From Thiomonas intermedia (GTDB taxonomy: Bacteria > Pseudomonadota > Gammaproteobacteria > Burkholderiales > Burkholderiaceae_C): DNA of 64,000 nt. The position numbers were made by a program, and so were the translations under genes. Below, piece after piece: positions 1 through 64,000 of this stretch (within the stretch, counting starts at the first letter, position 1; every line of letters starts with the position of its first letter). A model generated the notes under the pieces. It was not told the origin of the DNA. It worked only from the letters and a program-made list of their open reading frames with translations, and made no database searches. Location of the stretch: positions 1,488,001-1,552,000 of the forward strand of contig NZ_CP020046.1 in the NCBI RefSeq assembly GCF_002028405.1, read 5' to 3'.

Positions 1-161
1 AAGATGAAGCCACGATCCAGAACGGACACCTGGCATTGCGAAAGGGGCTGAAACGTGCCATTGAGATAGCACTCCGAAGCTTCCAAGGACAAGGGGCTGG
101 CTGACATATATATAGATAGAGGTAGGCGGGGGATGACAACCTTCCGGATGTGGCGATGGGC
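1..161. other. Left edge, non-coding
   Basis: This stretch lies downstream of the minus-strand response regulator and runs to the window edge. It contains a short AT-rich run near 108-120. I see no convincing coding frame, RNA or terminator. Confidence 0.5.
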
Positions 162-833
162 TCAACGCACCAGTCCGCGCCGAACCGCCTCCAGGGCAGC
201 TTCGGCGCGGGATGAGATATTGAGCTTGCGATAGATCTGCTTGACGTAGTCCGCCACGGTATGGCGCGAGAGGCCGAGTTGAACAGCGATTTCCGGCAAG
301 GTGTAGCCCTTGCCGACCAGTTGCAACACCTCGCTTTCCCGCTCAGTCAGTGCAATCTGATCTTCCTGCGGGACGTTCGAGGACGGCGCTGACATCGTGC
401 GGTGCAAATGCGTGAAGTGCTGCACCATTCTTCGGGCAATACTGGGCGAAAGCGGGGGCTCGCCGTCTTGAATGCGTCGCAGCTGGGCGCGCAGCTCGAT
501 CTTGGGACGGTCCTTGAGCAGATAACCGAATGCCCCGGCCTGCAACGCAGGGAACAGGTGGTCATCATCGTCAAAGATGGTGACCACCACGGAACGCGCC
601 TGCGGACGCGTGTCGGTCAGGGTGCGAATCAGCTCCAGCCCACTGGCGTCGGGCAGACCGAGGTCGACCAGCAGCAGATCCACGGGTTCGCGCTGCAGCA
701 GCTGCATGGCGTCTGCCATGCGTCCCGCCTCGAAAATACGCGCACCCGGATAATTTTCCCGCAGCAGCTCGACAAACCCGGCCCTCACCGCGGGAAGGTC
801 GTCGACGACCAAGGCACATTGCATGGCGCTCAT
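162..833 (-). CDS. NarL/FixJ-family response regulator
   Basis: This is a two-component transcription factor of about 223 residues. An N-terminal receiver domain shows the acidic pair DD at residues 11-12 and the probable phospho-acceptor Asp57 in the LLVDLGLPD block. A C-terminal LuxR-type helix-turn-helix covers roughly residues 155-220, with the typical LTERESEVL start and the TVADYVKQIYRKL recognition region. I chose the start MSAMQ because the receiver domain begins directly after it; an in-frame ATG at 878 would add 15 unlikely residues. It is divergent from phoH and no sensor kinase lies beside it in the window, so its stimulus is unknown. Confidence 0.88.
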   Translation of the reverse strand: MSAMQCALVVDDLPAVRAGFVELLRENYPGARIFEAGRMADAMQLLQREPVDLLLVDLGLPDASGLELIRTLTDTRPQARSVVVTIFDDDDHLFPALQAGAFGYLLKDRPKIELRAQLRRIQDGEPPLSPSIARRMVQHFTHLHRTMSAPSSNVPQEDQIALTERESEVLQLVGKGYTLPEIAVQLGLSRHTVADYVKQIYRKLNISSRAEAALEAVRRGLVR

Positions 834-921
834 CGGATTCCGTTTCTGGTCTTTACGCCGAGCAGACAATGTCGGCATCAGGCCGATACTATCAACTCAC
901 GCCCCTGAATGCGGGGGAATC

Positions 922-940
922 GTGGGCGTTTCCCGCCCAC
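922..940. other. Hairpin ahead of phoH
   Basis: A perfect 7-bp stem (GTGGGCG / CGCCCAC) with a 5-nt loop ends 16 nt before the chosen phoH ATG. There is no T-tract, so it is not an ordinary terminator. It sits in the intergenic space shared with the divergent regulator and would lie in the phoH leader if transcription starts upstream of it. The role is unknown. Confidence 0.35.
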
Positions 941-956
941 ACCCACAACAGCCCTC

Positions 957-2003
957 ATGTCCATTTCGTCCGTGCAACTCAGACACACTTTTTCTCCACC
1001 CGACAACGCCCGCCTCGCCCAGCTCTGCGGACCGCTGGATGAGAATTTGAGGCAGATCGAAGTCGCTTTCGATGTACGCCTTGCCCGACGGGCCGATACC
1101 CTGACCGTCGAGGGTGAAAGCACCGCCGCTCGGCGCGCACTCGATTTGCTGCAGACACTCTGGAGCCGGACCGAGGCCCGATTCAGCCTTGAGGACATCC
1201 AGCTCGAACTGGTCCAGGCCGCCCAGGGTCTTCGGCCGAAGCTCGCCGCCGCAGACGACGAGCCGGTGCTCTACACGCGGCGCGATAGCCTTCATGGTCG
1301 CACGCCCAATCAGGTGCAGTACATCCGCAACATCCTTCAGCACGACATCACGTTTGGCATCGGTCCGGCGGGCACGGGCAAGACCTTTCTCGCCGTGGCC
1401 TGCGCGGTGGATGCGCTCGAACGTCATGCCATCTCGCGCCTGGTGCTCACCCGCCCCGCCGTCGAGGCGGGTGAGAGGCTGGGCTTTCTTCCCGGCGACC
1501 TGACGCAGAAGATCGACCCGTATCTGCGCCCCTTGTACGACGCGCTGTACGACCTCCTGGGCATGGAGAAGACGCAGAAGCTGTTTGAACGCGGCGCCAT
1601 TGAGATCGCACCGCTGGCTTTCATGCGGGGGCGCACACTCAACCAGTCGTTCATCATTCTGGACGAGGCCCAGAACACCACGCCTGAGCAGATGAAGATG
1701 TTCCTCACACGCATCGGCTTCGGGTCCCGCGCGGTGATCACCGGCGACATCAGTCAGGTCGATCTGCCGCGTGGCACGCAAAGCGGGCTCGCCCAGGCGC
1801 AGAAAGTGCTGGCCCAGGTTCGGGGCATCGCCTTCAATCACTTCACCAGTCAGGATGTGGTGCGGCATCCCCTGGTTGCACGCATCGTCGATGCCTACGA
1901 GGCCCACGACACCCAGCAGGGCCTCGAAGCCGCCGGTGTGTCCGACCGCCATCCAAGCGACAGCACCCCAACTCCACGCCGGCGCACGCCGCGCCCGGCA
2001 TGA
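957..2003 (+). CDS. phoH: PhoH-like ATPase (PhoL/YbeZ type)
   Basis: This cytoplasmic P-loop ATPase of about 348 residues belongs to the PhoH/YbeZ family, associated with RNA metabolism and ribosome maturation with YbeY. An N-terminal nucleic-acid-binding-like segment precedes the Walker A motif GPAGTGKT near residues 136-143 and a Walker B block FIILDEAQN near residues 232-240. The start at 957 (MSISS) fits the family; an ATG at 909 would add a 16-residue proline-rich extension. Its stop overlaps the ybeY start by 4 nt, so the two are translationally coupled as in many proteobacteria. Confidence 0.93.
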
Positions 2004-2524
2004 CGCGGCCAGCCCGACTTCCCTCACCCGCTTTGCGCCTTTCGGTCCAGTTCGCCGACCCCACGCATCGCGCTCTGCTGCCCCGCGCCTTGTTGCTGCG
2101 CTGGATTCGCGCGGCCTTGCGCGTTGGGCCCCAGACCTGTGAGCCCCAGTCCTCCAACGGCGAGGCGCGGCCGCATCAGATCACCTTGCGCTTCGTGACG
2201 GCCGACGAAGGCCAAGCGCTCAACCGTGATTACCGCGGCAAGGATTACGCCACCAATGTCCTCACCTTCGACTACGGCCACTGGCCCGTGCTGGCTGACA
2301 TCGTGCTGTGCAGCCCGGTCGTCGCGCGCGAAGCACAGGCTCAAGACAAGCCTCTGGTCGCGCATTACGCCCATCTCGTCATCCACGGCGTACTGCACGC
2401 CCAAGGCTGGGACCATCTGACCGAGCGCGAAGCGCAAGAGATGGAGCGTCACGAAGTGGCCGCCCTGCAGCGCTTCGCCATCCCAGACCCCTATGCTGAC
2501 GGCAGCACCCTGCCTGCAGGGTAA
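2000..2524 (+). CDS. ybeY: Endoribonuclease YbeY
   Basis: YbeY is a single-strand-specific metallo-endoribonuclease needed for 16S rRNA 3' maturation and late 70S quality control. The 174-residue product carries the zinc-binding signature [11 protein letters not shown] at about residues 129-139 and the conserved block [11 protein letters not shown] upstream. The N-terminus is about 20 residues longer than the shortest family members. It overlaps phoH by 4 nt and is followed after 36 nt by lnt, so the three probably form one operon. The corC gene often found between ybeY and lnt is absent here. Confidence 0.94.
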
Positions 2525-2560
2525 AGTCCGGGCGCCGCACCCTCCGACCCTTCCTGTTTC

Positions 2561-4204
2561 ATGCCTGCACATCCCGCACCCCGCGATCGCCACTCTGCGC
2601 GCCCCCGCTCCCGTCTGGGGCGCCTGCTCGCCCACCCTCGCCTCGCCCCGTTTCTGTCGATCCTTCTGGGGGGGTTGCTCGCCCAGACCTTTGGGCGACC
2701 GCAGTTCGGCGCGTGGTCCATCCTGATCCTGGCCCTGTGGATCGGCCTGCTCTGGGCCGATCCACAGTCCACCCGGTCGAAAAGAGCCAAGCGCGGCGCC
2801 TTGCTGGGCTTCAGCCTGGGTCTGGGCTGGTTCACGGGCGGGCTCTGGTGGCTCTATATCAGCATGGCGGTGTACGGCGGCATGTCGCCGCCCCTGGCGG
2901 GTGGTGCCCTGCTGCTGTTCTGCGCCTATCTCGCCATCTACCCCACGCTGGCTGCGGCACTCGCCGCCGCACTCGCACCGCCTGCTCGACGCGAGCCTTG
3001 GCCGCTGCTGCAGGCGCTCGGATCGGCGTGCGTGCTCGCCGGCGGCTGGACCCTGGCCGAATGGTTGCGCGGCACGGTTTTCACCGGCTTTCCCTGGCTG
3101 GCGCTGGGCTATGCGCAGGTGGGCAATCCGCTTTCGGGCTACGCCCCAGTCGTCGGGCAGTACGGGGTGAACTTCGCCGCGGCCTTGGCCGCCGCGCTGC
3201 TGGCGCTGCTCTCGCAGGTCAGTCTGCGCGGCGCACTGGTCAATGTGGCCCTGCTGGCGGCGCTCTTTCTGGGCGGCCTGCAATTGCAGCAGGTCCGCTG
3301 GACGCACCCGGTCGGTCCCGCCCTGCGTGTGGCGCTGCTCCAGGGCGATGTGGCGCAGTCTGAGAAATTCCGCCCCGATTCCCTTGCACCAACGCTGCGT
3401 CTGTACGGCGACTGGCTGAGTTCGCTGCACGCCGATCTCATCGTCACCCCGGAGACCGCGGTGCCGGTCCTGCCGGAAGACCTCGACCCGTCCTATCTGC
3501 GACAGGTCGAGCGCTCGCTAAGAGAGCACCACGCCGCCGCGCTCCTCGGCATTCCTCTCACACGGGGCACCGATCAATACACCAATAGCGTGCTGGGGCT
3601 GGGGGGCACGGCGCCCTATCGGTACGACAAAGCCCACCTGGTGCCCTTCGGCGAGTTCGTGCCCTATGGCTTTCATTGGTTCGTGAAGCTGATGGACATG
3701 CCTCTGGGTAGCTTTGCCCGCGGCGGTTTCGACCAGCCGCCCTTCGTGGTGCAGGGCGTGAAGGTGGCGCCGAACATCTGCTACGAGGATCTGTTCGGCG
3801 CGCAGATGGCGCAGCGCTTTCGCTCGCCCGGCCATGCTCCCAACCTCTTTGCCAACCTGACCAATCTCGGTTGGTTCGGCAACACCATCGTCATCCCGCA
3901 GCATCTGGAAATTGCGCGCATGCGCTCGCTGGAATTTCAGATTCCCGGCATCCGCGCCACCAATACCGGCGCCACCGCCCTCATCGACGCGCGAGGACGG
4001 GTTGCCGCCGAGTTGCCGCCCTACACCGTGGGCGTCCTCAACGTCACCGTGCAAGGCCATGCCGGCCTGACCCCGTTCGCCTGGGCCGCGTCGCGCTATG
4101 GCGACTGGCCCGAAGTGCTGCTGGCTCTCTTCGCGTTGCTGCTGGGCTGGGCCCTGGCGCGCCCACAGCGCGGCGGCACCCGCCACCACAGCGCCAAGGT
4201 GTAA
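2561..4204 (+). CDS. lnt: Apolipoprotein N-acyltransferase
   Basis: Lnt adds the third acyl chain to the N-terminal cysteine of lipoproteins in the inner membrane. The 547-residue protein has a hydrophobic N-terminal half (about residues 25-240) with several membrane segments and a C-terminal nitrilase-type domain. The catalytic triad is visible: Glu298 in TPETAVPV, Lys357 in YDKAHLVPFGEF and Cys407 in NICYEDLFG. A final hydrophobic segment lies near residue 525. Its 3' end overlaps the convergent DUF2784 gene by about 109 nt. Confidence 0.95.
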   Translation: MPAHPAPRDRHSARPRSRLGRLLAHPRLAPFLSILLGGLLAQTFGRPQFGAWSILILALWIGLLWADPQSTRSKRAKRGALLGFSLGLGWFTGGLWWLYISMAVYGGMSPPLAGGALLLFCAYLAIYPTLAAALAAALAPPARREPWPLLQALGSACVLAGGWTLAEWLRGTVFTGFPWLALGYAQVGNPLSGYAPVVGQYGVNFAAALAAALLALLSQVSLRGALVNVALLAALFLGGLQLQQVRWTHPVGPALRVALLQGDVAQSEKFRPDSLAPTLRLYGDWLSSLHADLIVTPETAVPVLPEDLDPSYLRQVERSLREHHAAALLGIPLTRGTDQYTNSVLGLGGTAPYRYDKAHLVPFGEFVPYGFHWFVKLMDMPLGSFARGGFDQPPFVVQGVKVAPNICYEDLFGAQMAQRFRSPGHAPNLFANLTNLGWFGNTIVIPQHLEIARMRSLEFQIPGIRATNTGATALIDARGRVAAELPPYTVGVLNVTVQGHAGLTPFAWAASRYGDWPEVLLALFALLLGWALARPQRGGTRHHSAKV

Positions 4205-4554
4205 ACCCCCACCGCCAGATAAAGCACCGTGAACACCGACAGCGGCAGGTTCCAGAAAATCAGGCGATCGATCCAAGTCTGGATCAGCCCGGCCGCATAC
4301 CCCTGCCGACCTGCGTCTCGCAGCAGCTCGCTCTGCCACAGAGTGAGGAAGCAGGCACGCCCCATCGCGGCCTGAGCCGCCACCACCGCCATCGACAGCA
4401 GATGCGCGGCGCGCCAGAAGCAGCCGCGCACCCAGGACCAGCGCCGCCATGCCCCCAGGGGCACGACGATCAGTCCGGCCACATTGAACAGAATCACCCC
4501 GAGGTGGACGCCGAGGACCAGATGGGCCAAGAACAGGTCGAACGCTGCGGACAT
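4096..4554 (-). CDS. DUF2784 family membrane protein
   Basis: A 152-residue inner-membrane protein with about four hydrophobic helices (near residues 6-33, 47-65, 88-105 and 98-122). It resembles the DUF2784 family in the H-x6-GVILFNVAGLIVVPLG opening and in the LTLWQSELLRDAG region after a cysteine. The function of the family is unknown. The gene is convergent with lnt and its last third lies antisense to the end of lnt. The low-complexity tail (residues 128-152) coincides with that overlap and may simply be imposed by the lnt frame. Confidence 0.72.
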   Translation of the reverse strand: MSAAFDLFLAHLVLGVHLGVILFNVAGLIVVPLGAWRRWSWVRGCFWRAAHLLSMAVVAAQAAMGRACFLTLWQSELLRDAGRQGYAAGLIQTWIDRLIFWNLPLSVFTVLYLAVGVYTLALWWRVPPRCGRARAQPSSNAKRASSTSGQSP

Positions 4555-4746
4555 GGCGGCATTGTCCCCTTGCCGAAAGCCACCATGCGTGGAACCGGTA
4601 CTACATGCCGTTACATTTCCAGCGACGTCTCGCGGCTATGGTTTGAGCATCAGCGTCACGGACATCCACCGAGAGCACGGGAGCTCAACGAGACCCGCTC
4701 GCCTCCTTGGACAGCGACGCTACGTTCCTTCCCCTGGAGTCGTTTC

Positions 4747-5388
4747 ATGCCTTCCATGACTGTTCTCATGCGCCGCGCCAGCGCGGTGCTCGCCGTGTGC
4801 ATCGCCTGTGCGCCCGCCTCTTGGGCGGCCGGGTTTACCTTCACGCCCTACCCCACGCCCCACAACCTCCCCCTGTCGCAGGTCACGTTCGAGAATGCGC
4901 AGGGCAAAGCCATGACGCTTGCGGATTTCAAGGGCAAGGTCGTGCTGCTCAATATCTGGGCCACCTGGTGTCCGCCCTGCGTGCGCGAAATGCCCACGCT
5001 GGACAAGCTGCAGAAGCAACTGGGCAGCAAGGACTTCGCGGTCGTCCCCCTGTCAGTGGACAAGGGCGGGATCTACACGGTGAAGAGTTTTTACGATGAC
5101 AACTTCATTGGCAACCTGCCGATCTATGTCGATCCCACCACCCACGCGCTCGACACCCTGAGCATTCTGGGCACCCCCACCACCATTCTGATCGACAAGC
5201 AGGGCAAGGAAATTGCACGCACCATGGGCCCGGAAAATTGGGATCAGGCCGCCGTGATCGCCCAGATCAAGCATTACATGGCGGCCCCGTCCGGCACCAC
5301 CGCCAAACCACAGCAGCAGGCCCACGCCCTCGAAACCCGTGATGCGCACCTGGCTACGGCCTCGATCGAACAGCGACGGCCGGAGTAA
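4747..5388 (+). CDS. Exported TlpA/ResA-like thiol-disulfide oxidoreductase
   Basis: A thioredoxin-fold protein of about 213 residues. The N-terminal signal peptide (about residues 1-28, ending ASWA) predicts export, followed by the redox motif WATWCPPC with Cys75 and Cys78. The thioredoxin core extends to about residue 180 and the last 30 residues are low-complexity. TlpA-like proteins reduce periplasmic disulfides, often during cytochrome c maturation, which would fit the many c-type cytochromes here; that link is inferred. The start follows 190 nt of non-coding sequence. An upstream in-frame extension overlapping lnt is not supported. Confidence 0.88.
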   Translation: MPSMTVLMRRASAVLAVCIACAPASWAAGFTFTPYPTPHNLPLSQVTFENAQGKAMTLADFKGKVVLLNIWATWCPPCVREMPTLDKLQKQLGSKDFAVVPLSVDKGGIYTVKSFYDDNFIGNLPIYVDPTTHALDTLSILGTPTTILIDKQGKEIARTMGPENWDQAAVIAQIKHYMAAPSGTTAKPQQQAHALETRDAHLATASIEQRRPE

Positions 5389-5400
5389 ACGAGCCCCGGG

Positions 5401-6714
5401 ATGCAAACCGCAGCGCCCCCCTGGCGCCCTGACGACGCCTCACAGCCCAAACCCAGCGCCTGGGCGCAGATTTCTCTAGCCGCACGGCGCGTGATTCTCG
5501 CGCGCATGTCGCGCAGCATCGGCCAGGGGGCCTTGGTCGCAGCCTTTACGCTGTATCTGCACGCCCTGCAATGGAGCGCGCCGCAGATTGGTGCCGTTCT
5601 CAGCGGCGGGCTGTTCATCGGTGCGGCACTCACGTTGTGGATCGGACCGCTCAGCGATCGCCTCGGACGACGTCAGTTCCTGCTCGGCTACGAACTGATC
5701 CTCGTCATCTGCGCCGCCGTGGCGCTGTTCACAAGCACCCCCTGGCTTCTGGTGCCCGCCGCCCTGCTCGGGGGCTTCGGGCGTGGCGCCAACGGCGCGG
5801 CCGGCCCCTTCGGCCCGCTGGAGCAGGCCTGGCTGGCGCATGGCACGCCGCCTGCACTGCGCTCGCAGATCTTCAGCCTGAACTCAACCCTGGGAATGCT
5901 GGGCATGGCCTTGGGTGCCGTGTTCGGCGCGGCGCCGCACTGGCTGAGCAGCCTCATGTCGCAAGATTGGGCGTACCGCAGCCTGTTCGTCCTGCCGCTG
6001 CTGGGCTCCGCTGCGGGCTTCTTCCTGCTGCTGACGGCCGAAGATGCGCCAACCGCCAGCCGCGTTGAACCACGCCCCTTGAGCGCGCTCGGCGCGGACG
6101 AGCGCAGCGATGACGACAGCCCTCGGCAAGAGCGTCACCGCCGCGAGAACCGCCTGCTTTGGCGACTGGGCCTGGTCAACGCCCTCAACGGCCTGGGCAT
6201 CGGCATGGTGGCGCCGTTGATGGCCTATTGGTATCTGGTGCGCTTTGGTCATGGCCCAGCCAGTATCGGGCCCGCGATGGCGGCCAGCTTTGTGTTCGCC
6301 GCATTTGGCGCGCAGGTCGCCAGCCGCCTGGCCCAGCGCTTCGGCGCGGTGCGCGCGGTCGTCGGCATGCGCACGGCCGGGCTGCTGATGCTCCTGCTCA
6401 CCCCCTTGTCGCCCGTGTTCTGGATTGCTGCGAGCTTTTACGCCCTGCGAGCCACCGCCAACCAAGGCACCATGGGCGTGCGTCAGGCCTTGACGGTGAG
6501 TCTGACGGGCGCGGACCGGCGCGGTCTGGCCGCCACCGTCAACAATGTCTCGATTCAAATCCCCCGCGCCATCGGCCCTCTGTTTGCCGGCGTGCTGCTG
6601 CACATGGGGTGGTTGGTCGCACCCTTTCTCGTGGCCGCTGCGTTCCAGGCGCTGTACCTGGTGCTGTATCAACGATTGTTCCGCAACATCGAACCCAGCA
6701 AGGCCGCTACCTGA
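5401..6714 (+). CDS. MFS transporter
   Basis: A 437-residue major facilitator superfamily permease with about 12 hydrophobic segments. An MFS signature (IGPLSDRLGRRQFLLG) lies between the second and third helices, and a hydrophilic central loop of about 35 residues (near 220-250) joins the two halves. The substrate cannot be told from sequence. It starts 12 nt after the TlpA-like gene and may be cotranscribed with it. It is convergent with tsdA, with a perfect palindrome in the gap. Confidence 0.85.
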   Translation: MQTAAPPWRPDDASQPKPSAWAQISLAARRVILARMSRSIGQGALVAAFTLYLHALQWSAPQIGAVLSGGLFIGAALTLWIGPLSDRLGRRQFLLGYELILVICAAVALFTSTPWLLVPAALLGGFGRGANGAAGPFGPLEQAWLAHGTPPALRSQIFSLNSTLGMLGMALGAVFGAAPHWLSSLMSQDWAYRSLFVLPLLGSAAGFFLLLTAEDAPTASRVEPRPLSALGADERSDDDSPRQERHRRENRLLWRLGLVNALNGLGIGMVAPLMAYWYLVRFGHGPASIGPAMAASFVFAAFGAQVASRLAQRFGAVRAVVGMRTAGLLMLLLTPLSPVFWIAASFYALRATANQGTMGVRQALTVSLTGADRRGLAATVNNVSIQIPRAIGPLFAGVLLHMGWLVAPFLVAAAFQALYLVLYQRLFRNIEPSKAAT

Positions 6715-6718
6715 ATGA

Positions 6719-6746
6719 CCAATGCGCTGCCATGGCAGCGCATTGG
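6719..6746. terminator. Perfect 28-bp palindrome between convergent genes
   Basis: A perfect inverted repeat with arms CCAATGCGCTGC and GCAGCGCATTGG around a CATG centre, five bases after the MFS stop codon. It lies between the MFS gene and convergent tsdA. It has no T-tract on either side, so intrinsic termination is uncertain; transcript 3'-end protection is another option. Confidence 0.5.
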
Positions 6747-6766
6747 CAGGGCCGACCGGAAGACGT

Positions 6767-7744
6767 TCAGCGCGCCTTGGGGGCGCCGGTATCGCCCAGC
6801 AGTTTGCCGTTGACCTTGGTACCGTAGAGGCTGAACTTGCTGTCGTGGTACTTGGCGCGCGTGCCCGCCACCGTGCCGGTCCAACGCGGGTCTTGCGGGC
6901 GCTCCTGCGCATCCATGAAGTAAGCCACGTCCCAGGCCTGCTGCGGCGTCAGGCTGTAGCTCTGGCCATAGGGCATGTTGGCGTGGATAAACTCCGCCGC
7001 ACTCTTGATGCTGCCCATGCCCGCGCCCCAGTTGAAGGACTTGTCGCCCCACAGCGGCGGAAACACCGTCTTGCCTTCGACGTACTGCCCCTGGCCGTCT
7101 GCGCCATGGCAGATCGCGCAGCTCTGCGCATAGACCTTCTGCCCGCGCACATAGTCGGGAGCCTGCGCCGCCTTGGCCAGCGCGGGATAGCCACGGCCCG
7201 GCGTCTTCTCGTCTACAGGCAGGCCGGTGGACAGCCAGTACGCGTAGCTCTCCAGCGCCACCAGCGGTTCGCTGCCCAGCGGCGGCGCCTTGCCGTTTTC
7301 GCTGTACATGAAGCAGCCTTGCAATCGCTCCTCGAAGGTGTTGACCTTCTTGTTCTTGGCCCGGTAGGCCGGGTAGCTGACATAGGCCGCCCACATCGGC
7401 GCCGACCCGGCCATGCGTCCGCCGTCGGTATGGCAGTTCACGCAGCTCAGGCTATTGCCGACATAGGCCTTGGCGTACTTGGGTGTGTCGACCATGATGT
7501 CGCGGCCCAGGCGCACCATCTTGCCGAAGTCATTGTTCGGAATGGCCGACTCCGGGGGCGGTTGAAACTTGGAACCCGTCCCCACGGCGGCATTGATCTG
7601 CGAGGGCGGCGGGGCCACCGGCACTGCTGGCGTCTGCGCGGCGGCCGTGGCCGTGCCGGCAGCCGCCAGCAGCGCCGCCTGCAGCAGAGCGAGACGGCCA
7701 TGGCGATGCAGGCGGGACGTGGCGCGGGTGATCAGGACTGTCAT
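6767..7744 (-). CDS. tsdA: Thiosulfate dehydrogenase, dihaem cytochrome c (TsdA)
   Basis: A 325-residue periplasmic dihaem cytochrome of the TsdA family, which joins two thiosulfates into tetrathionate (reversible in some homologues). A signal peptide covers about residues 1-37. Haem 1 attaches at C101-V-N-C-H105, within the family-typical stretch starting VGNSLSC. The unusual axial ligand of the family, a cysteine, is present as Cys144 in LQGCFMYSENGKAPP. Haem 2 attaches at C209-A-I-C-H213, and Met257 in ANMPYG is a candidate distal ligand. It lies 76 nt downstream of tsdB on the same strand. The assignment rests on motif pattern; biochemical direction is unknown. Confidence 0.9.
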   Translation of the reverse strand: MTVLITRATSRLHRHGRLALLQAALLAAAGTATAAAQTPAVPVAPPPSQINAAVGTGSKFQPPPESAIPNNDFGKMVRLGRDIMVDTPKYAKAYVGNSLSCVNCHTDGGRMAGSAPMWAAYVSYPAYRAKNKKVNTFEERLQGCFMYSENGKAPPLGSEPLVALESYAYWLSTGLPVDEKTPGRGYPALAKAAQAPDYVRGQKVYAQSCAICHGADGQGQYVEGKTVFPPLWGDKSFNWGAGMGSIKSAAEFIHANMPYGQSYSLTPQQAWDVAYFMDAQERPQDPRWTGTVAGTRAKYHDSKFSLYGTKVNGKLLGDTGAPKAR

Positions 7745-7820
7745 GGGAAATCCTCAACGATTCGGTTCGGTCAGGGACGCAACGCCGGGCATGCAGCGCT
7801 GCGGTTCACGCAGGCAGGTT

Positions 7821-8495
7821 TCAGGGCGCCTTCTTGACAGGCGCGGCCGCCTTGGGGCCGGGAACGGGTTGTGCTGCCAGCCAGGCCGCGGCGGCCTGCG
7901 TCTGGGCATCGGTCATTCGCAACGCCACCGTCTGCATCAAAGCCTGCGGATCGCCCCGGCGCGTGCCCTCTTTCCAGGCCTTGATCTGCGCTTCGATATA
8001 CGCGGCTGGCTGGCCCAGCAACGGCGGAAAGGCCGTGCCGACGCCCTCCAGCCCGGGGCCGTGGCACCTTATGCACGCGGGAATGCCCTTCGACCAGTCT
8101 CCCTGGTGAACCAGGGCATCGCCCAGTGCCGCCTGCTCCGCTGGCGGCGCTTTGGCCAAAGGCGCCTCTCCGAGATGCAGGCCCGAGTAATAGGCCGCGA
8201 GATGGGAGATGTCGGCCGGGTTCAGCGGTTTGGCCATGGCCGACATCAGCGCATTGTTGCGCTGCCCGTCGGCGAAGGCTTTCAACTGGGCTTCGATGTA
8301 GGCCTTGGGCAGACCCGCCAGGCGGGGGTAGCCCGCCGCGGCATTGCCCATGCCGTTGGCGCCGTGACAGGCCGCGCACGAGGCAGGGTCTGCCGCGGTC
8401 GCCGCCAGAACTGGCAGCGCGGCGCTGGCGGCCAGCACCGCAACGCTGGCGGCAAGCCGCCGCAGGAACTGATGTAAAGGATTCGATCGGATCAT
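7821..8495 (-). CDS. tsdB: Dihaem cytochrome c4-type electron acceptor (TsdB)
   Basis: A periplasmic dihaem cytochrome of about 224 residues. A signal peptide ends near residue 32 (VLAATAA). Two c4-like repeats follow, with haem motifs C40-A-A-C-H44 and C141-I-R-C-H145, each followed by a YPRLAGLP / FPPLLGQP element. It precedes tsdA in the order known for tsdBA pairs, where TsdB receives electrons from TsdA. I chose the start MIRSN at 8495 because CAGGAG lies just upstream and the signal peptide begins there; a longer frame starting at 8567 is less likely. A generic cytochrome c4 is the alternative name. Confidence 0.87.
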   Translation of the reverse strand: MIRSNPLHQFLRRLAASVAVLAASAALPVLAATAADPASCAACHGANGMGNAAAGYPRLAGLPKAYIEAQLKAFADGQRNNALMSAMAKPLNPADISHLAAYYSGLHLGEAPLAKAPPAEQAALGDALVHQGDWSKGIPACIRCHGPGLEGVGTAFPPLLGQPAAYIEAQIKAWKEGTRRGDPQALMQTVALRMTDAQTQAAAAWLAAQPVPGPKAAAPVKKAP

Positions 8496-8617
8496 GGGCG
8501 CATCTCCTGTAGCCGACATGACGCTGACGAATGAATCTTCCTTCCGCTTAGTCGGGCCTGCCCTCAAGCATAGAGTGTCGTACCCAATCCAATTGTGTCT
8601 GGATACGACCGATCCAG

Positions 8618-9037
8618 CTAGCGGAACAACCCGCCGATGAGGTTCTGCACCTCCCCGGCCAGATCAGACGCGGCGGGCACCTGGCCGTTGGGCGTCATGG
8701 CGTCCACGGCCTGGGGTAGCGACTGCGACAGGGCCCCCGCCACTTGTTCGGGCTGGATGCCGAGCTTGCTCGCCATATCGCCCAAAGCGCCGCTGCCGAG
8801 CACCTGCTGGATCTGTTCCGCGGAAATCGGCAGGTTCGCGCCGGTCCCCACCCACGACTGCACGAGGTCGCCCAGTCCGCCCTGCTGGAATTTGCTCAGC
8901 AACCCACTCAAGCCGCCGCTGTCGTTCATCAACCCCATCACGGCCTGCAGCATCGGGTTGTCGCCCGCTCCGCCTTGCGCCTGCTGGCCACCGAGCATCT
9001 GACCCAAACCACCTGCCACGCTATCGAACAATCCCAT
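8618..9037 (-). CDS. YidB-like protein (DUF937)
   Basis: A 139-residue protein of the YidB/DUF937 family, whose function is unknown. A glycine- and glutamine-rich N-terminus (residues 1-50) precedes the conserved helical core with QVLGSGALGDMASKLG and QVAGALSQSLPQAVD, ending in the family-typical NLIGGLF. An AAAGGAGCGGATC ribosome-binding region precedes the ATG. It is 122 nt upstream of tsdB on the same strand; co-transcription is possible but the gap is large enough for a separate tsd promoter. Confidence 0.85.
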   Translation of the reverse strand: MGLFDSVAGGLGQMLGGQQAQGGAGDNPMLQAVMGLMNDSGGLSGLLSKFQQGGLGDLVQSWVGTGANLPISAEQIQQVLGSGALGDMASKLGIQPEQVAGALSQSLPQAVDAMTPNGQVPAASDLAGEVQNLIGGLFR

Positions 9038-9199
9038 GATCCGCTCCTTTGTCTAAATCAATCAGTCCAGCATGTCCGGCCCCCTTGACGCACAATAATC
9101 GCCTGGCCCGGGCTTTGCGACGGCAGCTTAAACGGATTGCATGGTGTTGCGTGCGGTTCGTATCCCGAATTTCTTTCATTCCGCGTTTTTTACAGTTTG

Positions 9200-10492
9200 A
9201 TGGACGCCTCCTCTGAACAGATCCACACCCTGATGGCCGATCTGGGCGCGCGTGCCCGGGCCGCTTCGCGCGACATGGCCCGCGCGCCCTCGGCCGCCAA
9301 GAACCGGGCGCTGATCGCCCTGGCGGCCGCCATCCGCCAGCAGCGGCCTGCGTTGCAGGATGCCAATCTGCGCGATCTGCATGCCGCCCGCGATGCCGGA
9401 CTGGAGCCGGCGTTCGTCGATCGCCTCACGCTGAGCGACAAGGTGGTCGAGCAAATGGCGCAAAGCTGCGAGCAGGTGGCGGCCCTGCCCGACCCCATCG
9501 GCGGCATCGATGGCGTGCGGCGGCGCCCCAGCGGCATCAGCGTGGGGCAGATGCGGGTGCCGCTGGGCGTGTTCGGCATGATCTACGAGAGCCGCCCGAA
9601 CGTGACCATCGAAGCCGCCTCGCTCGCCATCAAAAGCGGCAACGCCGTGATTCTGCGGGGTGGTTCGGAAGCCATTCACAGCAACCGGGCGCTGGCCGCG
9701 CTGGTCGCGCAGGCCTTGCAGGCCGCCGGACTGCCGGCCGACGCCGTGCAACTGGTGCCCACGACCGACCGCGCCGCCGTCGGTGCCCTGATCACCATGC
9801 CGCAATTCGTCGATGTCATCATTCCGCGCGGCGGCAAGAGCCTGATCGAGCGCATCAGCGCCGAAGCGCGGGTGCCCGTGATCAAGCACCTTGACGGCAA
9901 CTGCCATATCTATGTCGACGACGACGCCGATCTCGACATGGCCGTGAAGGTGACGGACAACGCCAAGACCCAGCGCTACAGCCCCTGCAATGCAGCCGAG
10001 TCGCTGCTGGTCGCCCGCGATATCGCCGCGGAGTTCCTGCCCCGCATCGGCGCCGTGTTCGCGCAGAAGGGCGTGGAAATGCGCTGCTGCCCGGCCAGCC
10101 GATCGCTGCTGGCCACGGTGCCCGGCGCCGAGGCCCTGCTGCGCGACGCGACCGAGGCCGACTGGAGCACCGAGTACCTCGCCCCCGTCATCTCCATCAA
10201 GTTGGTGGACGGCGTGGACGCTGCCATCGCCCACATCAACCGCTACGGCTCGCAACATACCGACGCCATCCTCACCCGCGATCACCCGCGGGCGATGCAG
10301 TTCCTGCGCGAAGTCGATTCGGCCAGCGTCATGGTCAACGCCTCGACGCGGTTTGCCGACGGCTTCGAATATGGCCTGGGCGCCGAGATCGGCATTTCCA
10401 CCGACAAATTCCACGCCCGCGGCCCCGTGGGCCTCGAAGGCCTCACCAGCCTGAAATGGGTGGTGCTGGGCGACGGCGAAGTCCGGCCCTGA
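9200..10492 (+). CDS. proA: Gamma-glutamyl phosphate reductase
   Basis: ProA reduces gamma-glutamyl phosphate to glutamate semialdehyde with NADPH in proline synthesis. The 430-residue protein shows the family blocks [17 protein letters not shown] and [15 protein letters not shown], and the catalytic Cys263 in [12 protein letters not shown]. The C-terminal [24 protein letters not shown] block is intact. The start MDASSE fits the family; an in-frame ATG at 9137 would add 21 residues with no family counterpart. proB is not in the window. Confidence 0.97.
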
Positions 10493-10510
10493 ACCCTTGA
10501 CAGCCCCATC

Positions 10511-10810
10511 ATGACCTCACCGCGGATCGAGACCGCCGTCCTCACCCTGCCCACTCTGCTGCGCATCAATGCCGCCATCGGTGCCGGTTTCGGCCTGCTC
10601 AGCGCATTGCTCACAGCCATCGTGAAGTGGCAGGACTTCAATGGACTGGAGCTTCTGGCCATCCTGCCGGGCGCCCTGTTCTTCAACACCCTGGCCCTGC
10701 TTTTTGTCACGTTAGTGGGGTATTGGCTCTATCGCTGGCTCGCCGAGCGCCAACACTGGAGCCTGCATCACCTGCACACACGCCGGACCCATCCGCATCC
10801 GTCCGATTGA
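10511..10810 (+). CDS. Small two-helix membrane protein
   Basis: A 99-residue protein with two predicted membrane segments (about residues 14-39 and 49-76) and a charged, histidine-rich tail (HHLHTRRTHPHPSD). I do not recognise the family. It begins 18 nt after proA and ends 22 nt before the exported DsrE-like gene, so it belongs to the same transcription unit as one or both. Confidence 0.6.
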   Translation: MTSPRIETAVLTLPTLLRINAAIGAGFGLLSALLTAIVKWQDFNGLELLAILPGALFFNTLALLFVTLVGYWLYRWLAERQHWSLHHLHTRRTHPHPSD

Positions 10811-10832
10811 TCCCATCGACCTAGGAGAAACC

Positions 10833-11300
10833 ATGAATCCACGTGACCGCATCAAATGGCTCGGTGCCGGGCTGGTCGGGCTTGGCGGTGCCCGTCTGGC
10901 GCAGGCGCAGACCCAAGGCCCCGTGTCGGCGAAGGCGATCTCGAACGAGCCGTGGAAGGTCGCGATGCAGATCAGCGACAGTCTGGAACAGGCCTACGAG
11001 GGTTTGATCAATATCCAGAACGTTCTGGAGCTCGATCCGAAGATGCAGTTCATCGTGGTGGGCTATGGCAAGGCCATCCACTTTCTGCTCAACGGCGCCA
11101 AGACGCCACAAGGCGCCTTGTTCTCCGGCATGATCGGCGACCTGGCCAATCAGGGCGTGCAGTTCAAGGCCTGCAACAACACCCTCACCTTCCTGAAGAT
11201 CCCACAAAGTCAGCTGGTGCTCGAAGCCACCCTGGTTCCCGCCGGCGTCTACGAGCTGGTGAAACTGCAATCCGAAGGCTGGTACTACATCAAGCCCTGA
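10833..11300 (+). CDS. Exported DsrE-family protein 1
   Basis: A 155-residue DsrE/DsrF-like protein with an N-terminal signal-like segment (about residues 1-26, ending RLAQAQ), so probably periplasmic. The core alternates strands and helices as in DsrE (QFIVVGYGKAIHFLLNG) and contains one conserved cysteine, Cys114 in FKACNNTL. The C-terminal VPAGVYELVKLQSEGWYYIKP block closely matches that of the second DsrE-like protein at 13299. A GGAGAAACC ribosome-binding region precedes the ATG. Cytoplasmic DsrE proteins carry sulfane sulfur on cysteine; the same role outside the cytoplasm, beside the sulfide dehydrogenase, is inferred. Confidence 0.85.
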   Translation: MNPRDRIKWLGAGLVGLGGARLAQAQTQGPVSAKAISNEPWKVAMQISDSLEQAYEGLINIQNVLELDPKMQFIVVGYGKAIHFLLNGAKTPQGALFSGMIGDLANQGVQFKACNNTLTFLKIPQSQLVLEATLVPAGVYELVKLQSEGWYYIKP

Positions 11301-11541
11301 ACGGAGACGGTGCGGCGCGGCGCGGCGCGCCTCGGCTTCGGCCTCGTCTCGCATCGCACCGGCAGAATTCGGCGCCGCAGCATTCGCGCCAATCTCGCGT
11401 TGAGGCAACGCAAGATGAACCGGCCCTTCTGCTGGTTCACCCGAATGTATCTATTTGCTACATTTCGATACCTTTTGTGATGGATCAAGGACCGTGAGAT
11501 GTCTTCTGATCTGCCGCTCTATTCCTTCAAGGAGGCATCGA

Positions 11542-11844
11542 ATGTTGCGCAAACTTCTGCTGACGTCCCTGCTCTGCGCCACAGGCGCGGCGCATGCGGG
11601 CACTTCCCTGGTGACGCCGGCCCAGTCGCTGGCCGCCACCTGCTTCAACTGCCACGGGCCGCACGGCGTGTCCACCGCCTCCATCCCCTCCCTGGCCGGG
11701 CGTAGTGCCGCCTCCATCGTGGACGCCATGGCCGAATACAAGTCGGGCAAGCGCACCGGCACCATCATGCCGCAGATCGCCAAGGGCTACACCGAGGCCC
11801 AGATCCAGTTGATCGCCACCTATTTCGCCCAGCAGAAACCGTAA
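11542..11844 (+). CDS. fccA: Flavocytochrome c sulfide dehydrogenase, cytochrome subunit
   Basis: A monohaem cytochrome c of 100 residues, the expected partner of the downstream flavoprotein. The signal peptide covers residues 1-19 (cleavage after AAHA). The haem motif is C34-F-N-C-H38 within the c4-like TCFNCHGPHG sequence, and a candidate Met ligand lies in TGTIMPQIAKGYT. A strong AAGGAGG ribosome-binding site lies at 11529-11535. The gene stops 12 nt before fccB. Electrons from sulfide oxidised on FccB flavin would leave through this haem. FccA in some bacteria has two haems; this one has one. Confidence 0.88.
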   Translation: MLRKLLLTSLLCATGAAHAGTSLVTPAQSLAATCFNCHGPHGVSTASIPSLAGRSAASIVDAMAEYKSGKRTGTIMPQIAKGYTEAQIQLIATYFAQQKP

Positions 11845-11856
11845 GGACGTCCCATC

Positions 11857-13149
11857 ATGCAATCACGTCGCAACTTTCTTGCAGGCGCCACCACCGTGGG
11901 CGCCCTCGGCCTCGCACCCGCCCTCTCCGGCTGCGCCAGCACCACGCGCAACGCGGCGGGCAAAGGCAAGGTCGTCATCGTCGGCGCCGGTTACGGTGGA
12001 TCGACCGCCGCCAAATACATCCGCGACTGGTCGGGCAACACCATCGAGGTCACGGTCGTGGAGCCGGGCGATGACTTCGTCTCCTGCCCGGTATCCAATC
12101 TGGTCATCGCGGGCGCCAAGTCCATGCAGGACATCACCACCTCCTACGACGCGCTGCGCGGCCGACACGGCGTGACATGGATCAAGAGCATGGTGGAGAG
12201 CATCGACCCGGCCGCGCGCACCGTGAAGCTCGCCAACGGCGACAGCCTGAAGTACGACAAGCTCGTGGTCTCGCCCGGCATCGACCTGATGTACGACACC
12301 GTCAAGGGGCTGAAGGCCGCGAATGAATCCGGCAAGATCCTCATCTCGATGAAGGCCGGCCCCGAGACCGTGGCGCTGCGCAAGCAGATCGAAGCCATGC
12401 CCGACGGCGGCGTGTTCGCGCTGACGGTGCCGAAGGCGCCCTACCGCTGCCCCCCCGGGCCGTACGAGCGTGCCTCGCTGGTGGCTGCCTACTTCAAGAA
12501 ACACAAGCCCAAGTCCAAGGTCATCATCTTCGACGCCAACGACAAGGTGCAGTCCAAGGAGCCGCTGTTCAAGAAGGCCTGGGCCGAGATGTACGGCGGC
12601 ATGGTGGAGTATGTGCCCGACCACAATGTGGTGGGCGTGAACACGCAGACCATGGAGGCCGAATTCGAGGTTGACGCCCCGGTGAAAGCCGACGTGCTCA
12701 ACATCATTCCCATGCAGCGCGCCGGCGTCATTGCCCAGCGCACCGGTCTGTCCAATATGAATGGACGCTGGTGTGCGGTGGACTACCGCACCTTTGAGTC
12801 GACGGTCCACAAGGACATCCACGTGCTGGGCGACTCGATCCAGATCTCGCCGCTGATGCCCAAGTCGGGTCACATGGCCAACCAGCAGGCCAAGGTGGCG
12901 GCAGCCGCCATCGTGTCCATGCTTTACGACCAGCCGATCAACCCCAGCCCGGTGGTGATGAACACCTGCTACAGCATGGTGAGCTTCCATCAGGCCATCC
13001 ACGTGGCCACGGTGCACCAGTACAGCGAAAAGGACAAGACCTTCCTCACGGTGCCGGGCTCGGGCGGCATCTCGGCCGGCCTGTCCGACGTCGAGGCGCA
13101 CTACGCCGAGGCCTGGGCCACCAACATCTGGCGCGACACCCTGTCCTGA
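11857..13149 (+). CDS. fccB: Flavocytochrome c sulfide dehydrogenase, flavoprotein subunit
   Basis: A 430-residue FAD protein of the sulfide:quinone reductase superfamily that oxidises sulfide in the periplasm. A twin-arginine signal (SRRNFLAG) occupies the first 35 residues. The FAD-binding VIVGAGYGGSTAA motif begins at residue 40. Cys77 in VSCPVSN matches the position of the cysteine that binds FAD covalently in the Allochromatium enzyme once the signal is removed. The redox-active cysteines are probably Cys198 (APYRCPPGP) and Cys306 (GRWCAVDY). It follows fccA by 12 nt and is closed by an intrinsic terminator. Confidence 0.94.
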   Translation: MQSRRNFLAGATTVGALGLAPALSGCASTTRNAAGKGKVVIVGAGYGGSTAAKYIRDWSGNTIEVTVVEPGDDFVSCPVSNLVIAGAKSMQDITTSYDALRGRHGVTWIKSMVESIDPAARTVKLANGDSLKYDKLVVSPGIDLMYDTVKGLKAANESGKILISMKAGPETVALRKQIEAMPDGGVFALTVPKAPYRCPPGPYERASLVAAYFKKHKPKSKVIIFDANDKVQSKEPLFKKAWAEMYGGMVEYVPDHNVVGVNTQTMEAEFEVDAPVKADVLNIIPMQRAGVIAQRTGLSNMNGRWCAVDYRTFESTVHKDIHVLGDSIQISPLMPKSGHMANQQAKVAAAAIVSMLYDQPINPSPVVMNTCYSMVSFHQAIHVATVHQYSEKDKTFLTVPGSGGISAGLSDVEAHYAEAWATNIWRDTLS

Positions 13150-13217
13150 AGACACCCACGCGCCGCAGGGTCTGAATCCGCACGGATTGTGCGGCGCGTC
13201 GTTCGCAGGCATCATGC

Positions 13218-13246
13218 AAGGGTCGATCATGAATCGGCCCTTTTTC
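13218..13246 (+). terminator. Intrinsic terminator of fccAB
   Basis: A 10-bp stem (AAGGGTCGAT / ATCGGCCCTT, one G-T pair) with a 5-nt loop runs into five T residues. It lies 69 nt after the fccB stop and before the second dsrE-like gene, so that gene probably has its own promoter or depends on read-through. Confidence 0.8.
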
Positions 13247-13298
13247 TCGCACTAGCGCCTTCAGAGCGTGATACGCCCCCACCCCAAGGAGGAGACCT

Positions 13299-13763
13299 AT
13301 GGAAAACACCACCAACCGCCGCAAGGCCCTGGCCGCAGCCACCGTTGGCGCTGCGGCGCTCATGGCCAGCACCACCGCACGGGCGCAAGGCCGCGCAGAC
13401 AAGGAAGGTCCCGTGAAAGTTGTTTATCACGTCACCCAAGGCGATGCGCAAGGCTCGCGCTGTCTGGGCAATGTGCGCAATCATCTCGCCGCCGACCCCA
13501 CGGCGAAGATCGTCGTTGTCGGCAATGGGGCCGGCATTGATTTCATGCTCAATGGCGCGGTGGACGGCAAGGGTGCCGAGTTCGCCGGGCTGGTCGGCGG
13601 ACTGGCCTCGCAGGGGGTTTCGTTCCGAGTGTGCAACAACACCCTGACTACGCGCAAGATTTCCAAGGACCGCGTGCTGCTCGATGCCACCATCGTCCCC
13701 TCCGGCGTGGCCGAGGCCGCCAATCTGCAGTATCGCGAAGGCTTCGCCTACATCTGCCCTTGA
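13299..13763 (+). CDS. Exported DsrE-family protein 2
   Basis: A 154-residue paralogue of the DsrE-like protein at 10833. An N-terminal signal of about 30 residues starts NRRKALAAATVG (twin-arginine-like) and ends TTARAQ. The core shows KIVVVGNGAGIDFMLNG and the conserved FRVCNNTLTT with Cys112. Unlike its paralogue it has two further cysteines, Cys55 (GSRCLGN) and Cys153 in the final YICP. A CAAGGAGGAGACC ribosome-binding region precedes the ATG. A periplasmic sulfur-carrier or sulfur-relay role next to FccAB is inferred, not shown. Confidence 0.86.
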   Translation: MENTTNRRKALAAATVGAAALMASTTARAQGRADKEGPVKVVYHVTQGDAQGSRCLGNVRNHLAADPTAKIVVVGNGAGIDFMLNGAVDGKGAEFAGLVGGLASQGVSFRVCNNTLTTRKISKDRVLLDATIVPSGVAEAANLQYREGFAYICP

Positions 13764-13798
13764 ATGCGCGCGTCGCCCCGGTGCGACGCATTGTTCCC

Positions 13799-13825
13799 CG
13801 AGCGCCCGCTTCATGCGGGCGCTCG
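13799..13825. terminator. Strong hairpin between DsrE-like gene 2 and rsmB
   Basis: A perfect 11-bp stem (CGAGCGCCCGC / GCGGGCGCTCG) with a 5-nt loop, 35 nt after the DsrE-like stop. It lacks a T-tract, so it is a probable but not classical terminator ahead of rsmB. Confidence 0.55.
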
Positions 13826-13866
13826 CATGTTGGGGACAGGGACGTAGCAGCATCGATAATGCTCCG

Positions 13867-15240
13867 GTGACTTCCCCATCCTCCAGCCCCACCCCCAAAC
13901 CGCACCAGCGTCCCCTGTGGCGCGATCTCCTGGCCAGCGCGCAGTTGATCGGGGCCGTTCAATCCGGTGCATCGCTCGCCACCGCCTTGCCGCAGGCGGC
14001 GGCCCGCGGCAAATGGGATGCGGGCCAGCGCGGCGCGGCGCAGGCCATGAGTTTTACCGTGCTGCGCCACCTGGGCACGGCGCGAGCCGTGCTGGCCGAA
14101 CTCCACCCCCGCAGTGTTCATCCGCCCTTGCTGCGCGATGTGCTGCTGACGGCCCTGGTGCTACTTCTTCCCGATACGCCGCTTCAATACTCGGCGCACA
14201 CCGTGGTCAATCAGGCGGTCGAGGCCTGCAAGCGCACACCGGCACTGCGGCATGCCGAAGGATTTGCCAACGCCTTGATGCGCCGTTTTTCTGCCCAGGC
14301 CAAGGCGACATCGCCAGCGAGCGAGGCGATCGAGGCCCGGTGGAATCACCCGGCGTGGTGGGTCGAATCGCTGCAGACAGCCTATCCGGGCGACTGGCAG
14401 CGCCTGCTTGCCGTCGCCCAGCGCCAGCCGTCCATGACCCTGCGAGTCAACACCCGGCGCATCGCCCGCGACACCTATCAGGCCGCGCTCCAGCAACACG
14501 GCATGCTCGGCGCGACGCCCGATGAGGCCGCGCTCGACCAGGCCCTCGTGCTGAGCCACGCCGTGGCGGTCGAACGGCTTCCCGGCTTCGATGCCGGCTG
14601 GGTCAGCGTGCAGGACGCTGCCGCGCAATACGCCGCGGGCCTGCTCGACGTGCAGCCCGGCCAGCGCGTGCTCGACGCCTGCGCCGCCCCAGGCGGCAAG
14701 ACCGCCCACCTGCTCGAGCGCTGCGACTGCGACGTGCTCGCGCTCGACAAGGACGCGCAGCGGCTGCGCCGCGTCGAGGACACCCTGCAACGCCTGGGGC
14801 TTCACGCTCGCACCCTTGCGGCCGACGCCTCCACCCCTTCGGCCTGGTGGGACGGCCAGGGCTTCGACCGCATCCTGCTCGACGCGCCTTGCAGCGCCTC
14901 GGGCATCGCCCGCCGCCACCCCGACATCCGCTGGCTGCGGCGCGCCGCCGACATTCCGGCCCTGGCCGCCACCCAGACCGCCCTCCTCGATGCGCTCTGG
15001 CCGCTGCTGCAACCCGGCGGCAAGTTGCTGTACGTCACTTGTTCGGTGTTTCCCCAGGAGGGCGTGGACCAGGCCCAGGCCTTCCTCGCCAGGCACGCGG
15101 ATGCGATAGCATCGCCCGCGCCGGGGCAGTTGTTGCCACAGGAACCCGATCCCGATTCGACCGAGCAGAGCAGCGGCCCCCACGCCGCAGGTCATTCGCA
15201 AGACGGCTTCTTCTACGCCCTGTTCACCAAAGCCTCGTGA
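13867..15240 (+). CDS. rsmB: 16S rRNA m5C967 methyltransferase RsmB
   Basis: RsmB methylates C967 of 16S rRNA with SAM. From the GTG start chosen here the protein has 457 residues: a NusB-like RNA-binding domain (about residues 15-160) and a Rossmann methyltransferase domain. The SAM motif VLDACAAPGGKT begins near residue 268. The two motif cysteines are Cys342 in DAPCSASG and Cys392 in YVTCSVFP. I preferred the GTG because upstream in-frame codons overlap the preceding DsrE-like gene and look non-native. The stop overlaps the GTG start of the DUF4390 gene by 4 nt. Confidence 0.92.
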   Translation: MTSPSSSPTPKPHQRPLWRDLLASAQLIGAVQSGASLATALPQAAARGKWDAGQRGAAQAMSFTVLRHLGTARAVLAELHPRSVHPPLLRDVLLTALVLLLPDTPLQYSAHTVVNQAVEACKRTPALRHAEGFANALMRRFSAQAKATSPASEAIEARWNHPAWWVESLQTAYPGDWQRLLAVAQRQPSMTLRVNTRRIARDTYQAALQQHGMLGATPDEAALDQALVLSHAVAVERLPGFDAGWVSVQDAAAQYAAGLLDVQPGQRVLDACAAPGGKTAHLLERCDCDVLALDKDAQRLRRVEDTLQRLGLHARTLAADASTPSAWWDGQGFDRILLDAPCSASGIARRHPDIRWLRRAADIPALAATQTALLDALWPLLQPGGKLLYVTCSVFPQEGVDQAQAFLARHADAIASPAPGQLLPQEPDPDSTEQSSGPHAAGHSQDGFFYALFTKAS

Positions 15241-15827
15241 AAGCCGCCCGCCCCACTCCAGACCTCCTGCGCCGCAAGCTGCTGCGCAGTGGCCTGGCGC
15301 TGGCCGCGGGAGCGAGCCTGATCTCGCAGGCCAAGGCCACCACGGTGGATACGGAACCGCTGATGCTGACCATGAGCCCGGAGGGTTTGTTCGTCACCAC
15401 GGCCGCGGTGTTTGCCTTGCCGCGCAGCCTCGAAGACGTGCTCAGCCGAGGCATCGCGCTTTACTTCGAAACCGTGGCCACGGTGGTCCGCCCGCGCTGG
15501 TACTGGTTCAACGAAGACATCGCCCTGGCCAGACGCGAAGTGCGGCTGGCCTATCAGCCGCTGCTGCAGCGCTACCGCGTCTCCGTGGGCGGCCTGCAGC
15601 AGAACTATGACAGCCTCGACGAAGCACTGGGCGTGGTGCAGCGCACCCGGCATCTGCGCGTGGCCGAGCCCTCGCAACTGGTGGCGGGTCAGTCCTACCA
15701 GCTCGATGCCCGGTTCAGACTCGACCTGTCGCAACTGCCACGGCCGTTCCAGCTCAACGTCTCGTCGCAGTCAGACTGGAAGATCGAAGCCACCTTCCAG
15801 CCTCAACCCTTCGTCTGGACGCCATGA
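15237..15827 (+). CDS. DUF4390 exported protein
   Basis: A protein of about 196 residues read from a GTG start that overlaps the rsmB stop (GTGA). A signal-like hydrophobic segment (about residues 12-32) suggests export. The body is a predicted beta-rich domain with PRWYWFNEDIALARREVRLAYQPLLQRYRV, typical of DUF4390 proteins. In Burkholderiales these genes sit between rsmB and ntrY, as here. The stop overlaps the ntrY start by 4 nt, so the four genes are one coupled operon. Function is unknown. Confidence 0.85.
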   Translation: MKAARPTPDLLRRKLLRSGLALAAGASLISQAKATTVDTEPLMLTMSPEGLFVTTAAVFALPRSLEDVLSRGIALYFETVATVVRPRWYWFNEDIALARREVRLAYQPLLQRYRVSVGGLQQNYDSLDEALGVVQRTRHLRVAEPSQLVAGQSYQLDARFRLDLSQLPRPFQLNVSSQSDWKIEATFQPQPFVWTP

Positions 15828-18127
15828 CCAGGCCGAGCGGCAATGCCTGGGACAGTCGCACCTCGCGCTGGGCCATGCGTCTGGCACTGGCCCTGGGCCT
15901 GCCGCTGGCCGTCTTCCTGGTCTTCCTGCTGGCGGTATCCACCGACAACACGGCGCAGCCCAGCCCGTTCTTCGGCTGGCTGTACTGGATCAACTTCGTC
16001 GTCGCCGGCCTTTTGCTGCTCCTCGTCGTCGCCCTGGGCCTGCGGCTGGGCTGGCGACTGCACAAGCGACGCTTCGGCAGCCGTCTGCTGTTCAAGCTCG
16101 CGGCGGTGTTCGCGCTGGTGGGCGTGCTGCCCGGCGTCGTCATCTACACCGTGTCCTATCAGTTCGTCGCCCGCAGCATCGAGACCTGGTTCGATGTGAA
16201 GGTCGAGGGTGCGCTCAACGCCGGCCTGAATCTGGGGCGCACCACACTCAACGTGCTGCAAAACGATCTGCAGACCAAGGCGCGCAATCTGTCGGTGCAG
16301 ATCGCCGAAGACCCCACACTGCTGTCCCCGCTGGCCATGGAGCAATTGCGCCAGCAGCTCGGCCTGCAGCAGATCACGGTGTTCGATGGCAACGGCACGG
16401 TTCTGGTCACCGCGGGAGGCAATCCGTTTTCGCTGATCCCCGACCTGCCCGGACCGAGCAGCATGCGGCAACTGCGCACCATGGGATCGATTTCGGATAT
16501 CGAGGGTGGCGACGACGGCTCAGGTCAGACGCCGCAGAAGCTGAAGCTGCGGGTCGTGGTCGGCCTGCCCACGCGCAACTTCGTCCTCCCCGGTCATGGG
16601 CGCTATCTGCAGCTCATCCAGGACGTGCCGCAAGCCATCTCCAGCAGCGCCCTCGAAGTCCAGCGCGCCTATGGCGAGTATCAGGAGCGCGCCCTGGGGC
16701 GTGAGGGCCTCAAGCGCATGTATATCTCAACCCTCACCCTGACCTTGTTCCTGGCCGTTTTCCTGGCGGTGCTGCTCGCGGTGGTTCTCGGCAATCAACT
16801 GGCCAAGCCACTGTTGCTGCTGGCCGATGGCATGAAGGCCGTAGCCGAAGGCGATCTGCGCCAAAAACCGCACTTCCAGCGCAACGACGAACTCGGCGTG
16901 CTGGTGCGCTCGTTCAATGCCATGACCAACCAGCTCGCCGAAGCCCGGGCGCAGGTGCAGTTCAACCACGACGCGCTCGAAGCTTCGCGCGCCTATCTGC
17001 AAAGCGTGCTCGACAACCTCAGCGCGGGCGTGCTGGTGCTGGGCGGCGACCAACGTCTGGCCCTTGCCAATCCAAGCGCCACGAGGCTACTGCGCGCCCC
17101 GCTGCAAGGCCTGATCGGCCAGCCCTTGAGCCAGCACCCCAGCCTTCAGCCCCTGGCGCAGACCATCGCCGAGGCCTTCGCCTCGCTCGACGAGCAGGAC
17201 GCCTCCGCCCCAAGCCCGCACTGGCTGCAGCAGATCGACTACACCTTCCCTGGAAGCGATGCCACCATCACCCTGCTGGCGCGGGGCGCGAGGCTGGCCC
17301 TTCCTGGACAGCCGGCCTCGGTCGTCGTGTTCGACGACATCACCGAAGTCATCAGCGCGCAGCGTTCGATCGCCTGGGCCGAAGTGGCGCGGCGGCTGGC
17401 GCACGAGATCAAAAACCCGCTGACGCCCATCCAGCTCTCCGCCGAGCGCCTGCAGATGAAACTCTCGGGCAAGCTCGAAGGCGCCGACCGCGACATGCTC
17501 CAGCGCAGCACCACGACCATCGTCAACCAGGTGCAGGCCATGCAGCACATGGTCAACGACTTCCGCGATTACGCGCGGCTGCCGGCCGGCAGGCCCGAGG
17601 CCATGAACCTCAATGACCTCATCCGCGACGTTCTCAATCTCTACAGCAGCCTGCCCGCGAAAGACGGCGCCAGCCCCGAGGAACATCCGCAGGTTCGGGC
17701 CGACCTCGCAGCCGATCTGCCCGACATCCTGGGCAACGCCACCCAACTGCGCCAGGTCATCCACAACCTGCTGCAAAACGCCATCGATGCCGTGGCCGCG
17801 CAGCCCGAGCGCAAAGTGCGCCTGCGTACCGAGATCCTGGCGGCCCAGCCGGGCGCCGTGCCCCGCATTCGCCTGAGCGTGAGCGACAACGGGCCGGGCT
17901 TCAGCGACAAGATCCTGCACCGCGCCTTCGAGCCCTACGTCACCAGCAAGCCGCGCGGCACCGGCCTGGGCTTGGCCGTGGTGAAAAAGATCGCGGAGGA
18001 ACATCATGCCCGCATCGAGATTCAGAACCTGCTGGCAGAGGGGTCGGTTGGCGGCGCACGCGTATCCCTTATATTCCCGGGACTGGCGCAACAGCCTCCT
18101 GTGCACGCGCCCTTGCAGCATGCATGA
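15824..18127 (+). CDS. ntrY: NtrY-type sensor histidine kinase
   Basis: A 767-residue membrane histidine kinase. Hydrophobic segments lie near residues 20-40, 48-72, 88-115 and 305-328 around a periplasmic region. A HAMP domain (about 328-380), a PAS domain (about 390-500), a phospho-acceptor helix with the histidine of RRLAHEIKNPLTP at about residue 527, and a C-terminal ATPase domain with DNGPGF and GTGLGLAVV follow. NtrY-NtrX is associated with nitrogen or redox and envelope control in proteobacteria. The start overlaps the DUF4390 stop by 4 nt, and ntrX follows after 91 nt that contain a dispersed repeat. Confidence 0.93.
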   Translation: MTRPSGNAWDSRTSRWAMRLALALGLPLAVFLVFLLAVSTDNTAQPSPFFGWLYWINFVVAGLLLLLVVALGLRLGWRLHKRRFGSRLLFKLAAVFALVGVLPGVVIYTVSYQFVARSIETWFDVKVEGALNAGLNLGRTTLNVLQNDLQTKARNLSVQIAEDPTLLSPLAMEQLRQQLGLQQITVFDGNGTVLVTAGGNPFSLIPDLPGPSSMRQLRTMGSISDIEGGDDGSGQTPQKLKLRVVVGLPTRNFVLPGHGRYLQLIQDVPQAISSSALEVQRAYGEYQERALGREGLKRMYISTLTLTLFLAVFLAVLLAVVLGNQLAKPLLLLADGMKAVAEGDLRQKPHFQRNDELGVLVRSFNAMTNQLAEARAQVQFNHDALEASRAYLQSVLDNLSAGVLVLGGDQRLALANPSATRLLRAPLQGLIGQPLSQHPSLQPLAQTIAEAFASLDEQDASAPSPHWLQQIDYTFPGSDATITLLARGARLALPGQPASVVVFDDITEVISAQRSIAWAEVARRLAHEIKNPLTPIQLSAERLQMKLSGKLEGADRDMLQRSTTTIVNQVQAMQHMVNDFRDYARLPAGRPEAMNLNDLIRDVLNLYSSLPAKDGASPEEHPQVRADLAADLPDILGNATQLRQVIHNLLQNAIDAVAAQPERKVRLRTEILAAQPGAVPRIRLSVSDNGPGFSDKILHRAFEPYVTSKPRGTGLGLAVVKKIAEEHHARIEIQNLLAEGSVGGARVSLIFPGLAQQPPVHAPLQHA

Positions 18128-18151
18128 CCGCCCGGAAGCCGCGCCCCATCA

Positions 18152-18202
18152 AGGCCGTCCCCAGGGGGGTCGAGAAAACTTGGGGCTGCCCGGCGTTTTC
18201 TT
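18152..18202 (+). repeat. Dispersed palindromic repeat, copy A
   Basis: The core at 18172-18202 is an inverted repeat, GAGAAAAC and GTTTTCTT flanking a 15-nt GC-rich centre, preceded by a GGCC / CCCCAGGGG segment. The reverse strand of 63395-63443 carries a near-identical copy (28 of 31 core positions). This copy lies inside the ntrY-ntrX gap. Confidence 0.75.
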
Positions 18203-18218
18203 GAAAGAGTGAATCGGT

Positions 18219-18941
18219 ATGGCAAGCATTTTGGTGGTGGATGATGAGATGGGGATTCGTGAGCTGCTCTCCGAAATCCTCAATGACGAAGGGCACAGCG
18301 TGGCACTGGCCGAAAACGCCGCGCAGGCCCGGCAGCTGCGTGCCCAGGCCCAGCCCGACCTCGTGCTGCTCGACATCTGGATGCCCGACACCGATGGCGT
18401 CACCCTGCTCAAGGAATGGTCCAGCAGTGGCCAGCTCACCATGCCCGTCATCATGATGTCCGGCCATGGCACCATCGACCATGCCGTCGAAGCCACCCGC
18501 ATCGGCGCGATGGCCTTTCTCGAAAAGCCCATCGCCCTGCAAAAGCTCTTGCAATCGGTTTCACAAGCCCTGACCAAGCCCGTGGCTCGCCAGGCGGGTG
18601 GCGCAAGCCTCGCACCCCCGGCGGTCGCCCCGGCAGGCTCCGCCGCGCCGGCACTGCCCCCGCAACCCGCGGCACTGCCTGCCGAGCGCGCCTTTCTGCT
18701 CGACCGCCCCTTGCGCGAGGCCCGAGACGAGTTCGAGCGCGCCTACTTCGAGTTTCACCTGGCCCGCGAGAACGGCAGCATGACCCGCGTGGCCGAGAAG
18801 ACCGGGCTTGAGCGCACCCATCTCTACCGCAAGATCAAGCAACTCGGCGTCGACCTGGGCCGTGGCATGCGCAGCCGCAACGAGCCTGCATCCCCGCAAG
18901 ACGACGAAGCCATCACCCCTCTCGGGCCTGCTGCTGAGTGA
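18219..18941 (+). CDS. ntrX: NtrX-like response regulator without AAA+ domain
   Basis: A 240-residue regulator paired with NtrY. The receiver domain covers residues 1-125 with acidic Asp8-Asp9 and phospho-acceptor Asp52 in LLDIWMPD. A proline/alanine-rich linker (about 126-160) leads to a Fis-type helix-turn-helix near residues 190-222 (MTRVAEKTGLERTHLYRKIKQLG). The sigma-54-interacting AAA+ domain of canonical NtrX is absent, so this protein should act independently of sigma-54. The short form is common beside ntrY in Burkholderiales. A repeat and a weak ribosome-binding site lie upstream. Confidence 0.88.
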   Translation: MASILVVDDEMGIRELLSEILNDEGHSVALAENAAQARQLRAQAQPDLVLLDIWMPDTDGVTLLKEWSSSGQLTMPVIMMSGHGTIDHAVEATRIGAMAFLEKPIALQKLLQSVSQALTKPVARQAGGASLAPPAVAPAGSAAPALPPQPAALPAERAFLLDRPLREARDEFERAYFEFHLARENGSMTRVAEKTGLERTHLYRKIKQLGVDLGRGMRSRNEPASPQDDEAITPLGPAAE

Positions 18942-19046
18942 ACCCGTTGGTGAGGTGGCGCCCAAAGGCCCCGCAAATTTTGTTAGCATGTCAGTTTTTC
19001 CGAAATGCTGCGCACGGTCTGCCGATGCCCTGCAGGTGAAAAACAA

Positions 19047-19122
19047 GGCCAGGTAGCTCAGTTGGTAGAGCAGCGGATTGAAAATCCGCGTGTCGACGGT
19101 TCGATTCCGCCCCTGGCCACCA
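19047..19122 (+). tRNA. tRNA-Phe (GAA)
   Basis: A 76-nt tRNA with acceptor stem GGCCAGG / CCTGGCC, D-arm around TAGCTCAGTTGGTAGAG, anticodon GAA at 19080-19082, T-loop GGTTCGATTCC and an encoded CCA at 19120-19122. It stands alone between ntrX and the amidase gene and is followed closely by an intrinsic terminator. Confidence 0.97.
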
Positions 19123-19132
19123 AGACTTTCGA

Positions 19133-19160
19133 AGGCCTCCTGTCACCAGGAGGCCTTTTT
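19133..19160 (+). terminator. Intrinsic terminator after tRNA-Phe
   Basis: A perfect 10-bp stem (AGGCCTCCTG / CAGGAGGCCT) with loop TCAC, followed directly by a T-run. It begins 11 nt after the tRNA CCA end. Confidence 0.92.
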
Positions 19161-19182
19161 GTTGGCTCGGAGATGTGCTTTC

Positions 19183-20700
19183 ATGGCGCACCTCATGAGC
19201 CCCACTGACCTCCCCAATTTCTCGACCGCCCCGCCCGACGCGCTGGAGACGGCCGCGCGCATCCGGCACGGCGAGCTGAGTGCGGAAGGCGCCTTGCTGG
19301 ACGCGCTGGCGCGGTGCGATGCGGTCAACCCGCGCATCTATGCGGTCAGCGGCGATTTGCGCGCCTACGCACAGGGTCGCCTGACGCAGCTCGGCGCTTC
19401 AAGCGCGCCCTTTGCTGGTGTGCCGTTTCTGCTCAAGGATCTGGGTATGGATCTGGCCGGATGCGCCACCAGCCAGGGCAACGCCTGGCTGGCGCGCATG
19501 CCTGCGGGACAGACCGATGCGGTCGTGCGGCGTTGGGAGCAGGCGGGCCTGGTGATTTTCGGCCGCACCAATGCGCCCGAGCTGGGATTGAAAGCCATCA
19601 CCGAGCCGCTCGCCTTCGGGCCCACGCGCAACCCGTGGAGTCTGGAGCACACGCCGGGCGGCTCCTCAGGTGGCGCGGCGGCGGCCGTGGCGGCAGGCAT
19701 CGTGCCGGTGGCGGCGGCCAGCGACGGAGGCGGCTCGATTCGCATTCCGGCGGCGTACTGCGGCCTGTTCGGTCTGAAACCTTCGCGAGGCCGGGTGAGC
19801 TGCGCACCGCAGTTCGACGAGCAGTGGGAGGGCGCGGTCAGTGTCCATGCGATCTCGCGTTCGGTCCGCGACAGCGCCGCCCTGCTCGATGTGCTCGCTG
19901 GCGCCGAGCCCGGCGACCCATTTGTCGTTGCGCCGCCCGCTCGCCCCTATGCGCAGGAGGCGCATCCGCCTGCCGGGCGGCTGCGCATCGCGCTGAGCAC
20001 GACCTCGCCCATCGGCGGCGCGGTCGACGCGGCGTGGTCGCAAGCCGCGGCCGATTGCGGACAGCTTCTGCAATCGCTCGGCCATCACGTCGAGTGGGTC
20101 GATCCGGTGGGCGATGGCATGCAGCTGGCGCGCGATTACCTCACGATGTACTTCGGCCAGGTTGCCGGCCAATTGCAGTACTGGAAGGGGCGGGGCGTGC
20201 CCGCCTCGGCCTTTGAGACCGACACTCAGGCCCTGGCGCTCATTGGCCGCAGCCTCTCGGCCGGGGACTACGCCCTTTCCCGAGCTCGCTGGAACGCCCC
20301 GATGCGGGCGCTGGGCGCCTTGTTCGCGCGCTTCGATCTGTATCTCACCCCGACCTGTGCGCAACCGCCCGCCCGCATCGGCGAGCTGGCCACGCCAGAC
20401 TGGCAGCGCACCGCGCTGGGCGCCATTCTGCGATTCGGCCTGGGCGGGGTGTTGCGCCGCAGTGGCCTGGTGGAGCGTCTGGCGTTCGAGAATCTGCATC
20501 GCACGCCATTCACCCAGTTGGCCAATCTCACAGGCACGCCGGCCATGTCGGTGCCCTGGGGTCTGGATGCGCACGGCTTGCCTGTCGGCGTTCAATGTGC
20601 CGCCGCCTGGGGCCGGGAAGATTTGCTGCTGCAGGTCGCCAGCGAACTGGAGCAGGCGCATCCCTGGGCGCATTGGCGCCCGCCCATCTTCGCAGCATGA
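19183..20700 (+). CDS. Amidase-signature family amidase
   Basis: A 505-residue serine amidase of the amidase-signature family. The Ser-cisSer-Lys triad is visible: the lysine of VPFLLKDLGMDLAG, the serine of GGSSGGAAAAVAAG, and the nucleophile serine in SDGGGSIRIPAAYCGLFGLK. The C-terminal TPAMSVPWG and LPVGVQ blocks are present. The start at 19183 has GGAG ten bases upstream; an ATG at 19195 is possible. It lacks GatA context (no gatB or gatC nearby), so a stand-alone amide hydrolase is likely. The substrate is unknown. Confidence 0.9.
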   Translation: MAHLMSPTDLPNFSTAPPDALETAARIRHGELSAEGALLDALARCDAVNPRIYAVSGDLRAYAQGRLTQLGASSAPFAGVPFLLKDLGMDLAGCATSQGNAWLARMPAGQTDAVVRRWEQAGLVIFGRTNAPELGLKAITEPLAFGPTRNPWSLEHTPGGSSGGAAAAVAAGIVPVAAASDGGGSIRIPAAYCGLFGLKPSRGRVSCAPQFDEQWEGAVSVHAISRSVRDSAALLDVLAGAEPGDPFVVAPPARPYAQEAHPPAGRLRIALSTTSPIGGAVDAAWSQAAADCGQLLQSLGHHVEWVDPVGDGMQLARDYLTMYFGQVAGQLQYWKGRGVPASAFETDTQALALIGRSLSAGDYALSRARWNAPMRALGALFARFDLYLTPTCAQPPARIGELATPDWQRTALGAILRFGLGGVLRRSGLVERLAFENLHRTPFTQLANLTGTPAMSVPWGLDAHGLPVGVQCAAAWGREDLLLQVASELEQAHPWAHWRPPIFAA

Positions 20701-20728
20701 AAAAGGGACGCCGGAGCGTCCCTTTTTC
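20699..20728. terminator. Bidirectional intrinsic terminator
   Basis: A stem (AAAAAGGGACGC / GCGTCCCTTTTT) with loop CGGA, starting at the amidase stop codon. T-runs occur on both strands, so it can end both the amidase transcript and the convergent membrane-protein transcript. Confidence 0.92.
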
Positions 20729-20745
20729 ATGTGCGATTGACCGCG

Positions 20746-21948
20746 TCAGGCCGCGGCCAGGTGGGGGCCGGGCTTGAGCAGCAGCTTGCCGAACAGGCGG
20801 AAGTAGACCTGAAGGGTCTTGAACTGCACGAGCACCAGCGGCGACATGAGCAGGAAATACACCCACGACCCCACACCGACCAGCTTGGGCATGACCAGCC
20901 CGAAGTTGAGGAAGAACATGCCGAAGACGAAGAACGCCACGCCCGGGCAGATCAGCGCGAAGGCCCCGGCATTGCTCTTGGCACCGCCGGCATAGTCGGC
21001 AAAGTAGTTGAGCTTCTTCATGACCGCGTAGCCGATCATGCCGAACAGCACCTGCATCGACACGATCACCGAGGTAAACAGCAGCAGATCGGTGGGGTGA
21101 TGTGGGTTGCCGAACTGATGCGACAGCCCCATGGACCAGCGCACCCAGGTAATGCCGAGCAGGGTGAGGATGGGGATCAGGATCCACAGACTGCCCGCTG
21201 CCTGCGGCGCGATGCCATGACGCAAAATGGCGTCAAAACCCAGCACGACCTTGATGACCAGCAGCAGGATGGCCGCGCTGGCGAAGAAGACCGACAACAC
21301 CATGGCGATGGCGTTGATTTCGCGGTGGTGGCTCATGGCGCCCGGCGCGGCAAGACCCACGGCAATCATGGCCAGCGCGAAGATCGACACCATCGGGGCG
21401 AGCGAGTTGTTCTCGGCGAAATCGAACTGCGCGTGCACGAACAGGCGGGTGAAATAGGCCCCCAGAATGCGCAGCGCGTAGATGCCGACCGCGAGGAAGG
21501 CCGCGATCGCACCGGGATACATCCACTCGACCACACTCCAGAGATTGGGCACGAACACCGCGCCCAGCACGAAGGCCACATTGATGGTCATGGCCAGGGT
21601 GAGCGGCACCGCCATCAGGCTGATTTCGGCATTGGAAGACAGCAGCTTCTGATAGGCCTCCGTCTGGCGGAACAACCTGAACTCCCGCAGATTCCAGGCC
21701 AGCAGCCAGAAGTGCAGGATCGAGAACAGCGCAATCACCGCCAGATCGATCCCGACGAGCGCGGACAGCAGCGGGTTGTCCCCCGACGTCAAGATCGGCC
21801 ACAGATGGTTGAACGTCACCATCGGCGTATCCGGATGGGGCAGCAGAAACATGGGATAGATGAAAAACGACACCGCAAGCCCGCCTGCGCCCAACGCGGC
21901 CAGGAAGTACATCGGGGAATAACGCTCTCGAAGGTTGTTGACCAGCAT
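20746..21948 (-). CDS. Polytopic membrane protein of unknown function
   Basis: A protein of about 400 residues with roughly ten hydrophobic helices and short loops. It has no signal peptide apart from the first helix. A central hydrophilic stretch follows helix 3 (RLFRQTEAYQKLLSSN). One helix contains a cysteine in FALICPGVAFFVFGMFF. It faintly recalls the TsoY-type membrane proteins and TehA/SLAC1-like transporters, but I cannot assign it. The start at 21948 has CAGGAG just upstream; a further in-frame ATG at 21981 is less likely. It is a monocistronic minus-strand gene with its own 271-nt upstream region and a terminator. Confidence 0.75.
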   Translation of the reverse strand: MLVNNLRERYSPMYFLAALGAGGLAVSFFIYPMFLLPHPDTPMVTFNHLWPILTSGDNPLLSALVGIDLAVIALFSILHFWLLAWNLREFRLFRQTEAYQKLLSSNAEISLMAVPLTLAMTINVAFVLGAVFVPNLWSVVEWMYPGAIAAFLAVGIYALRILGAYFTRLFVHAQFDFAENNSLAPMVSIFALAMIAVGLAAPGAMSHHREINAIAMVLSVFFASAAILLLVIKVVLGFDAILRHGIAPQAAGSLWILIPILTLLGITWVRWSMGLSHQFGNPHHPTDLLLFTSVIVSMQVLFGMIGYAVMKKLNYFADYAGGAKSNAGAFALICPGVAFFVFGMFFLNFGLVMPKLVGVGSWVYFLLMSPLVLVQFKTLQVYFRLFGKLLLKPGPHLAAA

Positions 21949-22219
21949 GGGTAGCACTCCTGGGAGAAAGAGGGAACGCAACCGGCGACGGCATCGCCGC
22001 TGCGGTTGCAGTTTGTTTCAAATACGGGGTGGAGTATATGAATGCAAATCCCACGATGTTTGATGGATCGCAATTTCCAAAAAATGATCCCTGAAAAATC
22101 AAAGGCTTTCTCGCGCGAAAAACGCTCACGGCCTTCGAACGTGGAGGTCTCTGCCTTGATTGTCAGAGGCTGACGGCGGCCCGCGCCTGGCGCCGTGTCG
22201 GCGCAAGCCGCTGGACGAT

Positions 22220-22747
22220 TCAAGGGCCGTCAAAGAAGAAGACCTCGCTGACCCAGAGCGCCACGCCGCCATAAACGAAGGACGATCGGCGCGCCCAGCG
22301 GGCGCCGATGCCGTGAGCCGCGTGCGGCATACGGCACAGGGGATGCGCCGCTCGCAACCGTCGGACGCGAAGGTCGCTGCGCCGGGTCTGGGGGCGGGTG
22401 AACACCGCGTCGCCCACCGGCTTGACGCCAAGGTGCCGCAGCAGCCGCCACGGGCCGCGCAAGGCAGCCAGGGGGCAAACGCTGTGGCCCAGCACCCTGG
22501 GCACGCCATCGGCCATCAGCAACACGTCGCGGCGCCAGACCTTGCGGCCTTGCGGCAGCCCGAGCAGGGGGTATTCGTCTCGCAGGGCCCGCGCCGCCCC
22601 CTGCCGCAGCAGCCGCAACTCGAAGTGCGTGCTGTGCTGGCGCAGCCTGCGAGTGAGCGAGCCCGCGTCGGTCAGCCAGTTTTCCAACCCGCTGCGCCGC
22701 CCCAAGGGCAGCGCTGGCGACCAGGACTCGGAGGACGGAGCGGACAT
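22220..22747 (-). CDS. ubiC: Chorismate pyruvate-lyase
   Basis: UbiC splits chorismate to 4-hydroxybenzoate and pyruvate, the first committed step of ubiquinone synthesis. From the chosen ATG the protein has about 175 residues, near the usual 165. The conserved WLTDAGSLTRRL near the N-terminus, the R-D-V-L-L block around residue 75 and the C-terminal WARRSSFVYGGVALWVSEVF are present. ATGs at 22771 and 22786 are in frame and not excluded. No ubiA lies beside it; the dienelactone hydrolase-like gene precedes it after a hairpin. Confidence 0.88.
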   Translation of the reverse strand: MSAPSSESWSPALPLGRRSGLENWLTDAGSLTRRLRQHSTHFELRLLRQGAARALRDEYPLLGLPQGRKVWRRDVLLMADGVPRVLGHSVCPLAALRGPWRLLRHLGVKPVGDAVFTRPQTRRSDLRVRRLRAAHPLCRMPHAAHGIGARWARRSSFVYGGVALWVSEVFFFDGP

Positions 22748-22810
22748 GCGGCGGACGCGGTGCAGGGCCATGGGCAAGAAACGCAAAGCCGCCAGTATCG
22801 CGCATGGGCT

Positions 22811-22832
22811 GCGCGGGCATGCAGGCCCGCGC
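22811..22832 (-). terminator. Hairpin between dienelactone hydrolase-like gene and ubiC
   Basis: An 8-bp GC stem (GCGCGGGC / GCCCGCGC) with a 6-nt loop, just after the hydrolase stop on the minus strand. There is no T-tract, so it is only a candidate terminator. Confidence 0.4.
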
Positions 22833-22843
22833 CGATCTGTCGA

Positions 22844-23509
22844 TCAGCCGAGGTGTCGGGCGAAGAACGTCAGTGCGCGCTCGCGGGCGAGTTGGGCCGC
22901 TGCAGGGTCGTGGCTGGCCCGCACGTCGCAGTTGAAGCCGTGGTCGGCGTCGTAGACATGGAACTCCGCCGAGGGATTGGCGACGCGCACGGCCTCACGG
23001 TCGGCCTCGGAGATGTGGGCATCCCGCAGGCCGTAATGAAATTGCAGCGGGCCCTGCGCCGTCTCCTTCACCAGCTGGATATTGCGGCCGCCGTAGTAAC
23101 TCACCGCAGGCATGCCCGCACGGATGGACGCGAGATAGGCGATGCTGCCGCCCCAGCAATAGCCGACGACGCCGACCTTGCCCGCAGTCGCGACGGCCTG
23201 CGCCGCGGCCTGAACCGAGGCCAGCGCACGGTCAAACCCCAGCTCGGAAACCAGCGCCATGCCCTTCTGCATGCCGGGCCCGTCGTAGCCCAGTTCGACG
23301 CCCTTCTCCAGCGTGTCGAACACGGCGGGCGCGATGGCGAGATAGCCGGCCGCCGCATAGCCATCGGCCACGCTGCGGATGTGGGCGTTCACCCCGAAAA
23401 TCTCCTGGACGACAACGATGCCGCCCTTGGGCTTGCCCTCGGGCTCGGCGAGATAGGCGCCGACGGTCTGTCCATCGGCGGTATGCAGGGTCAGGTACTT
23501 GTGTGGCAT
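22844..23509 (-). CDS. Dienelactone hydrolase family protein
   Basis: A 221-residue alpha/beta hydrolase of the dienelactone hydrolase family. The nucleophile cysteine lies in GVVGYCWGGSIAYL, and the family's VQEIFGVN block and C-terminal histidine in VYDADHGFNCDV are visible. The real substrate of stand-alone members is usually unknown; no chlorocatechol pathway genes are near. GAAGGAGCC lies upstream of the ATG. The gene is cytoplasmic, as there is no signal peptide. Confidence 0.9.
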   Translation of the reverse strand: MPHKYLTLHTADGQTVGAYLAEPEGKPKGGIVVVQEIFGVNAHIRSVADGYAAAGYLAIAPAVFDTLEKGVELGYDGPGMQKGMALVSELGFDRALASVQAAAQAVATAGKVGVVGYCWGGSIAYLASIRAGMPAVSYYGGRNIQLVKETAQGPLQFHYGLRDAHISEADREAVRVANPSAEFHVYDADHGFNCDVRASHDPAAAQLARERALTFFARHLG

Positions 23510-23693
23510 GAAAAGGCTCCTTCAGGGCATGTGCGGGGAGCGGATGTCAGCGCCCTAGACCGGGTCATGGCCCGGTCCACGTCCGCGACGAAACCTCGCG
23601 GCGGCAACTTGAACGTCCGCCCGGACATTGTGCGGCGCGGTCACGTTGCGCGCCGGGCGCCACGGCTTACCCCGGCACGTCGGCAGCCCATCT

Positions 23694-24605
23694 TCAGAGC
23701 AGTTGCACACCGTCGAGATGCGTGGCAACGCGCTGCCGGATCATTTCCACGAGATCGCCCACATAGGGGCGCAGGGCCAATTCGCGCGGCACGGTGACGT
23801 GCAGTTCGCTCCACAGCCCGCGCGCCCCGACACGACGAGCCTGCACATAGCCGCTGTCGATCGATGGCTTGAGCGCCCAGTTCGGCAGCGCCGCGATACC
23901 CCGGCGACTGGCCACGAGTTGCAGGATGGCGATGGTGAGCTCGGCCGTGCGCCGCGGCAGATGGATGCCTGCCGGCTGCAGCACCTCTCGAATGAGGTCG
24001 ATGCGCGCGTCGGGCGCGGGATAGGTGATCAGGGTCTCGCCCTCGAGATCTTCGGCCCGGACGCTGCGCCGGGCCCCAAGCGCATGACCCGGCGGCAGCG
24101 CGAGCAGGATCTCGAATCGAAACAGCGGCAGCGAGACCCATTGCCGCCCGGAGGCGCGTCGCGCCCCGATCACCAGATCGGCCTTGCCCTTGCTCAGCAA
24201 CGCCTCGGGGTCGCGGTGGAATCCCGACACCAGATCGACCTCCACATCGGGCCAGCGCTGGCGGAAGGCATCGAGCACCGGCATCAGCCATTCGAAGCAG
24301 GTGTGACATTCGAGAACCAGCCTCAGCGTGCCAAGGGTGTCGCCCTGAATACGCTGCAAATCATGCTCGGCGGCCTGCTGCGCCTCGCGCATCTGCCGCG
24401 CCAGCGCCAGCAGACGCTCTCCCGCTGGCGTGAAGCGCAGGCCGCGCGCGTCGCGCAACAAGAGCGGCATGCCGTAGTGGCTTTCCAGCGCGCGCAGCTG
24501 GTGCGACAGCGCCGAGGGCGTGAGATGCACCGCCTCGGCCGCGGCGTTGATGCGCCCGGTCTCGGCAATGGCGATGAGAGAGCGCAGATGACGGAGTTCG
24601 AGCAT
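23694..24605 (-). CDS. metR: MetR-type LysR regulator
   Basis: A 303-residue LysR-family regulator that matches MetR, the homocysteine-responsive activator of metE. The winged helix-turn-helix covers residues 1-65 ([24 protein letters not shown]). The co-inducer domain begins with the MetR-typical [17 protein letters not shown]. The start MLELRH at 24605 is preferred because an upstream ATG at 24629 falls inside the MetR box. It is divergent from metE, the classic arrangement. Confidence 0.92.
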
Positions 24606-24619
24606 GGCCAGAGGAAAGT

Positions 24620-24632
24620 TGAATGCCATTCA
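24620..24632. promoter_or_regulatory. MetR box in the metR-metE control region
   Basis: The 13-mer TGAATGCCATTCA fits the MetR consensus TGAA-N5-TTCA exactly. It lies between the divergent metR and metE genes, 15 nt from the metR start and 86 nt from the metE start. No SAM or cobalamin riboswitch is visible in this short gap. Confidence 0.8.
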
Positions 24633-24717
24633 GCCTAACCTAAAAATTCATCGCTTGATTCACTTCAGCGGGGTGCGCAAACTCCCTCCTGCTTTCATTT
24701 CACCTTGGAGTATCGGC

Positions 24718-27105
24718 ATGACCACCACGCACATCCTGGGCTATCCGCGCATCGGCCCGCAGCGCGAGCTGAAGTTCGCGCTCGAACATTTCTGGCAAGG
24801 CAAAAGCTCGGGAGCCACGCTGCAGTCAGCCGCGGCACAGCTGCGATCGGCAAACTGGGCCACGCAGCGTGATGCAGGACTGCGCTTTGCCACGGTGGGC
24901 GATTTCGCCCTGTACGACCACATGCTCGACACCGCCGTCCTGCTCGGTGCGCTGCCCGCGCGCTTCGGCTTCGACGCCCGCTCGCTGCGCCTGGAGCAGC
25001 TCTTCGCGCTGGCCCGCGGTCATGCCACGCAGCCCGCGATGGAGATGACCAAGTGGTTCGACACCAACTATCACTATCTCGTACCCGAACTCGACGCCGC
25101 AACCATGTTGGACGGCGGCGGTGAAGCGCTGTTCGACCGCGTGCGCGAGGCGCAGGCAGCGGGGCATGCGCCCAAGCCGGTCCTGATCGGACCGCTGACT
25201 TTTCTGTGGCTGTCCAAATCGCACCAGCCCGGCTTCGACCGCCGACACTTGGCGCCCGCGCTGTCCAAAGCCTACGCCCGGGTGCTGGCCCGCCTCGCCG
25301 AGCTGGGGGTGGAATGGGTGCAGCTCGACGAACCCGCGCTCACCCTCGACCTCGACACGGCCTGGCGCGATCTGCTGCCCTCGCTCTACGCCGCGCTGCC
25401 CGCGCAGGCCGGTGCGCTTCGCCCCAGGTTGTTGCTGACGACTTACTTCGAGTCGATCACCTTCGCCCCGGCCACGCTGGCCGCGCTGCCGGTCGATGGC
25501 GTGCATCTCGATCTGGTGCGGGCGCCACGGCAACTCGACGTCTGGCGCGAGGCGCTACCGCCGCAATGGGTGCTGTCCGCGGGCATCATCGACGGTCGCA
25601 ATGTGTGGCGCAGCGATCTGGCTGCTGCGCTCTCCACCCTGCGACCGCTGCACACCGCGCTTCGCGAACGCCTGTGGATCGCGCCCTCTTGCTCGCTGCT
25701 GCACGTGCCCGTCAGCCTGGCCGCCGAGGGCGGCGCGGGCGCGCGCCTGAACGCCGAGGTACGGCCCTGGCTGGCGTTCGCGCAAGAAAAGCTGCAGGAA
25801 CTGCGCCTGCTCGCCACCGCGCTCGACCAGGGCTTTGAGGCGGTACGCGAGGCCTTGCAGGTTCATGCGGAGGCCCTGGCTTCGCGCCGCGACTGCCCGC
25901 GCGTGACCCTGCCCCAGGTACGCCGCCGGGTGGAGGCGCTCACCGAGGCCGACGCCCGCCGCAGCGCCCCCTATGCGCAGCGCATCGCCCTGCAGCGCGC
26001 GCGCCTGATTCTGCCGCCGCTGCCTACGACCACCATCGGCTCCTTTCCGCAGACCACCGAGATTCGCGCATCGCGCGCGGCCTGGCGTCGCGGCGAATGT
26101 CGGCACACCGACTATCTGCAGAAGATGCGCGAGGAGATTGCCACAGTCATTCGCCAGCAGGAAGACATCGGCCTGGACGTGCTGGTGCATGGCGAGGCCG
26201 AGCGCAACGACATGGTGGAGTTTTTTGGCGAGCAGCTCTGGGGCTACACCTTCACTGCAGGCGGCTGGGTGCAGAGCTACGGTTCGCGCTGCGTGAAGCC
26301 GCCCATCATCTGGGGCGATGTGTGGCGGCCCGAGCCGATGACGGTGGACACGGCGCGCCATGCGCAATCCTTGTCCGCGCGCCCGGTCAAGGGCATGCTC
26401 ACCGGCCCGATCACGCTGCTGCAATGGAGCTTCGTGCGCGACGATCTGCCGCGCGCGCAGGTGGCGCTGCAGATCGCGCTGGCGGTGCGCGACGAAGTGA
26501 ACGATCTGCAGAATGCAGGCCTTGCCATCATCCAGATCGACGAACCCGCCATTCGCGAGGGTCTGCCGCTCAAGCGCGGCGACTGGGCCGCCTATCTCGA
26601 CTGGGCCGTGCGCGCCTTCGGCGTGTCGGCGGGGGCAGCGCGCGACGACACTCAGATCCACACCCACATGTGCTATTCGGAATTCAACGACATCCTGCCG
26701 TCCATCGCGGCGATGGACGCGGATGTCATCACCATCGAGACCTCACGCTCGAACATGGCGCTGCTCGACGGCTTCGGCGCCTTCGCCTATCCGAACGACA
26801 TCGGCCCCGGCGTGTATGACATTCACTCGCCGCGCGTGCCCTCCACCGCCGACATGGTTCGGCTGCTGCGCCGCGCCGCGCAAGTCATTCCGCCCGAGCG
26901 CCTGTGGATCAACCCGGACTGCGGCCTCAAGACCCGCGCCTGGCCGGAAACCGAAGCGGCCTTGCGGCACATGGTGCAGGCCGCACGCGAGCTGCGTGAG
27001 GAATGGCAGAGCCTGGGCCGGATTGCCCCGCCCATTCCGCGCGCGTCGCCCTCCTTCCCGCCTGGGACCGAGTGCCAAAGTTGCGGCGCGCCCGACATCG
27101 GGTGA
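24718..27105 (+). CDS. metE: Cobalamin-independent methionine synthase
   Basis: MetE transfers a methyl group from 5-methyltetrahydropteroyl-triglutamate to homocysteine. The protein has about 795 residues and two similar barrels: the N-terminal one begins [19 protein letters not shown] and the C-terminal one begins [15 protein letters not shown]. The zinc ligands are visible as HTHMCYSEF (about residue 650), a downstream glutamate and the cysteine in NPDCGLKTR. The ATG at 24718 is preceded by CTTGGAG. The C-terminus is about 30 residues longer than usual and ends with a CxxC (CQSCG). Expression is probably controlled by MetR. Confidence 0.97.
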
Positions 27106-27303
27106 TCCGCGGGGCGCGCCAAACCGAGTGGTGGGCGGGGTGGCCGTGGCGCGGATGGTGGGATAGGGCGTTTGCAAGGCTGCAACGCTTATCCCAAGGA
27201 AGGTGAGGCGTCGGAGGGCAAAGCGGGAAATCGCATCAGGATCGGTTTACATTGCGAACTATGTCCGCGCCCGACCAGACGGACCTCGACATTCCACCGA
27301 ACC

Positions 27304-29649
27304 ATGCTGCCTTCCGAGATTTTCCAATCCTGCATCGACGATGCCATCCAGCGCTCGGATGAGCTGATGCGGTCGGTCGTGCGCCAGGTCATCGAAGCCC
27401 TGGAACAGCAGGCCGAAGGCGCGGGAACGGGGCGGGACCGGCAGCAGTTCTCCGACATGAGCCACGCGCTGCGGCAGAACGAGGGCCAACTCATCCGCGC
27501 CTTCGTCGACCGGTTTCATCAGGTGCTCGACGAGGAGATCCGCGGCCAGAAGCCCGTGGCCCCGCGCGAATTGCAACTCGAAGCGCTCAGCCTGGTGGAC
27601 GAATCCGACCTGGAGGAAGGCGTGGAAGTCTCCCGCCTCACCCACCTGCTCGAATCAGAGGCCCAGTGGGAGGTGCGCGACCTGGGCGCGCGGCTGGACA
27701 GCCTTCGCGCCGGCGAACATGCCACACCGCAGACCAACCCGCTGCGGCCGGAGGTGTTCAGCAAATCGCTGCACCACGCCCTCGGCGTGGTCGATCTCGA
27801 TGCCGAAGAACGCCTGGGGCTGCTGCGTGTTTTCGGCAAGGGCATGTCGGCCGCGCTGAAAGACACTTATGCGCTTTACAACAAACGGCTGGCCGAGTTG
27901 CAGGTCGAGCCCGCGCAGTATCGGCAGCAGCGCCGCGGCCCGACCCGGGCCGCGACCGGCGCGATCGACGAACAGGCTTTGATGGGCGCGGCGCAGGGCG
28001 GCGCAGAGCTGCATCTCGAAGCCTTGCAGCAGTTGCTCGCGGGACGGCGCGGCGCGGCCCAGGCCGTTGGCAGCCCGGCGCAGGGTGGCCAGGGCGAGGG
28101 TTTCGCGCCCTCGGGTTTCGGCCCCACGCCGTCGGGCTTCGGCCCCTCGGTCTTCGGCCAGGCCTACGGCCTCAACCCCCAGCTGCGCGATGCGCTCGAC
28201 CGCCTGTTGCTCAGCGACCGTCTGGGCCTGCGCGAGGTGAACTGGCGCGACGAGCCGGCTTCGGCCGCCACCGCGGTCAACCTCATCGAACGCCACCGGC
28301 AAAGCCTGTACGAAGTCGCCAACCGCCCGCTGGAGCGGCTCACCATCGACGTGGTCTCGCTGCTGTTCGATCACATCCTGGCCGATCCCAAGCTGCTGCC
28401 CGCGGTCAAGGCGCAACTGGCCCGGCTGCAGATTCCGGTGCTGCGTCTGGGCCTGCGCGATGCCAGCCTGTTCAGCTCGCGCAACCACCCCACGCGCAAG
28501 CTGCTCAACCGGGTAGCCGAATACAGCGCTGGCTTTTCGAGCGTCGAAGAACCCGCCGCCCAGCGCTTCCTGCCGTTTCTCTCGCACATGGTCGAGGCGG
28601 TGGTCAACGCCGACGAAGACGATGCCTCGGTATTCACGCAGCAACTCGCCGATCTGCAGCGCCACATTGCCGAAAGCGCCGCCGCCGTCGAGCAGCAGCA
28701 GGCCGACGCGGTCGACGCCCTGCGCCGCGCCGAATTCCGCAGCCTGCTGCACGGCGCGCTGTACCGGCACCTGCACGACGTCTTTGCGCGGCTGCACACC
28801 CACCCGCAGCTGCGCGAGTTCATGCTCGAGCACTGGTCCACGGTGCTGGCCGAATCGGTACTCCGGCATGGCGAAGATGCCGACATCACACAAACCTACA
28901 AGCAGACAGCCAGCGATCTCATCTGGAGCGTGCAGCCCAAGACGCTTGACGCCGACCGCAAGGCGCTGCTCAAGCTGCTGCCGCCCCTGGTGCAACGATT
29001 GAGCCAGGGCCTCGACCTGATCTCGCTTCCCGCCGACAAACGTCAGGAGTTCATGTCGTGGCTGATGGACGCGCAGGCGCAGGCCATACGTGGACAAGGC
29101 GAAGCCCAGCAGGCCACCTCGCGTGACGATGCCCTGCTGCTGCAACGCGAATGGACGCGCCTGCTGCACCCGCAACCCAGCGCCTCCGTGGCCAGCGCCA
29201 TGCCCGAGGCGCTGGTGCGCAATGAGGAAAAACTCACCAGCGGGCTGATCGAAGCCAGCGACGTACCCGCCGAGCCCCCGCAGCCCCCCGCCGCCGACCC
29301 TGCCGATTCGCAGCTGGGCCCGGCCAGCGTGCCCCCGGCCGAGCAGGCCTTGCTCTCGCCCACCGAAGTGACCGGGCTGATCGCCTCGCTTGATATCGGC
29401 ACCTGGGTGCAACTGCAGATCCAGGGACGCAGCGCACGCGCCCAGCTGACCTGGCGCAGCCCGCAAGGCCTGTTCTACATGTTCTCGAGCAAGGTGGGCG
29501 GCCGGGCGCACTCCATGACCCGCCGTGCGCTCGAACGCATGGCGGCGCAGGGCCTCATCCTGCCGCTGGAAGCGCAAGGTCTGATGGATCGCGCCATGCA
29601 GGGCGTGGCCGAGCAACTGCGCGAGCGCCACGCCGACGAACCCCGCTAA
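27304..29649 (+). CDS. DUF1631 family protein
   Basis: A large cytoplasmic protein of 781 residues of the DUF1631 family found in beta- and gammaproteobacteria. It is mostly predicted helical, rich in Leu, Gln and Arg, with a low-complexity Gly/Pro/Phe segment near residues 260-285. The C-terminal part (about residues 685-770) is a compact domain with GTWVQLQIQGRSARAQLTW and LFYMFSSKVGGRAHSM, resembling a PilZ-like beta barrel; that likeness is only suggestive. No signal peptide or membrane segment. The start is chosen at MLPSEIFQ; upstream residues look non-coding. Confidence 0.85.
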   Translation: MLPSEIFQSCIDDAIQRSDELMRSVVRQVIEALEQQAEGAGTGRDRQQFSDMSHALRQNEGQLIRAFVDRFHQVLDEEIRGQKPVAPRELQLEALSLVDESDLEEGVEVSRLTHLLESEAQWEVRDLGARLDSLRAGEHATPQTNPLRPEVFSKSLHHALGVVDLDAEERLGLLRVFGKGMSAALKDTYALYNKRLAELQVEPAQYRQQRRGPTRAATGAIDEQALMGAAQGGAELHLEALQQLLAGRRGAAQAVGSPAQGGQGEGFAPSGFGPTPSGFGPSVFGQAYGLNPQLRDALDRLLLSDRLGLREVNWRDEPASAATAVNLIERHRQSLYEVANRPLERLTIDVVSLLFDHILADPKLLPAVKAQLARLQIPVLRLGLRDASLFSSRNHPTRKLLNRVAEYSAGFSSVEEPAAQRFLPFLSHMVEAVVNADEDDASVFTQQLADLQRHIAESAAAVEQQQADAVDALRRAEFRSLLHGALYRHLHDVFARLHTHPQLREFMLEHWSTVLAESVLRHGEDADITQTYKQTASDLIWSVQPKTLDADRKALLKLLPPLVQRLSQGLDLISLPADKRQEFMSWLMDAQAQAIRGQGEAQQATSRDDALLLQREWTRLLHPQPSASVASAMPEALVRNEEKLTSGLIEASDVPAEPPQPPAADPADSQLGPASVPPAEQALLSPTEVTGLIASLDIGTWVQLQIQGRSARAQLTWRSPQGLFYMFSSKVGGRAHSMTRRALERMAAQGLILPLEAQGLMDRAMQGVAEQLRERHADEPR

Positions 29650-29790
29650 GGCGCACCGACCTGTCTGAGCCTCGCTTCGGCGCCAGGCTCAGCGCTGCCT
29701 CATGACGTTCGTCTTGGCCCCTTTTGGTGTCGGTTTGACGCCTGACTGCGCGATTGCACCTGAAACACCTGCAAACACCTCCCAGCGGAT

Positions 29791-29815
29791 CGCTTCGATA
29801 TATTTCATTGAAGCG
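29791..29815. promoter_or_regulatory. Inverted repeat upstream of the molybdate-type transporter
   Basis: CGCTTC and GAAGCG form a perfect 6-bp inverted repeat around an AT-rich 13-nt centre containing GATATAT. The half-site recalls the TATAT-containing arms of ModE operators. It lies 62 nt ahead of the binding-protein ATG. Assignment as an operator is inference. Confidence 0.35.
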
Positions 29816-29876
29816 TTCGCTGCGCGAATTTCCAAGACAATTCCAACGCTTGATCTCAACAAACAAGGAGTTTCTG

Positions 29877-30821
29877 ATGAACTGTCGTATTTTGGTGAAG
29901 CTTTCCCTCGCTGCCGCGATGGGCACCGCCTGCGCCGTTGCCAGCGCCCCGGCCTTCGCGGCCGAGCCCGTGCTGGCGGTGGCCTATGCGGGTTCCATGG
30001 GCGCTTTGATGGACAAGGCGCTGGGCCCGGCCATTGCCAGGCAGGACCATGTGCAGTACCAGGGTCAGGGCGCGGGTGCCTTCGGCCTGGCCCACCTGAT
30101 CGCCGCCAAGCAGATCAACCCCGATGTATTCGTCTCCATCACACCCGGGCCGATCGAAGTGCTGCAAAAAGCCGGCCTGATCGATACCGCCGTACCGGTG
30201 GCCAGCACGCAGATGGTGATTGCCTACAGCGACAAGAGCAAGTTCGCCGCCGACTTCAAGGCCGCTGACGCCGGGAAAATGCCGTGGTACTCGGTGCTCG
30301 AAAAACCGGGCCTGCGCTTTGGCCGCACCGACCCGAAAACCGATCCGCAGGGCCGCAACATCGTGTTCACCATGCTGCTGGCGCAAGAGTTTTACAAGCA
30401 GCCGGGACTGGCCGACAAGATTCTGGGCAAGGTCGAAAACGAGCAGCAAATTTTCACCGAACCCTCGCTGCTCTCGCGCCTGGAGTCGGGCCAGCTCGAC
30501 GCCACTTCGGGCTACCTGAGCGCGGTGATTTCGCACAAACTGCCCTACATCAAGCTGCCGGAAGAGATCAATCTCAGCGATCCCGGCATGATCGAAAAGT
30601 GGTACAGCAAGGCACACTTCGACATCAAGCTCCCCAACGGCAAGACCGACACCCTGTCCACCCAGCCACTGGTGTTTTATGCCGCGGTGCTGAAAAACGC
30701 GCCCAACCCCAAGGCCGGAGCCGCCTTCGTCAAATTCATGAACAGCGGCGAGGGTCAGGCCTTGTTCAAACAATACGGCTACAGCGCCCCCAAGGGCGGC
30801 GATCTTCAACCGGCTCATTGA
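29877..30821 (+). CDS. Molybdate/tungstate-type substrate-binding protein
   Basis: A 314-residue periplasmic binding protein. The signal peptide covers about residues 1-28 (ending APAFA). The mature protein opens with VAYAGSMGALMDKALGP and contains GRTDPKTDPQG, a pattern of the ModA/WtpA-type oxyanion-binding family. AAGGAG precedes the ATG. Together with the permease, the ATPase and the ModE-like regulator that follow, it forms a molybdate or tungstate importer. Which oxyanion is preferred cannot be decided from sequence. Confidence 0.82.
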   Translation: MNCRILVKLSLAAAMGTACAVASAPAFAAEPVLAVAYAGSMGALMDKALGPAIARQDHVQYQGQGAGAFGLAHLIAAKQINPDVFVSITPGPIEVLQKAGLIDTAVPVASTQMVIAYSDKSKFAADFKAADAGKMPWYSVLEKPGLRFGRTDPKTDPQGRNIVFTMLLAQEFYKQPGLADKILGKVENEQQIFTEPSLLSRLESGQLDATSGYLSAVISHKLPYIKLPEEINLSDPGMIEKWYSKAHFDIKLPNGKTDTLSTQPLVFYAAVLKNAPNPKAGAAFVKFMNSGEGQALFKQYGYSAPKGGDLQPAH

Positions 30822-30860
30822 CTCGTGCTCTGAGCTTCGAGCTGCGACGACAATGACGGC

Positions 30861-31691
30861 ATGACCCTGACCCCGCTGGATACCGCCGCAGCCCCGTTCT
30901 TTGCGCCGCACGCCAAGCAAGCGCCTGCGCGCCGCGCGTGGATCGTGGCGGGCGCCGGGCTGGCCGGGCTGCTGTTTCTCAGTCTGCCTTTCGCCGGGCT
31001 GTTCCTCAGCACGCCGTGGCAAACGCTGCATCTGCAGCAAGGCGACCTGGGCTCGCTCTGGGTGTCGGTGAGCTACAGCCTGATCGCCGTGGCCATCGTG
31101 GTGATGTTCGCCACGCCGGTGGCCTGGTGGCTGGCGCGGCACGACTTTCGCGGCAAGTGGCTCATGGAGATGCTGGTGCTGCTGCCGCTGCTCACGCCGC
31201 CGCTGGCCATGGGCCTGTTGCTGTCGATGAGTTACGGGCCGTACAGCTGGATCGGCCAGCCACTGGATCGGCTCGGCCTCAATCTCACCAACACGCCCTC
31301 GGCCTTTCTGCTGGCGCAGGTGTATGGCAGCGCGCCGTATTTCATCGTCGCCGCGCGCTCGGCGTTCGAGGGCGTGCCGCGCGAGCTTGAGCAGATTTCG
31401 CTCACCCTGGGGCAGTCGCCCTGGCGCACCTTCTGGCGCATTACCGTGCCGCTTTCGGGGCTGGGTCTGGCCGCCGGGGTGGCGCTGGCCTGGGTGCGGG
31501 CGCTGGGCGAGTTCGGCATTGTGCTGATCGTGGCGTATTACCCGCAAGGCATTCCGGTGAAGCTGTGGGTCAACCTGCAGGACACCGGCCTGCCCGCGGT
31601 GTACCCGCTGCTTTGGCTGTTCTTCCTCATCGGCCTGCCCCTGCCCCTGCTGCTCGGCGCGCTGTCTCGGCGCGGGCAGGGCGGCGCCTGA
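30861..31691 (+). CDS. ModB-type ABC permease
   Basis: A 276-residue inner-membrane permease with about six hydrophobic segments, starting near residues 25-50. The EAA-type coupling loop shows ELEQISLTLGQSPWRTFWRITVPLSGLG near residues 172-200, which contacts the ATPase. It begins 40 nt after the binding protein and ends 26 nt before the ATPase, so the three are one operon. Longer than some ModB proteins (about 225 residues) owing to its N-terminal extension. Confidence 0.87.
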   Translation: MTLTPLDTAAAPFFAPHAKQAPARRAWIVAGAGLAGLLFLSLPFAGLFLSTPWQTLHLQQGDLGSLWVSVSYSLIAVAIVVMFATPVAWWLARHDFRGKWLMEMLVLLPLLTPPLAMGLLLSMSYGPYSWIGQPLDRLGLNLTNTPSAFLLAQVYGSAPYFIVAARSAFEGVPRELEQISLTLGQSPWRTFWRITVPLSGLGLAAGVALAWVRALGEFGIVLIVAYYPQGIPVKLWVNLQDTGLPAVYPLLWLFFLIGLPLPLLLGALSRRGQGGA

Positions 31692-31716
31692 ACCTGGCCT
31701 GAACCGTCCGCCGGAC

Positions 31717-32772
31717 ATGATGCCCTCGCCCGCCCGCCTGCACGTCAATCTGCAGATCCGCCAGCCGATCGCTCTCGACGTCGATTTCGAGGTGCACGGC
31801 TTCACCGCCCTGCTCGGCTCCAGCGGCGAAGGCAAGTCCACGGTGCTGAAGGCGCTTGCGGGGCTCATTCCCAGCCAGGGCCCGCCTTTCGGCGCCCTGC
31901 CGCCGCAGCGTCGGCCCGTTGGCTATCTGCCGCAGGGGTATGCGCTGTTTCCGCATTTGCGCGCCTGGGAGAACGTGGCCTATGCGCTGGGCGGGGCGCT
32001 GGGCGCTCAGCGGCAGGCGGCCGTCAAGTTGTTGCAGTCGGTCGGGCTGGCCCAGCAGACCGAGCTGCGCCCCGCCCAGCTTTCGGGCGGACAGCAGCAG
32101 CGCGTGGCACTGGCCCGCGCGCTGGCGCGGCGGCCGCAGGTGCTGTTGCTCGACGAGCCCACCTCGGCGCTCGATGCCAGCACCCGCGACGACATCATGG
32201 CCGAACTGGTGTCGCGCATGCACCAGCTCTCCATGCCGGCGCTGGCCGCCACGCACGATGCCAGCCTGGCGGCCATGTCTGACTGGGTGGTGCTGCTCTC
32301 GGGTCGGCAGGTCATTCAGCAGGGGCCGCCTGCCGAGGTGTTTGCGCATCCGGCCAATCAGGCGGCTGCAGCGCTGCTGGGCGTGCGCAACCGTTTTACC
32401 GCGCGCGTGCTGCGCCACGCGGTTGAGCGCGGGCTGACGCTGTTGCAGTGGGAAGAAGGCGGGCTGCCGCTGTGGGCGCCCTTGATGGCGTCATGCGAGA
32501 TCGGCTGCCTGGTTGACTGGGCCGTATCGCCCGACGAGGTGCGCCTGCCCCCGCTCAAGCCGGGACAGACCGCCGATCTGGAAAACCCGGTCTCAGGCCA
32601 GATCGAGCACCTGGTGGTGCAGGGCGCGAGCGCGACCCTGGCGATGCGCTGCGGCGACGCACGGCTGTGGCTGCGCGCCCCGCTGCGGCTGATTGCCCAC
32701 CACGGCCTGCGCGCAGGAGCGCCCGTGGTGGCACATCTGCGCGCCGAGCATCTGATGTGCTGGCCGCACTGA
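31717..32772 (+). CDS. ModC-type ABC ATPase
   Basis: A 351-residue ABC ATPase for oxyanion import. Walker A is GSSGEGKST near residue 34, the signature is LSGGQQQRVALARAL, Walker B is LLLDEPTSALD and the switch histidine lies in ATHD. A C-terminal region (about residues 230-350) has the size of a regulatory TOBE-like domain, as in ModC. A second ATG immediately follows the first. The gene is convergent with the ModE-like regulator 13 nt downstream. Confidence 0.88.
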   Translation: MMPSPARLHVNLQIRQPIALDVDFEVHGFTALLGSSGEGKSTVLKALAGLIPSQGPPFGALPPQRRPVGYLPQGYALFPHLRAWENVAYALGGALGAQRQAAVKLLQSVGLAQQTELRPAQLSGGQQQRVALARALARRPQVLLLDEPTSALDASTRDDIMAELVSRMHQLSMPALAATHDASLAAMSDWVVLLSGRQVIQQGPPAEVFAHPANQAAAALLGVRNRFTARVLRHAVERGLTLLQWEEGGLPLWAPLMASCEIGCLVDWAVSPDEVRLPPLKPGQTADLENPVSGQIEHLVVQGASATLAMRCGDARLWLRAPLRLIAHHGLRAGAPVVAHLRAEHLMCWPH

Positions 32773-32785
32773 AACGACTACCCCC

Positions 32786-33169
32786 TCACTCGCGCAGCAG
32801 TTTTTGCAGCACGTCGAGGTCGGGCTGGATGGCCCTCAGCGCCTTGCGCTCCATGCGCCGGTAAATCGACAGCACCTCGCGCCCCAGCGGGGTGAGCTGC
32901 GCACCGCCGCCGCCCGCGCCACCCTTGGAGGCTTCGACCAGCGGTTCTTTGTAAGCCTGATTGACGCTGTGAATCAGTAGCCAGGCGCGGCGGTAGCTCA
33001 TGTCGAGCGCGCGTCCGGCGGCTGAAATCGAGCCGGTGCGTTCCAGCGCTTCGAGCAACGCGGCCTTGCCGGGCCCGAGCGCCGTGCCTTGTTTGATCTG
33101 CAAGCGCACCCTCGCCGTATCCGCAGGTGGCAGGGGCGCCTTGTCGTCTGCTGTGCCGTTCTCGTTCAT
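32786..33169 (-). CDS. ModE-like regulator, DNA-binding domain only
   Basis: A 127-residue winged helix-turn-helix protein of the ModE N-terminal type (KAALLEALERTGSISAAGRALDMSYRRAWLLI), followed by a glycine-rich wing and a dimerisation helix. The two C-terminal molybdate-binding (TOBE) domains of Escherichia coli ModE are missing, so it must sense metal otherwise or act constitutively. It faces the transporter operon tail to tail. No clear ribosome-binding site precedes the ATG; a CATATAGCG element abuts it. Confidence 0.85.
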   Translation of the reverse strand: MNENGTADDKAPLPPADTARVRLQIKQGTALGPGKAALLEALERTGSISAAGRALDMSYRRAWLLIHSVNQAYKEPLVEASKGGAGGGGAQLTPLGREVLSIYRRMERKALRAIQPDLDVLQKLLRE

Positions 33170-33203
33170 GCATATAGCGTAGCGCTTCGCTGGCGCCTAC
33201 GGT

Positions 33204-34082
33204 TCAGTGCTGAACCAGTACGGCGGGCAGCCCATCCGGCGCCGCTGCCAGAGTCTGCACCACATCGAGCCCGTAGCGGTCGCCCATGCCGAGTTCGACC
33301 TGCAGCGGCAGGCCATCGCTTTGCCGCAGCCAGATGCGCAAAGTGGCGCTGCTCTGCGCGCTGTGAGCGTCGAGCAGGGTGCACGCCTCCTCCTGCCCCT
33401 GCCATTGCAGCGTGGCGCGCTGCGGCGTGATGTGGGCGGTCTGCACCTTGTCATTGATGAGCAAGGGCACGGTGAAGGCGCGGGTAGGCAGCGGGCGCTG
33501 CAGATAACCCCAGCTCAGCGTCAGCGGATCGGTGAGCCCGGGTGGCGCGGGCTGTGTCGTTGCCGTCGATTCAGCCGGCGCTGACGCCGCCTGACCGGCT
33601 GTCGTCACTTGCATACGCCCATGCTCGATGTGCATCAGCGTGGCCGGGCTATCCCCGCGCTGATTGCTGGCCGAGAGCAGCTCGGGCCTGCCGTCGCGCA
33701 CTTCTCCGCTTGCACCGCGCACCCAGTGCAGCCGACGCAGCAGCACGGCAATCGCACCGCGCGGCGTGAGGGTGCTGTCGATGCGGTAGGCGCCGCTGCC
33801 CTGCGCAGGCCAGGTCACCTGGTCTTGCGCGGTGGCCACGCCCTCTTGTCCGCCCAACCCGCCGAGCAAAGCCAGCCATTGCGCACCGCGGGAGTCGGTA
33901 CCTTGACCGTCACTTTTCAGAGTGACACGCCATTCCGCCTTGAAACGGACAAACTCCGGGGCCGGTTGCGCGTTAACGGGAAGCATCGGCTGCACCACGA
34001 AAGCAAACAACAGCCCGGCGATCACTTTATGGCCGCGCCAAATGGAGAGCAAGCCCATGCGTTTGATCGATTTGATGAACAT
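33204..34082 (-). CDS. DUF3108 exported protein
   Basis: A 292-residue protein with an N-terminal hydrophobic segment (about residues 20-38, ending VNAQ), so probably secreted to the periplasm. The body is predicted beta-rich, with FVRFKAEWRVTLKSDG and GAYRIDSTLTPRGAIAVLLR, as in DUF3108 proteins. Function is unknown. A second in-frame ATG (residue 9) is a plausible alternative start. It follows modE-like by 34 nt on the same strand and is divergent from the ClC gene. Confidence 0.75.
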   Translation of the reverse strand: MFIKSIKRMGLLSIWRGHKVIAGLLFAFVVQPMLPVNAQPAPEFVRFKAEWRVTLKSDGQGTDSRGAQWLALLGGLGGQEGVATAQDQVTWPAQGSGAYRIDSTLTPRGAIAVLLRRLHWVRGASGEVRDGRPELLSASNQRGDSPATLMHIEHGRMQVTTAGQAASAPAESTATTQPAPPGLTDPLTLSWGYLQRPLPTRAFTVPLLINDKVQTAHITPQRATLQWQGQEEACTLLDAHSAQSSATLRIWLRQSDGLPLQVELGMGDRYGLDVVQTLAAAPDGLPAVLVQH

Positions 34083-34289
34083 GGATGGTTAACGAAAGCT
34101 CAGGCGCAATGTTGACACGCCAAAGCCATGGCCATTTTTATCGGCAACAGATTTCGCCACACTTTGACACATCAAATTTCACTGATCTTTCGTATTCTGC
34201 TGGACTTGGCGCTCGAGATAGCTGGTTATTGCTTCGTCGTTTTTCTTTTCTCGAAGCGGCCCTGCACCCTCAGTCTGTGCCATCACTTC

Positions 34290-36110
34290 ATGAGCCCCGT
34301 TTCTGCTAAATCACCCCCAAAAGACCTGCCCATACAACCGGCCGATCAACTATCCATCGGAACGGAGGATTTGAACCGCGCTCCCGGCGGAATCCATCCG
34401 CGGACTGTGTTCATTTTGCTGCTGGCGTTAGGGATCGGCGTTGTGGCAGAGTTGATTGCACAACTGCTCATGGCACTGATCGGGCTCGTTACACACCTTA
34501 GCTTCCAGGGCCGCATCGGCTGGAGTCTGGTCAGCCCAACGGACACCGTACTGGGCGCTTGGATCATCGGCGTACCCATCATCGGCGGCCTCATCGTAGG
34601 CGTCATGGCGCGATATGGATCTGCCGCCATTCGCGGCCATGGCATCCCGGAGGCCATGGAACAGGTGCTGGTCAACCGCAGTCGCATTTCGCTGCGCGTG
34701 CTTTTTCTCAAACCCCTGTCATCCGCTATTTCCATTGGCACTGGCGGACCATTTGGCGCCGAAGGGCCGATCATTGCCACTGGCGGCGCCTTGGGTTCGG
34801 TGGTGGGTCAATGGGTCTCCATCACTCCCAACGAGCGCAAGGTACTGTTGGCCGCAGGTGCCGCCGCAGGCATGGCAGCCGTGTTTGGCACGCCACTATC
34901 TGCCATGATGCTCGCGATCGAATTGCTGCTGTTCGAGTTCAGCCCAGCCGCGTTGCTGCCCGTGCTGGCCGCCTGCGTTTCTGCTGAAATCATGCGCACG
35001 CTGTTCGTCGGTGCTACGCCGTTTTTTGTCATGCAACCGCTGGCTTGGCCGCAAGCCCCGGCGTTACTGGCCTGCGTACCCCTGGGGGCTGTGGTCGGAC
35101 TGGTTGCTGTGTTTGTTACCCAAGGCGTGTATGCGGTGGAAGATGCATTCGATCATCTCCCTGTCCACTGGATGTGGTGGCCCGCCATAGGCGCGGTGGC
35201 GGTAGGCCTGATTGGTTGGTGGCAACCAAGAACCTTGGGAGTGGGATATGACAACATCACGGACGCATTGTCTGGCAACCTCCTCGGTCCTGCACTTTGG
35301 CTGCTCGGTGCAGCCAAGCTGGTTTCGTGGACCATCGCGTTGGGTAGTGGAACCTCGGGCGGCACGCTGGCTCCATTGATGACCATAGGCGCCTGCCTGG
35401 GCGCGGCTCTGGGCCATATCAGCGCCGTCATGTTCCCGCAACTCGGCCTGAGCCCAAACCTGGCCGCTCTGGTGGGGATGGCCGCCATTTTCGCGGGTTC
35501 CTCCCGCGCCCTTTTCATGTCCGTGATATTTGCCCTGGAAACCACTTGGCAGGTAGCGGGACTGCTGCCCTTGCTCATAGGTTGCGGCACAGCTTTTCTC
35601 GTATCCAGTCTGCTGATGCGTCAAACCATCATGACCGAGAAAATCAGCCGCCGCGGGCTGCACGTACCCGATACGTACCAAGCCGATCCACTAACGCAGG
35701 CCCGCGTGAGCGACTACGCCAGCCTCAAGCCGGTCACATTGCTGGCAACTCAAAGTGTGGCCGAAGTGCGGGCTTGGTTAGACACTCGCGCACCAGGAAG
35801 TCATCACCAGGGCTACGCCGTCGTTGATGCAAACGGTGCGGCCCTTGGCGTGATCACGCGCAAAAGTTTGTATGGCGCTGACATTGATGCCACGCAGCAA
35901 TTGGGAAGCCTAGTCAGAGGCTCTGCCGTGTGCGTGAACATGGAAACCACCCTTGCTGAGGCCATCTTGAAACTCTCGGCCCATGACATAGGACGCCTTC
36001 CTGTAATAGCGGGTGATGGCTCTGGTCGGGTCGTTGGCATGCTCACGCGAAGCGACATCCTTGCCCTGTGGCGCGAGCGACTTCTTGACCAGTTTCAACG
36101 AGGACGTTGA
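34290..36110 (+). CDS. ClC-type chloride channel/antiporter with CBS pair
   Basis: A 606-residue ClC-family membrane protein with about a dozen hydrophobic helices and two C-terminal CBS domains (roughly residues 475-600). The three anion-pathway motifs appear as GHGIPEAMEQV, GAEGPIIATGG (gating glutamate kept) and GTSGGTLAPLMTIGA. Ser107 of the Escherichia coli protein is replaced by His. The ATG at 34290 is chosen; 54 upstream in-frame residues are low-GC and non-conserved in appearance. The gene has clearly lower GC than its neighbours, which suggests horizontal acquisition. Ion selectivity is unknown. Confidence 0.87.
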   Translation: MSPVSAKSPPKDLPIQPADQLSIGTEDLNRAPGGIHPRTVFILLLALGIGVVAELIAQLLMALIGLVTHLSFQGRIGWSLVSPTDTVLGAWIIGVPIIGGLIVGVMARYGSAAIRGHGIPEAMEQVLVNRSRISLRVLFLKPLSSAISIGTGGPFGAEGPIIATGGALGSVVGQWVSITPNERKVLLAAGAAAGMAAVFGTPLSAMMLAIELLLFEFSPAALLPVLAACVSAEIMRTLFVGATPFFVMQPLAWPQAPALLACVPLGAVVGLVAVFVTQGVYAVEDAFDHLPVHWMWWPAIGAVAVGLIGWWQPRTLGVGYDNITDALSGNLLGPALWLLGAAKLVSWTIALGSGTSGGTLAPLMTIGACLGAALGHISAVMFPQLGLSPNLAALVGMAAIFAGSSRALFMSVIFALETTWQVAGLLPLLIGCGTAFLVSSLLMRQTIMTEKISRRGLHVPDTYQADPLTQARVSDYASLKPVTLLATQSVAEVRAWLDTRAPGSHHQGYAVVDANGAALGVITRKSLYGADIDATQQLGSLVRGSAVCVNMETTLAEAILKLSAHDIGRLPVIAGDGSGRVVGMLTRSDILALWRERLLDQFQRGR

Positions 36111-36200
36111 GCCGTGGCCGAGTAGAGCTCGACGGATTCGTTGCAGCTCCGAGACACTTGGATCAAGTCACTTATCCTGGTTGACCGGTGTTGGCGCAAC

Positions 36201-36223
36201 GCGCCGCCATAGGCTGGCGGCGC
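36201..36223. terminator. Hairpin between convergent ClC and MHS-permease genes
   Basis: A perfect 9-bp stem (GCGCCGCCA / TGGCGGCGC) with a 5-nt loop lies between the two convergent genes. It lacks a strong T-run, so termination is probable rather than certain. Confidence 0.5.
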
Positions 36224-36269
36224 TCCTCTATTTGCTGCCTGAGTTTCAACGCACAAAGCGCTGTGCCCC

Positions 36270-37931
36270 TCAATCCTCGGCGTAAATGTCGCGGTCTTTA
36301 GTCTCAGGCAAGAAGAACAGGCCAATGACAAAGGTGGCCGCAGCAATGATCACCGGGTACCACAGGCCGTAATAGATGTTGCCGTTCTGCGCCACCAGAG
36401 CGAAGGCGATGGTGGGCAGCAGACCGCCGAACCAGCCGTTGCCGATGTGATACGGCAGGCTCATCGAGGTGTAGCGGATGCGGGTCGGGAACAGTTCGAC
36501 CAGCGCCGCCGCAATCGGGCCATACACCATGGTGACGAAAATCACCAGCAGCGCCAGGATGGCGATCACCATCGGCGTGTTCATCTGCGCCGGGTCCGCC
36601 TTGGCCGGGTAGCCCGCCGCCTTGAGTGCGGCACCGATCTCTTTCTTCAGCGCGGCCTCCTTGGCCTTGAACTCATCGGACGGAAGATCTTTGGCGCCCA
36701 GCACGGTGATGGTCTTGTCGCCAATCTGAATGACCGCCGGGCCGGTACCAGACACCGTGTTGTAGTTGGCCGAGTTGGCCGCCAGCATCTGCTTGGCGAT
36801 GTCGCAGGAGGAGGTGAACTTCGCCGTGCCAGTAGGGTTGAACTGGAACGTGCACTGCGATTGATCGACCGTGAGCGTGACCGGCGAGTTTTGCACCGCT
36901 TGATACAGCGCTGGGTTGGCGTAGTGAGTGAGCGCCTGGAACAGCGGGAAGTAGGTCAGCGCAGCAATCGCACAGCCAGCCAGGATGATGGGCTTGCGGC
37001 CAATTTTGTCTGACAGGGAGCCGAACACGACAAAGAACGGTGTACCGATGAGCAGCGCGGCGGCAATGAGCAAGTTAGCCGTCACCGCATCGACCTTGAG
37101 CGTCTGCGTCAGGAAGAACAAGGCGTAGAACTGGCCTGTATACCAGACCACCGCCTGACCGGCGACCAAGCCCAGCAGGGCCAGAATGACGTATTTCAGG
37201 TTGCCCCAGCGCGCAAACGCCTCGGTCAGCGGCGCCTTGGACGCCTTGCCGTCGGCCTTCATCTTGATGAAGGCCGGAGACTCGTTGAGCTTGAGACGAA
37301 TCCACACCGAAATGCCCAGCAGCAAAATGGACACGAGGAAGGGAATGCGCCAGCCCCAGTCGTTGAACACATCCTCGCCCAGCAGCGTGCGCGTGCCCAG
37401 AATCACCAGCAGCGACAGGAACAGGCCCAGCGTGGCGGTGGTCTGGATCCACGAGGTGTAGGCTCCGCGCTTGCCATGCGGCGCGTGCTCGGCCACATAG
37501 GTGGCGGCGCCGCCATATTCCCCGCCGAGCGCCAGGCCTTGCAGCAGACGCAAAGCGATGAGGATGACGGGTGCCGCCGCGCCGATGGCCGCATAGTTGG
37601 GCAGCACGCCGACGATAAACGTCGACAGACCCATGATCAAAATCGTCACCAGGAAGGTGTATTTGCGGCCGATCATGTCGCCCAGCCGACCGAACAGCAG
37701 AGCACCGAAGGGTCGCACGATGAAACCTGCTGCAAATGCCAGCAGCGCGAAGATGAACGCCGATCCGGCATCCAGACCAGCGAAGAACTGCTTGGCGATG
37801 ATGGCCGCCAGCGAACCGTAGAGGTAGAAGTCGTACCACTCGAATACCGTGCCGAGGGATGAGGCAAAGATCACCTTCTTCTCGCCCGCCGTCATGGGGC
37901 GCGCTTTTGCGCCCATTGCAATGGAAGCCAT
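36270..37931 (-). CDS. MHS-family MFS permease with large loop
   Basis: A 553-residue major facilitator of the metabolite:H+ symporter family. The family hallmarks are FEWYDFYLYG near residue 30, FGRLGDMIGRKYTFL, and LQGLALGGEYGGAATYVAEHAP. An additional hydrophilic segment of about 110 residues (near 335-445), with two cysteines, interrupts the second half before the last membrane segments. Substrates of the family include proline, betaine and organic acids; this one is not assignable. AGGAGACTTGAGC precedes the ATG at 37931. Confidence 0.85.
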   Translation of the reverse strand: MASIAMGAKARPMTAGEKKVIFASSLGTVFEWYDFYLYGSLAAIIAKQFFAGLDAGSAFIFALLAFAAGFIVRPFGALLFGRLGDMIGRKYTFLVTILIMGLSTFIVGVLPNYAAIGAAAPVILIALRLLQGLALGGEYGGAATYVAEHAPHGKRGAYTSWIQTTATLGLFLSLLVILGTRTLLGEDVFNDWGWRIPFLVSILLLGISVWIRLKLNESPAFIKMKADGKASKAPLTEAFARWGNLKYVILALLGLVAGQAVVWYTGQFYALFFLTQTLKVDAVTANLLIAAALLIGTPFFVVFGSLSDKIGRKPIILAGCAIAALTYFPLFQALTHYANPALYQAVQNSPVTLTVDQSQCTFQFNPTGTAKFTSSCDIAKQMLAANSANYNTVSGTGPAVIQIGDKTITVLGAKDLPSDEFKAKEAALKKEIGAALKAAGYPAKADPAQMNTPMVIAILALLVIFVTMVYGPIAAALVELFPTRIRYTSMSLPYHIGNGWFGGLLPTIAFALVAQNGNIYYGLWYPVIIAAATFVIGLFFLPETKDRDIYAED

Positions 37932-38282
37932 GCTCAAGTCTCCTGTATGTGGACATGGGCGTGGCGTCGCTGCTGGGTCTGATGCCCGAGGCCCGCAACG
38001 CAACGCATCAACCCAGCCTCGCGGCAATTGTTACTGTACGTCACTGGGATGACGGATTGTTTTCAGGCTAGCTGACCGCGCGCTGACATAGGCACCGCGC
38101 AAAATCTAGGGAATTCACTGAGCTGCGCTGCAGCAATTTGCCTCCGTGACCACGCCAGAGAATATTGCCCGGCCAAAACCTGTCACTGTGGAGAAATGTT
38201 GCAACGCACCAAATTCCCGCAGGCAGCGCACCCATGAAAAAAGCCGGCACAAGGCCGGCTTCCTTCATGCTCGAACTGCCGT
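37932..38282. other. Non-coding gap between rhodanese and MHS permease
   Basis: This 351-nt gap separates two minus-strand genes. It holds the intrinsic terminator of the rhodanese gene and should contain the promoter of the permease. I see no coding frame or RNA gene. Confidence 0.6.
38236..38262 (-). terminator. Intrinsic terminator of the exported rhodanese
   Basis: An 8-bp stem (AAGCCGGC / GCCGGCTT) with a 5-nt loop runs into a T-tract when read on the minus strand. It lies 21 nt after the rhodanese stop. Confidence 0.88.
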
Positions 38283-39254
38283 TCAGCCGGGAAGGCCGAC
38301 GGTGGGGTTGCCCAGGTTGGTCCACTCGTTCATCGAGTTGGCGTACAGCTTGCTGTTCTTGTTGCCCACGATCTCATGCACCACGAACCATGCGCCCGAA
38401 GCCAGGTGGCCGGTGTTGCAGTAGGTGGTGGTGGGCGCGCTGTCCATGATGTTGTAAGCGCCGAAGATGTGCTTGTAATCGGCGGCGGTCATGAAGCGGG
38501 TGACGCCATCCTTGCTCTGGACGATGGCATCGGTCGGGAAGGACTTGGCCCCGGGCAGATGACCGGCCGACTTGTCGATGGGCTTCTTGGCGATGCCGAG
38601 GTATTGCGGGGTCGGGCGAGCGTCGATGAACTGCTCGGAGCCCCCCTTCAGGCCCGCCTTGACCTCGTCGATCGACGCCAGGATGGCGTGATCTTCGGCA
38701 CCCGCCTTCCAGTTGCCCATGGCCGTGGGCGCCGCATCGGTGCTGACCTTGTAGCCGGCATTCAGCCAGGCGGCGGTGCCGCCGTTGAGAATCGCCACCT
38801 GGTCGGCCGCCTCACCGAAATAGCGCAGCTGGAAGTACAGGCGCGTGCCCATGTCCATCGGCGCCAGGCCTTCGCCCTCGGGGACGATGACGATGGGCTT
38901 GCCGCTGTTCATGCCGGCCTTGTCCATGGCCGAGGTGAAGAACTCCGCCGTCGGCATCAGCGCCTTGAGCTTGACGCCGTCTTCCACGCGGGCCTGGCGG
39001 ATGTCGCCGAAATCGACCAGGATCGAGCCGGGCACATGGCCGCCGACCTTCATCACGGCGTTGTTCTTGCCCATCTGCGGCTGGGCGGTGAACATTTTGG
39101 CGGGGTTGTCGCCGATGGTGACGATGGTGACTTCACTTTGATGCGCCTTGAGCCACTGGGGTGTGACCAGCGGACCGGGCACGTTCATGGCGAATGCGGC
39201 GTGGGCGGCGCCCATGCCGATGGCGGCAGCAATCAGGGTTTTGGCAATTTTCAT
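38283..39254 (-). CDS. Exported two-domain rhodanese-like sulfurtransferase
   Basis: A 323-residue protein with a signal peptide (about residues 1-22, ending AAFA), so predicted periplasmic. Two rhodanese domains follow. The N-terminal one (about residues 28-170) has PEGEG where the active-site cysteine loop should be and is probably inactive. The C-terminal one (about 190-320) carries Cys279 in TYCNTGHLASGAW, a normal catalytic loop. Thiosulfate sulfurtransferases move sulfane sulfur to an acceptor; a link with the TsdA and FccAB systems is inferred. TGAGGAGCC lies upstream. In-frame residues upstream of 39254 are non-coding in character. Confidence 0.88.
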   Translation of the reverse strand: MKIAKTLIAAAIGMGAAHAAFAMNVPGPLVTPQWLKAHQSEVTIVTIGDNPAKMFTAQPQMGKNNAVMKVGGHVPGSILVDFGDIRQARVEDGVKLKALMPTAEFFTSAMDKAGMNSGKPIVIVPEGEGLAPMDMGTRLYFQLRYFGEAADQVAILNGGTAAWLNAGYKVSTDAAPTAMGNWKAGAEDHAILASIDEVKAGLKGGSEQFIDARPTPQYLGIAKKPIDKSAGHLPGAKSFPTDAIVQSKDGVTRFMTAADYKHIFGAYNIMDSAPTTTYCNTGHLASGAWFVVHEIVGNKNSKLYANSMNEWTNLGNPTVGLPG

Positions 39255-39838
39255 TTGGCTCCTCACGAGGTTAGGTCTTCGCCGATCTCTGCGGTCAGCG
39301 ATGGATTCGCGCCGATCGGCCCGGTCGGGCCGTTGGCACTGCATGCCCCGGCCGCATCCTGGCGGGTGCGACCGGTACGACATTGGGCGGATGATCTGTT
39401 TCACCCTGCAGCGATACCCGCTGCCCGAAGTCTCCACATCGATTCTTCTTGTCATCAGCGCTCCAGCCTGCGAACGCAGTGCTGCGGCGCACTCCCTGCT
39501 CATCGGGGCGGCGTCATCCGGGGTACAACCGAACCACGCCTGACCAAGCTTCACAGCAACGAGGAGCAAAACCTGGATGAGGGCACTGTAGGCAGATGAG
39601 CGAGCGGAAACTAGGGCCAGTATGTATCAACTGTGACCTGGCGTATCGCGCCACGAGGTGCCGCGCCAAGACTTGAATCACAACCCGCTTGGCGCCAGGT
39701 CCGCAGGCATCGATCGGGATGACTGTAAAAAACCTGCGCATCAAGGAAAGGCCGCTAGGGATTTCCGGCTGCATCCCGCAAAATCCGGGTAGCGCGTGAG
39801 GTTTTCGCGTCTTCCCACACCCGATGAGGAGTTTTCCC
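39255..39838. other. Long divergent gap between rhodanese and mscL
   Basis: A 584-nt intergenic region. It should hold promoters for both divergent genes. It contains mutually exclusive inverted repeats at 39636-39700 (described separately). No convincing protein-coding frame is present; overlapping frames on both strands look like composition-driven shadows. Confidence 0.5.
39636..39700. other. Alternative stem-loops ahead of mscL
   Basis: Two perfect 8-bp inverted repeats compete: an outer one (ACCTGGCG at 39636 with CGCCAGGT at 39693) and an inner one (GCGCCAAG at 39663 with CTTGGCGC at 39688). They share bases 39693-39695, so both cannot form at once. Role unknown. Confidence 0.35.
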
Positions 39839-40261
39839 ATGTCTCTGATGCAAGATTTCAAAGCGTTTGCCATGAAGGGCAATGTCGTCGATCTGGCTGT
39901 CGCCGTGATCATCGGTGGCGCGTTCGGCAAGATCGTCGAGTCCTTGGTGAACGACATCATCATGCCCATCGTCGGCGCGCTGGTGGGCAAGCTCGACTTC
40001 TCCAACCTCTTCCTCGTGCTGGGCAAAGTACCCGACGGAACGGAAATGACGCTGGCGGCGGTGAAAAAGGCCGGCGTGCCGGTGCTGGCCTATGGCAGCT
40101 TCATCACCGTGGCCGTGAACTTCCTCATTCTGGCTTTCATCATCTTCATGATGGTGCGCATGATTTCCAAGCTCAAGCATGCCGAGCCGCCAGCGCCGCC
40201 CGCCCCGACGCCGGAAGACACCGTGCTGCTGCGCGAAATCCGCGACGCGCTGAAGAAATAA
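39839..40261 (+). CDS. mscL: Large-conductance mechanosensitive channel
   Basis: MscL is a homopentameric inner-membrane channel that opens on membrane tension and releases solutes after hypo-osmotic shock. The 140-residue product shows the family N-terminus [19 protein letters not shown], the first membrane helix with [18 protein letters not shown], and a second helix near residues 80-105. The charged C-terminal bundle ends [15 protein letters not shown]. The start MSLMQDF fits the family; ATG at 39824 would add five residues. Confidence 0.97.
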
Positions 40262-40310
40262 GCGCCGCAAACCGCCTGCAGCCTGGATGCGCGACGCGCG
40301 AAGGACTTGT

Positions 40311-42353
40311 TCAGCCTTGCCCTGAATCGAGCCTGGGCAGTTCCACCCAGAAGGTGGCGCCCTGACCAGGAGAAGACTGCACCCCGGCGCTGCCGCCGTG
40401 CTTCTCCGCCACCAGCCGCACGTAGTAAAGGCCCAGACCGGTACTGCCGGACAGGGAGCGATCGCCGTCGTCGTTGCCCCGGCTGAAGCGCTGGAACAGG
40501 CGCTCGGCTTGCGCCTGGCTCAAGCCGGGCCCCTGATCCCTGACCCAGAAGCGCACGGCGCGCGGCGTCGGCGCCGCGCCTATCGTGACCACGGCCTCGG
40601 TCGGGCTGTGCTGCACGGCGTTGCGCAGCAGATTGGTGGCCAGACGCTCCAGGGCGCCAAAATCGCCCCGCACCCAGATCGGCTCGTCGGGCAAGGCGCG
40701 CTCGAAACGCACACCCCGGGCCAGCGCCTCGTCATAGGCGAAATCGGCGGCCTGGTGCAGCACTGCGCCCAGATCGAGTTCGACCAGTTCAGAGGGCTCA
40801 AGCGACTGCGCGCTCGACAGATTGAGAAAGCCCTGGGCCAGATCGAGCGCCCGCCGCAATTGGCCAAGCAGCCTGTGCCGCGCCGCATCGTCGAGGGCGC
40901 CAGCCTGCAATTGCTGCACCGCCCCGGCCAAGGGCGCGCGTACGTCGTGACTGATGAACGCCAGCGCATCATCGCGCCGGGACTGCAGATCGCGCAGACG
41001 CCGCTGCGCCGCCTGCACTTCCAGGATGCGACCCTCAAACCCCAGCCGACGGTGCGCGGGCGCGGCCTCTTCCGCGCCCGAATCGCGACCGGCCTGACGC
41101 AACTGGCGCAGCTCCCCATCGAAATGCCGCCGGGCCGCTTCCAGCCGCCGCCAACCCCACAGCGGATAGGCCGAAAGCGCGGCGATCAATGCCCCTTGAG
41201 GCGCGAACCACCAGCCCGACCACAGCGGCAACGCGGCAGCCGCCGCCACCAGCCCCACGACCCAGGCGACACTTGCCAGCAGACCGCCCAGCGGCATCAG
41301 CCGTGGCAGCCAGAGCAGCGGGGCGAGCGCGAGCAAAGCGGTGATCAGCAGGCTCCAGCCCGCGTTGACGGGGCGGATCAGCGTGCCGTCGCGCAGGGCG
41401 AGCAGCGTGTTGGCCAAGACCTCGACGCCCGGCATGGGGGCGCCCTGCGAGGTCACCGGCGTGGCGAGAAAATCGCCCAGGCCCACGGCCGTTGCACCGA
41501 TCAGCACCACCTTGCCCCGCAGAGCGCCGGGCGGCAGGGCCCCGTCGAGCACCGCGCTGGCCGAGAGCCGGGGCACCGTGCCGCTCGGCCCGACAAAGCG
41601 CAGCAGGCGCCGGTCCGCGGCGGCCAGGGCGTAGGGATGGCGAGGCACGGCGGCCATGGCCGGGCGCGGCGTGCTGCCGCGCACCGGCGCGTGGGCGAGG
41701 CCGAGCAGGGTCTGCGCCATCAGCGGCCAGACCGGGGCGCCCACCCCCTCCCATAGATCGACGCTGCGCGCCACGCCATCGGCATCCAGCCGCACGCCCA
41801 CGCGGCCCAGGCCCGCCGCGGCCGAAGCCAGCACCGGAATCGGCAGGCCTTCGACGAACTGCCCGCCGCTGCGCAGACTGTCGATCACCACGGGCAACGC
41901 CACGCGGCCACAGCGTCTCAAGGCCTGCGCCAGCGCGGCATTGCCCGCCGGGTCGGCGCCGGCCTCGGTGAAGGCGATGTCGAGACCGACGGCCGCAGCG
42001 CCGGCGTGGCAGACCGCGTCCACGAGGCGGGCATCGGTGGCGCGCGGCCAGGGCCAGGCCCCGAGACGTTCGAGGCTTTGCTGATCGATGGCGACGATGA
42101 CCACGCCCTGCGGCGTCGCCACGGGCTGCAGCTGCTGCCCCAGGTCGAACACCAGATGATCGATGCGCTGCAGCCAGCCGCCCAGGCTCAAGCCGATGGC
42201 CAGAATCAGCAGCAGCGCGCCGACTCGCAACATCTCCAGCCCGGGGCGCCAGGGACGCACCGCCCTGGCCGATGCCGCAGCCTGCTCACCCCGGCCTGAG
42301 CGCGAACCCCGGCGCCGTGAAGCCGCCTTGCGGAAACTCGGAAAGAACCCCAC
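40311..42353 (-). CDS. CHASE2-domain sensor histidine kinase
   Basis: A 680-residue membrane kinase, read from a GTG start 12 nt after the FecR-domain gene. A first membrane segment (about 40-62) is followed by a periplasmic CHASE2 domain (about 65-330, with VVIVAIDQQSLERLGAWPWPR and GKVVLIGATAVGLGD), then three membrane helices (about 335-400). The dimerisation helix carries the phospho-acceptor His469 in AFISHDVRAPLAG. The ATPase domain shows DQGPGLSQAQAERLFQRF and GLGLYYVRLV. It is the last gene of a three-gene operon with an OmpR-type regulator and a LysM/FecR protein. The ligand is unknown. Confidence 0.92.
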   Translation of the reverse strand: MGFFPSFRKAASRRRGSRSGRGEQAAASARAVRPWRPGLEMLRVGALLLILAIGLSLGGWLQRIDHLVFDLGQQLQPVATPQGVVIVAIDQQSLERLGAWPWPRATDARLVDAVCHAGAAAVGLDIAFTEAGADPAGNAALAQALRRCGRVALPVVIDSLRSGGQFVEGLPIPVLASAAAGLGRVGVRLDADGVARSVDLWEGVGAPVWPLMAQTLLGLAHAPVRGSTPRPAMAAVPRHPYALAAADRRLLRFVGPSGTVPRLSASAVLDGALPPGALRGKVVLIGATAVGLGDFLATPVTSQGAPMPGVEVLANTLLALRDGTLIRPVNAGWSLLITALLALAPLLWLPRLMPLGGLLASVAWVVGLVAAAAALPLWSGWWFAPQGALIAALSAYPLWGWRRLEAARRHFDGELRQLRQAGRDSGAEEAAPAHRRLGFEGRILEVQAAQRRLRDLQSRRDDALAFISHDVRAPLAGAVQQLQAGALDDAARHRLLGQLRRALDLAQGFLNLSSAQSLEPSELVELDLGAVLHQAADFAYDEALARGVRFERALPDEPIWVRGDFGALERLATNLLRNAVQHSPTEAVVTIGAAPTPRAVRFWVRDQGPGLSQAQAERLFQRFSRGNDDGDRSLSGSTGLGLYYVRLVAEKHGGSAGVQSSPGQGATFWVELPRLDSGQG

Positions 42354-42365
42354 GGCGTCGGTGCC

Positions 42366-44057
42366 TCAAAGCGCCGGCAGCAGCGGAATCAGAAGCAGCC
42401 AGAGATAGGGATAGCGCGGCGGCACGTCGATGACCTGCACCACGGGCGGCCCCTGCGTGCCGTCGCTGTCGTCCACCAGGCGCGCGCCCAGATAGCGCTT
42501 GCCCGAAGCCGGGCGCGGCAGCGAGACCGCGCCCCCCGATGTCTGCGTCTGCGCCAGCGCCGGTTGCAGGCCGACGTGATCGGACAAGGTCAGGGCGTAA
42601 TGTTGTCCGGCGGGCGCGGGGGGCAGGTCGAGCAGCAGATGGTCGCGGTCGAAACGCACGGCGGCTTTCGCCAGATCGGCAGGCCCTGGGCCGGGCAGGT
42701 AGCGGAACGTCTGCGCCGCGCTCCACGGCCCTTGCCGCCCCTGGGCATCGAGGCTGGCCGCGCGCCATCGCAGCTCGCCCGCGGGCAGATCGGCCGACGG
42801 CGCCCACGCCTCACCCGGTAGGACGACGTCGAACAGGGGTTGCGCGAAATCGGCCCCCGCGGCGACCTGAAGATGGGTCCGCGTCACATCCACGACCTGG
42901 GACCAGCGCAGCGTGGGCCGTGGCACGCGCACGGTCGCCCCCGCGCCAGGGGCCGTCAGCATGGGGAAGAAGGGACGTGCGAAAACGGTGAACGCATGGC
43001 TCGCATCCAGCCCCTGCAGCCCGTTGGCATCGACCGCGCGAACGCGCAGGACATAGCGGCCATCGGGCAGGTCGCCGATGTTAAGCGCCTTGCCCACGCT
43101 GAATTTCTGCACCAGCACTTGCACCGGAGCGGCTTCGGGCGCGATCTGCCCGAACCACGCCGCCGCACCGGCCTGCCCCGGCAGCGTGAAGCGCAGCGGA
43201 AGCTGCTCGAACACGCTTGGCAACGACGAAACATCGGGCGCGGCCAGCAGCGTCACCGGCGGCAACGGCGGCTGACCCTGGCGCGCCAGCGAGCCCTGCC
43301 CGCCATCGACCCGAACCTGCGCGCCGGCCGCCTGCAGCTCGACGGCGCCGCCCAGGGTTTCTTCGCGGGTGATCTGCGCCTCCACCCCGACGCGGAACTG
43401 CGTGCCCCGCACCACCGCCTGCGCCGAGGGCGTGAGGATGCGCAGGTTCTGGTTGGGCAGACGACGCGGGTTGTCGCGAATCTCCACCTGGCCGTGCTGC
43501 AGGCGCAGCCGGGTGTCGGCCATCAGCCCGTCGGCATAGAGACTGAGGGTGTCCAGCGCGAGCTCGCTGCCCGGCTGCAGCGTCAGCCGGGTGCCGTTGG
43601 CCAGTTCGATGACGGCGCTGCCTTCCTCGGGCGCCTGCACCTGCGAGCCGGCCGCAAGCATTTGTCCCGCCTCGGCCGGTTGCCAGGCGCTCTGCGCCTG
43701 CGCACGCCAAAGCACCTGGCCGAACACCTGCGCCAGTCGCGCCGACGACGGCTGCTGCCGCAACAGATCGGCGGGAATGCGCAGCACCGTGCCTGGCGGA
43801 ATTTGCCGGGCGTGGGCGATGTGGTTGTCGCGCTGGATCAGCGGCCACTGCGCCGGGTCGCGCAGATATTGCCGTCCCAGGCCGATGAGGGTGTCGCCGG
43901 GCCGCACGGTGTATTGCCACACTGGGCCGTGAGCTTCGGCCGCGGCGGCCGGGAGCGACAGGGTCTGCGCCTGTGCCAGCGCGGGCGAAAACGCCACCAG
44001 AAACAGGCTCAAGGCTTGCGCCAGGCGGCGCGGGGGCATCAGTCTCGAAAATCGCAT
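42366..44057 (-). CDS. LysM and FecR domain periplasmic protein
   Basis: A 563-residue protein with a signal peptide (about residues 1-31, ending ALAQAQ). A LysM peptidoglycan-binding domain follows at about 47-95 (YTVRPGDTLIGLGRQYL). A FecR-like domain spans about 115-240 (ANGTRLTLQPGSELAL, SAQAVVRGTQFRVGVE). The rest, to about 540, contains repeated fibronectin-III-like segments. A C-terminal hydrophobic helix (YLWLLLIPLLPAL) may anchor it. It lies between the regulator and the CHASE2 kinase, so a sensing or scaffolding role with the kinase is inferred. Confidence 0.88.
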   Translation of the reverse strand: MRFSRLMPPRRLAQALSLFLVAFSPALAQAQTLSLPAAAAEAHGPVWQYTVRPGDTLIGLGRQYLRDPAQWPLIQRDNHIAHARQIPPGTVLRIPADLLRQQPSSARLAQVFGQVLWRAQAQSAWQPAEAGQMLAAGSQVQAPEEGSAVIELANGTRLTLQPGSELALDTLSLYADGLMADTRLRLQHGQVEIRDNPRRLPNQNLRILTPSAQAVVRGTQFRVGVEAQITREETLGGAVELQAAGAQVRVDGGQGSLARQGQPPLPPVTLLAAPDVSSLPSVFEQLPLRFTLPGQAGAAAWFGQIAPEAAPVQVLVQKFSVGKALNIGDLPDGRYVLRVRAVDANGLQGLDASHAFTVFARPFFPMLTAPGAGATVRVPRPTLRWSQVVDVTRTHLQVAAGADFAQPLFDVVLPGEAWAPSADLPAGELRWRAASLDAQGRQGPWSAAQTFRYLPGPGPADLAKAAVRFDRDHLLLDLPPAPAGQHYALTLSDHVGLQPALAQTQTSGGAVSLPRPASGKRYLGARLVDDSDGTQGPPVVQVIDVPPRYPYLWLLLIPLLPAL

Positions 44058-44127
44058 CGGGTTCCATCGGTCGGCCAGGCCGCACTCGCTGCGCGGCGCC
44101 CAAGCCGCATTGTCGACCCGAGCGGAA

Positions 44128-44898
44128 TCAATCGTCGAGTTCAGGAGGCACGGTCAGCGGGCCCTCGTCGGCGCTGCGCGCGCGTTCGAGTCGGTAGCCT
44201 CGTCCATACACCGACACCAGGCGCCAGCCGGACTCGGGCTGCAGCCGCAGCTTGCGCCGCAGCGCGCTGACGTGCACGTCCACCGTGCGGGTTTCGACCT
44301 CGGGGCGCAGGCCCCAGATGGTCTGGATGAGAAAGTCGCGCGTGAGCAGGCGGTTGACGTTTTGCAGGAAATGCAGCGCCAGATCGGTTTCGCGGTCGGT
44401 CAGGTCCACGCGCAGGCCTTGGACGAAAATCTGCCGCCGGGCGCAATCGGCCTCGATCTCGCCCAGCCGCAGCCGGGCGGCCGGCATGACCGAGCCCGAT
44501 CGCCGCAGCACAGCCTGCAGCCGCGCCAGCAGCACAGGGCGCGAGAGCGGCTTGACCAGATAGTCGTCGGCACCCGATTCCAGCGCCTGCACCACATCCG
44601 ATTCGGCGTTGCGGCCGGTCAGGAAAATCACCGGCGGCACGCTGGCGCCGAGTTGCAGACGCAGGCGGCACAACACATCGGGCCCGCTCAGGCCAGGCAG
44701 CATCCAGTCGAGCAGGCAGGCGTCCGCGCCGCCGCGCTCGACGGTGCGTGCAAATTCCTGCCCATCAGTGAAGTGCTGAACCACATACCCGGCCTGGGTC
44801 AGCCATTCCGTCACTTCGAGCGCGGTGATCGGATCGTCTTCCAGATAAGCAATACGCAGGGCTGTGACGGGAGGCACGGTTGAACTGAAAAATGTCAT
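44128..44898 (-). CDS. OmpR-family response regulator
   Basis: A 256-residue regulator. The receiver domain has the acidic patch EDD at residues 20-22, phospho-acceptor Asp64 in CLLDWMLPG, and conserved Lys in YLVKPLSR. A winged-helix DNA-binding domain covers about 150-245 (LTDRETDLALHFLQN, RTVDVHVSALRRKL, SVYGRGYRL). It heads the operon with the FecR/LysM gene (70-nt gap) and the CHASE2 kinase. It is divergent from tamA; the shared intergenic region holds an inverted repeat that might be its operator. Confidence 0.92.
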   Translation of the reverse strand: MTFFSSTVPPVTALRIAYLEDDPITALEVTEWLTQAGYVVQHFTDGQEFARTVERGGADACLLDWMLPGLSGPDVLCRLRLQLGASVPPVIFLTGRNAESDVVQALESGADDYLVKPLSRPVLLARLQAVLRRSGSVMPAARLRLGEIEADCARRQIFVQGLRVDLTDRETDLALHFLQNVNRLLTRDFLIQTIWGLRPEVETRTVDVHVSALRRKLRLQPESGWRLVSVYGRGYRLERARSADEGPLTVPPELDD

Positions 44899-45004
44899 GC
44901 GACGAGGCAGAGATGAGGCAGATACAAACGATGCCGTCCGTACCGATTTTCGAAAACCCGAAACAGGCGGGCGACGAACAAACGCGACAACTTATGTGAA
45001 AACC

Positions 45005-45018
45005 GTGAATATGTTCAC
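45005..45018. promoter_or_regulatory. Inverted repeat in the regulator-tamA gap
   Basis: GTGAA and TTCAC arms separated by TATG form a 14-nt palindromic site in the AT-richer middle of the 244-nt divergent gap. It could be an operator for the adjacent OmpR-type regulator or for another factor. No more can be said from sequence. Confidence 0.3.
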
Positions 45019-45142
45019 ACTCCGCGCTGTTACAAGCAAGCACTGTCAGTCGCGCTTTACAAAGCAGCTCCGAGGGCAGACGCCGCGCAAACCTGGCCTC
45101 GCCGCCGCTCGCGGCGCCCCGGGCATGGCCCCACGGATCCGC

Positions 45143-47026
45143 ATGAATAATGTGCGTATGCATCAAAAACCGGCCCAAGAGACGACTGCCAGGCACCAAG
45201 GCGCACGAGGTCCGCTCGCGCCGCCACGACGTTGGGGCCGTCGAAGCCGTCTTGCGCTGCTGCTCGCGCTGGCCAGTCCCCTGAGTGCGGCGGCCGAAGT
45301 GTCGGCTCCTGTGGCTCCACCGGCTCCGGCAGCGTCTCGTGCGCAAGCGGCGCAGCCGCTCTATGACGTTCAGTTGGATGTGCCGAAGGATTTGCAGCCC
45401 CTCTTATCTAATAATTTAGATCTGTTGCGCTGGCGCGACTTTCCCGACTTGCAGCGCGCCCAGGTGCAGCGGCTGGCCGATGATGCGCCCGCGCAGGTGC
45501 AGCGGCTGCTTGAAACGCAGGGCTTTTTCTCGCCGCAGATCACCGTGCGGGTCGATTGCCCCGAATCCGGCCCCATCGACGTCGTGCTTTCGGTCCAGCC
45601 GGGCAGCCCCACGCTGGTGCAGTCGGTCGATGTGCAGGTGGATGGCCCAGACGGCAAACCCGACGCCGCGTTGAGCGCCCGGCTCACCCGGTTCTGGGCG
45701 CTCAAGCCCGGCGCTATCTTCCGCGATGCCGACTGGGAGGCGGCCAAGTCCAAGGCCCTGTCGGCCCTGCTGTCCGGGCGATGGCCCGCGGCGCGCCTGA
45801 CCGAGAGCCGGGCCACGGTCGATCCGCAGACGCACGAGGCGCGCCTGCAACTACGCCTGCAGACTGGCGCAGCCTACGTCTTCGGCGGCCTGCACATCAC
45901 CGGACAGCAGCGCTACCCGCTGAGCATTGCCGAGCGCCTGGCGCCGATGCAGCCGGGCGCGCCCTATTCGCAGGGCGCCCTGCTCGACTATCAGGCGGCC
46001 CTGCAGAACAGCCCGTATTACCGCAACGCCGTGGTCGACGCCGATCTGAGCCAGGCGCAAGGCGATGTCGTGCCGGTGGACGTGCAGCTGACGGAGAACC
46101 GATCGCAGAAACTCGGTTTCGGCGTCGGCGTGAGCAGCGACACCGGCAAGCGCGTGCAGATGGGCTGGCACGATCTCGACTTTCTGGGGCGGGCCTGGCG
46201 GCTGTCGAGCGACATCAAACTGCAAACGCGCGAACAGAGCGGAAGCCTCAAGCTGGCCTTTCCGCGAACCGCCATCGGCTACGACGACAGCGTCACGCTG
46301 TCGCAGGACCGTACCGACATCTCCGGCCTGGTCACGCGCAATTCCAGCATCGGCGCGCAGCGCGAACGCACGCGCGGCCACATCGACACCGCGCTGGCGC
46401 TGCAGTACCAGGCCGAGAGCCTGGAGCCCGCGGGCGCCGCCTCCAGCGAGGTGCACGCCCTCAGCGTGAACTACAGCTGGACGCGGCGCGACATCAACAG
46501 CGTGCTCTACCCCAGCCGCGGCACCGTGATCAATCTGCAGCTCGGCGGCGCGAGCAAGGCGCTGCTGTCGAGCGCCAACTTCGTGCGGCTGTACGCGCGC
46601 GGGCTGGGCTATCTGCCCATCGACCGCAACAACCAGCTGGTCTTCCGCGCCGAAGCCGGTGCGGTGCTGGCCAACGGCGCCAGCGGCATACCGCAGAACT
46701 TCCTGTTCCGTGCCGGCGGCGCCAATTCGGTGCGCGGCTATGCCTATCAAAGCCTGGGCCTGACCCAGGGCGATGCCATCGTCGGCGGGCGCTATCTGTT
46801 CACCACCAGCGCCGAGTTCGATCACTGGTTCACCCGCCAATGGGGCGGTGCGTTGTTCTACGACCTCGGCAACGCGGCCGACAGCTGGGGCGCCCTCAAG
46901 CCCGTGCGCGGCTATGGCGCAGGCGTGCGCTGGCGCAGCCCGGTCGGGCTGATCGCGGTGGATCTGGCCTATGGACAGGCGGTGCATGAGTATCGGGTGA
47001 ACTTCACCGCAGGGTTGTCGTTCTGA
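45143..47026 (+). CDS. tamA: Translocation and assembly module subunit TamA
   Basis: TamA is an outer-membrane Omp85-family protein that with TamB helps place outer-membrane proteins and lipids. From the chosen ATG the protein has about 627 residues. A signal-like segment (about 31-50) precedes POTRA domains (about 65-290) and a C-terminal beta-barrel (about 300-627) with NFLFRAGGANSVRGYAYQSLG, the Omp85 RGY element. The start is uncertain: ATGs at 45143 and 45158 are both plausible, and the longer upstream frame overlaps the divergent regulator. The stop overlaps the tamB start (TGATG). Confidence 0.92.
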   Translation: MNNVRMHQKPAQETTARHQGARGPLAPPRRWGRRSRLALLLALASPLSAAAEVSAPVAPPAPAASRAQAAQPLYDVQLDVPKDLQPLLSNNLDLLRWRDFPDLQRAQVQRLADDAPAQVQRLLETQGFFSPQITVRVDCPESGPIDVVLSVQPGSPTLVQSVDVQVDGPDGKPDAALSARLTRFWALKPGAIFRDADWEAAKSKALSALLSGRWPAARLTESRATVDPQTHEARLQLRLQTGAAYVFGGLHITGQQRYPLSIAERLAPMQPGAPYSQGALLDYQAALQNSPYYRNAVVDADLSQAQGDVVPVDVQLTENRSQKLGFGVGVSSDTGKRVQMGWHDLDFLGRAWRLSSDIKLQTREQSGSLKLAFPRTAIGYDDSVTLSQDRTDISGLVTRNSSIGAQRERTRGHIDTALALQYQAESLEPAGAASSEVHALSVNYSWTRRDINSVLYPSRGTVINLQLGGASKALLSSANFVRLYARGLGYLPIDRNNQLVFRAEAGAVLANGASGIPQNFLFRAGGANSVRGYAYQSLGLTQGDAIVGGRYLFTTSAEFDHWFTRQWGGALFYDLGNAADSWGALKPVRGYGAGVRWRSPVGLIAVDLAYGQAVHEYRVNFTAGLSF

Positions 47027-50000
47027 TGGCCGAAGACCCGACGCCCTCGCCCCCCGCGCGCGCCCGCCCCCGCCGGGGCCTGCGCCGGGCTGCCTGGGTT
47101 TTGGGCGCGGCGGGCACCCTCGTGCTGATTGCCGCGGGCGCTCTCGCCTGGCTGGGCAGCGAAAGCGGTCTGCAGTGGCTGGCCGCACGCACGCCGCTGC
47201 GCCTGGGTACGAAGCAAATCACGCTGAAAGACGTGCAAGGCAGTCTGTGGCGCTCGGTGCGCATCGGGCAGTTGCAGCTCGTCACCGCCGACTCCACCAC
47301 GACCCTGTACCAGGCCCGCCTGCACTGGACGCCCGCCGAGCTCTGGCACCGCACGCTGCACATCCAGAGCTTCAGCGCGCAACGCCTCGATATCGCGCAA
47401 ACCCATGCCGCCCCCGCGAAAGGCCCGCTGGAGCTGCCCGCCAGCCTGCGGCTGCCGTTGCGCATCGACCTCGACCGGTTCGACCTCGGCGCGCTGCAGA
47501 TCGGCCCGCCCGGCGTGCTGCAGCCCTATGGCCGCTTCACCGGCGAGCTGCACTACGGCCAGGGCCGCTACCGCGCCCGGCTCAACGCCGTCACCCCCTG
47601 GGCCCAGGCCCAGCTTCAGGCGCAACTGGGCGACAGCGCCCCCTACGCCTTGCAGGCCACGCTCAACGCCACGCACATCGGCCTGGCGGGGCATGCCGCC
47701 GCGGGCAACGCCGCCGATCTTCGCGCCCAGGGCACGCTGCGCGACCTCAGCCTGAACGGCACCCTGCAGATGGACGCCGCCCACGCCCGTCTGCAGGCCC
47801 ACCTCACGCCGTTCGACGCCACGCCGCTGCGCAGCGCTCGCCTCACCGCCCGCGCGCTCGACCCGGCAGCCTTCAGCGCCGCGCTGCCCCGCGCCGCGCT
47901 CGACGTGCAATTCGACCTCGGGCCGTCGAGCGCGCAACGGCTTTCAGGGGAGCTGCAGGTGCGCAACGCCCTGCCCGGCCCGATCGATCAGCGGCGCCTG
48001 CCCCTGCGCAGCCTCAGCGCCACGCTGGCCGGTGACGGCCAGCAGGCCGCCGCGCGCGATCTGCGCATCGACCTCGGCCCCGGCGGGCAGATCCACGGCA
48101 CGCTGACCTGGACCCGGCCCACGCTGCAGGCCCGGTTGCAGGTCGCGCAGCTCAACGCCCGCGCACTCGACGGCAAACTGGCCGCCACCCGTCTGTCCGG
48201 CCCGGTCGCGATCGACGCCTCGGCGCAGCAGCAAAGCGCGCAGATCGCCCTGGCCCAGCCCGGCTGGGACTTGCGCATGGAGGCGCAGCGACGCGGCGAC
48301 GCGGTGCAATTGCAGCGCCTGCGGCTGGCGGCGCCCGGCGGCCGGCTCGACGCCAGCGGCACCCTGTCGACGGGCGGCGCGCAGCCCTTCGATCTGCGCG
48401 CCAGTCTGCGTCAGTTCGATCCGGCGCAGTTCGGCGCCTATCCGCAGGCCCGGCTCAGCGCCGACCTCACCGCCCGCGGCACCCTTGCGCAGCGGCAGGC
48501 CAGACTTGCGCTGCAGCTCGCGCCCAGTGTCTGGCGCGGCCACACCTTCACCGGCCACGCCCGCCTGGCGCTCGACAGGCAGCGCCTTTGGGACGTCGAT
48601 GCCGCGCTGGCCCTCGGCGCCAACCAGCTTCAGGCGAAAGGCGCCTTCGGCCGGCCCGACGATGCGCTGCAATGGACGCTGACCGCACCGCAACTCGCGC
48701 AGATCGACGACACGCTTCAAGGCAGCGCCGAGGCCCAGGGCCAGCTGCGCGGCGGTCTGCAGGCGCCCGCGGGCAAGCTCACCCTGCAGGCCGACGGCGT
48801 GCGATGGGGCAAAGCGCTGGCGCTGCATCACCTCAGCGCCCGCAGCAGCTTCAGCACCGCCCGGGCGAGCCCTGCCACGGCGACCTCCCTCGACACCCTG
48901 CTCGACCGCCTCGCGGGCTCGCTCCAGGTCGATCTCGACGGCCTCGACTGGCATCAGGACGGCCAGACCGTGCAACTTCACAGTCTGCAGACCCAGGCCC
49001 AGACCACGGCCGGATTGAAGGGCCAGCTCGACCTGAAAGTACGGTTGCAGCAGCTACGGCTCGCCGGGCTGGGCAAGCCGCAACACGACACCACCTTGAG
49101 CACCGCCTCGCTCGATGTCACGGGCACCCGCGCCCAGCACAGCCTCGCGCTGGACGCTCAGGGCCAGCTTCCCCTGGGCGGCGCAGAAAGTACGCCCCCT
49201 ACGGGCGCCAGCACAGCAGCCCAGCAGCCGCTGCCGGTGGATCTGCATCTGCGCGCGCAAGGTGGCTGGCTGGGTGCGCCACAGGGCTGGCGCGGCCAGA
49301 TCACCGCGCTCGACAACAGCGGCCCGCTGGCATTCAAGCTCCAGGCCCCGGCCGCACTCGACCTGGCCTTCGCGCCCTTGCGTCTGCAGCTCCAGCATGC
49401 GGCCCTTCAGCTTCAGGCCGGACACATCGATCTGAACAACCTTCAACTGGCGCCGGGCCTGCTGCGCACCGATGGGCGCATGAGCGCCGTGCAGACCGCC
49501 GATCTGCTGAGACTCGCTGGCATCGCCCCCGCCCGGCTGCGCGACACCCTCGTGCTCTCGGGCGACTGGAAGATCGACGCGGGCGCGAGCGTCGAGGGCC
49601 ATGTGCATCTGCAGCGCGACAGCGGCGACATCGCCCTGCAGGTCGCCGCGCCACCGGCCAAGCGCGTGGGCACGGTGAAGCTCGGCCCCACCTGCGACGC
49701 CACGTTCGGCCCGGCTGCGTCGCGCGACGGCTTCATGCCGCTGGACATCGGCCAGCTCGTGCTCGACCTCACCGCGCACGAAGGCCGCCTGCAAGCGCAG
49801 GGCGTGTTGCAGACCGGCATGGGCACCGTCCAGGCCAGCGGCCATGTTCAGCTCAGTCGGCGCGGCGATCTCTGGGGCGTCGCGGCCGACGCGCCGCTGC
49901 AGCTCGACGCCGGTGCCGACATGCCCAGCCTGGCCTGGGCCGCGCCGCTGATCGGCTACGACTACCGCGCCGAAGGCCGACTGCAACTGGCCGTGCAAGG

Positions 50001-51225
50001 CCGCGGCACGCTGGCCGCACCGCAGTTCAGCGGCTCGCTCGAAGGACGGGCGCTGCGGCTGGCCTGGCCTGCCCAGGGGCTCGATCTCAAGAACGGCGTG
50101 CTGCGCGCCCACTTCACCGGCGACCGGCTCCAGCTCGACCAGTTGCAGCTCCAGGGTGGCAAGGGACAACTCACGGCCACTGGCGACGCACGGCTGCAGA
50201 ATGGCCTGCCCCGCGCGACCCTCGACCTCAAGGCCGACAAGCTCCAACTGCTCAGCCGCCCCGATCGGCAGCTCGTGCTCAGCGGCACCGCCCAGGCCCA
50301 GCTCGCCGACAAGGTGCTGGCACTCACCACGAATCTCACTGCCGATCGTGCCGACATCGCCCTGCCGCGCGCCAGCGGTCCCACACTGAGCAGCGACGTG
50401 GTCATCAAGGGCCAGACGCCCGCGGCGAGCAAGCCTCCCGCCGCCATGCCCAACGCCGTGCGTTTCGATGGCACGTTCAACCTCGGCTCCAACTTCCACC
50501 TCTATGGCCAGGGACTGGACGCGATGCTGGGTGGCAGCGTGCGCGTGCGCGCCGACAATGGCGCCACGCCCACGGCCACGGGCAGCATCGAAGTGGTTCA
50601 GGGCGAATACACCGCCTACGGCCAGCAGCTTCAGGTGACACAAGGGCGCGTCAATTTCGCCGGGCCGGTGGACAACCCAGGACTGAACATCACCGCGACC
50701 CGGCCCAACCTGCCCACGGGCATCGAGGTCGGCGTGAACATCGGCGGCACCGCGCGGCGGCCGCTGATCAAGCTCAGCTCGACGCCCGCGATGCCCGACA
50801 CCGAAATCCTGTCGTGGCTGGTGCTCGGGCAGCCGCTCAGCCAAGTCGGCGCCTCAGACATCGGCCTGCTGCAGACCGCCGCCGCGGCCCTGCTGGGCCC
50901 GAGTGACGGCCAGCCGCTGCAGACCCGACTGGCCCATGCCGTCGGGCTGGACAGCATCAGCGTGCAAAGCGCCAGCAGCACCGACCCCCTGGGTACGAGC
51001 AACGCCACCGGCACCTCGACGACCAGCACGAACGGTCTGCCCAGCACCGTGCTGACGCTGAGCAAACGCCTGTCGTCGAACACGCTGGTGACGTTCTCGC
51101 GCGGGCTCAACGGCGTGTCGAACATCTTCAACATCCAGTACCAGCTCACCCGCCGCCTGTCGGTCCAGGCCCAGACCGGCACCGAGAACGCGGTGGATCT
51201 GTTCTACACCTTCGAGTTCCGCTGA
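47026..51225 (+). CDS. tamB: Translocation and assembly module subunit TamB
   Basis: TamB is a very long periplasm-spanning beta-taco protein anchored in the inner membrane that works with TamA. The 1399-residue product has one N-terminal membrane segment (about residues 20-45, after an arginine-rich start) and a long stretch of repeated beta strands rich in Leu, Gln and Ala. The conserved C-terminal TamB domain covers about 1080-1399 (PALVEL-free, with GLNITATRPN, EVGVNIGGTARRPLIKLSSTP and the final DLFYTFEFR). It overlaps tamA by one nucleotide. Length is normal for the family. Confidence 0.95.
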   Translation: MAEDPTPSPPARARPRRGLRRAAWVLGAAGTLVLIAAGALAWLGSESGLQWLAARTPLRLGTKQITLKDVQGSLWRSVRIGQLQLVTADSTTTLYQARLHWTPAELWHRTLHIQSFSAQRLDIAQTHAAPAKGPLELPASLRLPLRIDLDRFDLGALQIGPPGVLQPYGRFTGELHYGQGRYRARLNAVTPWAQAQLQAQLGDSAPYALQATLNATHIGLAGHAAAGNAADLRAQGTLRDLSLNGTLQMDAAHARLQAHLTPFDATPLRSARLTARALDPAAFSAALPRAALDVQFDLGPSSAQRLSGELQVRNALPGPIDQRRLPLRSLSATLAGDGQQAAARDLRIDLGPGGQIHGTLTWTRPTLQARLQVAQLNARALDGKLAATRLSGPVAIDASAQQQSAQIALAQPGWDLRMEAQRRGDAVQLQRLRLAAPGGRLDASGTLSTGGAQPFDLRASLRQFDPAQFGAYPQARLSADLTARGTLAQRQARLALQLAPSVWRGHTFTGHARLALDRQRLWDVDAALALGANQLQAKGAFGRPDDALQWTLTAPQLAQIDDTLQGSAEAQGQLRGGLQAPAGKLTLQADGVRWGKALALHHLSARSSFSTARASPATATSLDTLLDRLAGSLQVDLDGLDWHQDGQTVQLHSLQTQAQTTAGLKGQLDLKVRLQQLRLAGLGKPQHDTTLSTASLDVTGTRAQHSLALDAQGQLPLGGAESTPPTGASTAAQQPLPVDLHLRAQGGWLGAPQGWRGQITALDNSGPLAFKLQAPAALDLAFAPLRLQLQHAALQLQAGHIDLNNLQLAPGLLRTDGRMSAVQTADLLRLAGIAPARLRDTLVLSGDWKIDAGASVEGHVHLQRDSGDIALQVAAPPAKRVGTVKLGPTCDATFGPAASRDGFMPLDIGQLVLDLTAHEGRLQAQGVLQTGMGTVQASGHVQLSRRGDLWGVAADAPLQLDAGADMPSLAWAAPLIGYDYRAEGRLQLAVQGRGTLAAPQFSGSLEGRALRLAWPAQGLDLKNGVLRAHFTGDRLQLDQLQLQGGKGQLTATGDARLQNGLPRATLDLKADKLQLLSRPDRQLVLSGTAQAQLADKVLALTTNLTADRADIALPRASGPTLSSDVVIKGQTPAASKPPAAMPNAVRFDGTFNLGSNFHLYGQGLDAMLGGSVRVRADNGATPTATGSIEVVQGEYTAYGQQLQVTQGRVNFAGPVDNPGLNITATRPNLPTGIEVGVNIGGTARRPLIKLSSTPAMPDTEILSWLVLGQPLSQVGASDIGLLQTAAAALLGPSDGQPLQTRLAHAVGLDSISVQSASSTDPLGTSNATGTSTTSTNGLPSTVLTLSKRLSSNTLVTFSRGLNGVSNIFNIQYQLTRRLSVQAQTGTENAVDLFYTFEFR

Positions 51226-51310
51226 GGCGACGCCGAATGCCGCCCAAGGGAACGCTTCTGGCGCGTCGGCGTCCTAAGATGAAACCCTTCCTGCCACAGC
51301 GAGATCCCCC

Positions 51311-52102
51311 ATGGCGACCAAACCCCTGAAAATCGGCATTTCAGCGCGCATCGACCACCCCCAGCCGGGCCAGGCCGGTTTGCGCAGCAAAACCCTGCAG
51401 TACCTGGAGCAGTCCGTCGCGCACTGGGCCATGTCGCGCGATGTGCTGGTCTTCATGGTGCCCACCGTGGCCACGGGCAGCGGACTGGTGCGCAGCAATA
51501 TCCGCCTGGGCGACTACGCCGACGCGCTCGACGGGCTCATCCTGCAAGGCGGCGCCGACATGAGCCCGAACAGCTACGGCGAAGATCCTCTGAAGCCCGA
51601 GTGGGCGGGCGACCCGGTGCGCGACGGCTATGAAATGGAACTGCTGCACGAATTCATCGAGGTGCGCAAGCCCGTGCTGGGCATCTGCCGCGGGGCGCAG
51701 CTCATCAACGTCGCCATGGGCGGCACGCTCTATCAGGATCTGCCCTCGCAATTCACCGCCAGCCAGACCCAACACCTCAGCGATACCTACGACCGGCATT
51801 ACCACCCGGTGCGATTCACCGAAGGCGGTCTGCTTGCCCGCCTCTATCCCGAAGTCGACCCCGGCAGCCTGAACATCGTGTCCGTGCATCACCAGGCCGT
51901 GCGTACCCTGGGCCGCGATCTGGTGGTGGACGCGATCAGCCCCGAAGATGGCCTGCCCGAAGCCATACGCGGCACCGGCCGCAACTTTCTGCTGGGCCTG
52001 CAGTGGCACCCGGAATTCCACCACCCGTCCAACCCCGAGCTGCTCGACTGCACGCCCATCCTCGACGAGTTCCTGCGCAACGTGCGCAAGCGCCGCTGGT
52101 GA
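51311..52102 (+). CDS. Gamma-glutamyl-gamma-aminobutyrate hydrolase family protein
   Basis: A 263-residue class I glutamine-amidotransferase-like hydrolase of the PuuD family. The nucleophile Cys126 lies in LGICRGAQLINVAMGG, the catalytic histidine and glutamate in GLQWHPEFHH. The N-terminal ISARIDHP region differs from E. coli PuuD. PuuD itself cleaves gamma-glutamyl-GABA in putrescine breakdown, but no other puu genes lie here, so the substrate is uncertain. The gene is monocistronic and ends just before a long palindrome. Confidence 0.87.
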   Translation: MATKPLKIGISARIDHPQPGQAGLRSKTLQYLEQSVAHWAMSRDVLVFMVPTVATGSGLVRSNIRLGDYADALDGLILQGGADMSPNSYGEDPLKPEWAGDPVRDGYEMELLHEFIEVRKPVLGICRGAQLINVAMGGTLYQDLPSQFTASQTQHLSDTYDRHYHPVRFTEGGLLARLYPEVDPGSLNIVSVHHQAVRTLGRDLVVDAISPEDGLPEAIRGTGRNFLLGLQWHPEFHHPSNPELLDCTPILDEFLRNVRKRRW

Positions 52103-52112
52103 GCACGGCTCA

Positions 52113-52271
52113 GAGGTTGTGAATGAATCCGGCGTGGCCGAGCAGCGCACCCCAAAGGTTCCAATCAAGGCGCAAAGCACAGCCGTGCCCCGAGGCACGG
52201 CGAGCATTTGCAACGCCGAGTGGGGCCTTTGGGGCGCGATGAGCGGTCATGGCGGATTTGTTCACAACCTC
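52113..52271. repeat. Long imperfect palindrome filling a convergent gap
   Basis: Nearly the whole gap between the PuuD-like gene and the ABC permease is one inverted repeat. The outer 46 positions of each arm align without gaps (37 identical) and begin GAGGTTGTGAA. The centre is a perfect 8-bp stem (GCCGTGCC / GGCACGGC, 52182-52201) with loop CCGA. Four of the nine outer mismatches are G-U pairs in the plus-strand RNA, suggesting selection on that RNA. It may terminate or stabilise transcripts, encode a structured RNA, or be a small mobile palindrome. Confidence 0.8.
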
Positions 52272-52285
52272 TCAGGCCGCGGGGT

Positions 52286-53182
52286 TCAGCCGAACTGCGC
52301 TGGCCGCCATTTGAGCAGGCGGTTTTCGAGCAGGGTGATGAGCCCCTCGGCCATCAGGGCGACGACGGCCAGCACGATCATGGCGCCGAATACGCCACTG
52401 GCATTGAACGCGCCCTGCGCCGTCGAGATCAGCAGCCCGATGCCCTGGCGCGCGCCGAGAAACTCGCCCACCACGGCGCCCACCAGCGCGAAGCCGAAAC
52501 TCACGTGCAGGCTGGCCAGAATCCAGCTCAGCGCCGAGGGCACGACCACGCTCATCGTCACCTGCCGCGGCGACGCGCCCAGGATCTGGGCGTTGGCGAT
52601 CATGTAGCGGTCGGCCTCGCGCACGCCCTGGAAGGCGTTGCCGAAGACGACGAAAAACACCATGACCACGGCCAGGGCCACTTTCGACGCCATGCCCAGC
52701 CCGAGGGCGATGACAAAGATCGAGCCCAGCACCACGCGAGGGATGGAATTGGCCACCTTGATATAGACGCTGAAGATGTCGGCCAGCAGCTTGTTGCGGC
52801 CCAGCAGGATGCCGCAGACGATGCCGCCCGCCGCGCCGATCAGAAAGCCCAGCACGGTTTCTTCGAGCGTGACCAGCACCTGCTGCCACAACGGCCCCTG
52901 AGAGGTGCCGTGCACGATCCAGGTGTAGATCTGCGCCACGATCAGCGTGGGCATCGAATAGAAGAAGGGATCGATCCAGTGCAGCCGCGCCGCCAGCTCC
53001 CATCCGCCCAGGATGATCACCAGCACGGCGATGCGCCAGAAGGTCACCAGCCGCGCGCGGCGGCGCATCAGCCGCTGCGCGGCCGCCTCGGCCTCGGCCT
53101 GCGCGGCGGCCTGGGCGCTGCGGCCCGGGGACGTGGGGGCCGCATCAGACTGCGAACCCTCGAATTGCACGGTGCTTGCCAT
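52286..53182 (-). CDS. SsuC/TauC-type ABC permease
   Basis: A 298-residue inner-membrane permease with about six hydrophobic helices after a charged N-terminal tail of about 45 residues. The coupling loop shows QILGASPRQVTMSVVVPSALSWILASLHVSFGFALVG. The family imports nitrate, sulfonates, taurine or thiamine precursors. It is the last gene of a three-gene operon, 15 nt after the ATPase. In a sulfur-oxidiser a sulfonate substrate would fit, but nothing in the sequence decides it. Confidence 0.88.
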   Translation of the reverse strand: MASTVQFEGSQSDAAPTSPGRSAQAAAQAEAEAAAQRLMRRRARLVTFWRIAVLVIILGGWELAARLHWIDPFFYSMPTLIVAQIYTWIVHGTSQGPLWQQVLVTLEETVLGFLIGAAGGIVCGILLGRNKLLADIFSVYIKVANSIPRVVLGSIFVIALGLGMASKVALAVVMVFFVVFGNAFQGVREADRYMIANAQILGASPRQVTMSVVVPSALSWILASLHVSFGFALVGAVVGEFLGARQGIGLLISTAQGAFNASGVFGAMIVLAVVALMAEGLITLLENRLLKWRPAQFG

Positions 53183-53197
53183 CTCTCGGTCTCCAGC

Positions 53198-53989
53198 TCA
53201 GATGTGGACTTCCTCGCGCAGATCGTTCCAGATCTCGCGGGCGTAATCCATGAAACGCGGCTCGTAACGGATCTGCGACATCACGCGCGGCCGCGGCAGA
53301 TCGATGGTGTAGACCTGCTTGACCGTGGCCGGGCGCGAGGTCAGCACCAGCACCTTGTCCGCCAGTGCCACGGCCTCTTCCAGATCGTGGGTGACGAACA
53401 CCACGGAGCCGCCGCTGGCCGACCAAAGCTGCAACAGCTCATCCTGCATCAAGGTGCGGGTCTGCATGTCGAGCGCGCCGAAGGGCTCGTCCATCAGCAG
53501 GATTTCGGGCTTGTTGATGAAGGTCTGCGCCAGCGCCACGCGCTTGCGCATGCCGCCCGAGAGCTGGTGCGGGTAGTGCTTTTCAAAACCCACCAGCCCG
53601 ACACGCCGCAACCACTGCTCCGCCAGCTCGCGCGCCTGCGCCTTGCTCTGGCCGCGAAACATCGGCCCCGCCGCCACGTTGTCGAGCACCGTGCGCCAGG
53701 GAAACACCGCATCACTCTGGAAGACGAAGCCGATGCGCGGGTCGATGCCCTGCACCGCCTCGCCCATCACCCGAACCTTGCCGGTCGTCGGCTGCAGCAG
53801 CCCGGTGATGAGACTGAGCGTGGTCGATTTGCCGCAGCCGGTCGGGCCGACGATGGCGCAGAACTCGCCGCGCTGCACCGTCATGCTGAAATCCTGCAGC
53901 GCCACCGTGGCCTTGCCATCGGGCGACAGGAATCTCAGGGTCACGTTGTCCAGCTCGATGGCTGGCACGCTGGGGGGTTGAAACGCCAT
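53198..53989 (-). CDS. SsuB/TauB-type ABC ATPase
   Basis: A 263-residue ABC ATPase. Walker A is GPTGCGKSTTL near residue 47, the signature is LSGGMRKRVALAQTF, Walker B is ILLMDEPFGALD and the switch histidine is in FVTHD. It belongs to the nitrate/sulfonate/taurine family. AGGAGGCGCC precedes the ATG. It lies 82 nt after the binding protein and 15 nt before the permease. Confidence 0.92.
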   Translation of the reverse strand: MAFQPPSVPAIELDNVTLRFLSPDGKATVALQDFSMTVQRGEFCAIVGPTGCGKSTTLSLITGLLQPTTGKVRVMGEAVQGIDPRIGFVFQSDAVFPWRTVLDNVAAGPMFRGQSKAQARELAEQWLRRVGLVGFEKHYPHQLSGGMRKRVALAQTFINKPEILLMDEPFGALDMQTRTLMQDELLQLWSASGGSVVFVTHDLEEAVALADKVLVLTSRPATVKQVYTIDLPRPRVMSQIRYEPRFMDYAREIWNDLREEVHI

Positions 53990-54071
53990 GGCGCCTCCTG
54001 GAACGAGGAGCAGGCGCGCCCGGCCCGCCCGGCATGCCGCGCCGGACCGGAGGCGTCTGCAGATGCGATGC

Positions 54072-55082
54072 TTACTTCGCCGCGGCCGTCACGAACGCGG
54101 TCGTGTAGGTCTTGGAGAGGTCGATGTGCGCGGCCTTCACCGCGGGCTTGAAGGTGGAAAGAACCTGCAGCACGGTCTGCGGGCCGCCCTCGGGCATGCG
54201 GCCGTCTGCGGTAAACATGGGCAGCGACGCCTTCAGCGCCTGCACATACAGCGCCTTGTTGCCGCCGTAGTAGTCCGCGGGCATCTGGTCGGCCACCTGT
54301 TCGGCCGTGTGGGTGTGGATGTACTGCAGCGTCTTGACGAAGGCCCGGGCGAGCTTGGTCACCTCCTCCTTATGGCTGTTGACCCAGGCATTGGGCATGT
54401 ACAGGCAGGCCGCCGGATACACACCGCCCAGCGCGGCGCGCGTGCCCTGCTCGGTGCGCAGATCGACCAGCACCTTGGCCTGGCCGGTGGACAGCATCTG
54501 CGCCGCCGTCGGATCGGAGGTCATGCCCGCGTCGATGCGGCCCTGCTGCATGGCCGCGATGAAGGTATTGCCCGCGCCAACGCCCAGCAGCGAATAGTCG
54601 CCCTGCTTGAGCCCGCTCTTGGCCGCCATGTACTGCGTGAGAAAGTCGGTGGACGAGCCCAGTCCGGTCACCCCCAGCGTCTTGCCCTTGAAATCGGCGG
54701 GCGACTTGATGGCACCGGCCTCCTTGGTCGACACCAGTTCCACCTCGCCCGGCACCTTGGCGAACTGCACCACCGACTCGATCTCCTTGCCCTTGCTCTG
54801 CAGGTCGATGGAGTGGTCGTAGAAGCCGACCACACCTTGCACGGCGCCGGCGATCATTTCGTTTTCAGCGTTGACCCCGGCGGGTTCGGACAGCAATTGC
54901 ACGTCCAGCCCTTCCTGCTTGAAGTAGCCCAGTTGCTCGGTGAGCTTGGCCGGCAGGTAGATGATCTTGTTGATGCCGCCCACCATGATGCTGATCTTCT
55001 CTGCGGCCTGCGCCGACGCGGCCAGGGCCGTGCAGGCCAGAGCCACCGCCGTGGCGCCTGCGATACGCTTGAATGTGTGCAT
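54072..55082 (-). CDS. NMT1/SsuA-like substrate-binding protein
   Basis: A 336-residue periplasmic binding protein with a signal peptide (about residues 1-26, ending ASAQA). The mature N-terminus KISIMVGGINKIIYLPAKLTEQLGYFKQEGLDVQLL and the later ADFKGKTLGVTGLGSSTDFL are typical of the NMT1/SsuA/TauA group. It heads the minus-strand ABC operon and is divergent from a two-component system. CAGGAGAC precedes the ATG. Nitrate, sulfonate and pyrimidine precursors are all possible ligands. Confidence 0.88.
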   Translation of the reverse strand: MHTFKRIAGATAVALACTALAASAQAAEKISIMVGGINKIIYLPAKLTEQLGYFKQEGLDVQLLSEPAGVNAENEMIAGAVQGVVGFYDHSIDLQSKGKEIESVVQFAKVPGEVELVSTKEAGAIKSPADFKGKTLGVTGLGSSTDFLTQYMAAKSGLKQGDYSLLGVGAGNTFIAAMQQGRIDAGMTSDPTAAQMLSTGQAKVLVDLRTEQGTRAALGGVYPAACLYMPNAWVNSHKEEVTKLARAFVKTLQYIHTHTAEQVADQMPADYYGGNKALYVQALKASLPMFTADGRMPEGGPQTVLQVLSTFKPAVKAAHIDLSKTYTTAFVTAAAK

Positions 55083-55268
55083 GGTTTGTCTCCTGTGAAA
55101 CCTGTTGTCGTGGCGGCGACGCCGATGCGGTGCGCCGTGAACGGAATGCTAGGCAGGCCCAGCCTTCAATCCGCTTTCAGGCGCACCGCGCGAATCTCGG
55201 GACTTTCCCGGATGCCGCGGCGCCTGCCCACGGCGACAGTGCCTCCCTTCGCCCCCGGATCTGATGCC

Positions 55269-55943
55269 ATGAAATTGCTGCTCGTCGAAGACAACCACGA
55301 TCTCGCCCTCTGGCTGGGCAAGGTTCTGCGCGAAGAGCAGTTCGACGTCGACACGGTGCATGACGGCGAGGCCGCCATCGCGCGGCTGGAGCAGACGCCC
55401 TACGACCTGCTGCTGCTCGACCTCAAGCTGCCCGGGCTCGACGGCCGCAGCGTGCTGCGCCGGCTGCGACGTCAGCGCAACGACCTGCCCGTGCTCATCC
55501 TCACCGCCAGCGCCTCGCTCGACATCAAGGTCGACAGCCTGGAGCTTGGCGCCGACGACTATCTGGTCAAGCCCTTCGAGATCCGCGAGCTGGTGGCGCG
55601 CATCAAGGCGCTGATTAGGCGCCAGAGCCGCAGCGGCCAGTCCCAGCTGCGCTGCGGCGACCTGCTCTACGACCTGGACACGCGGGCCTTCCAGGCCGCG
55701 GGCGCGCCCTTGACGCTCACGCCGCGTGAACACCGGGTCCTCGAAACGCTGCTCCTGCGCATGGGCAAGACCGTGAGCAAGACACAGCTCGCGCAGGCGG
55801 TGTTCGCGCCCGAGGACGCGGTCGGCGAAGACGCCATCGAGATCTATGTGCACCGGCTGCGCCGCAAACTCGACTCCACCCAGGCGCGCATCGTCACCCT
55901 GCGCGGTCTGGGCTATCTGCTGCGCGACGCCGACGCGCCATGA
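55269..55943 (+). CDS. OmpR-family response regulator (TctD/QseB-like)
   Basis: A 224-residue regulator: receiver domain with acidic Glu7-Asp8 and phospho-acceptor Asp51 in LLLLDLKLPG, then a winged helix (about 125-220, LTLTPREHRVLETLLL, EIYVHRLRRKL, RGLGYLL). The start at 55269 is set by the receiver domain; the much longer in-frame region upstream is antisense to the ABC operon. Its stop overlaps the kinase start by 4 nt. The partner kinase and the divergent NMT1-type transporter suggest it may control that transporter. Confidence 0.92.
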   Translation: MKLLLVEDNHDLALWLGKVLREEQFDVDTVHDGEAAIARLEQTPYDLLLLDLKLPGLDGRSVLRRLRRQRNDLPVLILTASASLDIKVDSLELGADDYLVKPFEIRELVARIKALIRRQSRSGQSQLRCGDLLYDLDTRAFQAAGAPLTLTPREHRVLETLLLRMGKTVSKTQLAQAVFAPEDAVGEDAIEIYVHRLRRKLDSTQARIVTLRGLGYLLRDADAP

Positions 55944-57316
55944 CCAGTCTGCGTTTGCGGCTGCTGCTCTGGGTGCTGCTCCCCATGACGCTGGCGCTGG
56001 CCCTCACCGCCCGTCTGTCGTGGAGCAATGCGCGCGATGTGGCGCGGCTCGTCCAGGACCGGCAGCTGCTCGCGTCGGCGCAGATGATGGCGGGCCAGGT
56101 GAGCTGGCAGGACGGACAGCTCACCGCCCAGACTCCACCGGCCGCGCTGGAGATCTTCGCCTCCCCGGCGCAGGACCGCGTGTATTTCCAGGTTCGCACC
56201 GCGCAGGGGCGGCTGCTCGCAGGCTGGCCCGGGCTGACGGTGCCCGCGCTGCCCGGCGGTGCCGCGGCGCGCTATGACGATGCCCGGTTTCAGGGCGACA
56301 CGGTGCGCCAGGTCACGCTGTCACGGGCGCTGTACCGCAACGACCAGACGACCCAGGTCTTGATCAGTGTGGCCGAAACCCGCCGCGCCTTCGACCGGCT
56401 CGCGGCCAGTCTGTGGTGGCCCACGCTGCTGCACGAGTCGGCCCTTCTCATCTTGGCGCTGGCGCTGATGCTGCTGGGCCTGACCCTGGAGCTGCGGCCG
56501 CTGCTGCGGCTGCGCGCGGCGCTGCGCGCGCGCGACAGCAGCGACCTGTCACCCCTGCGCACCGTGGCCCTGCAGCGCGAGCTGCGGCCCATCGTGGAAA
56601 CCCTCAACCAGCATGCCGCCCAGCTCACGCGGCAGATCGAGCTGCAGAAGCGCTTCATCGCCGACGCCGCCCATCAGCTGCGCACCCCGGTGGCCCTGAT
56701 CGCCACCCAGCTCGACTACGCCAGCCGCCAGCCCGCCAGCGCGGAGTTGCAGCACACGCTCGCAGCGCTGGGAAACGGGTCGCGGCAGCTCGCGCAACTC
56801 ATCCATCAGCTGCTGAGTCTGTCGCAGGCCGAGGCCTCGCGCGGCGGCGTGCGGCCCACGCAGGCGGTCGATCTGGTCGACCTGGCGCGCGAGGTGGTCA
56901 TCGAGCTGGCCGCGCTGGCCGATGCCCGGGGCATCGACCTCGGCTTTCTCCCCGCGTGCACGCAGGCCGAGGTGCAGGCCTATCCCGCGCTGGCGCACGC
57001 CCTGCTCTTCAATCTGGTGGACAACGCGGTGCGCTACACCCCGCGGGGCGGCAGTGTCACCGTGCAGGTCGGGCTCGACGAGGGCCGCGCCTGGCTGCAG
57101 GTAGACGACACCGGGCCGGGCATTCCGGCGGAGTTGCGCCCCCATGTGTTCGAGCGGTTCTACCGCGGCAACAGCGCCGACACCTCGGGGACCGGGCTCG
57201 GGCTGGCCATCGTGCGCGAGTCGGCGCTGGCCTTCGGTGCCGAGGTCACGCTGGACAACCGGCCCGATTCAGCAGGGCTTTCGGCCCGCGTGCGGTTCCC
57301 GCGGGCCGACGTCTGA
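55940..57316 (+). CDS. Sensor histidine kinase (TctE/QseC-like)
   Basis: A 458-residue membrane kinase. Hydrophobic segments lie near residues 8-28 and 160-182 with a periplasmic sensor region between them (the TctE-type N-terminal domain). The phospho-acceptor is His245 in FIADAAHQLRTPVAL. The ATPase domain shows LFNLVDNAVRYTPRGG, VDDTGPGIPAEL and GTGLGLAIV. It overlaps the regulator by 4 nt. TctE-like kinases often respond to organic acids; the ligand here is unknown. It is convergent with the cytochrome c peroxidase gene. Confidence 0.92.
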   Translation: MTSLRLRLLLWVLLPMTLALALTARLSWSNARDVARLVQDRQLLASAQMMAGQVSWQDGQLTAQTPPAALEIFASPAQDRVYFQVRTAQGRLLAGWPGLTVPALPGGAAARYDDARFQGDTVRQVTLSRALYRNDQTTQVLISVAETRRAFDRLAASLWWPTLLHESALLILALALMLLGLTLELRPLLRLRAALRARDSSDLSPLRTVALQRELRPIVETLNQHAAQLTRQIELQKRFIADAAHQLRTPVALIATQLDYASRQPASAELQHTLAALGNGSRQLAQLIHQLLSLSQAEASRGGVRPTQAVDLVDLAREVVIELAALADARGIDLGFLPACTQAEVQAYPALAHALLFNLVDNAVRYTPRGGSVTVQVGLDEGRAWLQVDDTGPGIPAELRPHVFERFYRGNSADTSGTGLGLAIVRESALAFGAEVTLDNRPDSAGLSARVRFPRADV

Positions 57317-57355
57317 ACCGCCAGCGCTTCACAGCGCGGCCGGCGGGGACAGCCT

Positions 57356-58369
57356 TCAGTCGAAGGGCGTCGGCCGCTTGGTGCTGTCGGCCGAGGGCGG
57401 CAGCAGAGGCAGCAGAATTTGCGGCTGCTCGCCCGTCAAGGTCTTGAGGAAGGCCACGATGTCGGCGTTCTCCTGGGCGGAGTATTTGCGTCCCAGTTGC
57501 AGACGGCCCATGATGTCGACCGCTTCCTTCAGGGTATCGGCCTGCCCGTCGTGGAAGTAGGGATAGGTCAGCTCGACATTGCGCAGCGTGGGCACTTTGA
57601 AGTTGAAGCGGTCGGCATCCTTGCCGGTGACGGCCGCACGGCCCACCTCCTTGTTGGCGGTCTTGTACGGCTCCTGCACGCCCATTTTCTGGAACGAGGT
57701 GCCGCCCATGATGGTGCCGTAATGGCAGGCGATGCAGCCGCTCTCCTTGAACAGCTTGTAGCCCGCGAGCTCCTGGGCGTTCATGGCCTTTTTGTCGCCC
57801 TTGAGCCATTGGTCGAAGCGCGAGTTGGGCGTGACCAGCGTGTCCTCGAACGCGGCGATGGCGGTGGTGATCGCGCCGATGCTCACCTGGTCGCTGCCGA
57901 ACGCCGCCTTGAACTCGGCGCGGTACGCGGGAATCGAGGCCACCACATCGGTGGCCAGATCATGCGTGAAGCCCATTTCGCCCGGATTGGCGATGGGCCC
58001 GCCGGCCTGCTCCTTGAGATCCTTGGCGCGGCCGTCCCAGAATTGGGCCAGGTTCATGCCCGAGTTCAGCACCGTGGGCGCATTGATTGGGCCCTGGTGC
58101 CATTTGTGGCCCACGGAGGTCTTGATGTTGTCGGTGCCGCCCATGCTGAGGTTGTGGCAGGTATTGCACGACAGCACGCCCGACTTCGACAGGCGCGGAT
58201 CGAAGTAGAGCTTCTTGCCCAGTTCCACCAGGGCGGGGTTGATGACCTTGAAAGGCTCGATCGGCTGGATCGGCTCTTTGTCTTGAGCGAAGGCCGCCCC
58301 TCCGACCAGCAGGGCGGCAGCGGCAACGGCGCGTAAAGTCCATGAATGACGACGAGTTGTGGCTTGCAT
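57356..58369 (-). CDS. Dihaem cytochrome c peroxidase
   Basis: A 337-residue periplasmic dihaem peroxidase that reduces hydrogen peroxide with electrons from cytochrome c. A signal peptide covers about residues 1-28 (ending GGAAFAQ). The two haem motifs are C68-N-T-C-H72 and C212-I-A-C-H216, and the family blocks RNVELTYPYFHDGQ and FDPRLSKSG are present. AAGGGAAACATC precedes the ATG at 58369. MauG-type relatives share this fold, but no MauG substrate genes are near, so peroxidase is the best call. Confidence 0.92.
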   Translation of the reverse strand: MQATTRRHSWTLRAVAAAALLVGGAAFAQDKEPIQPIEPFKVINPALVELGKKLYFDPRLSKSGVLSCNTCHNLSMGGTDNIKTSVGHKWHQGPINAPTVLNSGMNLAQFWDGRAKDLKEQAGGPIANPGEMGFTHDLATDVVASIPAYRAEFKAAFGSDQVSIGAITTAIAAFEDTLVTPNSRFDQWLKGDKKAMNAQELAGYKLFKESGCIACHYGTIMGGTSFQKMGVQEPYKTANKEVGRAAVTGKDADRFNFKVPTLRNVELTYPYFHDGQADTLKEAVDIMGRLQLGRKYSAQENADIVAFLKTLTGEQPQILLPLLPPSADSTKRPTPFD

Positions 58370-58672
58370 GATGTTTCCCTTGAATGAATCCTCGGATCGG
58401 CCAGGCCTGTCACGTGATGGGTTCTTGTGTGACATTGAGTAACCGATAGGGTCAGCTTATGCGGGTAAACCCTTGCATCCTTTGCGCCACAACAAGGTTT
58501 TGCGGGCCCGCCTGCCCAGGCGTGGTCGGGCTGGCGCGGGCCACGCCCCTATGATGCCCACAGCCTATGCACGGTCTCCCGCACTGCAAAACGCTCGGCC
58601 GCCCCCTGTGATGGCTGATCCATCCAGACCACCCTCGCCTCCTCCGCAGCACGCCCTCGACTGAACCCGCCC
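58370..58672. other. Divergent control region, cytochrome c peroxidase / methyltransferase-like
   Basis: A 303-nt gap between the divergent peroxidase and methyltransferase-like genes. It must hold the peroxidase promoter. I see no coding frame, RNA gene or clear operator. Confidence 0.5.
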
Positions 58673-59116
58673 ATGCCGACCCATACCCTCTCCCGCCTCT
58701 GGGTGGCCGCCCAGTTCGGGCTCATCGGCCTGATGGTCTTCTGGCCTGCGCCGCATGGGAGCCGGGGCTGGATGTCCTACCTGCTGCTGGCCGCGGGCGC
58801 CGCCCTGGTGCTGTGGGTGTTCTGGCACAACCGGCCGGGCAATTTCAACATCGTGCCCGAGCCTCGCCAGGGCGCGCATCTGGTGACGACGGGCCCGTAC
58901 CGCTGGGTGCGTCATCCCATGTACGTGGCGCTGCTGCTGTTCATGGCCGGTGTTGCCGCCGCGGCGCACAGCCCGGTGCAATGGGCCTTGTGGCTGGCCC
59001 TGTGCGTCGTGCTCAACTTCAAGGCCGCCATGGAAGAGCGCCTGCTCTCAGGTGTCTGGCCCGAGTACGCCGGGTATCAGCGTGTCACCCGGCGCTTCAT
59101 TCCGGGCGTGTGGTGA
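58673..59116 (+). CDS. Isoprenylcysteine methyltransferase-like membrane protein
   Basis: A 147-residue membrane protein with about four hydrophobic helices. The C-terminal half has the signature GPYRWVRHPMYVALLLF followed by EERLLSGVWPEYAGYQRVTRRFIPG, shared by phospholipid and isoprenylcysteine carboxyl methyltransferase-type proteins that use SAM. The real substrate in bacteria of this type is not known. Its 3' end overlaps the convergent DMT permease gene by about 69 nt. Confidence 0.82.
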   Translation: MPTHTLSRLWVAAQFGLIGLMVFWPAPHGSRGWMSYLLLAAGAALVLWVFWHNRPGNFNIVPEPRQGAHLVTTGPYRWVRHPMYVALLLFMAGVAAAAHSPVQWALWLALCVVLNFKAAMEERLLSGVWPEYAGYQRVTRRFIPGVW

Positions 59117-59827
59117 GGCGGCCGCGAGAAGAAACGGAAACGCCAGCCCGCCGCAGAGGGTCTGCACGAAGATCGCGCCCAACCCGTCCGCGCCAGGCAG
59201 GAAATTCCAGCTCGGACTGAAGGCCACCGCAGCCAGGGGCAGCAGCAGCGCAGCAACGCAGAGTTGATAGAAGCGCCAGCGCATGAGTTCCTGCGGCCGC
59301 ATCTGGGCGCAACGCATCTGCTGAAACCCCAGCGCGAACGCCCATGCGGCCACTGCCGCGAGCAGGCCCGCGCCCCCGTGCCCGTCGAACCAGGACCAGC
59401 CACCAAGCAGCGCCGCGCCGCCCGCGCCGATCAGCAGCCGCCGCCCCCACGCACGGCGCCGCCCGCGCCATGTCAGCAAAGCCAGGAACAGCCCCAACAG
59501 CAGCGCGAAGACCACCGCCACGCGCCACAGCGGCATCTGGTCCACGGCCAGATACAGGCAGGCCCATTGCACGGTGAACAACATGCCGCCCCAAAGCGCC
59601 GGCCACAGCGAGGCGCCCTGCGCAAACAGCGCCAGACCGCGCCACCGCGTCCACAGCCACAGCAGCAGCATCGACCAGGCCACGGCAATGGCCGCCTGGA
59701 ACAGGGCCGCCACCTGCGGCGCCGCATACTGCACGCTGCCGTACTGCAGCAGCCAGCACAGCAGGGCACAGACCAGCAGGCCCAGCGATCGGAGCCTCAA
59801 CACATCGCGCGCAGCAAGGAAAGCCAT
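59048..59827 (-). CDS. DMT-superfamily (EamA-like) permease
   Basis: A protein of about 259 residues with eight to ten hydrophobic helices in two halves, as in the drug/metabolite transporter superfamily. The start MAFLAARDV at 59827 is preferred to a GTG 39 nt upstream. The last 25 residues are antisense to the end of the methyltransferase-like gene and may be imposed by it. The substrate is unknown. Confidence 0.75.
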   Translation of the reverse strand: MAFLAARDVLRLRSLGLLVCALLCWLLQYGSVQYAAPQVAALFQAAIAVAWSMLLLWLWTRWRGLALFAQGASLWPALWGGMLFTVQWACLYLAVDQMPLWRVAVVFALLLGLFLALLTWRGRRRAWGRRLLIGAGGAALLGGWSWFDGHGGAGLLAAVAAWAFALGFQQMRCAQMRPQELMRWRFYQLCVAALLLPLAAVAFSPSWNFLPGADGLGAIFVQTLCGGLAFPFLLAAASPHARNEAPGDTLIPGVLGPDT

Positions 59828-59980
59828 GCCGCGCATTGTGGCTGAACATCCCGCCGGGGTGAACACGGCAAGTCGGCAGCCCGATCGCCCGGGCCTGGCG
59901 CTTCCTTGTGAGACACGTCAATCTGCCGCCGCCCGGAGTCTGCTGCAATACAAACCACTCCTGCCGCCGGGCCGCCTGCC

Positions 59981-60454
59981 ATGAACTGGACTTTTTTTGC
60001 GCAATTCCTGCACCTGATCGCCGTGATCCTGTGGATCGGCGGCATTGTTTTCATGGATGGGTTTCTGGCGCCCGCGCTGCGTCGCGCCATCGCTCAGGCC
60101 GAGCCGCGCGCGCGGCTGCTTTACGGGCTGTTCCGCAACTTCTTCGCCGCGGTGTGGGGCGCGGGCTCGACCCTGGTGGTCACGGGCTACGGCATGGTGT
60201 TTCTGCGCGGCGGCTTTGGCGCGCTCGGACCGGCGCAATGGGTCATGGTGGGGCTGGGCAGCGCCATGGTAGGGCTGGCGCTGTACATCTTTTTCGTGCC
60301 CTTCCTGCGCATGCGGGCCGCGGTGCTGCGCGGCCAGTGGGACGCCGCCTGCGTTCAGGCCGGGCAGATCGGCTGGCTCTCGACGGTCAACATCGTGCTG
60401 GCCGTGCCCACCTTGCTGTCGGGTGTGTGGGCCACCTTCGGCGCGCCGTTCTGA
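59981..60454 (+). CDS. CopD-like membrane protein
   Basis: A 157-residue protein with four predicted membrane helices (about residues 5-30, 54-78, 86-110 and 130-152). The opening FFAQFLHLIAVILWIGGIVFMD, with a membrane histidine, is typical of CopD/DUF2269-type proteins linked to copper handling or haem-containing membrane modules. The family link is loose and function is unknown. It is convergent with the glutathione transferase gene. Confidence 0.7.
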   Translation: MNWTFFAQFLHLIAVILWIGGIVFMDGFLAPALRRAIAQAEPRARLLYGLFRNFFAAVWGAGSTLVVTGYGMVFLRGGFGALGPAQWVMVGLGSAMVGLALYIFFVPFLRMRAAVLRGQWDAACVQAGQIGWLSTVNIVLAVPTLLSGVWATFGAPF

Positions 60455-60473
60455 GTCGGCGTACCGAAGCCGA

Positions 60474-61088
60474 TCAGGCCTTCTTGGCTTCGCGCTCGGC
60501 GGCCAGCGTGGCGGCCACGCCGGGCCGGGCTTCCATACGGGCCTTGTAGCGCACGAGTGCCGGCCAGGGCGACAAATCCACGCCCACATAGCCGGCCCAG
60601 CTCATCACGGTGTAGAGGTAGGGGTCGGCCACGCTGAAGCCGGTCGGCATCAGGTAGTCCTGCTTGTCCAATGTCTGCGCGATCAGGGCGAAGCGGTCTG
60701 CGAGCTTGGCCTTCTGCGCGGCCACCAGATCGGCGCTGCTGGCGGGGTTGAACAGTGGGCTGAACTGCTTGTGGAGTTCGGTCGAGATGAAGTTCAGCCA
60801 TTCCTGCAGCTGGTAGCGTGCCAGCGTGCCGTTGGCCGGGGCGAGGTTCAGCTCGGGCTTGCGGTCGGCCAGGTATTGCACGATGGCCGGGCCTTCGGTG
60901 AGGATGGTGCCGTCGTCGAGTTCCAGGGTGGGCACATAGCCCTTGGGGTTGATGGCGCGGAAGTCGCGGCCGTCGCTGGTCTGCTTGGACTTGAGATCGA
61001 CCTTGACGCCGTCGTGCGGCAGGCCGAGTTCATGCAGGACGATGTGCGGCGACAGCGAACAGGCGCCGGGGCTGAAGTAGAGCTTCAT
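60474..61088 (-). CDS. Glutathione S-transferase (beta-class-like)
   Basis: A 204-residue glutathione transferase. The N-terminal thioredoxin-fold domain (1-80) has MKLYFSPGACSLSPHI, with the beta-class catalytic Cys10, and the glutathione-binding PTLELDDGTILTEGPAIVQYL. The helical C-terminal domain (about 88-204) is complete. CTGGAGACC precedes the ATG. Role is probably detoxification or redox protection; the natural substrate is unknown. Confidence 0.93.
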   Translation of the reverse strand: MKLYFSPGACSLSPHIVLHELGLPHDGVKVDLKSKQTSDGRDFRAINPKGYVPTLELDDGTILTEGPAIVQYLADRKPELNLAPANGTLARYQLQEWLNFISTELHKQFSPLFNPASSADLVAAQKAKLADRFALIAQTLDKQDYLMPTGFSVADPYLYTVMSWAGYVGVDLSPWPALVRYKARMEARPGVAATLAAEREAKKA

Positions 61089-61177
61089 CGATGGGTCTCC
61101 AGAGAGTTCGCCACGCGGACCGCGGCTTGTGTCGACTCATCGTAATTCGCGCCCCTGATTTCTGCAGGCGCTGGATT

Positions 61178-61909
61178 TCAGGCCGGCGCCGTCGCGCGGG
61201 CCTGCCTGGCCAGATCGACCAGGGCGGCGCGGGCAGAGGGCGCGTCGAGCACGGCCTCGGCAAAGGTGAAGCGCAGCACATGGCCGTCGGCGCGCACGTC
61301 GAAGCCGTCGCAGTCGATCCCGATCATGGCCGCGTCGAGAACCTCCACGCCATGCACATGGCGGCAGTATTCGCGCAGGTTGTGCGCGTGGTCGGCATTC
61401 ATGTGCGCGAGGATGCCGTCTTCGGCCTCGGCCAGCGCGGGCGCGGCGGGCGGGGCGTAGCGCTCGGGGCGGATCCAGTGGATCTTGCCGAAGCCGCCGA
61501 TGAAGCGCACGTCTTCCACCCGCAAGCGATAGAAATGAAAGTCGTGCATGGCGAAATAGCCCTCGGCCTGTGGCAGGTAGCGCAGATAACGTGCGCCGAA
61601 TGCGGTCTTGTCGGGCAATGGCTCGGCCCGCGCCACCAGGGTGACGCGGCCAGCGGCCTGCATGTCTTCGGTGCAGGGGTGCACGATCAGGCTCACCCGC
61701 GGATCGGCCACGATGTTCTTGGTGTGCTCGGCCAGGGTGGAGATGAGAATGACAGGATGACCCTCGTGATCGAGCACATAGGGCGACACCGAGCCGAAGG
61801 GAAAACCGCCCAGCCGCTTCGACAGCGTGGACAGCACGCCGTTCTGATGCTGGCGCACAAACAGTCGGGCCTCCTGGCCCAGGGCAAGCGCGTGTTCGGT
61901 ATCCGCCAT
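61178..61909 (-). CDS. HugZ-like FMN/haem-binding fold protein
   Basis: A 243-residue protein with an N-terminal pyridoxamine-phosphate-oxidase-like split barrel (about residues 10-150, with GVLSTLSKRLGGFPFGSVSPY and GGFGKIHWI) and a C-terminal DUF2470 domain (about 160-240, with HMNADHAHNLREYCRH). This architecture is that of HugZ-type proteins, some of which degrade or bind haem. No iron-uptake genes lie nearby, so the role is uncertain. GAGGCGATC precedes the ATG. Confidence 0.85.
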   Translation of the reverse strand: MADTEHALALGQEARLFVRQHQNGVLSTLSKRLGGFPFGSVSPYVLDHEGHPVILISTLAEHTKNIVADPRVSLIVHPCTEDMQAAGRVTLVARAEPLPDKTAFGARYLRYLPQAEGYFAMHDFHFYRLRVEDVRFIGGFGKIHWIRPERYAPPAAPALAEAEDGILAHMNADHAHNLREYCRHVHGVEVLDAAMIGIDCDGFDVRADGHVLRFTFAEAVLDAPSARAALVDLARQARATAPA

Positions 61910-61957
61910 GATGATCGCCTCGAAATGAATCGTTGGAGCCGCGCGACGCCGCAGGGT

Positions 61958-63328
61958 TCAACCGTGCGGGTTCTGCACGTCGCGGGCCTGAATGGTGTCG
62001 CGCAGCCCGTAGATCAGCACCACGCCCGGCACCGCCGCCGCCACGGTGAACAAATAGAAGTGCGGCCAGCCCAGCGCCTCCACCAGATAGCCCGTGGCCG
62101 GGCCGACATAGACCCGCCCTACCGCCGACAGCGCCGACAGCAGCGCGAACTGCGTGGCGGAGAAACGCACATCGCACAGCGCCGACAACAGCGCGACGAA
62201 CGCCGCCGTGCCCATGCCGCCGGTGAAGTTCTCCACCCCCACCGCCAGCCCCATGAGCAGCAGGCTCTGCGGCGACACCGCCAGCACCCAGTAGGCCAGA
62301 TTCGACACGCCCTGCAACACGCCGAACAGCAGCAGCGCCCGCCACAGCCCCAGCCGCGCCTGCAAGGCCCCGCCCAGGAGGGCGCCGACGATGGTCGCCG
62401 CCAGCCCCATGCTCTTGTTCATCAGGCCCACGTCGGCGGGGCTGAATCCCACGCCGCGGATCAGAAAGGTGGTGGACAGCGCCCCGGCGAACGCATCGCC
62501 CAGCTTGTAGAACACGATGGCCAGCAGCAAGACCCAGGCCCCCTTGCGGCTGAAAAATTCCTGCAGCGGTTCGACCACGGCCTGGCGCAAGGTGCGCGGC
62601 GGCTGGACATGCACCGGCGGGCGCGGCGCCCACAGCGTGACCAGGGTCAGCCCCAGCATGAGGGCCGCCATGAGGGCGTAGATGCCGCGCCAACCCGTCA
62701 CATCGGTTGCGAGCCACAGCGCCAGTCCGCCAGAGACGATCATCGCCAGCCGGTAGCCCAGGACCAGCACCGCGGCCCCGGCGCTGCGCTCGGCCGCGGG
62801 CAGCATATCGGTGCGATAAGCATCGATCACGATGTCTTGCGAGGCGGAGAAGAAGGCCACGCCCACGGCCAGAAGCAGCAGCGGCACCGCACGCGCGCTG
62901 GCCGCGTCCACCCCCAGCGCCTGCGCCGCATGCACCAGGCCCGGCCAGGCCGCCGCCTGATCGGGGCCGGGTACGCCGACGAACGCCATCAGGCCCAGCG
63001 TGGCCGCGAGCAGCAGTTGCGCGAGCAGCAGCCAGCCGCGACGGCGCCCCAGCCAGCGCCCCCAGAACGGCACCGCGAAACGATCCATCGCGGGCGACCA
63101 GAGGAACTTGAACACATAGGCCTGACCGACCAGGGTGGCAAAGCCGATGGCCTTCAGACTCAGGCCCTCCACCGTCAGCCAGGCCTGCAAGGTGCCCGCG
63201 GTCAGCGCCAGCGGCAGGCCCGACGAAAACCCGAGCAGCAGAATGGCGGCGATGCGGCGGTTGCCGAAGACCGCCCAGGCCGAGACGGCGGGCGGCGTGT
63301 CGTTCATGGATTCTGCGGGAGTGGACAT
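61958..63328 (-). CDS. ampG: AmpG-type muropeptide permease
   Basis: A 456-residue major facilitator with about 12 to 14 hydrophobic helices. It matches AmpG, which imports anhydromuropeptides for cell-wall recycling, in FSSGLPLALTAGTLQAWLTVEG near residue 37 and in ASQDIVIDAYRTDML near residue 160. The C-terminal GGMGTAAFVALLSALCD block is present. A second in-frame ATG (residue 8) is an alternative start. No beta-lactamase or ampR gene lies near. Confidence 0.92.
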   Translation of the reverse strand: MSTPAESMNDTPPAVSAWAVFGNRRIAAILLLGFSSGLPLALTAGTLQAWLTVEGLSLKAIGFATLVGQAYVFKFLWSPAMDRFAVPFWGRWLGRRRGWLLLAQLLLAATLGLMAFVGVPGPDQAAAWPGLVHAAQALGVDAASARAVPLLLLAVGVAFFSASQDIVIDAYRTDMLPAAERSAGAAVLVLGYRLAMIVSGGLALWLATDVTGWRGIYALMAALMLGLTLVTLWAPRPPVHVQPPRTLRQAVVEPLQEFFSRKGAWVLLLAIVFYKLGDAFAGALSTTFLIRGVGFSPADVGLMNKSMGLAATIVGALLGGALQARLGLWRALLLFGVLQGVSNLAYWVLAVSPQSLLLMGLAVGVENFTGGMGTAAFVALLSALCDVRFSATQFALLSALSAVGRVYVGPATGYLVEALGWPHFYLFTVAAAVPGVVLIYGLRDTIQARDVQNPHG

Positions 63329-63394
63329 CGGGCGAGGCAGGCAAGGGACCAGGGCGCAGGATAACCAGCCCGCCGATCAACCCTGCGTCATCTC

Positions 63395-63443
63395 ATGAGA
63401 AAACGCCGGGCCGTCCCAAGTTTTCTCATCCCCCTCGGGGGGC
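63395..63443 (-). repeat. Dispersed palindromic repeat, copy B
   Basis: ATGAGAAAAC at 63395-63404 and GTTTTCTCAT at 63420-63429 form a perfect 10-bp inverted repeat with a 15-nt GC-rich centre, followed by a CCCCCTCGGGGGG segment. On the minus strand it matches the repeat at 18152-18202. It lies between ampG and the short hypothetical gene. Confidence 0.75.
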
Positions 63444-63457
63444 CTGACGCGAATGTG

Positions 63458-63778
63458 TCAGGCATGGGGGCGCACGGTCGGCAGTGGCCAGCCCAGCAAC
63501 TCCGCCAGCCGGCTGACCACCCACTGCGCTTCCGCCGCGTTCACGCCGGAGTCGGGCGTGCACAGCCCGCGCCATACCCGCGACAACACATCGTCGTCGG
63601 TGACGTGCAGGCTGGACTTGATCTCGGCGGCGTGCTCGGTCAGCATCGTGGCGAGGTCTTCGCAAAACTCGTAGCGCGCGGTGATGACCTCGCGCGGCGC
63701 GCTGGGGCGGGTGCGGTGCGGCACCAGGTAGAGCGCGAGGAACGAGGGCGGAATGACGAGCTGGGAGTCGTCGGCCAT
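63458..63778 (-). CDS. Hypothetical protein
   Basis: A 106-residue soluble protein with no signal peptide or membrane segment. It starts MADDSQLVIPPSFLALYL, is mostly helical in its second half, and has single cysteines in YEFCEDL and RGLCTPD. I do not recognise the family. The ATG overlaps the stop codon of the upstream aldo/keto reductase gene (TGATG), so the two are translationally coupled. Confidence 0.65.
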   Translation of the reverse strand: MADDSQLVIPPSFLALYLVPHRTRPSAPREVITARYEFCEDLATMLTEHAAEIKSSLHVTDDDVLSRVWRGLCTPDSGVNAAEAQWVVSRLAELLGWPLPTVRPHA

Positions 63779-64000
63779 CACTCGAACCCGACCACGGGAT
63801 GCGGTTGATACGGCGCCTCCAGCGCCGCGCGTTCATCGGCGCTGAGCACGATCGACAAGGCGGCCACGGCGTCGAGCAGATGCTGTGGCCTGGACGCGCC
63901 GACGATGGGCGCCGTCACGCCGGGTGTGCCCAGCAGCCAGGCCAGCGCGATCTGCGCCCGCGGCACGCCGCGGCGTGCCGCCACTTCGGCCAGGGCCTGC
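63778..64000 (-). CDS. Aldo/keto reductase, C-terminal part (cut by window edge)
   Basis: The last 73 residues of an aldo/keto reductase; the rest lies beyond the right edge. The visible part contains GVPRAQIALAWLLGTPGVTAPIVGASRPQHL, the family's C-terminal cofactor-binding block (GASR), and ends PYQPHPVVGFE. The catalytic tetrad lies outside the window. The stop overlaps the next gene's start. Confidence 0.88.
   Translation of the reverse strand, partial: QALAEVAARRGVPRAQIALAWLLGTPGVTAPIVGASRPQHLLDAVAALSIVLSADERAALEAPYQPHPVVGFE

Follow-up and report, generated by a model that had tools for sequence, protein, structure and literature searches.

The window, that is, the whole stretch of 64,000 nucleotides of Thiomonas chromosomal DNA analysed here, carries two genes for DsrE-like proteins, DsrE1 and DsrE2, on either side of the genes for a flavocytochrome c sulfide dehydrogenase (FCSD), in the order proA, small hydrophobic protein gene, DsrE1, fccA, fccB, DsrE2 and rsmB. 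The features referred to below are as follows.

10511..10810, + strand: small hydrophobic protein of 99 aa, between proA and DsrE1
10833..11300, + strand: DsrE1, DsrE/DsrF-like protein of 155 aa; signal-like residues 1-25 (RDRIKWLGAGLVGLGGARLAQA); its only cysteine is C114 in ACNNTL
11542..11844, + strand: fccA, monoheme c-type cytochrome subunit with CFNCH and a Sec-type signal; PF13442 and PF00034
11857..13149, + strand: fccB, flavoprotein subunit of flavocytochrome c sulfide dehydrogenase; PF21706 (E 7e-46) and PF09242 (E 5e-22); RRNFLAG twin-arginine signal, then a lipobox-like LSGC
13219..13246, + strand: terminator-like hairpin with T-run in the fccB/DsrE2 gap; -16.5 kcal/mol for the stretch 13205-13252
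13299..13763, + strand: DsrE2, predicted exported DsrE/DsrF-like protein of 154 aa; NRRKALAA twin-arginine-type signal; C112 in VCNNTL; extra cysteines C55 and C153
38283..39254, - strand: exported rhodanese-domain protein (MKIAKTLIAAAIGMGAAHA...), the rhodanese named in the first-pass annotation, about 24.5 kb from the DsrE/fccAB locus

The start of fccA (11542) is that given by gene calling. The bracketing of fccA and fccB by two DsrE-like genes, described in the first-pass annotation, was confirmed: both open reading frames are present at these coordinates, both genes and fccAB lie on the same (+) strand, and the assignments are confirmed by Pfam. The enzyme has the FCSD-specific domains PF21706 and PF09242 as well as a CxxCH cytochrome subunit, identifying it as FCSD. 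The 99-aa hydrophobic protein gave no match in Pfam, and its gene adjoins DsrE1 in most Thiomonas-clade loci. Because a gap of 241 bp lies 5′ of fccA and a gap of 149 bp, with the hairpin and T-run, lies 5′ of DsrE2, fccAB is probably a transcription unit of its own. A scan for consensus promoters and terminators gave no match above chance, and the hairpin is absent from its output. At the N-terminus of FccB (window 11857-11940) the twin-arginine signal directly abuts the lipobox-like LSGC, and a cysteine occupies the same place in all Thiomonas FccBs and in most DsrE-adjacent FccBs of other Burkholderiales; judging from sequence, the FCSD of the window may thus be anchored in the membrane as a Tat lipoprotein. 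Upstream (6767-8567, - strand) lie two diheme cytochrome genes, one of the SoxA/TsdA type and one c4-like, a pair that also adjoins proA in T. delicata (L127).

Both DsrE-like proteins matched PF02635 (DsrE/DsrF-like) above its curated cut-off of 22.7, with 39.5 bits (E 7e-10) for DsrE1 and 29.7 bits (E 8e-7) for DsrE2; NCBIfam had a model for neither. The AlphaFold models have pLDDT values of 94.0 (DsrE1) and 94.9 (DsrE2). The top structural match of the DsrE1 model was MTH1491, and the Z-scores of the DsrE2 model were 19.2 for MTH1491 (1l1s), 18.7 for ST0148 (2pd2), 13.9 for TusD (2d1p_A) and 13.5 for the DsrE of DsrEFH (2hy5_A). A profile search also retrieved MTH1491 (E 6e-25) and ST0148 (E 2e-16), with the conserved cysteine aligned to the MTH1491 cysteine. 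The earlier assignment to the DsrE family was upheld by the PF02635 scores and by models matching the DsrE/TusD fold; on these predicted structures, DsrE1 and DsrE2 are DsrE-fold proteins.

The cysteine of the CNNTL motif, C114 in DsrE1 and C112 in DsrE2, is the sole invariant cysteine in 46 aligned homologues, so that the two features of sulfur carriers, a DsrE fold (in the models) and a conserved cysteine, are found together. In the DsrE2 model (mature numbering), C112 is placed at the end of strand 79-83 and the start of helix 84-89, C55 within helix 20-36 and C153 at the C-terminus. The residue numbering of the first-pass annotation was correct, with C55 and C153 (in YICP) occurring in DsrE2 only. 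Its proposal that these extra cysteines make the two proteins a donor-acceptor pair failed: C55 is missing in L052, L065 and L109, C153 is replaced by serine (YISP) in L050, which retains the fccAB bracket, and L054 and L056 have neither. A donor-acceptor split based on C55/C153 was rejected as a general feature, the extra DsrE2 cysteines not being conserved.

The aligned DsrE domain starts at about residue 40, and the extra N-terminus is therefore of signal-peptide size. A crude signal test was applied, in which a positive charge, a hydrophobic 11-mer with a mean KD of at least 1.4 and a small-x-Ala (A-x-A) site were required. The result showed that 94 of 98 full-length homologues passed, compared to 24% of 1274 called genes; the signal-like N-termini seen at first pass on both proteins therefore recur among homologues. 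The twin-arginine motif NRRKALAA of DsrE2 is found across the Thiomonas clade. DsrE1 has R-D-R in place of the twin arginine and would thus use Sec or a degenerate Tat signal. Taken together, these sequence features strongly suggest that export is a trait of the homologue family and that the proteins are periplasmic.

The DsrE1-fccA-fccB-DsrE2 arrangement was found in 10 related records. Nine other Thiomonas-clade records (L044, L045 and L052-L058, including T. delicata) have proA-DsrE1-DsrE2-rsmB without fccAB, usually with the small hydrophobic protein gene as well, and with gaps as short as 22-58 bp, and L065 has DsrE2 without DsrE1. Although FCSD is present in 11 of 12 sampled same-genus genomes, its flavoprotein was not found genome-wide in T. 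delicata (G045, 99% complete), and FCSD was not found genome-wide in five more tandem genomes (L045, L052, L053, L054 and L056) or in the DsrE2-only genome L065. The pair is thus not confined to genomes with FCSD, and the suggestion that it exists to serve FccAB did not survive; an FccAB-only relay was ruled out by the same tandem genomes. All six FCSD-less tandem genomes carry SoxY, T. delicata having a complete soxCDYZAXB cluster, while no SoxY was found in the L065 genome. The gene tree nests the copies that bracket fccAB within the DsrE1 clade and within the DsrE2 clade, with SH-aLRT support for DsrE2 of 96% for the 11-row group and 92-93% at the forks just outside, and of 81% for DsrE1. 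Since the bracketed copies nest inside the tandem clade, the simplest history is that the tandem pair is older than the bracket and that about 2 kb of fccAB was inserted between DsrE1 and DsrE2, a direction of change that we infer from a tree with moderately supported deep branching. One insertion into an existing operon pair is preferred because several precise losses would be less simple.

To describe gene contexts outside the Thiomonas bracket, 61 homologues (L060-L119) were chosen by similarity to the query. fccB lies within 2.5 kb of 15 of the 61, in the layouts dsrE-fccAB (10), fccAB-dsrE (4, with gaps of 14-93 bp) and divergent (1). Twelve are near sox genes, two of them also near fccB; 18 occupy a dapF-xerC-dsrE-rlmI site, and the remainder are in other contexts or on sequences too short to tell. 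Clusters of both types, soxYZAXB-dsrE and dsrE-fccAB, were seen among the homologue loci. Adjacency to fccAB requires at least seven changes of state on the tree, with various layouts and in other genera. A functional tie of the DsrE clade to FccAB is likely, because outside Thiomonas the two are again neighbours, in three layouts. In Hydrogenophaga and Tepidimonas (e.g. L088 and L096), a single exported DsrE gene occupies the dapF-xerC-dsrE-rlmI site, distant from sulfur genes. An exported DsrE gene on a plasmid of Runella (Bacteroidota) lies between a soxB-like gene, followed by porin and YeeE genes, and a diheme cytochrome gene similar to that upstream of the Thiomonas locus.

As the L060-L119 homologues were picked by similarity, even genome samples were also used. 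In the Burkholderiales sample of 300 genomes, a strong DsrE match was defined as at least 100 bits, a threshold chosen after the scores were known; scores fall from 109 to 76 just under the cut-off, and 80 of the 300 genomes have a strong match. The results showed that SoxY is present in 79 of these 80 genomes (50.7 expected, OR 78, p 5e-18) and FCSD in 63 (38.1 expected, OR 6.5), with 17 of the 80 lacking FCSD, indicating that SoxY is a much tighter partner than FCSD. Phylogeny was addressed in these genome-level statistics through a family-level test only, which gave 20/20 for SoxY (p 0.0035) and 16/20 for FCSD (p 0.02). Inside SoxY-positive genomes the FCSD association was reduced to an OR of 2.05 (p 0.05); the SoxY association explains most of the FCSD association. 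The predicted genomic association with fccAB is therefore real beyond chance, as judged from the 15 neighbouring homologues and the OR of 6.5, but SoxY is the closer companion. Counted by eye among the matches listed for the order sample, soxY is no more than about 8 kb from at least 15 of 79 homologues, and fccB is within 10 kb of at least 2 of the 79, the window locus not included. Not every SoxY genome has the exported clade, which is therefore an accessory. One genome of this sample (G740) has 10 DsrE-profile matches and SoxY without FCSD and may be a good system for study of the exported DsrE family.

In other Gammaproteobacteria, SoxY was present in 23 of 26 strong-match genomes compared to 2 of 19 DsrE-less genomes, and 19 of 20 FCSD-positive DsrE-less genomes also carry SoxY, the controls in both comparisons being non-random; in four cases dsrE and soxY are at most 0.7 kb apart. 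Class-wide, a strong DsrE match showed no association with FCSD (11 observed, 9.0 expected), which argues against FCSD as a general partner.

The first-pass annotation had also placed an exported rhodanese next in a relay from the DsrE-like proteins. The rhodanese gene of the window lies about 24.5 kb off and on the opposite strand, and a local DsrE-rhodanese relay was rejected, with other exported rhodaneses of the genome encoded at L125 and L123. At L125 (7356-9026; G000:C1 ~2029355-2031025), an exported rhodanese gene lies about 220 bp downstream of another exported DsrE-like gene, and these two make a better DsrE-rhodanese pair than the genes first named. L123 (4740-13469; G000:C1 ~469739-478468) brings together a second fccAB (FccB 38% identical), an exported rhodanese gene, genes for YeeE-type transporters and one more flavoprotein gene, which is SQR-like and weakly similar to FccB. 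Two further exported DsrE-like genes lie at L126 (4732-5226) and L124 (9970-10479), giving a genome total of about five.

The reading that we somewhat favour is that DsrE1 and DsrE2 belong to an undescribed exported clade of Sox-associated carriers of sulfane sulfur or thiosulfate, ancestrally a tandem operon in Thiomonas and able to serve FccAB. The clade would consist of exported single-domain DsrE-fold proteins accompanying the periplasmic Sox system and, secondarily, FCSD. The sulfane sulfur or thiosulfate group would most likely be held on the invariant C114/C112 at the strand-helix junction and passed among periplasmic enzymes and carriers, namely the FccAB product, SoxYZ and YeeE-type importers. 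DsrE1 and DsrE2, encoded in an ancestral tandem operon with gaps of 22-58 bp in relatives, might form a hetero-oligomer like the DsrEFH subunits, and fccAB would have been inserted between them in the lineage of the window genome. Sulfur loading, carrier function, partners and oligomer are all what we infer for the two proteins. A more specific form, in which the clade is a regular Sox accessory linking FccAB and SoxYZ to YeeE-type importers as an undescribed periplasmic sulfane-sulfur/thiosulfate carrier, and a two-protein complex in Thiomonas, is put forward tentatively. The Sox association itself is seen in 79 of 80 genomes and in sox contexts, but the soxCDYZAXB cluster of the window genome contains no dsrE, and about 18 homologues in the housekeeping dapF-xerC-dsrE-rlmI context are distant from sox and fcc genes; both observations run counter to the favoured reading.

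These housekeeping contexts and the accessory distribution would suit a maintenance protein rather than a main-flux carrier, i.e. an exported DsrE that reduces, repairs or reactivates a thiol carrier such as SoxY or scavenges toxic sulfane sulfur. The single conserved cysteine, the co-occurrence with sox and the description of SoxS as a SoxYZ partner in literature cited by PMC11582611 are consistent with such a role, but a second conserved cysteine of the thiol-disulfide type is absent and the fold is a sulfur-carrier fold, and we regard it as unlikely. A relay dedicated to FccAB, in which polysulfide sulfur passes from FccAB to DsrE1/DsrE2 and is exchanged via C55/C153, is doubtful to a greater degree. 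It would account for the position of fccAB inside the DsrE pair of 10 related records, for the three layouts outside Thiomonas (10, 4 and 1) and for the residual association in SoxY-positive genomes (OR 2.05), but it conflicts with the tandem in FCSD-less genomes, the nesting of bracketed copies within the tandem clade, the lack of conservation of C55/C153, the terminator-like hairpin between fccB and DsrE2 and the small number of order-sample homologues near fccB (at least 2 of 79 among the matches listed). At the other extreme, fccAB may simply have landed in a pre-existing gene pair to which it has no functional tie. Tandem ancestry with nested insertion and the independence of the DsrE pair from FCSD fit this neutral history, which the repeated origin of fccAB adjacency (at least seven state changes, varied layouts, other genera) nevertheless makes very improbable.

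The FCSD product is reported to be polysulfide (PMC9774590) and Sox-bound sulfane sulfur is transferred to the cytoplasm 'by unknown means' (PMC11582611), so an exported carrier would fit. Since DsrE3A carries thiosulfate on its cysteine rather than sulfane sulfur (PMC4175335), the cargo of an exported DsrE may be either. Because SoxY is near-constant (79/80), one cysteine is invariant and soxB, soxYZ and fccAB are repeated neighbours, the exported clade is a concrete candidate for the route of periplasmic sulfane sulfur, whether made by FccAB or held by SoxYZ, to the cytoplasm or to further enzymes. Broader, and of greater interest, is the finding that this clade is a near-constant Sox companion in Burkholderiales. 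The open-access literature yielded no account of DsrE proteins, exported or periplasmic, that are encoded in sox or fcc clusters, and the role of the clade alongside Sox is apparently undescribed so far.

With the cytoplasmic carriers DsrE (of DsrEFH) and TusD (of TusBCD), the Thiomonas proteins have in common the fold and the conserved cysteine. However, identity is 11-13%, and the Thiomonas pair is predicted to be exported and lies in sox/fcc contexts rather than in a dsr or tus cluster. A canonical cytoplasmic DsrEFH subunit was ruled out by the signal-like N-terminus and by neighbours (proA, the small hydrophobic protein gene, fccAB and rsmB) that do not include the dsrF and dsrH partner genes. 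The nearest solved relatives, MTH1491 and ST0148, are archaeal, uncharacterised DsrE-like proteins without the N-terminal extension present in DsrE1 and DsrE2. The Sox accessories SoxS, SoxW and SoxT/YeeE likewise belong to sox clusters and are exported or membrane proteins, but the folds of SoxS, SoxW and SoxT differ from the DsrE fold. Another exported accessory of a sox cluster, Rmet_3421 of C. metallidurans (PMC2864759), is a lead as a candidate member of the exported DsrE clade. The groups named DsrE2, DsrE3, DsrE4 and DsrE5 by Liu et al. (2014; PMC4175335) are also DsrE-like proteins beside sulfur-oxidation genes, DsrE4 lying beside sulfide:quinone oxidoreductase, but their links are with tusA, hdr or sqr, and they are described there without mention of signal peptides. 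Going by the descriptions in that study, the exported clade would lie outside its five groups.
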